Source: Sedimentisphaerales bacterium (GTDB lineage: Bacteria; Planctomycetota; Phycisphaerae; Sedimentisphaerales; Anaerobacaceae). Taken from it: DNA of 36,295 bases. The notes beneath the pieces were generated by a model that was given only the letters and a program-made list of their open reading frames with translations, did no database searches and had not been told where the DNA came from. The position numbers were made by a program, and so were the translations under genes. Numbering within the stretch: position 1 is the stretch's first letter; each line of letters begins with the position of its first letter. Location of the stretch: contig JAFGDN010000043.1 of assembly GCA_016932095.1 (NCBI GenBank), positions 1 through 36,295 on the forward strand, given 5' to 3'. This document shows, in pieces, positions 1-36,295 of the stretch.

Positions 1-45
1 ATTATGGTGAATGGGTGATAAATAAATGAGAGGAGAGGTTTGAAG

Positions 46-640
46 ATGTCATCATGCCTCACAATACCAATTCCCGACATCCTCGACAAATTCTGCGTCT
101 GGCCGCTGCTCGAATATCGCCGGCTGCAATTCGGCTGTCCATTCCGAAAAATCCCCCTCGGCGATGGCCTCTTCACAATCGTTGACCCCGACGTCTATTA
201 TCGGCTGAACAAATTCCAATGGTCTATCAGTGCAAAAGATGGCCTGATATATGCCGTCCGTTACGCCCTGACAAAATCGGGAAAAACCACAATAATCGGA
301 ATGCACCGCGAAATTATGAACGCCCCCAAAGGCCTCCTCGTTGACCATCAAAACAATAACACCCTCGACAATCTCACGCGAAACCTGCGCCTCGCAACCC
401 ATTGCGAAAACGCCTGCAACAGGCGAAAAACACGTTCAAAAACCTCGTCTCGATACAAAGGTGTTTACTTTTTGAAGCATTCGGGAAAATGGGCTGCACA
501 AATCTTTTATCAGGGCAGGTCAATCTGGCTTGGCCTTTTCGACACCGAAATTGAGGCCGCACGTGCTTACGACCGTGCCGCTCGTCAATATCATGGCCAA
601 TTCGCCAATCTGAACTTCCAGGTAAATCGAGGCGATAAAA
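46..640 (+). other. HNH-AP2 homing-endonuclease-like segment
   Basis: This is the N-terminal module of the long ORF. An HNH core is visible: HRE near residue 89, the DHQNNNTLDN stretch from D102-H103, then an Asn/Cys-rich stretch. An AP2-type DNA-binding domain follows (about 136-192, with YKGVYF, WLGLFDTEIEAARAYD and FANLNF). Free-standing proteins with this architecture are common selfish endonucleases and normally end soon after the final NLNF. Here no stop follows and the frame runs on into GH57. Whether it makes an active endonuclease is unknown. The domain call is firm; the idea of an invading gene is inference. Confidence 0.75.
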
Positions 641-3534
641 TAAACGCGTCAACGAGGCGGCGAAAACACTTTACGCCTCTTTGCGTATCCATTATAATCA
701 TCTCGGCGTTGACGGCGATAATCAGTTTCGCCGGTATTTTGTATGCTCCCTCGCCGAGGCCGGACTCGACTTTAATAGTAAAGGCAGGGTCGAAAATGCC
801 GTTAGTAACGTTTTACTTTCAGCTCCACCAGCCCCTCCGCCTCCATCTCAGCCAGGATAAATTTTTATGGGACCAAATGAACAAAGAGGTATTCGAAAAG
901 GTCTCGCAAAAATGCTATCTGCCGGCCACGAGATTGTTTACAGAACTTATTGCGAAAAATACCGGCTTCAAAATTACGCTCAGCATGTCCGGCACGTTCC
1001 TTGAACAGGCCACTATGTATAAGCCCGACGTAATCAAACGGCTGCAGGAACTTTTGGCCGTCGGGAAAAAAGCAAACCAGGTCGAATTCCTCGAAGAAAC
1101 GTATTACCACTCCCTTGCCGGCCTCTTTGGCGACCCTAACAGGCAGGAATTCCGTGACCAGGTCTCGCTGCATCAGGCCAAAATCGAGGAGCTTTTCGGC
1201 ATTAAACCGACCTCGTTTCGCAACACCGAGCTTATGTTCAATAATGAAATCGCCGACGTCGTCGCGGATATGGGATTCAAGTCGATTCTCTGCGAGAAAA
1301 GGAACGATATGTTCGGCCTTAAAAACGGAAAGCTCGTCTCGCCCAACGCCGTCTTTCGCGCAAAGGGAAATAATCTGATTGTCATTCCCAGAAACAGGGA
1401 GCTTTCAGACGACGTCGCGTTTAGATTCCCCCATACGCCGGTATCCGCGGAACATTACGCCTGGAGCATTGCCCAGATTGACGGCGAGGCGGCGCTGCTC
1501 GGCTACGATTTCGAACATCTCGGCGAGCATATCTGGGAAGACAAAGGTATTTTTGAATTCTGGCAAAAACTGCCCGTCGAAATGGCAAAACACAACAGCA
1601 TAAAAATGGCCAATCCCACCGAAATCGCCGAATTGTTCAAAGACGCCGAATGCCCAACAGCCGACATTCACGGTCTATCGACCTCATCCTGGGCCGACGC
1701 CACCCGCGACACCTTCGGCTGGCTGGGTAACAGAACCCAGCAGGAGCTTTTTGCCCGCATCCAGAACCTCGAAACCAGGGTCCGCAAAGCCGGCGGCGAA
1801 ATCCTCACGAAATGGCGTATTTTGACCACCTCAGACCACCTGTATTTTCTCCACGAAAGTTCCGGCTCAGACCACGCGGTGCACTCCTACTTCAGCCCTT
1901 ACGGCTCAATCGGCGAAACGGTCAGAACACTCACCGACAAAATCTGGTCGCTCGAAAACTCGGTGGAAACCTACTTTCACATCCTCAAAAAAACGGGCAG
2001 AGTGCCCGTTATCATAATCAGCCCCGAAACAGACCGGCTTCCAACCGAGGGAATGGGCGATTTCGCAAAATACGTGTCCGGTAAATCAGGCGGGATGGGC
2101 GAGGTGGTGGCTGCACTGTGCCGGGGCCTGGCCAAGAAGGACGTTTTGACCTATATCATAACGCTGAATCTCGAACGCAAATTTGTGGAATCATCAGGCA
2201 TCAGCCGGCACGATTACATCCAGAATTTATACCATTTGCCGCGAGATAAAATCAAAACGGTCGATTCCTCGCTTTTCGAGGATTATTCAAGCGCCTATGA
2301 CGGCGACCCGCGGGCCACGGCCGTTGAATTTCAAAGGCAGATTAAGCGATTCCTCATAGGGGATATAATCTCCAAACACGAAGGCAAGGGGATAATTCAC
2401 AGCCACGACTGGATGAGCGGCGGCATCATAACGGCCTTCGCAAAACTGATAAAAATACCCCTCCTGCACACGCTGCATAACAGTCATACGGGCCATATCC
2501 CATTAGATTACTATCAGGGCGTCAACCTGGGCGAGCTTTGGAACAACCTTTATTTCTCAAACGAATACGGCAGGGTCTGCGTTGACTGTCAGGCGACGGC
2601 GATTAAAAACGCGACGCTTGTCAATTACGTCGGAACAAGATTCCTCGAAGAAACGATACAGGATTATTTCATAGACAGATACTTCATACCGCCCAGCGTC
2701 CGGCAGGAAACGAAGGCAAAATACCGGTACGGCAGCGTTTTGGCGATACCCAACGGCATATCGCCTGGGATGTATCCTGAAAACCAGGTTGAAAATCCCA
2801 ATCTGGATGAGCCGGGATTAGCGAAAAAATACGGCGTAAATGATGACGTAATCGAAGCGAAAAGGCAGAATTTAATCAAATTCCAGCATAAAACCGGCCT
2901 GAAAGTCAACCCTGAAGCAATTTTGTTATACTGGCCATCGCGATTAGACAGGATGCAAAAGGGAATCGAATTGCTCGAAGATATCGCCTTGAGGTTCGTT
3001 ATCGAGCATCCCGACGTTCAAATCGCGGTTGTGGGAAATCCCGTCGGGTCGGACAGGACCGACGCGGAGATTTTAGGGAGAATCGCGTGCATATCGGGCG
3101 GGAAAATCGCATATTTGCCATTTAACGACGATTTGAGCATATTGGGCTACGCCGCGGCCAGCGACGTTTTCGGGGCTTCATTGTATGAGCCGTTCGGACA
3201 GATTGATTTGATTGGTAATCTTTTCGGCGCGACCGCGACCAACAGGGACACAGGCGGCTTTCACGATAAAATCAAGCCGCTGCAACTGAAAAAATCAGGT
3301 GCGGCAGAGGATACGGGAAACGGCGTGCTCTTCATAAATTACGACGCAGGGGGGCTATGGTATGGACTCGATACGGCAGTCAAAAACCACAGGTATTTCA
3401 GAAAAAATCCCGCTGAATGGGACAAGCAAGCAAAAAGAATTATGAAAGAGGCAAGGCAAAACTGGGGCTTCGACAATATGATAGCCGAATACCTCTCGGC
3501 GTATCAGAAGGTGCTGGGGTACCCGCTGATTTGA
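46..3534 (+). CDS. HNH-AP2 module joined in frame to GH57 / glycogen synthase-like (GT5) protein
   Basis: The 1,162-residue ORF has three parts (numbering from the TTG at 40). Residues about 35-195 are an HNH-AP2 endonuclease-like module. Residues 253-660 are glycoside hydrolase family 57: HQP near 263-265, a TEL motif whose E397 fits the GH57 nucleophile, and D490 in a YDFEHLGEH motif. Residues 660-1164 are a GT5 glycogen/starch synthase-like GT-B domain, with KSGGMGE at 682 for the nucleotide sugar, a HSHDW motif, and YEPFG at 1049-1053. The enzymatic part should act on cytoplasmic alpha-glucan. I prefer the ATG at 46 over the TTG at 40 because a GAGGAGAGG ribosome site lies 8 bases upstream. 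The enzyme may truly begin at the in-frame ATG at 796 (MPLVTFYFQ), since GH57 proteins usually begin this way. That would make the upstream part a separate gene whose stop has been lost. Confidence 0.8.
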   Translation: MSSCLTIPIPDILDKFCVWPLLEYRRLQFGCPFRKIPLGDGLFTIVDPDVYYRLNKFQWSISAKDGLIYAVRYALTKSGKTTIIGMHREIMNAPKGLLVDHQNNNTLDNLTRNLRLATHCENACNRRKTRSKTSSRYKGVYFLKHSGKWAAQIFYQGRSIWLGLFDTEIEAARAYDRAARQYHGQFANLNFQVNRGDKINASTRRRKHFTPLCVSIIIISALTAIISFAGILYAPSPRPDSTLIVKAGSKMPLVTFYFQLHQPLRLHLSQDKFLWDQMNKEVFEKVSQKCYLPATRLFTELIAKNTGFKITLSMSGTFLEQATMYKPDVIKRLQELLAVGKKANQVEFLEETYYHSLAGLFGDPNRQEFRDQVSLHQAKIEELFGIKPTSFRNTELMFNNEIADVVADMGFKSILCEKRNDMFGLKNGKLVSPNAVFRAKGNNLIVIPRNRELSDDVAFRFPHTPVSAEHYAWSIAQIDGEAALLGYDFEHLGEHIWEDKGIFEFWQKLPVEMAKHNSIKMANPTEIAELFKDAECPTADIHGLSTSSWADATRDTFGWLGNRTQQELFARIQNLETRVRKAGGEILTKWRILTTSDHLYFLHESSGSDHAVHSYFSPYGSIGETVRTLTDKIWSLENSVETYFHILKKTGRVPVIIISPETDRLPTEGMGDFAKYVSGKSGGMGEVVAALCRGLAKKDVLTYIITLNLERKFVESSGISRHDYIQNLYHLPRDKIKTVDSSLFEDYSSAYDGDPRATAVEFQRQIKRFLIGDIISKHEGKGIIHSHDWMSGGIITAFAKLIKIPLLHTLHNSHTGHIPLDYYQGVNLGELWNNLYFSNEYGRVCVDCQATAIKNATLVNYVGTRFLEETIQDYFIDRYFIPPSVRQETKAKYRYGSVLAIPNGISPGMYPENQVENPNLDEPGLAKKYGVNDDVIEAKRQNLIKFQHKTGLKVNPEAILLYWPSRLDRMQKGIELLEDIALRFVIEHPDVQIAVVGNPVGSDRTDAEILGRIACISGGKIAYLPFNDDLSILGYAAASDVFGASLYEPFGQIDLIGNLFGATATNRDTGGFHDKIKPLQLKKSGAAEDTGNGVLFINYDAGGLWYGLDTAVKNHRYFRKNPAEWDKQAKRIMKEARQNWGFDNMIAEYLSAYQKVLGYPLI

Positions 3535-4029
3535 CAGGTTGCGTTAAACGATTGCGCGACTTCGCACAGGGGGCTACGCCGGTGCAGGCGGAGGACAGAG
3601 AGCATAATACAGAATGAAGAATTAAGAGAAAAGAGGCGCTTCGTTTGTAAATCACGACTCGGCCAATGAAAGCGAAACCTGTTCAGTTTTTAGCAAAAAA
3701 GGGCTGGTTTGCAAGGTTTTGCACGGAAATTTGCGTTTTTTACGGAAAATGAGCTGTTTTTCACTATTTTTTTCGGTTTTTGCTGATTTTTAACGCCTTT
3801 TTGACAAGCAGAACTGGAAAAGCCTCATTTTTAAGCGAAAAACGGCACTTGACACTACTTGACATTACCTTTTGATGATGACAGCTAACGGCAAGTTGCG
3901 TTTTTACGCTAAAAAGGTTCTTTGGCATAGTTACTGGTACTTACAGCTACTTTTGTTTTCCAACATCTCGACGGCCTGATACCGCTTATAGAGGCCCATA
4001 GCACACTGGAAAGCACGCGTGCGCAAGCA
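3535..4029. other. Gap of about 500 bases: purine-rich repeat, T-rich tract, no convincing gene
   Basis: No gene is supported here. From about 3590 to 3635 there is a purine-rich stretch with ACAGA/GAA units, like those at 9545-9585 and 15825-15915. From 3690 to 3800 the plus strand has many runs of four to seven T. Around 3850-3868 there is a short direct repeat (ACTTGACACTACTTGACAT). On the minus strand, about 3933-4001, a 22-codon frame encodes MGLYKRYQAVEMLENKSSCK and two more residues. It may be the tail of a decayed gene. The sequence GCACGCGTGC at 4013-4022 is a perfect 10-base palindrome. Confidence 0.4.
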
Positions 4030-4245
4030 CTAAGCCCTGCCAATTGACTTTAGATAAGATTTCGACTTGCAGATGCCCAGCCGGTAAGCTTTCCGTTTTA
4101 CAGCATAAAAGGGACGACCAAGCTTCTGTGCAATTTTGTTACAAGAGATGTCTGGAAATTGACGTTCAAGCAATGATATTTCTGCGGCAGACCAAGACCC
4201 TCGTTTCAGCTTTTTATTTTTTTGTGTTTTCCTTTTCTTTGCCAT
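4030..4245 (-). CDS. Small Myb/SANT-like helix-turn-helix DNA-binding protein
   Basis: The product has 71 residues. It has a Lys/Arg-rich N-terminus (MAKKRKTQKNKKLKRG) followed by a trihelical Myb/SANT-like domain: W-S-A-A-E with a helix ending LLERQFP, a helix CNKIAQKLG, and a recognition helix ending AVKRKAYRLG. The pattern (conserved Trp, I-A-x-x-L-G-R, V-x-x-K-A) is typical of small bacterial SANT-like proteins that bind DNA. The start is supported by AAGGGG about nine bases upstream. The gene stands alone beside the EVE-nuclease unit, and its target is unknown. Its small size keeps the call moderate. Confidence 0.6.
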   Translation of the reverse strand: MAKKRKTQKNKKLKRGSWSAAEISLLERQFPDISCNKIAQKLGRPFYAVKRKAYRLGICKSKSYLKSIGRA

Positions 4246-4474
4246 TTGCGTCCCCTTTCACAAAAATTTTATGGCAACCAGTTCCTGAACGAAACTTATA
4301 TCCCTAACAAGGGACAGTTTACGACTCCAAATTTACGATGTCAAGGGTTTGAATGTTCAATAATATAAGGCAATTCATATTATCGAAGCATAGGATATTA
4401 TGTTTTTTGCGAATAATGACGGCTTGATTCTAAAGTATAAGCTCGGCCTGGGCAAAAATAAAGATTGCTTTCAA

Positions 4475-5362
4475 TTAGAGAAGTCCCACTTTCTTTTCAA
4501 TATCTACCCACGTTTTTTTCTGTGTGTAGAGTTCGCTGACCACTTCTGAAGTCAGAATTTTAACCTTATCTTGAATCTCATGGAAAGTCCCGGCAAGGAG
4601 AGGGGCAACTTTGTCCATTTCTTTGTCTGCCACAACAAGAAAAATGTTGCTATTCCAAAGGTCAAAGGCATGTTTTAATTTGCCCAAAGCATGATACAAA
4701 TCGCCGCCAATCTGAATCTCAAAAGCGTAGGTTGGTGAGCTACGTTCCACGCGTCTCCAGACCACATCTAACCGCTCGTTCTCCATAGGATATTCTTTCT
4801 CGGAAATCAAGCGGTTCATTCTACCAATCTGAAAAATCATCTCTTGTATTTGGCTATGGTCAGGCGGATGCAGTTGCTCTTTTCTGCTTTCAGTTGCGAT
4901 GACGTTTAATGTGGGTTGTGTTAGCGAGATGGGGTGGTTAAATTCTCGTTCAAACGCACTATATAATTTTTCAACAGTGCGAGCTTGCAGCAGATTTATT
5001 CCTCTGCGCATTTCTTGGATAGAAAGGCCTGGTGATATTTTTCTTTTTCTCCAATCGCTATCTGGGAGCAAGTAATCAACAGAAAATTCAAAGCGGAGCG
5101 GATACAATACTTGCTTTATAGCTATCTCATCGGGCCAAAGAGGCTTGTCTTGAATAAACTTTGTTTGAATTATCCCCACTCCTACTATTCCCTTTATATT
5201 GCCAGTAACGTGGAAAAAGATAGGATTGCCTTTGTCCAACGCTTTCCATTCCGGGTAGAGAACTTCCTTCGCGCCCCAGATACATCCCTGCTCGAATGCT
5301 GTTTTCCAGCTTTGCTCAGGTCCTAAAATTATCCAGTGGGGGTTTGAAATGTTGAAATCCAT
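4475..5362 (-). CDS. EVE/PUA-like domain fused to PD-(D/E)xK-type nuclease-like domain
   Basis: The product has 295 residues. Residues 1-100 look like an EVE domain of the PUA superfamily: W10 near the start, W20, a G-x-x-W-G turn at 26-30, the strand GNPIFFHVTG (45-54), the strand GIVGVGII (58-65), and the LYPLRFEF strand. EVE domains bind modified bases and are often fused to restriction enzymes. Residues about 165-295 resemble a PD-(D/E)xK nuclease: D199 in ERLDVVW, then E215-I-Q217 in FEIQIGG, then the helix HALGKLKHAFDLW carrying Lys. Gln in place of the usual Lys occurs in some families. The start codon shares one base with the stop of the upstream Cys-rich gene, so the two are probably translationally coupled. 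A role in modification-dependent restriction or RNA/DNA quality control is inference. Confidence 0.65.
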   Translation of the reverse strand: MDFNISNPHWIILGPEQSWKTAFEQGCIWGAKEVLYPEWKALDKGNPIFFHVTGNIKGIVGVGIIQTKFIQDKPLWPDEIAIKQVLYPLRFEFSVDYLLPDSDWRKRKISPGLSIQEMRRGINLLQARTVEKLYSAFEREFNHPISLTQPTLNVIATESRKEQLHPPDHSQIQEMIFQIGRMNRLISEKEYPMENERLDVVWRRVERSSPTYAFEIQIGGDLYHALGKLKHAFDLWNSNIFLVVADKEMDKVAPLLAGTFHEIQDKVKILTSEVVSELYTQKKTWVDIEKKVGLL

Positions 5363-5553
5363 TATATTTTCCCAGCCAACCAGTTCCTCTCATGTTTTTT
5401 GCAAAGATGAAGATTATCGTCTAAGATTGGTCCAAAATCACAACCGTTGAACTTTACATCCCTTTTATAATCATCGTCTTTCGTTATAATAAATCTTTCC
5501 CATACTTTCTGAAGATTAACGACTGCTCTCTTATTACAATAATCGCATTTCAT
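5362..5553 (-). CDS. Small Cys-rich (zinc-binding-like) protein upstream of the EVE-nuclease gene
   Basis: The product has 63 residues when started at the ATG 5551-5553 (MKCDYCNKRAV). A longer in-frame version could start at a TTG at 5610. The ATG has AAGGGGA upstream, although spaced rather far. The N-terminal C-x-x-C and a C-terminal CDFG / LHLCKKHE stretch give three to four Cys plus His that could hold a zinc ion. The gene ends with TAATG overlapping the next start by one base, so it is in operon with the EVE-nuclease protein. It could be a nucleic-acid-binding partner. I do not recognise a named family. Confidence 0.55.
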   Translation of the reverse strand: MKCDYCNKRAVVNLQKVWERFIITKDDDYKRDVKFNGCDFGPILDDNLHLCKKHERNWLAGKI

Positions 5554-5678
5554 ATTTGGAAACTTTCCCCTTAATGTTATCAATTTCCATTTATCGCATT
5601 TTAACGTCAAGGAGCGAACATAGCAAGATTATGATTGGTGCGGGGTGGTGCGGGGGGGTGCTTGTTCTTAAAAAAGCG

Positions 5679-6305
5679 TTAGAACAGTGCAACTGCGCCG
5701 TTATAAAGGAAACGCAATCCGAAAAGCAGCATCGCCGCGGCGCATACCCGCAGGACAATTTCCTGAAGTTTCGGGCCTAAAACGGCCGTCCCGTGGAAAC
5801 TCGCCATCGACAATAGCGACACCCAGAACAAATCGACGAGCCAGTGGACGACGGCAAACAGCACAAAGGCGTAAATCCCAAAACCAGTCGCTTCAACGGC
5901 CAGCCCCAGCCCGATGGTCGCCCACCAGAGGAGAAAATAGGGATTCGAAGCAGTCAGGACAACCCCGGCGAGGACGGGCCTGTCCTCTCGTGCCTGCTTC
6001 CGGACGTTGGTCTGTTTGCCGGCGCTGTTGAACATACCGTAAGCCATATATAGCAGGATAAAACCGCCCGCTATGAGAATAGTGATTTTAACCGCTGCCT
6101 TCTGAAGTACCGAGCCCAGGCCGATGGTTACGAAAATCATCAAGGGAAATTCTATAATAGCGTGGCCGACGGCTAAAAGCGCGCCGGCCCAGCGGTTACG
6201 GACGCCCATAGCGACAGCAGACGCCGTTACAGGCCCCGGCTGGAGCGCACCGGAAAAGGAAATAACAAAAACCTGAACCAGAAAAAGCACGAGAGCCACA
6301 GGCAA
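5679..6305 (-). CDS. LysE/RhtB-type amino-acid exporter family membrane protein
   Basis: The product has 208 residues, the usual LysE length, with about six membrane helices. The N-terminal helix has the family pattern SGALQPGPVTASAVAMG (positions 18-34), and the next helix begins GALLAVGHAIIE. A central SNPYFLLWWATIG motif matches the conserved N-P-x-x-x-x-W of LysE exporters. Such proteins export amino acids or related small molecules across the inner membrane. The start is a TTG, and no good ribosome site is visible. The gene follows the broken natB by 17 bases on the same strand, so it is probably in the yjbQ-natA-natB transcription unit. The substrate cannot be told from sequence. Confidence 0.8.
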   Translation of the reverse strand: MPVALVLFLVQVFVISFSGALQPGPVTASAVAMGVRNRWAGALLAVGHAIIEFPLMIFVTIGLGSVLQKAAVKITILIAGGFILLYMAYGMFNSAGKQTNVRKQAREDRPVLAGVVLTASNPYFLLWWATIGLGLAVEATGFGIYAFVLFAVVHWLVDLFWVSLLSMASFHGTAVLGPKLQEIVLRVCAAAMLLFGLRFLYNGAVALF

Positions 6306-6322
6306 CTATCCCCAAATTATTC

Positions 6323-7531
6323 TTATTCCCGAAACAGCACAACTTCTCGTCCGAACCACCAGGTCGTAAAAGCCAGTAAAATCCCTGCGATTAAAAAAGT
6401 CGAGCCGAGAATGCCCGCCAGGACGAGATAATCCATCGTTCCTTTGAGCAGCTCTTTAATCGCCAGCGATATGTTCATAATCGGCACCATAGCGGTCATC
6501 CAGTTTAATTCGATTCCGGGCTGCATCGCGATTATAGCAGGTATGATTATGAGCAGGTTCAGAGGGCCGCAGTAAGCGCCTGCCTCCCGGTAGCTCCTCG
6601 CGTAAATTGACAGACACAATAAAAGGGAGGCAAAGATTGCCGCCGTCGGAATAAGCATCGCGCCGACCAGCACAAAATCGATAACGTTGATTGATTGAAC
6701 GACCTCCTGCATAGCCCCGGTTACCTCTTTTCCTTTCGTTGCCAGTATCAGCCCGATACTCGTAAGGCAAAGAAGCGCCGCCGTTATACCGGTTGTAAAA
6801 AGGACGAGGAATTTACCCACCACAATCCGGCTTCGCGGCACCGGCGCAAGCAACAGCGTTTCGAGCGTTCCCCGCTCCTTTTCGCCTGCGCCGATATCGA
6901 GGGCGGCGTACATCGCGCCCATAAATGAAAAAATTATGAAGATATAAGGCAGCACCCCGCCGAGCCGTTCGCCTAAAAACTCCCTCATATTGGCGGTTCC
7001 GTGCTCTTCGATAGTAATAGGATTCAGCAGATTTTCCCGCGTCTGCCGGCTGTTTAGTCCAAGGTTTGTCAATCGTTTGGTGCGCCATTGTTCACTCATT
7101 GTGCGGATTACCCTGGCGGCCCTCGAATTAGCCATACTCGCGACGGCGGCGTTGTTGTAATAAAGCTGAATCGTAACCTAGTTTGAGTCATCGAGCCGGC
7201 TTTTAGCCGAATCCGGGATGATAATCGCGAACTTGATTTGTTCCGACGCAATCGCTGAATTGACGTCGTTGGGGGATGATATAACGATTTTTTCAAAGCC
7301 CTGTTCATTTTCAAATGCCTTGTCCAGCTCCGGCAGATACTCCTGGCCGAATATGGCGTATTTCAGCGTCTCGGTTCGCGCCTTTTTCTGTATATGCATC
7401 GTAAACCCAATCAGCAGGTTCATCAGCATCGGCACTATTATAGTCGGCACGAGGAACATAAAAATCAGCGTTCTGCGGTCTCGCAAAACCTCTTTCAACT
7501 CTTTAAGAAATACGATAAACACATTACGCAT
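6323..7531 (-). pseudogene. natB: ABC-2 type transporter permease (NatB-like) interrupted by one in-frame TAG
   Basis: Two pieces lie in the same frame. Codons from 7531 to 7181 encode an N-terminal helix (VFLKELKEVLRDRRTLIFM) and the start of the periplasmic loop, ending RLDDSN. A TAG follows at 7178-7180. The frame continues at once with VTIQLYYNN, which fits the family loop, and runs through five to six membrane helices to 6323. The whole would be about 402 residues, the normal NatB length. The gene overlaps the natA end by eight bases. One base change explains the break. It could be a true nonsense mutation, a consensus error, or rarely suppressed readthrough. TAG serves as an ordinary stop elsewhere here, so recoding is unlikely. 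Confidence 0.85.
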
Positions 7532-8315
7532 TTTGTTTGTTCTCCGAGCCGACGAGCGTCAGAAAGGCCTTGTCTAAGTGCGTTTGTCCCGTTTGTGTGA
7601 GCATTTGTTTCGGCGTTCCCGTAAAGCACAGCCGGCCTCGCCTAAGCATCGCGATGTTATCGCACAGCCGTTCGACCTCGTGCATATGGTGCGTGCAGAA
7701 AAGCACCGTTTTATATTTTTGTTTGCAGGACTCGATAAATTGCAATATGGCCTCCGCCGCCACAACGTCGAGGCCGGTTGTGGGTTCGTCGAACATCACG
7801 ATTTGCGGGTCGTGGACGAGCGTGCGGGCAATCGAGACCTTCTGCTTCATACCCGATGAAAGCGTGTCATTTCGCTTGTCGATGAAATCCTTCATACTAA
7901 GCAATTCAATCAGCTCATCGACCCTGCTTTTAAGCGTGTGTCTTTCGATTCCGTGAAGCTCTCCGAAATACTCAATCATTTCCCGCCCCGTCAGTCGTCC
8001 GTAAAGACCGGTGTTGTCAGATAAAAATCCTATTCTCCTTCGGACTTCGAGGGGATTTTGAAGGATGTCAACGCCGTCGAAAACGGCCGTTCCCGTTGTG
8101 GGTTTGAGAGCCGTTGATAAAATTCTTAAAAGCGTGGTCTTACCAGCGCCGTTAGGTCCGAGCAAGCCCAGTATCATTCCCTTCTCTGCGAAAAACGTAA
8201 CATCCGTCAGGGCATTTACTATCGAGCCGGTTATCGCCGGCTCCGCCTCGAACTTTCCCTTTCTTTTTTTGCCCCTGCGTTTGAAGGATTTGCTTATCGC
8301 TTTGAGTTCTATCAT
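7524..8315 (-). CDS. natA: ABC transporter ATP-binding protein, NatA-like
   Basis: The product has 263 residues. Walker A is GPNGAGKTT, the ABC signature is LSSGMKQK, Walker B is IVMFDEPTTGLD, and the switch His lies in FCTHHMHEVE. An unusual Lys/Arg-rich insert (about residues 10-22, KRRGKKRKGK) sits before the first strand. The subunit should power the partner NatB permease, which overlaps its end by eight bases. NatAB-type systems export sodium or drugs. The substrate here is unknown. If natB is truly dead this protein has no partner in the window. Confidence 0.92.
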   Translation of the reverse strand: MIELKAISKSFKRRGKKRKGKFEAEPAITGSIVNALTDVTFFAEKGMILGLLGPNGAGKTTLLRILSTALKPTTGTAVFDGVDILQNPLEVRRRIGFLSDNTGLYGRLTGREMIEYFGELHGIERHTLKSRVDELIELLSMKDFIDKRNDTLSSGMKQKVSIARTLVHDPQIVMFDEPTTGLDVVAAEAILQFIESCKQKYKTVLFCTHHMHEVERLCDNIAMLRRGRLCFTGTPKQMLTQTGQTHLDKAFLTLVGSENKQNA

Positions 8316-8333
8316 ACTTTTTTTGACGAGCAG

Positions 8334-8750
8334 TTATTCCCCTATTATTTTGACAAGGACGCGTTTTTTTCGTTTTCCATCGAATTCGCCGTAGAAAATT
8401 TGCTCCCAGGGGCCGAAGTCGAGCCGTCCATTTGTTACAGCTACAACGACTTCCCGGCCCATAATCGTGCGTTTGAGGTGTGCGTCGGCATTGTCTTCGC
8501 CGTTATTATGATTATATTGCGAATACGGTTTTTCAGGTGCTAATTTCTCTAACCAGGTCTCGAAATCACGATGAAGGCCGGGTTCGTTGTCGTTGATAAA
8601 GATGCTTGCGGTGATGTGCATCGCGTTTACAAGACAAAACCCTTCTTTGACGCCGGATTCAGCCAAGACACTCTCAACCTGGGACGTTATATTGATAAAG
8701 TCCCTGCGATGCGGGGTGTTGAACCAAAGCTCTTTTCTATAAGTTTTCAT
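8334..8750 (-). CDS. yjbQ: YjbQ family protein (UPF0047)
   Basis: The product has 138 residues, the standard YjbQ length. Family landmarks are [15 protein letters not shown] (about 43-57), the [12 protein letters not shown] stretch with the conserved His, [16 protein letters not shown], and the C-terminal [11 protein letters not shown]. Homologues form compact trimers and have been reported to have weak thiamine-phosphate synthase activity; the physiological role is uncertain. The gene begins the minus-strand run leading into natA with an 18-base gap, so cotranscription is likely. Confidence 0.9.
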
Positions 8751-8845
8751 CGATTGTAACTCCGGCCGGCCAGGTAATTTGGGGGTATTTTAGCAGTTTT
8801 TTAAAAGTTGTGAAAGAACTTCTTGCAAAGCGATTGACGGCAATT

Positions 8846-9158
8846 ATGTTATTGCCGCTTAAAAAAACACACTGTTCTGGGATGTTGACACGCAGTATGA
8901 TTTTATGCGGTCTGAGGAACTACTTTATGTCTCTGGTGCAGAGGGAATAATTGACAACGTCAGTGAGGCGAGACGTTTTGTTCTCGAAAACGGCTACTCG
9001 ATAATCGCCTCGACCGACTGGCACAGGGAGAGCAACAAGGAAATTTCAGACAGACCCGATTTCAAAAAGACCTTCCCTTTGCATTGTATGGCCGGCTCGC
9101 CCGGCAGCGAAAGGGTCGGTTACCTCGGCGAAATGGAAATTGACATCGTCGCCGCACC
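8846..9158 (+). pseudogene. Nicotinamidase/isochorismatase family fragment: frameshifted start, lost C-terminus
   Basis: A FWDVDTQYDFM motif containing the catalytic Asp begins near 8876, followed by GAEGIIDNVSEARRF, STDWHRESN and FPLHCMAGSPGSERVGYLGEME. These are isochorismatase-fold hallmarks of enzymes that hydrolyse nicotinamide. The only plausible ATG (8846) is out of frame with this by one base. A run of seven A at 8861-8867 would restore a continuous N-terminus (MLLPLKKNTLFWDV) with one more A. Family similarity stops after about 9158, where an unrelated convergent fragment begins. A normal protein would be about twice as long, and the cysteine nucleophile region is missing, so it is not functional as read. 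Confidence 0.7.
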
Positions 9159-9263
9159 ACTCATACCAATACTGCCCGCGACAATGCAGACCTTGCCGAA
9201 ATCGCCCTTATGGGCGTCTTTTGCCCGCGGTTTTAGTTTCGGGATGTTTTCTATTATCTGCAT
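9147..9263 (-). pseudogene. N-terminal fragment of NAD(P)HX dehydratase (NnrD-like)
   Basis: Reading the minus strand from the ATG at 9261-9263 gives MQIIENIPKLKPR, then KGDFGKVCIVAGS, then GMSGAA. This is the characteristic opening of NnrD, the ADP/ATP-dependent repair enzyme for hydrated NAD(P)H (YjeF C-terminal family), with the glycine-rich GDFGK and AGS-x-GM-x-GAA motifs. Similarity ends after about 39 codons. The frame then crosses into the nicotinamidase fragment and hits a stop about nine codons later. The bulk of the roughly 280-residue enzyme is absent. Both fragments concern nicotinamide nucleotides, which supports their having been true convergent neighbours. Confidence 0.7.
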
Positions 9264-9359
9264 ATAACCTCATTTTGTGCCGTATAGTATAAAAAGGGGA
9301 AGGTGTGGTCAATAAAAGATTCGACGGGCAGGAGGGAAGGTTTATAATATAAGGTTACT

Positions 9360-9563
9360 ATGAGTGAAATTATATTTATCGTTGGAAATTCTGATGAGGG
9401 CGGTTACACCGCTAAGGCGCTCGGGCATTCCATTCATACCGAAGGTGAAACACTGGACGAGCTGAAGGAAAATATCAAAGACACTATAAAATGCCATTTC
9501 GACTCGACACTGATTAACATGGCGCGGCCAGAGGCCGCAACCAAAAATGAACACAGAACATAG
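9360..9563 (+). CDS. HicB-like antitoxin, C-terminally truncated
   Basis: The first about 48 residues (IIFIVGNSDEGGYTAKALG, SIHTEGETLDELKENIKD, IKCHFD) match the HicB/UPF0150 fold found in antitoxins that neutralise HicA mRNA interferases. Members of this short type normally continue with a beta strand such as IRLHxVREE after CHF. Here the sequence turns into an unrelated tail (STLINMARPEAATKNEHRT) that runs into a purine-rich repeat. No hicA gene follows. AAGG sits five bases before the ATG. I read it as a remnant that may still be translated. Confidence 0.6.
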   Translation: MSEIIFIVGNSDEGGYTAKALGHSIHTEGETLDELKENIKDTIKCHFDSTLINMARPEAATKNEHRT

Positions 9564-9588
9564 AACACAGAAATCAGAACCAGGAAAC

Positions 9589-9606
9589 GGCGGGGTAAAC
9601 CCCGCC
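9589..9606. repeat. Perfect hairpin GGCGGGG-TAAA-CCCCGCC
   Basis: This is a seven-base-pair perfect stem with a four-base loop, followed by CTAC. It directly follows a purine-rich stretch with repeated GAACACAGAA-type units (9550-9585). It has no T-run, so it is more like a dispersed palindromic repeat than a terminator. Whether more copies exist in the genome cannot be seen here. Confidence 0.6.
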
Positions 9607-9710
9607 CTACAAAGAACTTACGGAAATGGCAGCATGAAAAACGTTCATAAAAAACAAGAATATGAAGGATTGTATTACGGATTTACACTGTAAAAAGAAA
9701 TAAAAAAACT

Positions 9711-9771
9711 GTAGGGTGGGCTGTGCCCACCTTTAATAAAATCGGAAATTGGTATGTACAGCACACCCTAC
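9711..9771. repeat. Inverted pair of GTAGGGTG-type repeats (MITE-like)
   Basis: The 21-base unit at 9711-9731 begins GTAGGGTGGGCTGTG. It contains a perfect 7-bp stem (GGTGGGC / GCCCACC, 9715-9721 with 9725-9731). A related copy lies in opposite orientation at 9751-9771 (reverse complement beginning GTAGGGTGTGCTGTAC). The pair could fold into one long stem around an AT-rich centre. Such GTAGGGTGGGC units occur as dispersed intergenic repeats in several bacterial phyla. No transposase is present. Confidence 0.55.
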
Positions 9772-9823
9772 CTGATTCTAACCGGAAAATATCGAGCTAA
9801 ATATAAGCAAATAAGCCGATATT

Positions 9824-10054
9824 ATGAAGAAGGCGAATAACAGAGAAATGAACGACGATTTGCGGCCGGAATACGACCTCTCCAAACTCAGGGGTGGTGT
9901 GCGAGGCAAGTATGCCAGGCGCTTCCAGCAGGGAACGAACCTGGTCCTCCTCTCCCCGGATGTAGCCAGCTATTTCCCCGACGAACAATCGGTGAATGAT
10001 GCGCTGAGATCTCTGGTTGGTATTGCCAAGGCCAAACTGCGTGATGCAAATTAA
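9824..10054 (+). CDS. Small antitoxin-like protein (unnamed family)
   Basis: The product has 76 residues. A start at the second Met (9848, MNDDLRPEYD) gives 68 residues and may be the real one; neither start has a strong ribosome site. The pattern DLRPEYDLSKLRGGVRGKY, then GTNLVLLSPDVASYFPDE and SVNDALRSL, belongs to a widespread small family often found next to toxin genes. It has a ribbon-helix-helix-like C-terminus that could bind DNA. No toxin partner is visible: the next bases hold a dispersed repeat. Function is inferred from family context only. Confidence 0.6.
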   Translation: MKKANNREMNDDLRPEYDLSKLRGGVRGKYARRFQQGTNLVLLSPDVASYFPDEQSVNDALRSLVGIAKAKLRDAN

Positions 10055-10068
10055 TCTATAGATAGGTT

Positions 10069-10103
10069 CGACCCCTCGGCCTCGCTCAGGGCGGGCAGGC
10101 TCA
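10069..10103. repeat. Dispersed-repeat-like sequence (CGACCCCTCGGCCTCGCTCA...)
   Basis: This stretch resembles the CCTGAGCG-x-AGTCGAAGGG type of interspersed repeat seen in many environmental genomes: a GC-rich core with CGCTCAGGG and GGCAGGCTCA. It lies just after the stop of the antitoxin-like gene. Identity as a repeat rests on recalled pattern, not on copies in this window. Confidence 0.35.
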
Positions 10104-10213
10104 CTACAAGTAAGACACCAGCGAAACGGGTACATGTTGTTAGGCCGCAGTTTTGCTTCTCAAAAAGAAGAGGTAGAAACCATATATACAATGTTAGGCA
10201 GATAAGAGGATAT

Positions 10214-10471
10214 TTGATGATACGCATCCAATGCAAGAAATGCGGACATGTTCAAGATGCTGGAAGCGCCTTGTCACCCAACGACACCTGTGAACGATGC
10301 GGTACGCCAATCTACGGCCCAAAAGTTCAGAATCCAACAACTATGGCAATTCTCGCCGTAGTAACACTGATTGGTGCCGCGATACTGGGTATGCCCAAGA
10401 ACTTCCTGCTTATAGTCGGTCTTTTGGCTGCCTTCTTGGTAATCAACGCAGTTATGAGGCGAAAGAAATGA
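10214..10471 (+). CDS. Zinc-ribbon membrane protein, hypothetical
   Basis: The product has 85 residues. Two C-x-x-C knuckles (CKKCGH near residue 7 and CERCGTP near 27) form a probable zinc ribbon. Two hydrophobic segments follow (about 43-60 and 64-80), and the tail is basic, RRKK. The layout suggests a small inner-membrane protein with a cytosolic zinc ribbon. It precedes the large TPR membrane protein on the same strand by 48 bases, so the two may work together. I cannot name the family. Confidence 0.6.
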   Translation: MMIRIQCKKCGHVQDAGSALSPNDTCERCGTPIYGPKVQNPTTMAILAVVTLIGAAILGMPKNFLLIVGLLAAFLVINAVMRRKK

Positions 10472-10519
10472 GCTATGGAGAACATACTTCTCACCATTCT
10501 ATTCGTAAAATAATAAGTC

Positions 10520-12220
10520 ATGAGTAAGCAGAACAAAATATTTTGGTCGATGATTACATTGCCCACTTTGTTGTATATTATTGGGATGTCTGTTTTTTTC
10601 TCTCCATGTGTTCAGGGCGTTAATCTTGAGAACGATTTTAAGAATTATTATCTTGCCTACTCAAAAGGTAAGCCTGACGCTCTATCTGGTTCTCAACGAA
10701 GAATCCAACAGATTCTTGATTCTATTCCTCGTATAAGACGAAGTCCTGATACTTCATTAGAAAGAGCTATTTGGGTAGGCATGCTCTCGGGTAACGAAAA
10801 TATCGCGCTGACTTCAGGGGCTGTTCATTTTTCTTATCTTATTGAAAACGACAAGACCACATCTATATTTACACTGATTTTAAGCTGCCTTATTTACACC
10901 TCATTGTTCTTAGTCGGTGTTTCGGGAATATGGCATAATGTCTTAACCTATGTTATGCGACTCGATGTTATCCCAACGAAATCCTATTTACGATATGCTG
11001 TTCAATATTTTAAGAATTTATCAACTGAAAACAAAGAGCAAAAAGTTCCTCTAAGGGGATATGTGAAAACATTTTATGCATACATTCCTTATTGGTTAAT
11101 CGGTATAGTTATTGGTTATATCAATGGGGACTATCAAATGTATGTTCAATCTCCAGTTGTACCCGGTTATCTTCTAATTTGCGCATGCCTGTATTGTGTA
11201 TGTATTGGAAGCTCTTTAGTATTGAGTATTAACCAAATAATTTTATTCTTGTTTATGCGGTTCAATGCAGATGTCGTTACGAGATATGTGGATGATGTGA
11301 TCTGTGCCGTGTTGGCTATCGGTATCAGCAAATGGATTTTCAATAATGGTTTAGGAACAACTATCGCTGTCACGGTTGCCACTTTATTGTACACAATCAT
11401 GATGAATAACAGAACGCGTGCGGTGAGTGTTGATGAGTATGAGAAAACAGCACTTTCCGCGATAGGATGCGCAAACCTGGGATTACACTACCACAGGAAG
11501 AAAAAAATCAAGAACGCAATTGAAATGTTCAAGCAGGCTATCGACATTTACACCGATCTTGGCCAGATCAACGACACTGCTCCCGTTTATGGATCACTTG
11601 GAAAGCTCTATTTCGACAATGGGGATTTGGACCTTGCCGAAGATAACTTGCAACAAGCATTGAGAATATACAGACGATGTTCACATGCACAGGAGGCCAT
11701 CGCTACAATAACTCCCCTTCTCGATCTGATCGCCGAGCGAAGACAGAGATGCGATGAACCTAAGGCGTACACGAACGCAGAATACTGTTTCTCGTTCATC
11801 ATTCCTGCTGACTGGTTAAAACAAAGGTTGGCCCAAGAGTTCACGACAACCGGCGGTCAAATTGCTATCTCGCACAAGACACACAGAGCGACTTTCAATG
11901 TTTCCGTCGGGCCACCAGACCGACCAGAATGGATAGCAAAAGAAGCAAGAACAGCCGCGGTCAGAGAGTTTCTCGCCCATGCACCAGGACGGATCGGGCA
12001 TGTTGAAATAACTACATCTGTTGCTGTTGGGGGAGAACCGAATACGGTCGCCGCAGAGTACGAAACCGAAACAAAGATTCGGAGCGTTAGGAGAAGACTG
12101 CGGAATGGCCTCATATCCATTATTCACATTGAACTCGAATATGCTTTGCAATGGTCTGCTGAGCGGGATCTTGAGGGGCAAGTCAAAGGGATTATTGATT
12201 CGTTCAAGTTTGAGACTTGA
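10520..12220 (+). CDS. Multi-spanning membrane protein with TPR repeats and C-terminal PsbP/DcrB-like domain
   Basis: The product has 566 residues. A membrane part (about 1-300) has several helices near 10-30, 113-140, 185-205, 215-245 and 260-290. Two to three tetratricopeptide repeats follow (313-390: ALSAIGCANLGLHYHRKKK, AIEMFKQAIDIY, LAEDNLQQALRIY). A C-terminal domain (about 415-566) starts YCFSFIIPADWLKQ and contains QIAISHKTHRATFNVSVG, the style of PsbP/DcrB-type proteins. The membrane half is AT-rich while the TPR and C-terminal half is GC-richer, suggesting joined parts. The function is unknown. TPRs suggest a scaffold. It is probably accessory, lying between repeats and larB. Confidence 0.7.
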   Translation: MSKQNKIFWSMITLPTLLYIIGMSVFFSPCVQGVNLENDFKNYYLAYSKGKPDALSGSQRRIQQILDSIPRIRRSPDTSLERAIWVGMLSGNENIALTSGAVHFSYLIENDKTTSIFTLILSCLIYTSLFLVGVSGIWHNVLTYVMRLDVIPTKSYLRYAVQYFKNLSTENKEQKVPLRGYVKTFYAYIPYWLIGIVIGYINGDYQMYVQSPVVPGYLLICACLYCVCIGSSLVLSINQIILFLFMRFNADVVTRYVDDVICAVLAIGISKWIFNNGLGTTIAVTVATLLYTIMMNNRTRAVSVDEYEKTALSAIGCANLGLHYHRKKKIKNAIEMFKQAIDIYTDLGQINDTAPVYGSLGKLYFDNGDLDLAEDNLQQALRIYRRCSHAQEAIATITPLLDLIAERRQRCDEPKAYTNAEYCFSFIIPADWLKQRLAQEFTTTGGQIAISHKTHRATFNVSVGPPDRPEWIAKEARTAAVREFLAHAPGRIGHVEITTSVAVGGEPNTVAAEYETETKIRSVRRRLRNGLISIIHIELEYALQWSAERDLEGQVKGIIDSFKFET

Positions 12221-12290
12221 AAGTGCCGAAAAAGGCGCTGCACCTGACCGCAATTACGCTGCGCTCCATAATGGCAGGTTATGTCTAGCA

Positions 12291-13043
12291 CTACGAACTG
12301 CCTTCTATTTTTCTGTTTATGAGTGTGGCAGCGACGGCGGCGGAGAAGCCGTTGTCGATATTAACGACTGTAACGCCCGCTGAGCAGCTATTGAGCATTG
12401 TCAATAACGCCGAAATTCCCTTGAAACTTGCGCCGTAGCCGACGCTTGTGGGCACGGCTATTACCGGGCAGCTTACAAGCCCGCCTACAACGCTGGCAAG
12501 GGCTCCTTCCATACCCGCCACCACGATTACTACGTTTGCCTTTTGCAGTTTCGGGATGTGCGAAAAAAGCCGGTGCAGGCCCGCGACGCCGACGTCGCAA
12601 ATCAGTTCTGTTCGCTGGCCCATAATCTCCGCCGTTACCTTGGCCTCGCTTGCCACCGGCAAATCGGCGGTCCCCGCAGTGATAATTGGAAGCACCGTCT
12701 TTGAAGAACGCAGTTTCTTTTGTTCGAGAACAATCGCCTTAGCTGCCTTCTCATAGCGGATACGTGGGAATTGACCCGTGTCGGCAATTGCTTCAAAAAC
12801 GTCCTCAGTTGCCCTCGTTGCCAGAACGTTGTTGCCCCTGGCCGCAAGCGCCGAGAAGATTTTCACAATTTGTTCGGTTGTCTTGCCGGGACAATAAATG
12901 ACCTCAGGGAAGCCCTGTCGAAGATGGCGGTGATGGTCAATCCTGGCGAAGCCGAGGTCCTCGTAGGGTAAATGACGAAGCTTTTCGACAGCTTCGTCAA
13001 TGGATAGACCACCCTTTTTAACCTGCTGCAACAATTTTTTCAA
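12291..13043 (-). CDS. larB: Nickel-pincer cofactor biosynthesis protein LarB
   Basis: The product has 250 residues, normal for LarB. It carboxylates and hydrolyses nicotinic acid adenine dinucleotide to start synthesis of the nickel-pincer nucleotide used by lactate racemase and relatives. The AIR-carboxylase-like C-terminal half shows PIITAGTADLPVA, ELICDVGVAG, VVIVVAGMEGALASVVGGL, and PVIAVPTSVGYGASFKG. The N-terminus (SIDEAVEKLRHLPYEDLG) is typical. No larC, larE or larA gene is present here. It follows tsaD by 26 bases in the same direction, probably as the last gene of that transcription unit. Confidence 0.93.
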   Translation of the reverse strand: MKKLLQQVKKGGLSIDEAVEKLRHLPYEDLGFARIDHHRHLRQGFPEVIYCPGKTTEQIVKIFSALAARGNNVLATRATEDVFEAIADTGQFPRIRYEKAAKAIVLEQKKLRSSKTVLPIITAGTADLPVASEAKVTAEIMGQRTELICDVGVAGLHRLFSHIPKLQKANVVIVVAGMEGALASVVGGLVSCPVIAVPTSVGYGASFKGISALLTMLNSCSAGVTVVNIDNGFSAAVAATLINRKIEGSS

Positions 13044-13069
13044 CTGTTCCGGCCTGATATCAAAACTCC

Positions 13070-14107
13070 TTAGCCACTGGCTTTCGGTTCTAATGTAAGG
13101 TCTGCAAACAGACCCGCCTTGAACTTGTGATACGCAAGCGAAGCTACCATAACGGCGTTATCGGTGCAATAAGGTTTCGGCGCAACAAGCAGCATCTTTG
13201 CGGGAACGTAAGATTGGCACAGCTTTGTCAGGGCTTCCCGCAAAGCGGTATTTGCAGCGACGCCGCCGCCTAATAAAACCGTTTTTGCCCCGACTTTTTC
13301 GATTGCCCGCCGGGTTTTTTCAATAAGCACGTCAACAACGGACGCCTGAAAAGACGCGGCAATATCGGCAATTTGCTTTTGATTCATCGAGCTGACGTTA
13401 TTCACTCCCTTCATATCCTGACCTCGGCAATGATAAAGCACGGCTGTCTTTATACCGCTGAAGGAAAAGTCCAGCGAATCCGGCCCCAACAGCGTTCGCG
13501 GGAAATCAACGGCACACGGATTACCTGTTTTAGCCGCTTTTTCGATTGAGGGGCCGCCGGGATAAGGCAGGTTCAAAATCGTCGCTACCTTGTCAAAAGC
13601 CTCTCCTGCCGCGTCGTCGATACATCGACCGAGCAGCTTCAATTCGAGGGCGTTTTGGCAATCGTAAAGGCAGGTATGCCCGCCTGAAACAATCAGCGCC
13701 ACGGCGGGTAATTTCAGCTCGTGCTCAGTCAGCAATGCCGACTGAAGGTGTGCGTGAAGGTGATTGACCGCTATTAAGGGCTTGTCCCATACGAGACACA
13801 GCGTTTTCGCGGCGGTGACGCCGACAATCAGCGCGACAGCCAACCCCGGCTGGTTTGCTACGGCGATTGCGGCGACGTCGGCTTTTGTGAGTTTTGCATT
13901 TGTAAGCGATTCGGCTATAACGGGATATATATTTTCAAGATGTGCGCGTGAGGCGATTTCGGGAACTACACCGCCGTATTTGGCGTGCAGCTTGGCTTGC
14001 GAAGCGACAACGGAAGATTTTACGATTGTGCCGTCAGCCACAACCGCAGCGGCTGTTTCATCGCAGCTTGTCTCAATACCGAGGATATTTATCTGCCTGC
14101 CATTCAT
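13070..14107 (-). CDS. tsaD: tRNA N6-adenosine threonylcarbamoyltransferase TsaD
   Basis: The product has 345 residues, the standard length. It transfers the threonylcarbamoyl group to A37 of ANN-decoding tRNAs together with TsaB, TsaE and TsaC. The ASKHA fold shows ILGIETSCDETAAAV at the start, KYGGVVPEIASRAH, the metal-binding His pair in VNHLHAHLQSALL, the LIVSGGHT loop, FDKVA-x-x-L-x-LPYPGGP, and LLGGGVAANTALR. It is essential in most bacteria, so the unit it sits in is probably expressed constitutively. Gaps to DUF362 (12 bases) and larB (26 bases) suggest cotranscription. Confidence 0.96.
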   Translation of the reverse strand: MNGRQINILGIETSCDETAAAVVADGTIVKSSVVASQAKLHAKYGGVVPEIASRAHLENIYPVIAESLTNAKLTKADVAAIAVANQPGLAVALIVGVTAAKTLCLVWDKPLIAVNHLHAHLQSALLTEHELKLPAVALIVSGGHTCLYDCQNALELKLLGRCIDDAAGEAFDKVATILNLPYPGGPSIEKAAKTGNPCAVDFPRTLLGPDSLDFSFSGIKTAVLYHCRGQDMKGVNNVSSMNQKQIADIAASFQASVVDVLIEKTRRAIEKVGAKTVLLGGGVAANTALREALTKLCQSYVPAKMLLVAPKPYCTDNAVMVASLAYHKFKAGLFADLTLEPKASG

Positions 14108-14119
14108 ATTTGATACTTA

Positions 14120-15055
14120 TCATTTTTTGACAGGTTTGGCCAGCAGGATTATCTGCCTGCAGACGCTTTTGCAGACGTGCAACAGTGAAAACCGGATTGG
14201 GATAAGCTTGGCGGGCACAAAATCAGTGCAGATATCACGCGAGAAATCATCTCCGACGATTTGAATATCTTTTATGCTTTTGCAGCCGAAACCCAGTTGC
14301 TTTGCGGTCTTAACAATGGGCAGCGTATCAGGGTCGAGGTTTATCAGTTTGGAGCAGACGATTTCGCAGGAGAGCGGGTCTGTCGAGCCGATAGCAAAGC
14401 CCAGCGGCCTGGGTCTGCCGCTGATGGGGCCGGGACCTTCCATAGCGATTACGCCATCGATGATGGTTAAAGCCGGGCTTACGAATTTGTATATCTCGAT
14501 TAGAAGCTCGCAGAATTTTTTGGCGTTGCCGCCCTTGGCGAAATGCCAGTATGCCTTCCATTTGCCGCTGACGCAGCCGAACATATTTTTGACCGCGAAA
14601 GTAGCGACCAACTGCTGGTGCGACTTCAACTTCGGCAAATTAATGATGACGTCGGCGTCCAAAGCCAGCGAGCTTATGCCGACGCTGACGCCTGCAATCT
14701 TTTTTTTAACCGGCTTATTCAATTGCTTTATGGGCACATCAAGTTTTTTCAAGGGCTCTTCAAGACCAATTGCTTTTGCACAGGTAAAAACGTTTCCCCA
14801 GGCGGGTGAATCCCCAACGAAGGGCTTTGCGCCGAAATCCTTTAACAATCTGGCTGTTTGGATGATTACTTCGGGGTCGGTTTGCGTGGCGCAATTGCGG
14901 GGCTTCGGCGCTATGAAATTGGGCTTTAACAGAACCGTGTCGCCACGTTTGACAAACTTCTCGATGCCGCCGAGCAGCGTGAACTGACGCGCAATCGCCG
15001 ACGCTATGGCTGATTCCCTGTAATCGACACACCGAGTCAATGCAACAATCATCAA
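14120..15055 (-). CDS. DUF362 domain-containing protein
   Basis: The product has 311 residues. DUF362 features: VKRGDTVLLKPNFIAPK, a DSPAWG segment, ADVIINLPKLKSH, FAVKNMFGCVSG, LTIIDGVIAMEGPGP-x-SG, and FAIGSTDPLSCEIVCSKLI. Many relatives carry a C-terminal ferredoxin domain. This one does not: only scattered Cys occur at the end (LLHVCKSVCRQ). The biochemical role of the family is poorly known. It lies between the lipoprotein and tsaD with gaps of nine and twelve bases, which indicates an operon. Confidence 0.85.
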   Translation of the reverse strand: MMIVALTRCVDYRESAIASAIARQFTLLGGIEKFVKRGDTVLLKPNFIAPKPRNCATQTDPEVIIQTARLLKDFGAKPFVGDSPAWGNVFTCAKAIGLEEPLKKLDVPIKQLNKPVKKKIAGVSVGISSLALDADVIINLPKLKSHQQLVATFAVKNMFGCVSGKWKAYWHFAKGGNAKKFCELLIEIYKFVSPALTIIDGVIAMEGPGPISGRPRPLGFAIGSTDPLSCEIVCSKLINLDPDTLPIVKTAKQLGFGCKSIKDIQIVGDDFSRDICTDFVPAKLIPIRFSLLHVCKSVCRQIILLAKPVKK

Positions 15056-15064
15056 TTATCTATT

Positions 15065-15925
15065 TTAAGTGATGGACGTGCATATAAACAGCAATACCCT
15101 GACTGTTGGCTTTGTCCCCATTTTAACAAAGAATCTGCCTGCAGCGGTTGTGGAATCCGCAATTTTTCCAAGATTAGGCGCAAGCACGATAATATCGCCC
15201 GGCTTCATATTCAAGCCGAAACCAGCCGAGTAAATGCGCAGGTCGGACTCGCGCATTTTGGCCGCAAGCTCCGCGGGTAACCCTTGCGTAGCAGACAAAA
15301 CAGCAGGCGTTACCTGAACTCTCGACACCTTCGGGGAACCGGTCAATTGCCTTGCATATACCTCTAATCCCAAAATCGCGGGACCAACCTCGACATTTTC
15401 GACGGCGCCGGTGCGGCCTATATAGGAAATCTCCGTCTTGTGAGACAGTCGCCCCAGCTCAAGGACTTCGACCCGGCTGTGTTGTATCAACAGCGATGTT
15501 GTCGAAAGTTTCTTCGCGTTTATAGAATCCAAAATTTCGGTGATTTTGGCTTTCTCGCCGAACACGCCCATCGCCGCCTGAAGACCGTTGGCAGCAAAAC
15601 CGTTGGGGTCGGTATATTTGAGAGTTCCCGCACTCAATATCTGCCAGACACCGTCCAAATCAGCAATTTTATCCACGGGCAGCTCATAAGTGATTATGTC
15701 GATATTTGTCGAGCGCAGAAATTGCACCGACAAATCAGACCCTCGCCGATTGGCAGGCGCAAGCTCGCCGATTTTGACGCCCTCGGTCAGGTCGTCAGAA
15801 GCGTCGCAGCCGAATAACATCGGAAGACAGAGAACTGAGAACAGAAGACGGAGAACGGAAAATATATGGCCCCGCCCCATCTTCGGTCTTCTGTCGTTTA
15901 TTGTCTGTCTTCTACCCTCTATCAT
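15065..15925 (-). CDS. Predicted lipoprotein of unknown function
   Basis: From the ATG at 15923-15925, which overlaps the PIG-L stop (ATGA), the product has 286 residues. Another possible start is the ATG at 15880 (MGRGHIFSV), which gives a shorter, cleaner signal peptide. The hydrophobic stretch SVLRLLFSVLCLPMLFGC ends in a lipobox-like Cys, so export and lipidation are likely. The mature part is alpha/beta with no motif I recognise. The signal peptide is encoded inside an inverted GAAGACAGA/TCTGTCTTC repeat tract. A longer in-frame ORF to 16051 overlaps PIG-L and is probably not used. Confidence 0.65.
   Translation of the reverse strand: MIEGRRQTINDRRPKMGRGHIFSVLRLLFSVLCLPMLFGCDASDDLTEGVKIGELAPANRRGSDLSVQFLRSTNIDIITYELPVDKIADLDGVWQILSAGTLKYTDPNGFAANGLQAAMGVFGEKAKITEILDSINAKKLSTTSLLIQHSRVEVLELGRLSHKTEISYIGRTGAVENVEVGPAILGLEVYARQLTGSPKVSRVQVTPAVLSATQGLPAELAAKMRESDLRIYSAGFGLNMKPGDIIVLAPNLGKIADSTTAAGRFFVKMGTKPTVRVLLFICTSIT
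15825..15915. repeat. Degenerate GAAGACAGA / TCTGTCTTC inverted repeat tract
   Basis: On the plus strand a purine-rich run (AAGACAGAGAACTGAGAACA...) at about 15830-15865 is followed by a pyrimidine-rich run (TCTTCGGTCTTCTGTCG, then TTGTCTGTCTTCTACC) at about 15880-15915. The two are imperfect reverse complements around an ATATATGGCCCC centre. Similar purine-rich units occur at 3590-3635 and 9545-9585. The tract overlaps the start region of the lipoprotein gene. Confidence 0.55.
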
Positions 15926-16578
15926 TTCGCTCCCAGTCGCCAGAACGTTTCCTGCTTCGGGCAGCACTTTGCCTCGAAGCTGTCGGGTGCAAAGCCATAC
16001 ATTTCGGTAACAATCCTGTATTTTTCCTGCCAGATTTTGTCGGGCAGCCACACCTGAAAATCGGCATCCCGGCTGGGTTTGGGCAGGTATTTACCCCCGC
16101 CGTCTTCGTATGCGAACATCCATAACTGTTTACTGAAAAGCTCTTTTGTGTTGAATAACACGGTTACCGCCCTGCTCGTTTCCTCGTGCCTCAAATTTCG
16201 CGTGTATTCGCCCCACCGGCTGTGCGTCAGGACCAGGTCGAACCTGTCCATAGGCAGTAACGAAAGAATCGTTTTTTTGATTTCTTTTTCAACCAGCGGC
16301 TTTTGTTCGGGGCCATCGTCGAGGTCGCCCATTACGCCTTTTGCGCCCAGGTATTCCATTACGCGATTGAATTTCGCGGACCTGTCGAGGTCGCTTTTCC
16401 TGCAAAGCGTCATCACCGTCCAGCGGGTCTCGTGATGCAAAAGCATTAAGCCCCCCGCCCACAAAATCTCGTCATCGGGGTGAGCAACGATTATCGCACA
16501 ATTATGAAAATCCCAACCCTGCCCGGTTGCCCCGGTGCGTCGGGATTCCGAGGCCGGCTGATTTGTCGGATTGTCCAT
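15922..16578 (-). CDS. PIG-L family deacetylase
   Basis: The product has 218 residues. The zinc motif AIIVAHPDDEILWAGG (His, Asp, Asp; about residues 29-44) and a later LTHSRWGEYTRNLRHEE stretch with two His match the LmbE/PIG-L fold. These enzymes remove N-acetyl groups from sugars such as GlcNAc conjugates. The actual substrate is not shown by sequence. The start lies 10 bases after the marC stop, and the end overlaps the lipoprotein start by four bases, so it is well embedded in the minus-strand unit. Confidence 0.88.
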   Translation of the reverse strand: MDNPTNQPASESRRTGATGQGWDFHNCAIIVAHPDDEILWAGGLMLLHHETRWTVMTLCRKSDLDRSAKFNRVMEYLGAKGVMGDLDDGPEQKPLVEKEIKKTILSLLPMDRFDLVLTHSRWGEYTRNLRHEETSRAVTVLFNTKELFSKQLWMFAYEDGGGKYLPKPSRDADFQVWLPDKIWQEKYRIVTEMYGFAPDSFEAKCCPKQETFWRLGAK

Positions 16579-16588
16579 AGTTTATTTC

Positions 16589-17072
16589 CTAAGACGGTAT
16601 AAACGTTAAAATACCCTTGCGTATCAGCATTACGGCTATGGCAGCAAGAAGCAAGCTCATTATTTTTGAAATCGCCTTTGTGCCCATATTCAGAGATTAT
16701 CAAAAGCGAAGTAGCCAAAACCGCCGGTCCCACAATCAATGGGGTCCCGAGCGGCACCGCCCCGAGGTCTGTGGAGGGAATTCGTCTTTCTTTGGTATGT
16801 GTTACCATGTCGATGATAGCGATACATAAAAGCAGCGCGCCGCCGGCAACCATAAAATCCCCTATTGTGATGCCGAGCAGCTTGAAAACGAGCCGGCCCA
16901 CGAATATGAACCCGATAGCCAGCAGCGACGCGGTAAACATCGACTGGACTATGATTTTGTTCTTTTCGCTTTTAGACAATCCCTCTGTCAGCGACACAAA
17001 TATCGGCAGAACGCCAATGGCGTCAACCGCCACGAACAGCGGTATGAAAGACAGCAGGATATTCCTGAGCAT
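16589..17072 (-). pseudogene. marC: MarC family membrane protein with internal deletion and frameshift
   Basis: The start ATG at 17072 has AAAGGAG six bases upstream. The frame encodes LLSFIPLFVAVDAIGVLPIF, a second and third helix, PSTDLGAVPLGTPLIVGPAVLATSLLI and ISEYG. At about 16675 the family sequence jumps: the correct C-terminus (TKAISKIMSLLLAAIAVML, then IRKGI) lies in another frame and ends at 16589 just before PIG-L. About 40-45 residues expected between these parts (a loop and helix) are missing. Both a deletion and a frame change are needed, so a single sequencing error does not explain it. The direct reading frame instead runs to 16491 inside PIG-L. Confidence 0.75.
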
Positions 17073-17171
17073 ATTGACTCCTTTACGCCGCCCGTCAACT
17101 ATCCTGAATTTTATTGCCAAAACGTCTTACTAAATGTAAATTAGAGATGGTGTTTCAGCAATACTTTTTAT

Positions 17172-17242
17172 TGGGGTATAGTGTAATGGTAGCACAACTG
17201 ACTCTGGATCAGTTAGTCTAGGTCCGAATCCTAGTACCCCAG
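17172..17242 (+). tRNA. tRNA-Gln (anticodon CUG)
   Basis: The acceptor TGGGGTA pairs with TACCCCA (17235-17241), with discriminator G. The anticodon arm ACTGA-CTCTGGA-TCAGT gives the anticodon CTG. The T arm is CTAGG-TCCGAAT-CCTAG. The U1-A72 pair is typical of glutamine tRNA. CCA is not encoded. Confidence 0.93.
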
Positions 17243-17331
17243 TTTAATCCCGCCGTAAGCGAAATTAAACAGAGCAATCGAGAACTGGAAAGTGGGAATT
17301 GGGCGAGGAAGCTTTTTGGAGAATATGTTTA

Positions 17332-17793
17332 ATGGGGAAATCATATAATAATATGCCATCTGGGGATAATGATAATTGCGAAATCTGTAAGTGCCCCTTG
17401 ACTCAACACAAGAAGAACACTTATGGCAAAGATACTACGGATGGGCGATCCTATAAGTCCAAGCACCACTATGTTGCAAAGAGATTCCTTGGGAATTCAA
17501 AAAATCGCAGGGGAACCAGAAGAAGTAAGATATTCGAGCCAAAGATTTGGAGTCAGGAAATAGGAAAAGTCAAATTTTATGTATACTTATGTTATGATTG
17601 TCACGAGGAATTGCTTCATAATCCCGTGTTGTTACCTGAGGATATCGAGAAGCTGTCGAGTATAGTGAAGAAAAAGGAGCTGAATCAAAAAGATAAACCT
17701 CGTGACAAAAGAAAGATAGCTGGACGAATAAAACTTTTTCATGAAATTATAAAGAAAGGTCTTGAACAAATCAGTCAAGAAAGCAAGCCATAG
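17332..17793 (+). CDS. HNH endonuclease-like zinc protein
   Basis: The product has 153 residues from the ATG at 17332. An in-frame TTG at 17299 would add eleven residues. The layout fits an HNH fold: CEICKCPL (first Cys pair), HHYVAKRFLG (the double His and basic segment), and YLCYDCHEELLHNPV (second Cys pair and the last His). The C-terminus is a Lys-rich helix. It could be a stand-alone nuclease, either defensive or mobile. It sits 90 bases behind tRNA-Gln with no integrase nearby. AT-rich codons differ from the operons on either side, suggesting transfer. Confidence 0.6.
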   Translation: MGKSYNNMPSGDNDNCEICKCPLTQHKKNTYGKDTTDGRSYKSKHHYVAKRFLGNSKNRRGTRRSKIFEPKIWSQEIGKVKFYVYLCYDCHEELLHNPVLLPEDIEKLSSIVKKKELNQKDKPRDKRKIAGRIKLFHEIIKKGLEQISQESKP

Positions 17794-17850
17794 CGATAGT
17801 AAGCATGCGTTTGCGAGTGTTGGATTGAGATAAAAGGCAAGAGGGAGACC

Positions 17851-18117
17851 TTATTTTCCCAGATGCCGGTAAATATCTTTTCTGTCGCCGACTTTTACGA
17901 TGACGACAAGCAGAATCTTGTCCTGGATTTGATAAATGATGCGGTAATTGCCTGAGCGGATTCGGTAAAGTTTTTCTTGTGTATAAAGCAGTTTGCTTCC
18001 GGCAGGGCGGGGATTGACGGCCAATGCTGCGATATGCGCAATCAGTTGTCGCTGAATTTTCTTTGTTTGGGCCGAGATGAACCTGGCGGCCTGCGGTTTT
18101 AATTCTATGGAATACAT
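17851..18117 (-). CDS. RelE/ParE-family toxin
   Basis: The product has 88 residues. It has the RelE-fold pattern: an opening beta strand YSIELKPQAARFI, two helices ending LIAHIAALAVNPRP, then GSKLLYTQEKLYRIRSGNYRIIYQI and a closing strand LLVVIVKVGDRKDIYRHL. The conserved R-x-R-x-G-x-Y-R-I-I-Y signature supports it. Members cleave ribosome-bound mRNA or inhibit gyrase. It lies twelve bases after the Phd-type antitoxin in the usual order. Confidence 0.9.
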   Translation of the reverse strand: MYSIELKPQAARFISAQTKKIQRQLIAHIAALAVNPRPAGSKLLYTQEKLYRIRSGNYRIIYQIQDKILLVVIVKVGDRKDIYRHLGK

Positions 18118-18129
18118 CTCCGTGCCCGG

Positions 18130-18375
18130 CTAAATCCCGAGTTTCTTTTTGAGGTCCTTAAGGCGAATTGTGCCTGGTTCCTTTAGCGATTTTAACGCTT
18201 CTTCAAGGTCAATTTTGTCCTCCAGTGCCTCCAAAAGCTCGATATCGCTGACGGGAACAACAGCCACGGCGGGCTTATTGTTCTTCTCGATACAAATCCT
18301 CTCGGCGCCGAACATTACCCGATTGGCGATGTCTGTGAAGTCCTGTCTTGCCTTTGTCATGCTTACTCGTGTCAT
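18130..18375 (-). CDS. Phd/YefM-family antitoxin
   Basis: The product has 81 residues from the ATG at 18375, preceded by AAAGGA seven bases upstream. A longer ORF extends to 18447, but its N-terminus is not family-like. The Phd/YefM N-terminal domain is clear: VSMTKARQDFTDIANRV, ERICIEKNNKPAVAVVPVSDIELL. The Lys/Leu-rich C-terminus should wrap the RelE toxin. Such antitoxins repress their own promoter. Upstream, AATATTGGAATATT (about 18431-18444) is an interrupted palindrome that could be the operator. Confidence 0.9.
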   Translation of the reverse strand: MTRVSMTKARQDFTDIANRVMFGAERICIEKNNKPAVAVVPVSDIELLEALEDKIDLEEALKSLKEPGTIRLKDLKKKLGI

Positions 18376-18490
18376 AGTAATATCCTTTCCTGAATATATT
18401 ATTGCAAATAACGGCCGATAGTTCAAGGAAAATATTGGAATATTCATAATATTTATAAACTTCTTAAATCTGAAGGTGGCCTGTTATTGC

Positions 18491-19261
18491 CTACCAATCA
18501 AACTCCGCGACGACCGGCGTGTGGTCGCTGGGGCGGGGCAATAATCGCGGGGCTTTGTCAATGTAGCAATTTGTGCATTTTTCAGCCAGCGGTTTAGTCG
18601 CCATAATATGGTCCAATCGCCAGCCGAGGTTGCGCTTGACTACGTTTCTTGGCCTGTAATCCCAAAATGTATATTGACCCGGTTCTCTGTTGTGCAGCCG
18701 AAACACGTCAACAAAACCCCATTGCATTACCGATTTCAGCTCTTTATGAACGTCAGGGTGGTAGCAGACGTGGCCTAACAATCCTTCGGGGTCGTAAACG
18801 TCTATCGGCTCAGGCGCGATATTCAGGTCGCCAACCCATAAAACAGGGTCCGTCGGCTTGAAATGACCTTCAAAGAATTTGCGCAATCGCCTGAACCATT
18901 CGAGCTTGTATTGAAACTTGTCCGATTCGGGCAGGTATCCCTGCGGGACGTATGTGTTGACTATTATGGCGCCTTCGATTTCGGCTTTTATCAGCCGGGG
19001 TTCATCTTTTGGCTCATCATCAAACCCGGCCTGCACGTCAGCGGGTCGGCTTTTTGCGATAATAGCGACGCCGTTATAGCTTTTTTGACCCGCGAAAATG
19101 CAATTATAACCGGCCTCGTCAAACGGCTCAGCCGGAAAATCAGCGTCCTGCACCTTGGTCTCCTGAAAACAGAGGATGTCCGGACGTTTTTCATTAAGCC
19201 AGTCAATTACAATCGGCAGCCGCGCCCGCAGTGAATTGACGTTGAAACCGGCGATACGCAT
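18491..19261 (-). CDS. xth: Exodeoxyribonuclease III
   Basis: The product has 256 residues, the normal length. It is an AP endonuclease/3'-5' exonuclease of base excision repair. Landmarks are FNVNSLRARLP, ILCFQETKV (metal-binding Glu), NTYVPQGY, VLWVGDLNIAPEPIDVYDP (catalytic Asp-Leu-Asn), RRL-less RLHNREPGQYTFWDYRP, GWRLDHIMAT and the terminal PSDHTPVVAEF with the catalytic Asp-His. It is followed upstream by the MscS-like gene with a seven-base gap. Confidence 0.95.
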   Translation of the reverse strand: MRIAGFNVNSLRARLPIVIDWLNEKRPDILCFQETKVQDADFPAEPFDEAGYNCIFAGQKSYNGVAIIAKSRPADVQAGFDDEPKDEPRLIKAEIEGAIIVNTYVPQGYLPESDKFQYKLEWFRRLRKFFEGHFKPTDPVLWVGDLNIAPEPIDVYDPEGLLGHVCYHPDVHKELKSVMQWGFVDVFRLHNREPGQYTFWDYRPRNVVKRNLGWRLDHIMATKPLAEKCTNCYIDKAPRLLPRPSDHTPVVAEFDW

Positions 19262-19268
19262 TTGTTTT

Positions 19269-19949
19269 CTAAGAACGTCTTTTTCTCAAATCCTCCAGAA
19301 ACTTTGCCGCGGCGTCTTTGCCGCCTAATCCAAATGCCAGCGCCAAACCGAGGCAAACCCCGCCGAGGATAATATTAAACGTTGTAGTCACAAGCAGGGT
19401 CGCTATGCCAAGCTCACCAAGCGCAATAGTTATTGCGAAAATTATGATGACCCAGCGGCTCACCCCTGCGAATAACTCCGGCTTGGGTAAATTGGCGTTC
19501 CCTGCGGCCGTCTGAACTATTCCTGATATAAAGTTCGACAGCAACATCGCGACCACCATAACGAACAACGCCGCTATAACCTTCGGGACGTATGCAAACA
19601 AGCTGGCCAGAACATCCGACGCCTTCGGAAGTCCCAACGCATTCACAACCATCACCAGCACCATAATAATTACCAACCAGTACACCAGCCCGCTTACAAG
19701 CTGGGTGGCCGTGATTTCCAGGTCGCCTTTTTTCAGAATCGTAGTTACACCCGCCCTGTCCGCCAGCCCATCGAAGTGGACCGCATTAAGCACCAGGTCA
19801 ATTAACCTTCTGATTGCTTTGGCTATAAGCCAGCCGACTATCAGGATTAATAAGGCGCCAAGCAGCTTGGGAAGAAAGACCATTATTTGCTTCAGCATTT
19901 CCTGCACGAGCTCAGCCATCATACTTACAGTGCTTGATTCAGTTTCCAT
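19269..19949 (-). CDS. Mechanosensitive channel-like membrane protein (CmpX/TM-helix type)
   Basis: The product has 226 residues. Four to five membrane helices alternate with short linkers, including KLLGALLILIVGWLIAKAIRR, VYWLVIIMVLVMVVNALG, KVIAALFVMVVAML, and LGGVCLGLALAFGLGGKDAA. The last motif is the glycine-rich pore-like repeat of MscS relatives and CmpX-type proteins. It lacks the large MscS cytoplasmic domain and ends with a basic tail. A role in osmotic adaptation or membrane tension is inferred. It lies seven bases before xth, so cotranscription is likely. Confidence 0.75.
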   Translation of the reverse strand: METESSTVSMMAELVQEMLKQIMVFLPKLLGALLILIVGWLIAKAIRRLIDLVLNAVHFDGLADRAGVTTILKKGDLEITATQLVSGLVYWLVIIMVLVMVVNALGLPKASDVLASLFAYVPKVIAALFVMVVAMLLSNFISGIVQTAAGNANLPKPELFAGVSRWVIIIFAITIALGELGIATLLVTTTFNIILGGVCLGLALAFGLGGKDAAAKFLEDLRKRRS

Positions 19950-20078
19950 TTTTTGTGTCTCCCATTACATTTAATAAAGTTCCACAATCCTTCCGCACAA
20001 TTAGAATTATCAAAATATAGGTATAAGTCCAAATCAATCAGGTGAAAAACTGATTTTTCTATAAGCAATTTGCCTATA

Positions 20079-20376
20079 TTAACTAATCGGAGTTAATGCC
20101 CGTTTTGCTTTAATTTTCCCGAATAGCGAGCCAAGCAGAAAACTGAATGTGCCTTCGGCTCCCTGGTTTTTAACTAACGTCAGCCGAGCTGAATCCATCG
20201 CTGCAAACCTTCTCTGCGGAATCATAAAGCCGGCGACAGTATAGCCCCGCCTGCGAAACGGAATTGTGAATTTGACGTGCTCGAAAAGACATATATATAT
20301 CGTCGCTGAGACGCTTAATATGCTCAAGCGACCGCTCAGGCATTTTACTCCACGGCTTTCTCGCTTTTTTGCTCAT
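20079..20376 (-). pseudogene. Small hypothetical gene split at an AT-dinucleotide run
   Basis: From the ATG at 20376 one frame reads MSKKARKPWSKMPERSLEHI, then KRLSDDIY. The frame one base over then reads FEHVKFTIPFRRRGYTVAGF and ends LVKNQGAEGTFSFL ... ALTPIS at 20079. The two join into one ORF of about 99 codons if the run ATATATATAT at 20291-20300 had one more AT unit. The spliced protein is basic and of no family I know. No ribosome site is obvious. It could be a slipped gene, a phase-variable gene, or chance. The rest of 19950-20539 holds no gene I can support. Confidence 0.35.
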
Positions 20377-20539
20377 TTGATTAACGAGACAAAACTTACC
20401 GCTGTCAATTTACCTTTATTTCAAACCAATTGAAACAGCCAAAGGTATATCCTGCGTAAAATTTTATTTTGATGAAAACGATTGACGCCCGGCAAAAATA
20501 CAAATATGATTTGCTTAATCTGTCTCGGAGAATTATGTA

Positions 20540-22777
20540 ATGCGGTTGCTTATAGTTTCAAACAGATTACCAATCTCGATTGCCGAAGAAGACGGACAGC
20601 TTGCTTTCAAGGAAAGCACCGGCGGTCTCGTATCGGGTCTAAGTGCTTACCTCGATTCGCTGAAAGGTTCTTCACTCACGAAATCCGGCTATATCTGGGT
20701 CGGCTGGCCGGGAATCGCCGTCGATGACGCGAAGCAGGAGCAAATCAGGGCCAAAGCGTTCTCTGATTATAACGCCTATCCCGTTTTCCTGAGCGAAAGG
20801 TCTATGGAGAAATTCTACCACGGCTTCTGCAATAAAACGATTTGGCCGCTGTTTCACTACTTCACCTCATACGTCGTTTATGACCAGAGCTACTACTCCC
20901 ACTACAAATGCGTGAACCAGATTTTCTGCGAGGCCGTCCTGAAGATTGCCAGGCCCGGCGACGTGATATGGATTCATGATTATCACCTGATGCTCCTTCC
21001 CCGGCTTTTGAAAGAGCAAAGGCCCGACATCCCGGTGGCCTTCTTCCTGCACATTCCTTTCCCGACTTTCGAGCTGTTCAGGACGCTGCCTATCGAATGG
21101 CGTTCCGAAATCCTGCAGGGCATCCTCGGCGCCGATTTAATCGGCTTTCACACCCACGACTACACGGAATATTTCCTCAGGTGCGTGCTTCGCATACTGG
21201 GCTACGACCATAATATGGGTAACATCTATCTGCCGAAAGGGATGGTAAAGGTCGATACGTTCCCGATGGGGATTGATTTTCGGAGATTTTCCGTCGCCGC
21301 CAACTCGCCGGAAACAAAAGAGGAGAAAGACCGCTGCTGGCACGAGCTGATGAACTTCAAGATAGTCCTGTCCATCGACCGCCTCGATTATACAAAAGGC
21401 ATCGTCAAGCGTCTCGAGGGCTACGAGCTGTTCCTCGAACAAAATCCACAATGGCAGAAAAAAGTCGTCCTGCTCGTGGTTGTGGTTCCGTCCCGCGTCG
21501 GAGTGGAACATTATCAGCAAATGAAAAGCCAGATTGACGAGCTTGTCGGGAAAATCAACGGCAGGTTCGGGGCCATCGGCTGGACGCCGATTATATATCA
21601 GTCGAGGTTTATTCCGTTCGAGCCGCTTGTCGCGTTATACGCCGCCAGCGACGTTGCTTTACTTACGCCATTGAGAGACGGTATGAACCTAATCTCGAAG
21701 GAATACGTCGCAAGCAGAGTCAACGGCACGGGAGTTCTAATCCTCAGCGAAATGACGGGGGCTTCAAAAGAGCTTTCCGAAGCCCTTGTGATAAATCCGA
21801 ATGACGTCGTTGAAATTGCCTCCGCCATCAGAACCGCCCTCGAAATGCCCATCGAGGAGCAAACCAGCCGGATGCGAATTATGCAGGAACGGCTGAGGCG
21901 TTACGATGTAATCAGATGGGCCGACGATTTTATGGGTGAATTGGCCGACGTGTTGGAAGACCAAAAAAAACAGCAGGCGAGGTTCCTCAGACAGTCGGAC
22001 AGAGAACGGCTTATCAGGAATTTCAACCTTGCCCGCAATCGAATCCTGTTTCTCGATTACGACGGGACGCTTGTCCCGTTTACGAACGACCCCAGCGCCG
22101 CCAGGCCCGGCGCCGACCTTATGGAAATCATTAGAAAATTTTCAAGCGACCCGAAGACCGACCTCGTGCTGATTAGCGGACGGGACAAAAACACGCTGCA
22201 AAACTGGTTCGGGGCGTTCAATATCGGATTTGTGGCCGAGCATGGCGTCTGGAACAGGGATAAGCAGGGCGACTGGCAGCTTATCAAACCCCTCGATAAC
22301 TCCTGGAAACCCAAAATTTTGCCCATACTCCAGATTTACGCCGACCGGCTGCCCGGTGCCTTTATCGAAGAAAAGGAATACTCGCTTGTCTGGCATTACC
22401 GCCGGTCGGACCCTGAACTGGCGTCCGTTCGAGCAAGGGAGCTTACCGACGACCTCATGGCCTTTACCGCCAATATCGACGTGCAGATATTGCAGGGAAG
22501 CAAAGTTGTCGAGATACGGTGCGGTGGCGCGACAAAAGGAACAGCCGTGCTGCGTTTTCTTTCGGGTCGGGAGTATGATTTCATTCTGGCCGTGGGCGAT
22601 GACTGGACGGATGAGGATATGTTCAAGGCGCTTCCCGATTCGGCCTGCTCTATCAGGGTCGGTATGCTGGCGTCCAGCGCAAAGTATAATCTTCAAAGTC
22701 ATGCACAGGTAATAGAACTGCTTGAACAATTCCTCCACCTGGATAGATTCGCCTCCCCGCAGGGTTTCCCTAAATAG
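20540..22777 (+). CDS. Bifunctional trehalose-6-phosphate synthase / trehalose-6-phosphatase
   Basis: The product has 745 residues. Residues 1-480 are OtsA-like GT20: the N-terminal SNRLPISI, GGLVSGL, WVGWPG, IHDYHLMLLPRLLKEQ, FFLHIPFP, DRLDYTKGI and LLTPLRDGMNLISKEYV. Residues 500-735 are OtsB-like HAD phosphatase: LFLDYDGTLVPF with D506 as the nucleophile, ISGRDK, EHGVW, and GDDWTDEDMF. One chain thus makes trehalose from UDP- or ADP-glucose and glucose-6-phosphate, an osmoprotectant route. This fusion is known in eukaryotes and several bacterial phyla. The start at 20540 lacks a strong ribosome site (GGAG ends ten bases upstream). It is a single gene, with the Rrf2 operon starting 230 bases downstream. 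Confidence 0.95.
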   Translation: MRLLIVSNRLPISIAEEDGQLAFKESTGGLVSGLSAYLDSLKGSSLTKSGYIWVGWPGIAVDDAKQEQIRAKAFSDYNAYPVFLSERSMEKFYHGFCNKTIWPLFHYFTSYVVYDQSYYSHYKCVNQIFCEAVLKIARPGDVIWIHDYHLMLLPRLLKEQRPDIPVAFFLHIPFPTFELFRTLPIEWRSEILQGILGADLIGFHTHDYTEYFLRCVLRILGYDHNMGNIYLPKGMVKVDTFPMGIDFRRFSVAANSPETKEEKDRCWHELMNFKIVLSIDRLDYTKGIVKRLEGYELFLEQNPQWQKKVVLLVVVVPSRVGVEHYQQMKSQIDELVGKINGRFGAIGWTPIIYQSRFIPFEPLVALYAASDVALLTPLRDGMNLISKEYVASRVNGTGVLILSEMTGASKELSEALVINPNDVVEIASAIRTALEMPIEEQTSRMRIMQERLRRYDVIRWADDFMGELADVLEDQKKQQARFLRQSDRERLIRNFNLARNRILFLDYDGTLVPFTNDPSAARPGADLMEIIRKFSSDPKTDLVLISGRDKNTLQNWFGAFNIGFVAEHGVWNRDKQGDWQLIKPLDNSWKPKILPILQIYADRLPGAFIEEKEYSLVWHYRRSDPELASVRARELTDDLMAFTANIDVQILQGSKVVEIRCGGATKGTAVLRFLSGREYDFILAVGDDWTDEDMFKALPDSACSIRVGMLASSAKYNLQSHAQVIELLEQFLHLDRFASPQGFPK

Positions 22778-22940
22778 CCGAAAGCCGCCGTTCTATAATT
22801 GGCGGTTCATCTTCGACAAATACAATACCACCGGTTTCGGCCAATTGCTCATCAACCCCGTTATGGCCTCCCGTAAAAAGACGAAAATATTCGACTTTTT
22901 CCGCCAAGAAGCGAATTTAACAAAAAATTACCGTTTTTTA

Positions 22941-22969
22941 CTGCCAATCTTCGAACAAATGCGTATAAT
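22941..22969 (+). promoter_or_regulatory. Probable sigma-70-type promoter of the Rrf2-cys-nif operon
   Basis: A perfect TATAAT at 22964-22969 lies 17 bases after CTGCCA (22941-22946, 4 of 6 matches to TTGACA). It stands 37 bases before the rrf2 ATG. The AT-rich region after it (ACCATCAATATAGTAGGAAT) could hold an Rrf2 operator, but I see no clear palindrome. Confidence 0.5.
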
Positions 22970-23006
22970 ATACCATCAATATAGTAGGAATAGTGGAGAA
23001 TCGATT

Positions 23007-23441
23007 ATGAAACTATCGACAAGAACAAGATATGCGATACGGGCCGTTCTGGAGCTTGCAGACAAATACGGCAAGGGCCCCTTACAAACGCGGATTATAG
23101 CGCGCCAGCAGGATATTTCGGTGAAATATCTCGAGCAGATTATGGCTGCCTTGAAGTCGGCTGGCCTTATTAAGAGCCAGAGGGGGGCTAAAGGCGGGTA
23201 TATGTTGTCCAAACCCCCTGATAAGGTTAAAATCAGCGATGTTTTTGAAGTTTTTGAAGGCCCGGTTATGACGGTTGAATGCGTCTCAAACGAGAATTAC
23301 TGTGCCAGGGCAGCCGAATGTATCGCAAGAAGGGTCTGGAGCGAGGTGCAGTCGGCAATAAAGAATGTTTTGCAGTCGATGACGCTGCAGGATATCCTTG
23401 ACAAGGCCAAAAAGGCTAATAATGGTAACTATCAGATATAA
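23007..23441 (+). CDS. Rrf2-family transcriptional regulator with three-cysteine motif
   Basis: The product has 144 residues from the ATG at 23007, with GGAG eleven bases upstream. A longer ORF reaches 22722 but overlaps the trehalose gene. The winged helix is typical: [56 protein letters not shown]. The three Cys (ECVSNENYC, then five residues, then C) space as C-x6-C-x5-C, close to the C-x5-C-x5-C of IscR, so an Fe-S cluster is plausible. Heading cysK, cysE, nadA, metY, nifU and nifS, it is expected to control the operon in response to cysteine or Fe-S status. Confidence 0.9.
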
Positions 23442-23458
23442 AACTCAAGAGGAGAAAA

Positions 23459-24388
23459 ATGAGCGCGATATTTGAGGACATTACTGCATCAGTCGGATTC
23501 ACGCCGCTTATCAGGATTAAAAAGCTGGGGTCCGGCAGGGCGACAATCCTTGCAAAACTTGAGTCCCGGAATCCTTGCGGCAGCGTAAAGGACAGAATTG
23601 CCCTTTCGATGATAGAAGATGCTGAAAATAAAGGTAAGATTAAGCCCGATACTGTTATCATAGAACCAACAAGCGGCAATACGGGCATCGGTCTTGCTTT
23701 CGTATGCGCGGCAAAGGGATACCAGCTTGTATTGGCAATGCCGGAGTCGATGAGCATTGAGAGACGACGGATACTTCAGCTTTTTGGCGCCAAGCTTATT
23801 CTCACTCCGGCCGCGGAGGGGATGACAGGGGCCGTGAAAAAAGCAGAGCAACTGATAGCCGAGACACCAAATTCCTTCATGCCTCAGCAATTCAAAAATC
23901 AAGCTAATCCCCAGATTCACCGCGAGACGACCGCCCAGGAAATCTGGGTGGATACCGACGGCAAGGTCGATATTCTTGTCTCAGGCGTCGGCACAGGAGG
24001 AACAATAACCGGCTGCGGGGAAATGCTTAAACAGCGAAGAAAAGAGCTGAAGGTGGTCGCGGTTGAACCAAAGGATTCGCCTGTTCTGTCGGGTGGAAAA
24101 CCGGGGCCGCATAAAATTCAGGGGATAGGGGCGGGATTTGTGCCGGATGTGCTCAACAGGAGTATAATCGACGAAATAATACAGGTAGCGAACAACGATG
24201 CACTGGAAACGGCGAGGCAACTGGCTTGTAAAGAAGGGATTCTTTCTGGAATAAGCGGCGGGGCGAACGTGTGGGCGGCCATGCAGCTTTCGAAACGTCC
24301 TGAATGCGAAGGCAAGGTTATCGTAACTTTTATTTGCGACACAGGGGAAAGATACATATCCACCGAGATGTACGATAACGCAAAGTAG
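23459..24388 (+). CDS. cysK: Cysteine synthase A (O-acetylserine sulfhydrylase)
   Basis: The product has 309 residues, the normal length. It makes cysteine from O-acetylserine and sulfide with PLP. K44 in NPCGSVKDR is the PLP lysine. [11 protein letters not shown] (70-80) is the substrate loop, [10 protein letters not shown] binds the PLP phosphate, and [11 protein letters not shown] is a late conserved loop. AGGAG stands six bases before the ATG. It lies 17 bases after the Rrf2 stop, so it is in the operon. Confidence 0.95.
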
Positions 24389-24433
24389 AACGGTTTGTAA
24401 TGCGGGCTTTCACTTTTTAGAGAGGATTTTGCC

Positions 24434-25372
24434 ATGACCAAAGGAGAATTGACGGATAAAAAGCTTGAGGGGCTGGTTAATGAGATTATCGAGACCTATA
24501 AGGACGACTCGGGTATAAACTTCATCGACGCGACGAATCTGCCGGTGCGGGACAAGATTCTTGAAATTCTCGATTTGCTTTTTGAGGCGATTTTTCCCGG
24601 TTACACAGGCAAAAGGACAATAACAAAAACCAATATCAACTTTGTGGTCATAGACATCCTCTGCCATATATACACCGAGCTTTCCACACAAATAGAGCGG
24701 GCTTTAAAGTATCGATGCCGCATGGAAAACTGCGAAACGGGCGACTGTCGAAAGCTTGCCGAAGACGCGACGGTGCACCTGCTGACGCAATTGCCGAAAA
24801 TCCGGAAAATGCTGAAGGGCGACGTCGCGGCGGCCTTCGAGGGGGACCCGGCGGCAAAATCATACGAGGAGATAGTCATAAGCTATCCCTGCATAATAGC
24901 CATTGCGATATATCGCATCGCCCACGAGCTGTACATCAAGGAAGTTCCGTTGATTCCGCGTATTATGACCGAATGCGCTCATGCCAAAACCGGCATAGAC
25001 ATTCATCCCGGCGCAAGAATCGGCAGCAACTTTTTTATCGACCACGGCACGGGTGTGGTCATCGGCGAAACAAGCATCATCGGCAACAGCGTGAAAATCT
25101 ATCAGGGCACAACGCTGGGTGCGTTGAGTTTTCCGAAAGATGAGCGCGGCAGAATTATAAAGGGAGGCAAACGACACCCGACCATCGAGGACAACGTAAC
25201 GATTTACGCAGAGGCGACGATATTAGGCAATGTGACAATCGGCAAAGGCGCGGTCGTCGGCGGCAACGTATGGGTAAAAAAATCAGTGCCGCCAGGCGTT
25301 ACCGTTATGACGCCGAACGCCAAGCTGGTTTACGTCAAGAATAAGCACAGAAAGAAAAAGAGCCGCAAATGA
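24434..25372 (+). CDS. cysE: Serine O-acetyltransferase (EpsC-type)
   Basis: The product has 312 residues. It makes O-acetylserine from serine and acetyl-CoA for the preceding cysK. The C-terminal left-handed beta helix shows the hexapeptide repeats: GIDIHPGARIG, FFIDHGTGVVIGET, IGNSVKIYQGTTLGALS, and IEDNVTIYAEATILGNVTIG. An extended helical N-terminus (to about 190) matches the EpsC/NifP-like long form. The end overlaps the nadA start by four bases (ATGA), which suggests translational coupling. Confidence 0.93.
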   Translation: MTKGELTDKKLEGLVNEIIETYKDDSGINFIDATNLPVRDKILEILDLLFEAIFPGYTGKRTITKTNINFVVIDILCHIYTELSTQIERALKYRCRMENCETGDCRKLAEDATVHLLTQLPKIRKMLKGDVAAAFEGDPAAKSYEEIVISYPCIIAIAIYRIAHELYIKEVPLIPRIMTECAHAKTGIDIHPGARIGSNFFIDHGTGVVIGETSIIGNSVKIYQGTTLGALSFPKDERGRIIKGGKRHPTIEDNVTIYAEATILGNVTIGKGAVVGGNVWVKKSVPPGVTVMTPNAKLVYVKNKHRKKKSRK

Positions 25373-26325
25373 ACGTCCAGTTGTCGGAAAAAATTCAACA
25401 GTTGAAAAAGGAGCGGAACGCCATAATCCTCGCGCATAATTATCAGCCCGGAGAGATTCAGGATTTGGCGGATTTCACCGGGGACTCTCTGGCTTTGAGC
25501 GTAAAGGCGGCGGGAACCGAGGCGGACGTGATTGTTTTTTGCGGCGTTCGGTTTATGGCAGAGACGGCGGCTATTTTGTCGCCGGGCAAAACGGTGCTTT
25601 TGCCGGACAAGCACGCCGGCTGTCCCCTTGCGGATATGATAACCGCAGAACAGTTAAGGGAGCTGAAACGCAATCACCCCGACGCCGCGGCGGTTTGCTA
25701 CGTGAACAGCTCCGCAGAGGTCAAGGCGGAAAGCGATTATTGCTGCACAAGCTCCAATGCGATTGAGGTTGTCGAAAGTTTGCCCGGGAATAAGGAGATT
25801 ATTTTCGTGCCGGACCAGCATCTGGGGCGGTTTGTCAGCGAGAAGACGGGCCGTGAAATGATTTTATGGCCCGGCTATTGCGCGACGCATGCGGCGATTA
25901 CCGAGGACGATATAAAAAATGCCAGAACGGCATATCCGGACGCGGTCGTTATGGCTCACCCTGAATGCACCGAGCCGGTGAAAAAACTCAGCGACCAGAT
26001 TCTCAGCACGGGACAAATGCTCAAATACGCCAGACAAAGCGAAGCAAAGAGATTTATAGTGGCAACCGAAACTGGGATTATTCACACGCTAAAAAAAGAG
26101 AACCCCGGCAAAGAGTTCTTCCCTGCAAGCAAGCGGGCGGTTTGTCCGAATATGAAGCGGATTACTCTGGAGAAGGTGCTTTGGTCGCTTGAGGATATGC
26201 ACTATCAGGTTATTGTTCCTGAGCAAATAAGAACCAGGGCGAAAAACGCCCTCGACAGAATGGTTAAAGTTTTACCCGCCTCGCCCGACTCGCGTCAGGC
26301 AAGTCGAGGCGGGCCCACGAAGTAG
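25369..26325 (+). CDS. nadA: Quinolinate synthase NadA
   Basis: The product has 318 residues. It is an Fe-S enzyme that condenses iminoaspartate with dihydroxyacetone phosphate to quinolinate for NAD synthesis. Visible landmarks are AIILAHNYQPGEIQD, ALSVKAAGTEADVIVFCGVRFMAET with the first cluster Cys, HAGCPLADM, CYVNSSAEVKAESDYCCTSSNA, HPECTEPV with another cluster Cys, ATETGIIH and KRAVCPNMKRITL with the last. The three Cys ligand a [4Fe-4S] cluster, which explains the link to nifU/nifS. The last about 15 residues (from PASPDSRQ) are encoded by an inverted repeat. Nearby nadB and nadC are not in the window. Confidence 0.95.
   Translation: MNVQLSEKIQQLKKERNAIILAHNYQPGEIQDLADFTGDSLALSVKAAGTEADVIVFCGVRFMAETAAILSPGKTVLLPDKHAGCPLADMITAEQLRELKRNHPDAAAVCYVNSSAEVKAESDYCCTSSNAIEVVESLPGNKEIIFVPDQHLGRFVSEKTGREMILWPGYCATHAAITEDDIKNARTAYPDAVVMAHPECTEPVKKLSDQILSTGQMLKYARQSEAKRFIVATETGIIHTLKKENPGKEFFPASKRAVCPNMKRITLEKVLWSLEDMHYQVIVPEQIRTRAKNALDRMVKVLPASPDSRQASRGGPTK
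26275..26313. repeat. Inverted repeat inside the 3' end of nadA
   Basis: CCCGCCTCG at 26275-26283 and CGAGGCGGG at 26305-26313 form a perfect nine-base-pair stem with a 21-base centre. Further GACT/AGTC pairing is possible inside. It encodes most of the final residues of NadA and ends just before the stop. There is no T-run, so it is a palindromic repeat rather than a terminator, though it could stabilise mRNA between nadA and metY. Confidence 0.65.
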
Positions 26326-26339
26326 AAAGGACTTAAAAA

Positions 26340-27629
26340 ATGGGCGATGAAAGAAAGCTTCACCTGGAAACGCTTGCGCTTCACGCGGGCCAGCAGGTTG
26401 ATACGGACACCCGCAGCCGGGCAGTGCCTATTTACCAGACGTCCAGCTACGTTTTCAAAGACAGTTCTCACGCGGCAAACCTGTTCGCATTGAAGGAATT
26501 CGGGAACATTTACACCCGGCTGATGAACCCGACGACGGACGTTCTTGAGAAACGCCTGGCCGCTCTTGAAGGAGGCGTTGGAGGGCTTGCGTTAAGCTCG
26601 GGGCAATCGGCGATTTATGTGAGCATTTTCAATATCTGCGGGGCGGGCGGGCATATCATCGCGTCTAACTCTCTTTATGGCGGAACGGTTACGCTTTTCA
26701 GCCAGACGTTTCGCAAACTGGGCATCGAGGTAACGTTCGTTGACCCCCGGCAGCCGGAGAATTTCGCCAGGGCGATTAAGGAAAACAGCCGGCTGATTTA
26801 CATTGAAAGCATCGGCAATCCCAAAAACGATATTTTGCAATACGAAAAAATCGCTGAAATCGCCCACAAAAACGGAATGCCCGTGATATGTGATAACACC
26901 GTGGCAACGCCGATATTGTTTCGGCCGATTGAATACGGGATTGATATTGTGGTCCATAGCTGCACAAAGTTCATTGGCGGCCACGGCACGAGCATCGGCG
27001 GCGCAATTGTCGATTCGGGAAAATTCAACTGGGTCAACGGCAAATACCCAGAACTTACTGAGCCAGACACAAGTTATCACGGCGTCAAATACGTAGAGAA
27101 CTTCGGCAACCTCGCGTATATTCTAAAGGCGAGGGTGCAGTTCCTGCGGGATATGGGTCCCTGTATGTCGCCGTTTAACGCTTTTCTGTTTTTGCAGGGA
27201 ATCGAGACCTTGCATTTGCGTATGCCGCGACATAGTGAGAACGCCTTAAAGCTGGCACAGTGGCTGGAAGGGCAAAAGAATATCGGCTGGGTAAACTACC
27301 CGGGATTGCCTTCTCATCCGGATTATAAATTGGCCAAAAAATATATGCCGACAGGCCAGGGCGCGATACTGGGCTTCGGCGTCAGGGGCGGCAAAGAAGC
27401 GGGCATAAAATTCATAAATTCGGTCAAACTCGCCAGCCACCTTGCCAATATCGGCGACAGCAAGACGCTCGTGATACATCCAGCCAGCACAACACATCAG
27501 CAGTTAAGCGAGGCAGAGCAGCTTGCCGCGGGCGTTACGCCCGATTACATCCGAGTATCAGTTGGCACTGAACATATTGATGATATAATAGCGGACTTTG
27601 AGCAGGCGCTTACCGCAAGTCAAAGGTAG
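26340..27629 (+). CDS. metY: O-acetylhomoserine sulfhydrylase (MetY-type)
   Basis: The product has 429 residues, typical for MetY. It is a PLP-dependent enzyme making homocysteine from O-acetylhomoserine and sulfide. Landmarks are [65 protein letters not shown], and [12 protein letters not shown] with PLP-binding K210. The C-terminal [11 protein letters not shown] and [10 protein letters not shown]-like end are standard. AAAGGA stands nine bases before the ATG. The nifU ATG begins five bases after its stop codon. It uses the sulfide-assimilation route alongside cysK. Confidence 0.94.
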
Positions 27630-27634
27630 CAATT

Positions 27635-28516
27635 ATGTGGGAATATACGGATAAGGTCAGAGACCACTTCTTCAATCCGCGAAACGTCGGGGAAATAGAG
27701 GATGCCGACGGCACAGGCGAGGTCGGGTCATTGGCGTGCGGAGATGCGTTGAAGCTGACGTTCAAGCTCGATGAGAATGGCAGAATCAAAGACGCCAGGT
27801 TCAAGACCTTCGGCTGCGCAAGCGCAATTGCCTCCTCATCGGTTCTAACCGAAATTATCAAGGGTATGACTCTCGAAGAGGCAGTGAAGGTAACAAACAG
27901 GGATATAGCCGATTATCTTGGAGGTCTGCCCGAACAGAAAATGCACTGCTCGGTTATGGGCAGAGAGGCGCTTGAAGCAGCAATTGAGAACTACAAAACC
28001 GGCGGCACAAAAAAACACGAGCTTGAAGGCAGGGTCGTCTGCGTCTGCTTCGGTGTTACTGAAAAGGAAATCGAAAGAGTCATTCACGAAAATGACCTGA
28101 CTACCGTCGAGCAGGTAACAAACTACTGCAAGGCGGGCGGCGGCTGCGGCGGCTGCAAGGGCGAAATCGAAAAAATCATCGAGCGAGTTCAGGGCCAAAA
28201 GGCAAAGGAGAAAATTGTGGCTGCACCTGCAAAAGGGCAAAAGCTTACCAATATTCATAAAATCCAGTTGATTCAACAGACAATTAACGAGCAAATCAGA
28301 CCAGCCCTTCGAGCCGACGGCGGCAATATCGAGCTGATAGATGTTGAAGGCAATAAGGTTATCGTTGCTTTCAGAGGTATGTGCGCCAAGTGTCATCTGG
28401 CGGAATTTACAATAAAAGACGTAGTTGAGGCCAAGCTGAGGGAATTTGTCAGCCCGGACCTTTATGTCGAGGAAGACAGGGAGTCGGCAGAACAGCCGCA
28501 TCATCACAGAGGTTAG
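27635..28516 (+). CDS. nifU: NifU-type Fe-S cluster scaffold
   Basis: The product has 293 residues with the full three-domain NifU architecture. The IscU-like N-terminal domain carries C35, C61 and C105. The middle BFD-like [2Fe-2S] domain has C136-V-C138 and CGGC (171-174). The C-terminal NifU domain has C250-A-K-C253, the C-x-x-C that holds a transient cluster. A basic linker joins the last two, and a His-rich tail ends the chain. It assembles and delivers clusters using sulfur from the NifS next door. No nitrogenase genes are present, so this is probably the general Fe-S system. Confidence 0.95.
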   Translation: MWEYTDKVRDHFFNPRNVGEIEDADGTGEVGSLACGDALKLTFKLDENGRIKDARFKTFGCASAIASSSVLTEIIKGMTLEEAVKVTNRDIADYLGGLPEQKMHCSVMGREALEAAIENYKTGGTKKHELEGRVVCVCFGVTEKEIERVIHENDLTTVEQVTNYCKAGGGCGGCKGEIEKIIERVQGQKAKEKIVAAPAKGQKLTNIHKIQLIQQTINEQIRPALRADGGNIELIDVEGNKVIVAFRGMCAKCHLAEFTIKDVVEAKLREFVSPDLYVEEDRESAEQPHHHRG

Positions 28517-28519
28517 CAG

Positions 28520-29677
28520 ATGAAAACAGTGTATTTCGATAATAACGCAACGACCAAGGTCGCCGATGAGGTGCTCGAAGATATTCAGCCGTATTTCAGC
28601 AAGCTTTACGGCAATCCTTCGAGTATGCACACCTTCGGCGGGCAGGTCGGAATTAAAATCCGTGAGGCGCGCGAGAAGATTGCCGTGCTTCTCGGCTGCA
28701 ACCCCGGCGAAATCATATTCACCGGCTGCGGCACCGAAAGCGACAACACAGCAATAAAAGGGACACTTGCCGCCTACCCGCAGAAACGAAAAGTCATCAC
28801 GACGAGAGTCGAACACCCTGCGGTCCTGGCTGTCTGCCGCGACCTTGAGAATCAGGGTTATACTATTGTTGAGCTTGGCGTGGACAAGAAAGGCCGTATG
28901 AATCTGTCTGAGCTTGAAAGCCAGCTCGACGACAATACCGCTATCGTTACGATTATGTTCGCCAATAACGAAACCGGCACGATATTCCCGGTGGAACGAA
29001 TCGCCGAAATGGTTACGGCCAGAGGCATTATATTTCACACCGACGCCGTCCAGGCGGTCGGTAAAATTCCGATAAATTTATCAAAAAGCAGTATCGACCT
29101 GTTGAGTTTATCGGGCCACAAGCTGCACGCGCCAAAAGGGGTCGGCATCCTGTATGTTCGCAAAGGCACCCGGCTTACGCCATTTATGCTGGGAGGTCAT
29201 CAGGAAGGCGGCCGGCGCGCCGGCACTGAAAATGTCCCGGGTATCATCGGCCTGGGTAAGGCCTGCGAATTAGCTATGAAAAACTTCGACGAGGAAAACA
29301 AAAGAGTAAAATACCTGCGCGACAAGCTCGAAAAGTCGATTCTCAAAAAATGCCCCGATTGTATGGTCAACGGCGATGCCGAAAATCGCCTGCCGAATAC
29401 GACCAATATCAGCTTCGAGTATATCGAGGGCGAGGCAATTCTGCTTATGCTCGATAAATTCGGAATCTGCGCAAGCTCCGGCTCTGCCTGCACGTCCGGC
29501 TCGCTTGAGCCGTCGCACGTTCTGCGGGCTATGGGCGTTCCCTTTACAGCCGCTCACGGCTCAATCCGTTTCAGTTTAAGCCGATACAATACCGAAGACG
29601 AAATCGACTACACCGTCGAAAAAATCCCTCCCATCATCGCCCGCCTCCGTGAACTTTCCCCCTTCGTGGCAAAATAA
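28520..29677 (+). CDS. nifS: Cysteine desulfurase NifS
   Basis: The product has 385 residues. It removes sulfur from cysteine with PLP for NifU. Landmarks are YFDNNATTKV, GNPSSMH, FTGCGTESDN, HTDAVQAVGKIPI, SLSGHKLHAPKG with K201 as the PLP lysine, and SSGSACTSGS with the persulfide C324. It begins three bases after the nifU stop. It is the last gene of the Rrf2-led operon, as a poorly spaced small protein gene follows. Confidence 0.96.
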   Translation: MKTVYFDNNATTKVADEVLEDIQPYFSKLYGNPSSMHTFGGQVGIKIREAREKIAVLLGCNPGEIIFTGCGTESDNTAIKGTLAAYPQKRKVITTRVEHPAVLAVCRDLENQGYTIVELGVDKKGRMNLSELESQLDDNTAIVTIMFANNETGTIFPVERIAEMVTARGIIFHTDAVQAVGKIPINLSKSSIDLLSLSGHKLHAPKGVGILYVRKGTRLTPFMLGGHQEGGRRAGTENVPGIIGLGKACELAMKNFDEENKRVKYLRDKLEKSILKKCPDCMVNGDAENRLPNTTNISFEYIEGEAILLMLDKFGICASSGSACTSGSLEPSHVLRAMGVPFTAAHGSIRFSLSRYNTEDEIDYTVEKIPPIIARLRELSPFVAK

Positions 29678-29683
29678 TTTGGT

Positions 29684-30178
29684 ATGCGAATTAAAAATAA
29701 ATTAACTTTAATAGTGTTAGTGGTGATTGGGACAGGTTGTGTCTTCTGGCTTTCATATTATGCCTTTAAATTTTTCAACGAGATAGCAGAGAGAACACGT
29801 TATTCTTCCGCTATGTCCTGGTTAAACGCCGCAATACGTGAAGAGTTAGACGATTATTATACAGCAAAGGGGCAATACCCGTCGCAGTTATCTGATTTAA
29901 CGATACCTTTTCCGGGAGACGGCGCAAAACCGGAAATGCTGAATAACTTTAAATATGTAACCGACGATTCTTATTATGAAATAACCTGGGAAGTTCGATA
30001 CGGCAGCAGTATAGACAATTATAAAGAGCACGTAGCTAAAGGGAAAATGATTTTCACTGAATATTATATAAATGGGCAGTTACACAGCAGAACAGACTTT
30101 GGTGAGGGCGAGGCAATTCCAAAATCTAAATTCAAAGACGGCAACGCTGTTTCAAAAGAAAAATATGGCAACAACTAA
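29684..30178 (+). CDS. Membrane-anchored hypothetical protein, pseudopilin-like layout
   Basis: The product has 164 residues. One N-terminal hydrophobic helix (LTLIVLVVIGTGCVFWLSYY, about 8-27) is followed by a helix, then LDDYYTAKGQYPSQLSDL, a motif resembling that of minor pseudopilins, and a C-terminal Lys-rich segment. There is no prepilin peptidase site. No ribosome site is clear. It starts six bases after nifS and ends overlapping the convergent DUF2283 gene by four bases. AT-rich codons unlike nifS suggest a different history. The function is unknown. Confidence 0.5.
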   Translation: MRIKNKLTLIVLVVIGTGCVFWLSYYAFKFFNEIAERTRYSSAMSWLNAAIREELDDYYTAKGQYPSQLSDLTIPFPGDGAKPEMLNNFKYVTDDSYYEITWEVRYGSSIDNYKEHVAKGKMIFTEYYINGQLHSRTDFGEGEAIPKSKFKDGNAVSKEKYGNN

Positions 30179-30393
30179 GCCGTGAGCGTTTGAATCTGCG
30201 TAGGCAATTTGGTCATAGTTAATATTTTCAGGTCGAGCTTTTTGCTGGCGTTGTCGATGTCAATGCCGACAAGATTCCCTTTTGCATCATAGTCAAGAAC
30301 AATTCCTTCAGAGGCCTCTTTGCTTTCGACGGTCGGCTTGTCGGATAGCTCTATGTACAGCGAATCGGTTTCTGGATAATAGTTCAGCTTCAT
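30175..30393 (-). CDS. DUF2283 domain protein
   Basis: The product has 72 residues. The DUF2283 pattern is clear: MKLNYYPETDSLYIELSDKP, then EGIVLDYDAKGNLVGIDIDNA, then a helix SKKLDL. These small proteins are often found beside a second small protein and are suspected antitoxins; biochemical function is not established. Its start overlaps the end of the upstream 79-residue gene by four bases (ATGA), so the two are coupled. Confidence 0.85.
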   Translation of the reverse strand: MKLNYYPETDSLYIELSDKPTVESKEASEGIVLDYDAKGNLVGIDIDNASKKLDLKILTMTKLPTQIQTLTA

Positions 30394-30629
30394 ATTTTGA
30401 AATTCCTATCTGTAAAAGCGTTGTGTATTGTTTTTTTATCGTCAAGAGTTACAACCCGCAGCACCCGGCTTTCTAATTCTTCGATAATACCCCAGAACCG
30501 ATAGCGGTTATTTTCCTGTCTTTCGACCTTAAGCGGGTTTTCCAATACTGAGACACACCATTTCTTTTTGATATATGGTCGCTTTCGCAACACCTCTTTT
30601 TCAAAGTACTCTGTGTATTTGTATTCCAT
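30390..30629 (-). CDS. Small DUF2283-partner protein (possible toxin)
   Basis: The product has 79 residues. The sequence KYTEYFEKEVLRKRPYIKKKWC, NPLKVERQENNRYRFWGII and RVLRVVTLDDKKTIHNAF matches the unnamed family that regularly precedes DUF2283. The compact fold with RYRFWG and RVLRVVTL strands resembles the BrnT/DUF4258-type ribonuclease-like toxins, which is inference. The toxin-first, antitoxin-second order also occurs in BrnTA. It starts 150 bases from the Ycf46-like gene in the opposite direction. Confidence 0.7.
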   Translation of the reverse strand: MEYKYTEYFEKEVLRKRPYIKKKWCVSVLENPLKVERQENNRYRFWGIIEELESRVLRVVTLDDKKTIHNAFTDRNFKI

Positions 30630-30787
30630 AAATCCATTCTACACTTTTTTATGAAACAAGGCGACCCTAATTTACCGAGGAAATCCCAAAACTGGCAAAA
30701 GAAAGGGCTGTTTGACTTTGCAAGTCGGGGGAAGATTTGATATAAGAATTGCGATGTTGAATAGAAGGAGGCCGACGTATTAGGCCG

Positions 30788-32269
30788 TTGAACGAAGAAA
30801 TAATGCTGCTGATAAAGTCCAAGTACGCGGTCATATTTCTTGAGACCGTGGATGAGGAGTACGTCCTTAGCCAGCTTGCCCAGATTGCCAGGGAGTGGAA
30901 GTTTTCATATTTCGAGTGGTCGGTGACGGAGGGGCTTTGCAGGGACCACAAAGAGGGCAGCTACTATCAGACAAAAGAGCCGGGATTTATGCTTAGAACG
31001 ATACTTTCATTTCTCGGGCCGATACTGTCCTCCGGCGAACCAGGGCTTTTTGTGCTCAAGGACTTTGAACGTTATCTTGATGACGCGGTTGTGCTGCGGT
31101 TATTCAAGGATTTCGTCAATAAAATCAGAAATACGTGGCATACGGTGATTATTGTCGCCTCGACATACAAACTGCCGCAGGACCTTGAACCATACACCGC
31201 TTATATAATCGGCGGATACCCGGCTGAGGAGGAAATAAGTAATATCATAAGAGAAACCGTCAGCGAGCTTTACAGGAATAATCCGCAGATTAAAATTTCT
31301 CTGACCGCTGATGAAATTAAAAAGATTGCAAAGACGTTTAACGGCCTGTCGGTTCAGCAGATAAGAAACGTCCTGAGCGAGTGCGTCCTGGACGACAACA
31401 ATCTGGATATTAACGACCTGCCGAGGATTGAGAACTGCAAAAAGAAAATCTTCGACAGGGAGGGAGTGCTGGAGTTCTGTTTGTCCGAAAGCAGAGAAAA
31501 CATTGCCGATTTCGACAATCTAAAGAGATGGCTGGCGGAAAGAAAACACGCATTTCATATTGCCGCCGGACTGCCTCCGCCAAAGGGCGTTCTTATGATG
31601 GGCGTGCAGGGCTGCGGCAAGAGCTTGGCGATAAAGGTCGTGGCGAGGGAATTGAATCTGCCGCTGTATCGGCTGGATTTGACGAAACTTTACAGCAAAT
31701 ACATAGGCCAGACCGAAGAGAACCTGCGCAAAGCACTTAAAATCGTCGAGAAGCTGTCGCCGATGTGCCTGTGGATTGACGAAATTGAGAAATGCTTTGC
31801 CGCATCCGACGGCGAGATTGACGGCGGCGTTTCGCAGCGGATTTTGGGAACGTTTCTAACCTGGATGCAGGAACGACTGGGCGGCTGCTTTATGGCAGCT
31901 ACCGCCAACAACATATATATGCTTCCTCCTGAGTTTTTGCGAAAGGGCAGGTTCGACGAAATATTCTTCGTCGATTTGCCTAACGAGGAATTACGCAGTG
32001 GAATCTTCGCGATTCATCTGGCCAAACGGGGGCTTAAGCCCGAAGAGTTTGATTGCGGGCTTTTAGCGAAGGAATCCGCTGATTTCAACGGCGCCGAGAT
32101 TGAGCAGGCGGTAATATCGGCGCTTTATCGCGCGACAAGCAAGAAAGAACCGATTACGACCGAACACATTATCGAGCAGTTGCACTCTACTAAGCCGCTG
32201 GCAGTGGTAAAGCAGGAGGACGTCGCTATGCTCCGCAACTGGGCGAAGGACCGGACGATTTCGGCGTAA
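30788..32269 (+). CDS. Ycf46-like AAA ATPase
   Basis: The product has 493 residues as started at TTG 30788. The N-terminal half (to about 235) is an NTPase-like/helical region: SKYAVIFLETVDEEYVLSQL, GLFVLKDFERYL. A AAA core follows with Walker A GVQGCGKS (272-279), YSKYIGQTEENLRKAL, Walker B MCLWIDEIEK (D331, E332), the sensor-1 MAATANN and the arginine region LRKGRFDE. Ycf46 homologues occur in cyanobacteria and other phyla; a role in photosynthesis or carbon handling is reported in cyanobacteria, while elsewhere it is unknown. The start is uncertain: AAGGAGG (30765-30771) lies seven bases before an in-frame ATT (30779) and sixteen before the TTG. Confidence 0.85.
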   Translation: MNEEIMLLIKSKYAVIFLETVDEEYVLSQLAQIAREWKFSYFEWSVTEGLCRDHKEGSYYQTKEPGFMLRTILSFLGPILSSGEPGLFVLKDFERYLDDAVVLRLFKDFVNKIRNTWHTVIIVASTYKLPQDLEPYTAYIIGGYPAEEEISNIIRETVSELYRNNPQIKISLTADEIKKIAKTFNGLSVQQIRNVLSECVLDDNNLDINDLPRIENCKKKIFDREGVLEFCLSESRENIADFDNLKRWLAERKHAFHIAAGLPPPKGVLMMGVQGCGKSLAIKVVARELNLPLYRLDLTKLYSKYIGQTEENLRKALKIVEKLSPMCLWIDEIEKCFAASDGEIDGGVSQRILGTFLTWMQERLGGCFMAATANNIYMLPPEFLRKGRFDEIFFVDLPNEELRSGIFAIHLAKRGLKPEEFDCGLLAKESADFNGAEIEQAVISALYRATSKKEPITTEHIIEQLHSTKPLAVVKQEDVAMLRNWAKDRTISA

Positions 32270-32306
32270 GACCATATTTCCCAACGGTTTCGCCTTGGGT
32301 AACAAT

Positions 32307-32924
32307 CTACGGGACCTTTAGAAATACAGGTATATAACCGCCCTGCTGAAGCATTTCTATGAGGTGCAAAGCAATGAAAATCCATATAAACCACATCCCG
32401 TTGGCAAGATTCTTAAGGAAAACGTCGGCATTTATTTTGTTCTGGTCGTCTCTCTTATATAATGAGAATCTGGGCAAAAATCGCGGAGTGCGTCTCATAT
32501 AATCAAGATACGTCTGGCCGAACGTTTCCGTCATCTTTTTTTCTTCCGCGAGAATCGTTATAGGATAGTAAGCTATGTAAAAAATGACCAGCGCTGAAAG
32601 AACAAGAAGATTTTCCGACGCCAGGCCGATACCTATCGCGCCTATCAAGCTGAAAAGGTATAAAGGATTCCTCGTTATTGAATAGGGGCCTTCCGTGATA
32701 AGCTCTCGTCTTTTGTAACCGCCGATGTATAATAACGCCCATAACCGGCCGACGCTGCAAATTGTGAGCAGAAATAAGCCGGAGGTCTCAAATACTATAT
32801 CTATGACGCCGTTCTGACTAAAAGAGTGTGTAGAGAAAATCGCCAATAGCATTATAAAAATAGTCATTATTCTCGTCGCGGCTATACGAAAATCGGCGAT
32901 TCTGGTTATGATTTGTTTCCACAT
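32307..32924 (-). CDS. Isoprenylcysteine carboxyl methyltransferase (ICMT/Ste14)-like membrane methyltransferase
   Basis: The product has 205 residues with about five membrane helices. The conserved ICMT/PEMT signature is visible: ITEGPYSITRNPLYLFSLIG, EEKKMTETFGQTYLDYMRRT and PRFLPRF. The Arg-Asn-Pro-Leu-Tyr motif and the Glu-Glu pair form the SAM pocket in family structures. It resembles the C-terminal domain of the larger protein next door (HPLYLGNF, PRFKLW), so both probably act on similar lipids. It lies 55 bases downstream of that gene. The substrate is unknown. Confidence 0.8.
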   Translation of the reverse strand: MWKQIITRIADFRIAATRIMTIFIMLLAIFSTHSFSQNGVIDIVFETSGLFLLTICSVGRLWALLYIGGYKRRELITEGPYSITRNPLYLFSLIGAIGIGLASENLLVLSALVIFYIAYYPITILAEEKKMTETFGQTYLDYMRRTPRFLPRFSLYKRDDQNKINADVFLKNLANGMWFIWIFIALHLIEMLQQGGYIPVFLKVP

Positions 32925-32979
32925 TGTAAGTTTATTTTAGCTTTTAGTTCTCTTCCGGTTTTGTTTAAAAAGACAGAGT

Positions 32980-34515
32980 TTAGTTGTTACTGATTATTTG
33001 TAATTTCTTTAGAGTTCTTAGTGTTACAAAAACCAGCAAACCGGCACAAAATATCACAATCCACATCCAGTCAAGTTCCCACTTGCCTTCGTAAAATCTG
33101 TCGCCAAAAATCTCTATAGCGGTAAACGACGCTATTATAGCGAATAATCCCGGGTATTCGCGGGTCAAAACGGCCTGCCACAGGAAGGGCTGGGCGGACT
33201 TACGCCAGAGTTTGAACCTCGGCAAAATCATCGGCGTTTTTTGTGCCCATAGCGTAAAGTCAGCGCCGAATTTTTCTGCAAGAAAGGCCTCTTCAGTGAG
33301 GATTATCCGTTCATAGAATAAGAAAAATGCAAAGAAACAAAACACCGCCAGCAAGATGGAACGGGCGAATAAAACGATTCCCACCCATATTACGAAATTC
33401 CCGAGATAAAGAGGATGCCTGACGATGGAATACATTCCTGTAGTATTCAACTCCTGGGCTTTGGGTTCGCTTGTTGTTCTTCCAGAAGTTCTCTTTGGCA
33501 CATACCCGACGGTGTATATTCTTATCCCCAGGCCGACCAACGCGATTGCCAGGCAAAAAAGCTCCCACATCCGGTCAAGAAAGTGGCTGTCTTCAGGATA
33601 CGTGAAATACCTTAATTCTATGATGAAAAGCGGAACGATTATTAGAGGGAGAAAGCTTCTCCACCTGAAAAACCAGTCGCCTTGTTTTTTCATCTGGTTA
33701 ATATAGGCAATATTTGCCTGTTCACTTACGCCTTTTAACCTCATTCTCCATCTGATAACGAAAAGAGCCGTCGCTATGGGAACGTAAAATGTCAGTAGTA
33801 TGCTGAGCTTTTTGTGCCCTTCGAAAAACCAGATTAAAAGCGGAATGAGAAAAATTCCGAAAAAGGCGAGCGTTTGCTCATATCCGGCGAGAATGTTTTC
33901 GATTTTAGGATTTTTATTTCTTATTCTTATTGCCGCCCAGCCGCAAAAAATTCCCAACGCCATTCCTGCGAAAACGTCAGATGGGTAATGCGCTAAATCC
34001 AATACGCGCAAAATTCCGACTATGCAGCAGCAAATCACAATTCCAACTATTCCCGGCCAATGAGCAGATAATGCCAGGACCGTCCCCACGGCAAACACGC
34101 TGGCGGTATCACCTGAAGGAAACGACCAATTTTTGGCCGATTGGGCATTGTTTTCGACGTTCGCCTCCTTGTTTATCGCAACATTAGGTCGCGGCCTTCT
34201 GACTGCTGCCTTTATAGACCATACAGCGGGAATTGTAATAAGCATAGCAAGAAGACCAATCAAAACTGTTTTATGCTTTCCTGTAATCCACACCCAGAAC
34301 AAAAGCAGCCAGACAACCGCAAATACCTTGCCTAACTGCTCAAATGCCGTTTCAGCGATATTGTGATTGAACCTGACCGTATGGTGCCGCAGCCACGAAA
34401 AAACCGGCTCATCGAAGAAAAGGAAACAAACTACCATTGCGGCAATGAGTAGGCCGATGAACAAAAAGATTAACAGGCTGAAATAATTCCACCTGATATT
34501 CAAGTCGTTGCTCAT
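32980..34515 (-). CDS. PAP2 lipid phosphatase fused to ICMT-like methyltransferase
   Basis: The product has 511 residues. The N-terminal PAP2 domain carries the three phosphatase motifs: KAAVRRPRPN (about 104-113), SFPSGDTAS (131-139) and RVLDLAHYPSD (165-175). Membrane helices lie between. From about residue 290 a second membrane domain has ICMT/Ste14 motifs: SIVRHPLYLGNFV, TEEAFLAEKFG and PRFKLW, with two further helices at the end. The fusion joins dephosphorylation of a lipid phosphate with a methyl transfer, probably on an envelope lipid. The start overlaps the end of the GT83 gene by four bases. The two functions are firm as family calls; the joint pathway is inference. Confidence 0.85.
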   Translation of the reverse strand: MSNDLNIRWNYFSLLIFLFIGLLIAAMVVCFLFFDEPVFSWLRHHTVRFNHNIAETAFEQLGKVFAVVWLLLFWVWITGKHKTVLIGLLAMLITIPAVWSIKAAVRRPRPNVAINKEANVENNAQSAKNWSFPSGDTASVFAVGTVLALSAHWPGIVGIVICCCIVGILRVLDLAHYPSDVFAGMALGIFCGWAAIRIRNKNPKIENILAGYEQTLAFFGIFLIPLLIWFFEGHKKLSILLTFYVPIATALFVIRWRMRLKGVSEQANIAYINQMKKQGDWFFRWRSFLPLIIVPLFIIELRYFTYPEDSHFLDRMWELFCLAIALVGLGIRIYTVGYVPKRTSGRTTSEPKAQELNTTGMYSIVRHPLYLGNFVIWVGIVLFARSILLAVFCFFAFFLFYERIILTEEAFLAEKFGADFTLWAQKTPMILPRFKLWRKSAQPFLWQAVLTREYPGLFAIIASFTAIEIFGDRFYEGKWELDWMWIVIFCAGLLVFVTLRTLKKLQIISNN

Positions 34516-36191
34516 TTTGACGCCTGTTTTTTGCTTAATATTGCCGTAACCTCAAGCTTTTCTGCGCCCTTGGAATAATTTATTCCTTCTTTTGACACAA
34601 TTTCCTCGAAATCAACCTCGATTCGGTTGTGGCCGGATTTTTGCATTATACCATTCAAATCCTTTTTCGGTATTATCAGCACTCCTTCTGCAGTACCGTT
34701 AAGCCAGTCGACAACCTCATTTTCGTTTCTCAGCCGAGTAACCGTTCTTCCTATATAAAAATTCAGGGTCGGCTCGGCGAATTTATACGTCGCCACCGGC
34801 GCTTCTGTGCCTGTTTTTTCTCTGACCGCTTTTGCTATCGAGGGGCTTATTTTAATCTCCTCAACCGCGGGCAGAAAGCCAAATAACATCGGCGCAAGAA
34901 AAACCGCAATCCCAGCCAGGATAGTCCTTGCGCTGCTGACGAATTTTTCTCGAATCTGCAAAAATACGCAGGTCCCCGTCATTATAATTATGGCAAGCCC
35001 GCAAATTAATCCCGGCAATTTGAGCGATTCCACCTTTAGGGCATATCCGGCCAAAATCAGTCCCGACGCAAGCCCTAATCCTACGGGGAGCAAAAACCAC
35101 ACCCCTCCGCGAAGCCACTTTTTGTCCCGCTCACTCAAAATATCTTTTCCCGCCGCGATTGTCCCGCCGACCATTACCGCCATCGCGGGCCATGCAAAAA
35201 GAATATAATGAGGGAGCTTCGTCGCTGCCAAGGTCATTAGAATTACCGTTACCACAATCCAGCTTAATACTATATTTCGTGCCCCCGCAATACCGATTCT
35301 TTTTCCGATAATGGCTGAAAATGCCCCCGGAAGAAACGCCGTCCACGGGAAAAATCCTGCGATTATTATGGCGGAATAGTATGGTAAATATAAAATAAAA
35401 TTTCCACCGTGACTTTCCATTGGCCTGAGCGTCCTGGCGAGAATATGATGCCCGAGGAATACCCGGAAAAGCTCTCCGTCCATCTCTTTATTTGCGGGAA
35501 CAGCCCAGGCAAGAAAAATCCCGATGGCTATAATGACAGATAGCGCCAGACCGACGAGATTGACAACGAACTCAGCATAATTCCTTCTGCCAAACCACAG
35601 AACAACCACAATCACAAAAACGGGCAATAAGCCCGCCGGCCCTTTTGCCAGCATTCCAATCCCCATCAATAAACCAGCAACGAGAAAGTCGAAAGGACGA
35701 ATTCTTTCACCGATTCGCCCGACGAAAACCGCCATAGTCCCGACAATAAACGGCAAAAGCACGCCATCTACCAGTGCGGAACTGCCCACGAACATCATAA
35801 GCAGTGTTGTGGCTAAAATCGTCTCCGACCATAATCCTGCCTTTGCATTGAACAGTTTCTTTCCTATGAAAAACGTCAAAAGCAACGTAATCGTAGTGCC
35901 CATAACCCCAAAGAATCTACAGGCAATTTCGGTTGGTCCTAATAATCGCACCGGCAACGACATTAACCAGTAAAGCAGAATCGGCTTATCTGGCCAGGGT
36001 TGGCCGTTAAAGGTAGGAACCAAGTAATTGCCCGACTCAATCATTTCAACCGTAACTCTTGCGTATCTCGGCTCATCGCGGTCCCAAAGCGTGGAGCTTC
36101 CTGCTATAAGCAGGTATAAAATAGCGAACCCGGCGCTAATCAAAATCGCCTTTATCCACTGATAATCCAAGTTTTTGACCTTTTCTCGCAT
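34512..36191 (-). CDS. GT83 ArnT-like lipid glycosyltransferase
   Basis: The product has 559 residues and about twelve membrane helices. The ArnT/PMT-like first loop shows STLWDRDEPRYARVTVEMIESG with the catalytic Asp region, then FNGQPWPDKPILLYWL, GMLAKGPAGLLP, FFPWTAFLP and LPHYILFAWPAM. Such enzymes move a sugar from undecaprenyl phosphate to lipid A or another envelope acceptor in the periplasm. The C-terminal soluble domain (about 440-559) also follows ArnT. The start codon lies 17 bases behind tRNA-Leu with no ribosome site. It overlaps the PAP2-ICMT gene by ATGA, so the cassette is translationally coupled. The donor sugar cannot be told. Confidence 0.88.
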   Translation of the reverse strand: MREKVKNLDYQWIKAILISAGFAILYLLIAGSSTLWDRDEPRYARVTVEMIESGNYLVPTFNGQPWPDKPILLYWLMSLPVRLLGPTEIACRFFGVMGTTITLLLTFFIGKKLFNAKAGLWSETILATTLLMMFVGSSALVDGVLLPFIVGTMAVFVGRIGERIRPFDFLVAGLLMGIGMLAKGPAGLLPVFVIVVVLWFGRRNYAEFVVNLVGLALSVIIAIGIFLAWAVPANKEMDGELFRVFLGHHILARTLRPMESHGGNFILYLPYYSAIIIAGFFPWTAFLPGAFSAIIGKRIGIAGARNIVLSWIVVTVILMTLAATKLPHYILFAWPAMAVMVGGTIAAGKDILSERDKKWLRGGVWFLLPVGLGLASGLILAGYALKVESLKLPGLICGLAIIIMTGTCVFLQIREKFVSSARTILAGIAVFLAPMLFGFLPAVEEIKISPSIAKAVREKTGTEAPVATYKFAEPTLNFYIGRTVTRLRNENEVVDWLNGTAEGVLIIPKKDLNGIMQKSGHNRIEVDFEEIVSKEGINYSKGAEKLEVTAILSKKQASK

Positions 36192-36208
36192 TTTTTTGTT
36201 AGAAAAAT

Positions 36209-36292
36209 TGCCGAAGGAGGGAATTGAACCCTCACCCTGTTGCCAGGACAGGATTTTGAATCCTGCGCGTCTGCCAGTTCCGCCACTTCGGC
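36209..36292 (-). tRNA. tRNA-Leu (anticodon CAA)
   Basis: On the minus strand the acceptor GCCGAAG pairs with CTTCGGC. The anticodon arm CAGGA-TTCAAAA-TCCTG gives anticodon CAA. A long variable arm (CCTGGCAACAGG) confirms a class II leucine tRNA. The T arm is GAGGG-TTCAATT-CCCTC. CCA is not encoded, and A is the discriminator. Confidence 0.95.
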
Positions 36293-36295
36293 CAA

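Follow-up and report, generated by a model that had tools for sequence, protein, structure and literature searches.

A candidate lipid A-modifying operon with a natural fusion of an LpxE-type PAP2 phosphatase and an LmtA-like methyltransferase in a Sedimentisphaerales genome

The three-gene operon and the fusion protein

The window, which is the whole stretch of 36,295 nucleotides that was analysed, is positions 1-36295 of contig C70 in a 94-contig planctomycete MAG that is 96.3% complete with 1.92% contamination. At one end of it lie three genes on the reverse strand. The first gene (34512-36191, 559 aa) codes for an ArnT/Rgt-like polyprenyl-phosphate-sugar glycosyltransferase of the GT83 type (PMT_2, E 1e-15, Pfam), the second (32980-34515, 511 aa) for a fusion of an LpxE-type PAP2 phosphatase with an LmtA-type methyltransferase, and the third, named MT2 (32307-32924, 205 aa), for a short ICMT/PEMT-like methyltransferase (PEMT, E 6.7e-12, Pfam). 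Directly upstream of the operon and on the same strand is a gene for tRNA-Leu(CAA) (36209-36292), and the contig, and with it the window, ends just past this gene. On the other side, an AAA ATPase gene (30788-32269, forward strand) is convergent with the 3' end of the operon. Promoter matches near the operon were at chance level only. The preliminary description had placed a GT83 gene, a PAP2-ICMT fusion and a second methyltransferase at 32307-36191, and both the open reading frames and the Pfam domains bear this out. It had also taken an ATGA overlap between the first two genes as a sign of coupling. This overlap of 4 nt is read in the sequence at 34512-34515, and in 13 of the 15 GT83-PAP2 pairs found in relatives and in the window the genes overlap by 1-11 nt, mostly 4, the other two pairs having short gaps. 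The three-gene operon is real and coherent and, as far as could be tested, is no artefact, with the fusion being known from this one MAG.

Pfam finds the PAP2 and the PEMT/ICMT domains in a single 511-aa frame. The PAP2 domain (33766-34515, reverse strand) takes up about residues 1-250 (E 4e-20) and the LmtA-like domain (32983-33720, reverse strand) about residues 266-511 (PEMT and ICMT, E 5e-10 and 1e-7, respectively). Both halves are full length, and the AF2 model shows each of them as a confidently folded domain (mean pLDDT 89.4, pTM 0.65); in the VIA structure list of the fusion most rows cover the PAP2 half and fewer cover the ICMT half. The 511-aa protein is a genuine fusion of two domains, as had been claimed when phosphatase and methyltransferase were said to be in one chain, and the active-site motifs are intact in both. 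Hydropathy and charge place the active-site loops of PAP2 on the outer side of the membrane and the RHPLY and EE loops of the methyltransferase on the inner side. By likeness to LpxE, the side of the PAP2 loops would be the periplasm. SAM is cytosolic.

Relationships of the encoded enzymes

Among solved structures the best sequence match of the PAP2 half is Aquifex LpxE (6ebu, E 2.3e-13), and LpxE is also ranked first by Foldseek for its predicted structure. In VIA, LpxE (Z 15.5, 3.2 Å over 157 residues) is tied with the PGP phosphatase YodM (5jki, Z 15.7). The tripartite LpxE motif is present as K102-X6-R109-P110, P133-S-G-D136 and R170-X5-H176-X3-D180, and K102, R109, P110, PSGD, H176 and D180 do not vary across 12 relatives and R170 hardly does. 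The substitution of PSGH by PSGD has been described for Aquifex LpxE (PMC6581854). The lipid A 1-phosphatase of Aquifex aeolicus (Aq_1706) has the same PAP2 fold and the same KX6RP, PSGD and RX5HX3D motifs but it is a single 180-residue domain, whereas here a methyltransferase is fused C-terminally and a GT83 gene comes before. C55-PP and PGP are substrates of LpxE enzymes too (PMC6581854), so the substrate cannot be told from the motif. Going by its motifs and its closest solved relative, the PAP2 half is probably an LpxE-type lipid phosphatase with a predicted substrate.

The METHYLTRANSFERASE half of the fusion matched the NCBIfam model LmtA_Leptospira (TIGR04571) with an E of 7.5e-60 over positions 2-239 of 252, which is almost the entire model. 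Its score of 202.8 bits is under the curated cut-off of 325 bits, and therefore we call it LmtA-like and not a certified LmtA; by this comparison the methyltransferase half is a relative of Leptospira LmtA that falls below the cut-off, is fused to a phosphatase and belongs to another phylum. LmtA is the lipid A 1-phosphate O-methyltransferase of Leptospira, by the title of a paper cited in PMC10248169, and Leptospira lipid A has a single phosphate, methylated, at position 1 (PMC10248169). The fused half shares its fold with ICMT/Ste14 (4a2n and 5v7p, Z 9.7-11.2), the predicted structure giving Z 11.2 and 2.8 Å over 142 residues against ICMT in VIA, and it also shares the RHPxY and EE core. This SAM-binding core is intact in the fusion as R366-H-P-L-Y370 and E408-E409, and these residues vary little or not at all in 61 homologue rows, with H or N at position 367. 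In sequence, however, the fused half is far nearer to LmtA than to the ICMT models: on the isoprenylcysteine methyltransferase model NF040696 it had an E of 2e-10 and 40.6 bits, under the cut-off of 160 bits, and on PF04140 (ICMT) it had 32.6 bits, over the Pfam gathering score of 24 bits.

The best solved match of the GT83 protein is ArnT, the lipid A aminoarabinose transferase (5ezm, E 1e-12), and the similarity extends over the whole length. Yet it scored 147 bits on the ArnT equivalog model NF009784, far under the cut-off of 567 bits, and so the gene is placed by these matches as GT83-type and not as a certified ArnT equivalog. In MT2 the RNPLY and EE motifs are intact; it scored 22.9 bits on PF04140, just under the gathering score of 24 bits, and 56.2 bits on NF040696, against 160 bits for the cut-off.

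Distribution of the fusion and of its modules

A survey for fused PAP2-ICMT proteins had been suggested in the preliminary description. Genomes of the phylum (294), the order (161) and the family (89), in sets that overlap, hold no second PAP2-LmtA fusion, and so within them the LmtA-type fusion is seen only here. In another genus (g5; genome G355, and truncated in G007) a GT83 gene is followed by a PAP2 that is fused to a different ICMT-like enzyme. The methyltransferase tree separates the two fusions, and in the PAP2 tree each fused PAP2 is nearest to unfused PAP2s. The fusions in the window and in g5 are probably two independent events, as judged from these trees. A single ancestral event is less favoured by the trees, but one clade is still compatible with the AU test (p 0.17). 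A search of the open-licence literature on PAP2 with isoprenylcysteine and lipid A found no paper.

In the family of the window the conserved core is GT83 followed by an LpxE-like PAP2, and the methyltransferase is a variable add-on. In two genomes of the same genus, G001 and G002, the order is GT83-PAP2-MT2 and the LmtA domain is missing; a third, G003, has GT83-PAP2. In G017 and G353, which belong to another genus, the MT2 orthologue comes immediately after an LmtA-like gene, and searches of both genomes for an LpxE-like PAP2 gave none. MT2 orthologues (58-66%) thus come after PAP2 in G001 and G002 and after the LmtA-like gene in G017 and G353, and the operon in the window joins the PAP2 module of the former with the LmtA module of the latter. 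Of the proposal that three activities are joined in one operon, the coupling and the fusion are supported, with the correction that the LmtA-like methyltransferase is variable in the genus and that G001 and G002 lack it. The tail of the G001 PAP2, ADITYIDETKGKG, resembles the linker of the fusion (1 in 2000 shuffles was as good), while no linker-like tail was found in the PAP2s of G002 and G003. The G001 tail is a hint of an LmtA-domain remnant, which would mean loss in the same-genus relatives.

LmtA-like homologues were found at no fewer than 560 places in GTDB species genomes, and 80 named loci from many phyla were kept. The LmtA model was matched by all 61 of the homologues tested. Since the open reading frames at the 80 kept loci are 201-302 aa, they are too short for an added PAP2 domain. 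Their neighbours include no recurring lipid A partner: one locus adjoins an EptA-type gene, a few adjoin GT83-like genes and otherwise the neighbours are mixed. LpxC was found in 44 of 50 genomes that bear an LmtA-like gene, both MAGs labelled Bacillota among them, and the remaining six have no stated completeness. The occurrence of LpxC with LmtA-like genes supports a role in lipid A but is not proof of it.

Proposed role and alternative explanations

The genome of the window has LpxC (E 2.8e-78), LpxK (E 2e-80) and the WaaA N-domain (E 3.5e-60), and therefore bisphosphorylated Kdo-lipid A is expected. Looking for lpx genes had been one of the checks put forward in the preliminary description, and the link to lipid A that it drew has gained from this result together with the LmtA model match and the closeness of LpxE to the PAP2 half. 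The finding that would have spoken against it, a genome without lipid A and a fusion without active sites, is the reverse of what is seen here. We propose, with a probability of about 0.55, that the operon serves to edit lipid A at its phosphate ends. Besides the LmtA and LpxE matches and the lipid A genes, this is favoured by the adjacent and mostly overlapping GT83 and LpxE-like genes of relatives, the known lpxE-rgtF-rgtE cassette, the share of LmtA-like-bearing genomes with LpxC, the sides predicted for the loops and the GT83 and PAP2-ICMT arrangement in g5. In the scheme that follows, the substrates, the phosphate position, the membrane sides and the order of the steps are predicted. The LmtA-like half would use cytosolic SAM to form a methyl ester on a lipid A phosphate at the inner leaflet, by analogy the 1-phosphate, and the methylated lipid A would then be flipped to the periplasmic side. 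There the periplasm-facing site of the LpxE-like half would strip an uncapped phosphate, which may be the 4'-phosphate or a 1-phosphate left unmethylated, the GT83 enzyme would transfer a sugar from a polyprenyl-phosphate donor onto the freed position or onto the remaining phosphate, and MT2 would add one further methyl group. The product would be a less anionic lipid A, partly Leptospira-like (1-methylphosphate and no 4'-phosphate) and partly LpxE/Rgt-like. Known LpxE and LmtA target the same 1-phosphate and therefore the two halves would compete unless position or substrate differs; a methyl ester that is set first could protect the phosphate, or the PAP2 half may act at 4' instead, and either would resolve the competition. 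The fuller claim, that a single membrane protein methyl-caps one lipid A phosphate and strips the other before the GT83 sugar is added, and that methylation is widespread through standalone LmtA-like enzymes, is offered as a tentative one.

The lipid A reading is weakened by the scores of the LmtA-like half (203 of 325 bits) and of the GT83 protein on the ArnT model (147 of 567 bits), by the unsteady neighbours of LmtA-like genes, by the cleavage of C55-PP and PGP by LpxE enzymes and by the failure to find BacA. The last two points bear on a different explanation, in which the PAP2 half would chiefly be an undecaprenyl-pyrophosphate (or PGP) phosphatase that provides or recycles carrier lipid for the GT83 reaction, the acceptor being possibly a glycan or a protein and not lipid A. 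BacA/UppP was not found in the 96.3%-complete genome, LpxE enzymes act on C55-PP as well (PMC6581854), and for these reasons the polyprenyl alternative that had been raised earlier is kept; YodM, a PGP phosphatase, is also among the nearest folds. On the other hand, another PAP2, which has KX6RP and PSAH motifs of its own and is related to PAP2s in many relatives, is encoded on contig C61, and therefore the fusion need not be the sole C55-PP phosphatase. Moreover, many relatives have neither BacA nor an LpxE-like PAP2, so that another enzyme must serve in them, and a carrier-lipid role gives no reason for the LmtA-like partner. We consider this explanation unlikely, but it is the main rival of the lipid A reading.

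Less likely still, the methyltransferase half (or MT2) could esterify a carboxylate, for instance that of a uronic acid placed by GT83 on lipid A, and not a phosphate. True ICMT esterifies the carboxylate of isoprenylcysteine, and the fused half has the ICMT fold and core. RgtD/RgtF-type GT83 enzymes transfer galacturonic acid (PMC7663294), which would supply such a carboxylate. However, the fused domain is far nearer to LmtA, LmtA-like genes are mostly without GT83 neighbours, and GT83 products are made in the periplasm whereas SAM is on the other side. It is similarly improbable that the fusion arose by chance from two envelope enzymes with different lipid substrates and no functional link. 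In favour of chance, the LmtA-type fusion is in one genome only and LmtA-like genes are otherwise standalone. Against it, a second genus also has a PAP2-ICMT fusion in the position following GT83, each of the fused PAP2s is nearest to unfused ones, and MT2 occurs together with the PAP2 module as well as with the LmtA module.

Returning to the editing of lipid A phosphates, a cassette of LpxE with a Rgt/ArnT-type transferase is already known. In Oligotropha, lpxE-rgtF-rgtE is a lipid A cassette by which phosphate is replaced by sugar (PMC7663294); its Rgt enzymes are galacturonosyl transferases and, as here, an LpxE-type phosphatase adjoins a Rgt (ArnT-like) transferase, but unlike the operon in the window it has no methyltransferase. 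The suggestion that the operon stands for an undescribed route of envelope-lipid modification does not hold for the PAP2 and GT83 part, and the rest of that route is a prediction. What is new is that LmtA-type methylation is tied to LpxE-type dephosphorylation in one chain. Such a natural fusion is a 'Rosetta stone' which suggests that both steps belong together. Leptospira is the only source from which a methylated lipid A phosphate has been reported (PMC10248169), and LmtA-like genes are common in many LpxC-bearing, LPS-making phyla; if the tentative fuller claim is true, methylation of lipid A phosphate would be widespread among these phyla beyond Leptospira.

Cultured carriers of an LmtA-like gene include Chryseobacterium taichungense, Adhaeribacter aquaticus and Tepidiphilus margaritifer.

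PAP2 fusions coupled to GT83 genes

Besides the PAP2-LmtA-like fusion of the window, a different genus of the family has a GT83-coupled PAP2 joined in one chain to an ICMT-like methyltransferase, at L186:4684-6120 (minus strand) and L056:3-1295 (plus strand), which is probably a second fusion of this type. Its ICMT-like partner was placed outside the LmtA-like clade. Another GT83-coupled locus carries an LpxE-like PAP2 of 467 aa (L190:6998-8401, minus strand), whose C-terminal extension of ~230 aa had no match in Pfam and is a further candidate fusion partner. In the same-genus relative G001, the unfused PAP2 ends in a C-terminal tail (L052:9938-10000, minus strand) that resembles the fusion linker and may be a remnant of an LmtA domain that has since been lost.

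Genomic surroundings

A whole-genome search found no BacA/UppP in the window's own genome. Among the relatives, 22 of 61 were positive for BacA/UppP and many family members had no match, in contrast to LpxC and LpxK which are nearly universal in the same family.

Other planctomycetes have an LmtA-like gene embedded among three or four successive GT83-like genes (L066:3489-12366, L069:7015-15842, and L111). In a Syntrophaceae MAG (L092), an LmtA-like gene is followed immediately by an EptA-type phosphoethanolamine transferase gene (8754-10331, plus strand).

At the other end of the window, a gene (40-3534, plus strand) codes for a 1164-aa protein with GH57, starch-synthase-type glycosyltransferase, and AP2 domains, the last (E 3.5e-11) being unusual for a bacterial carbohydrate enzyme.
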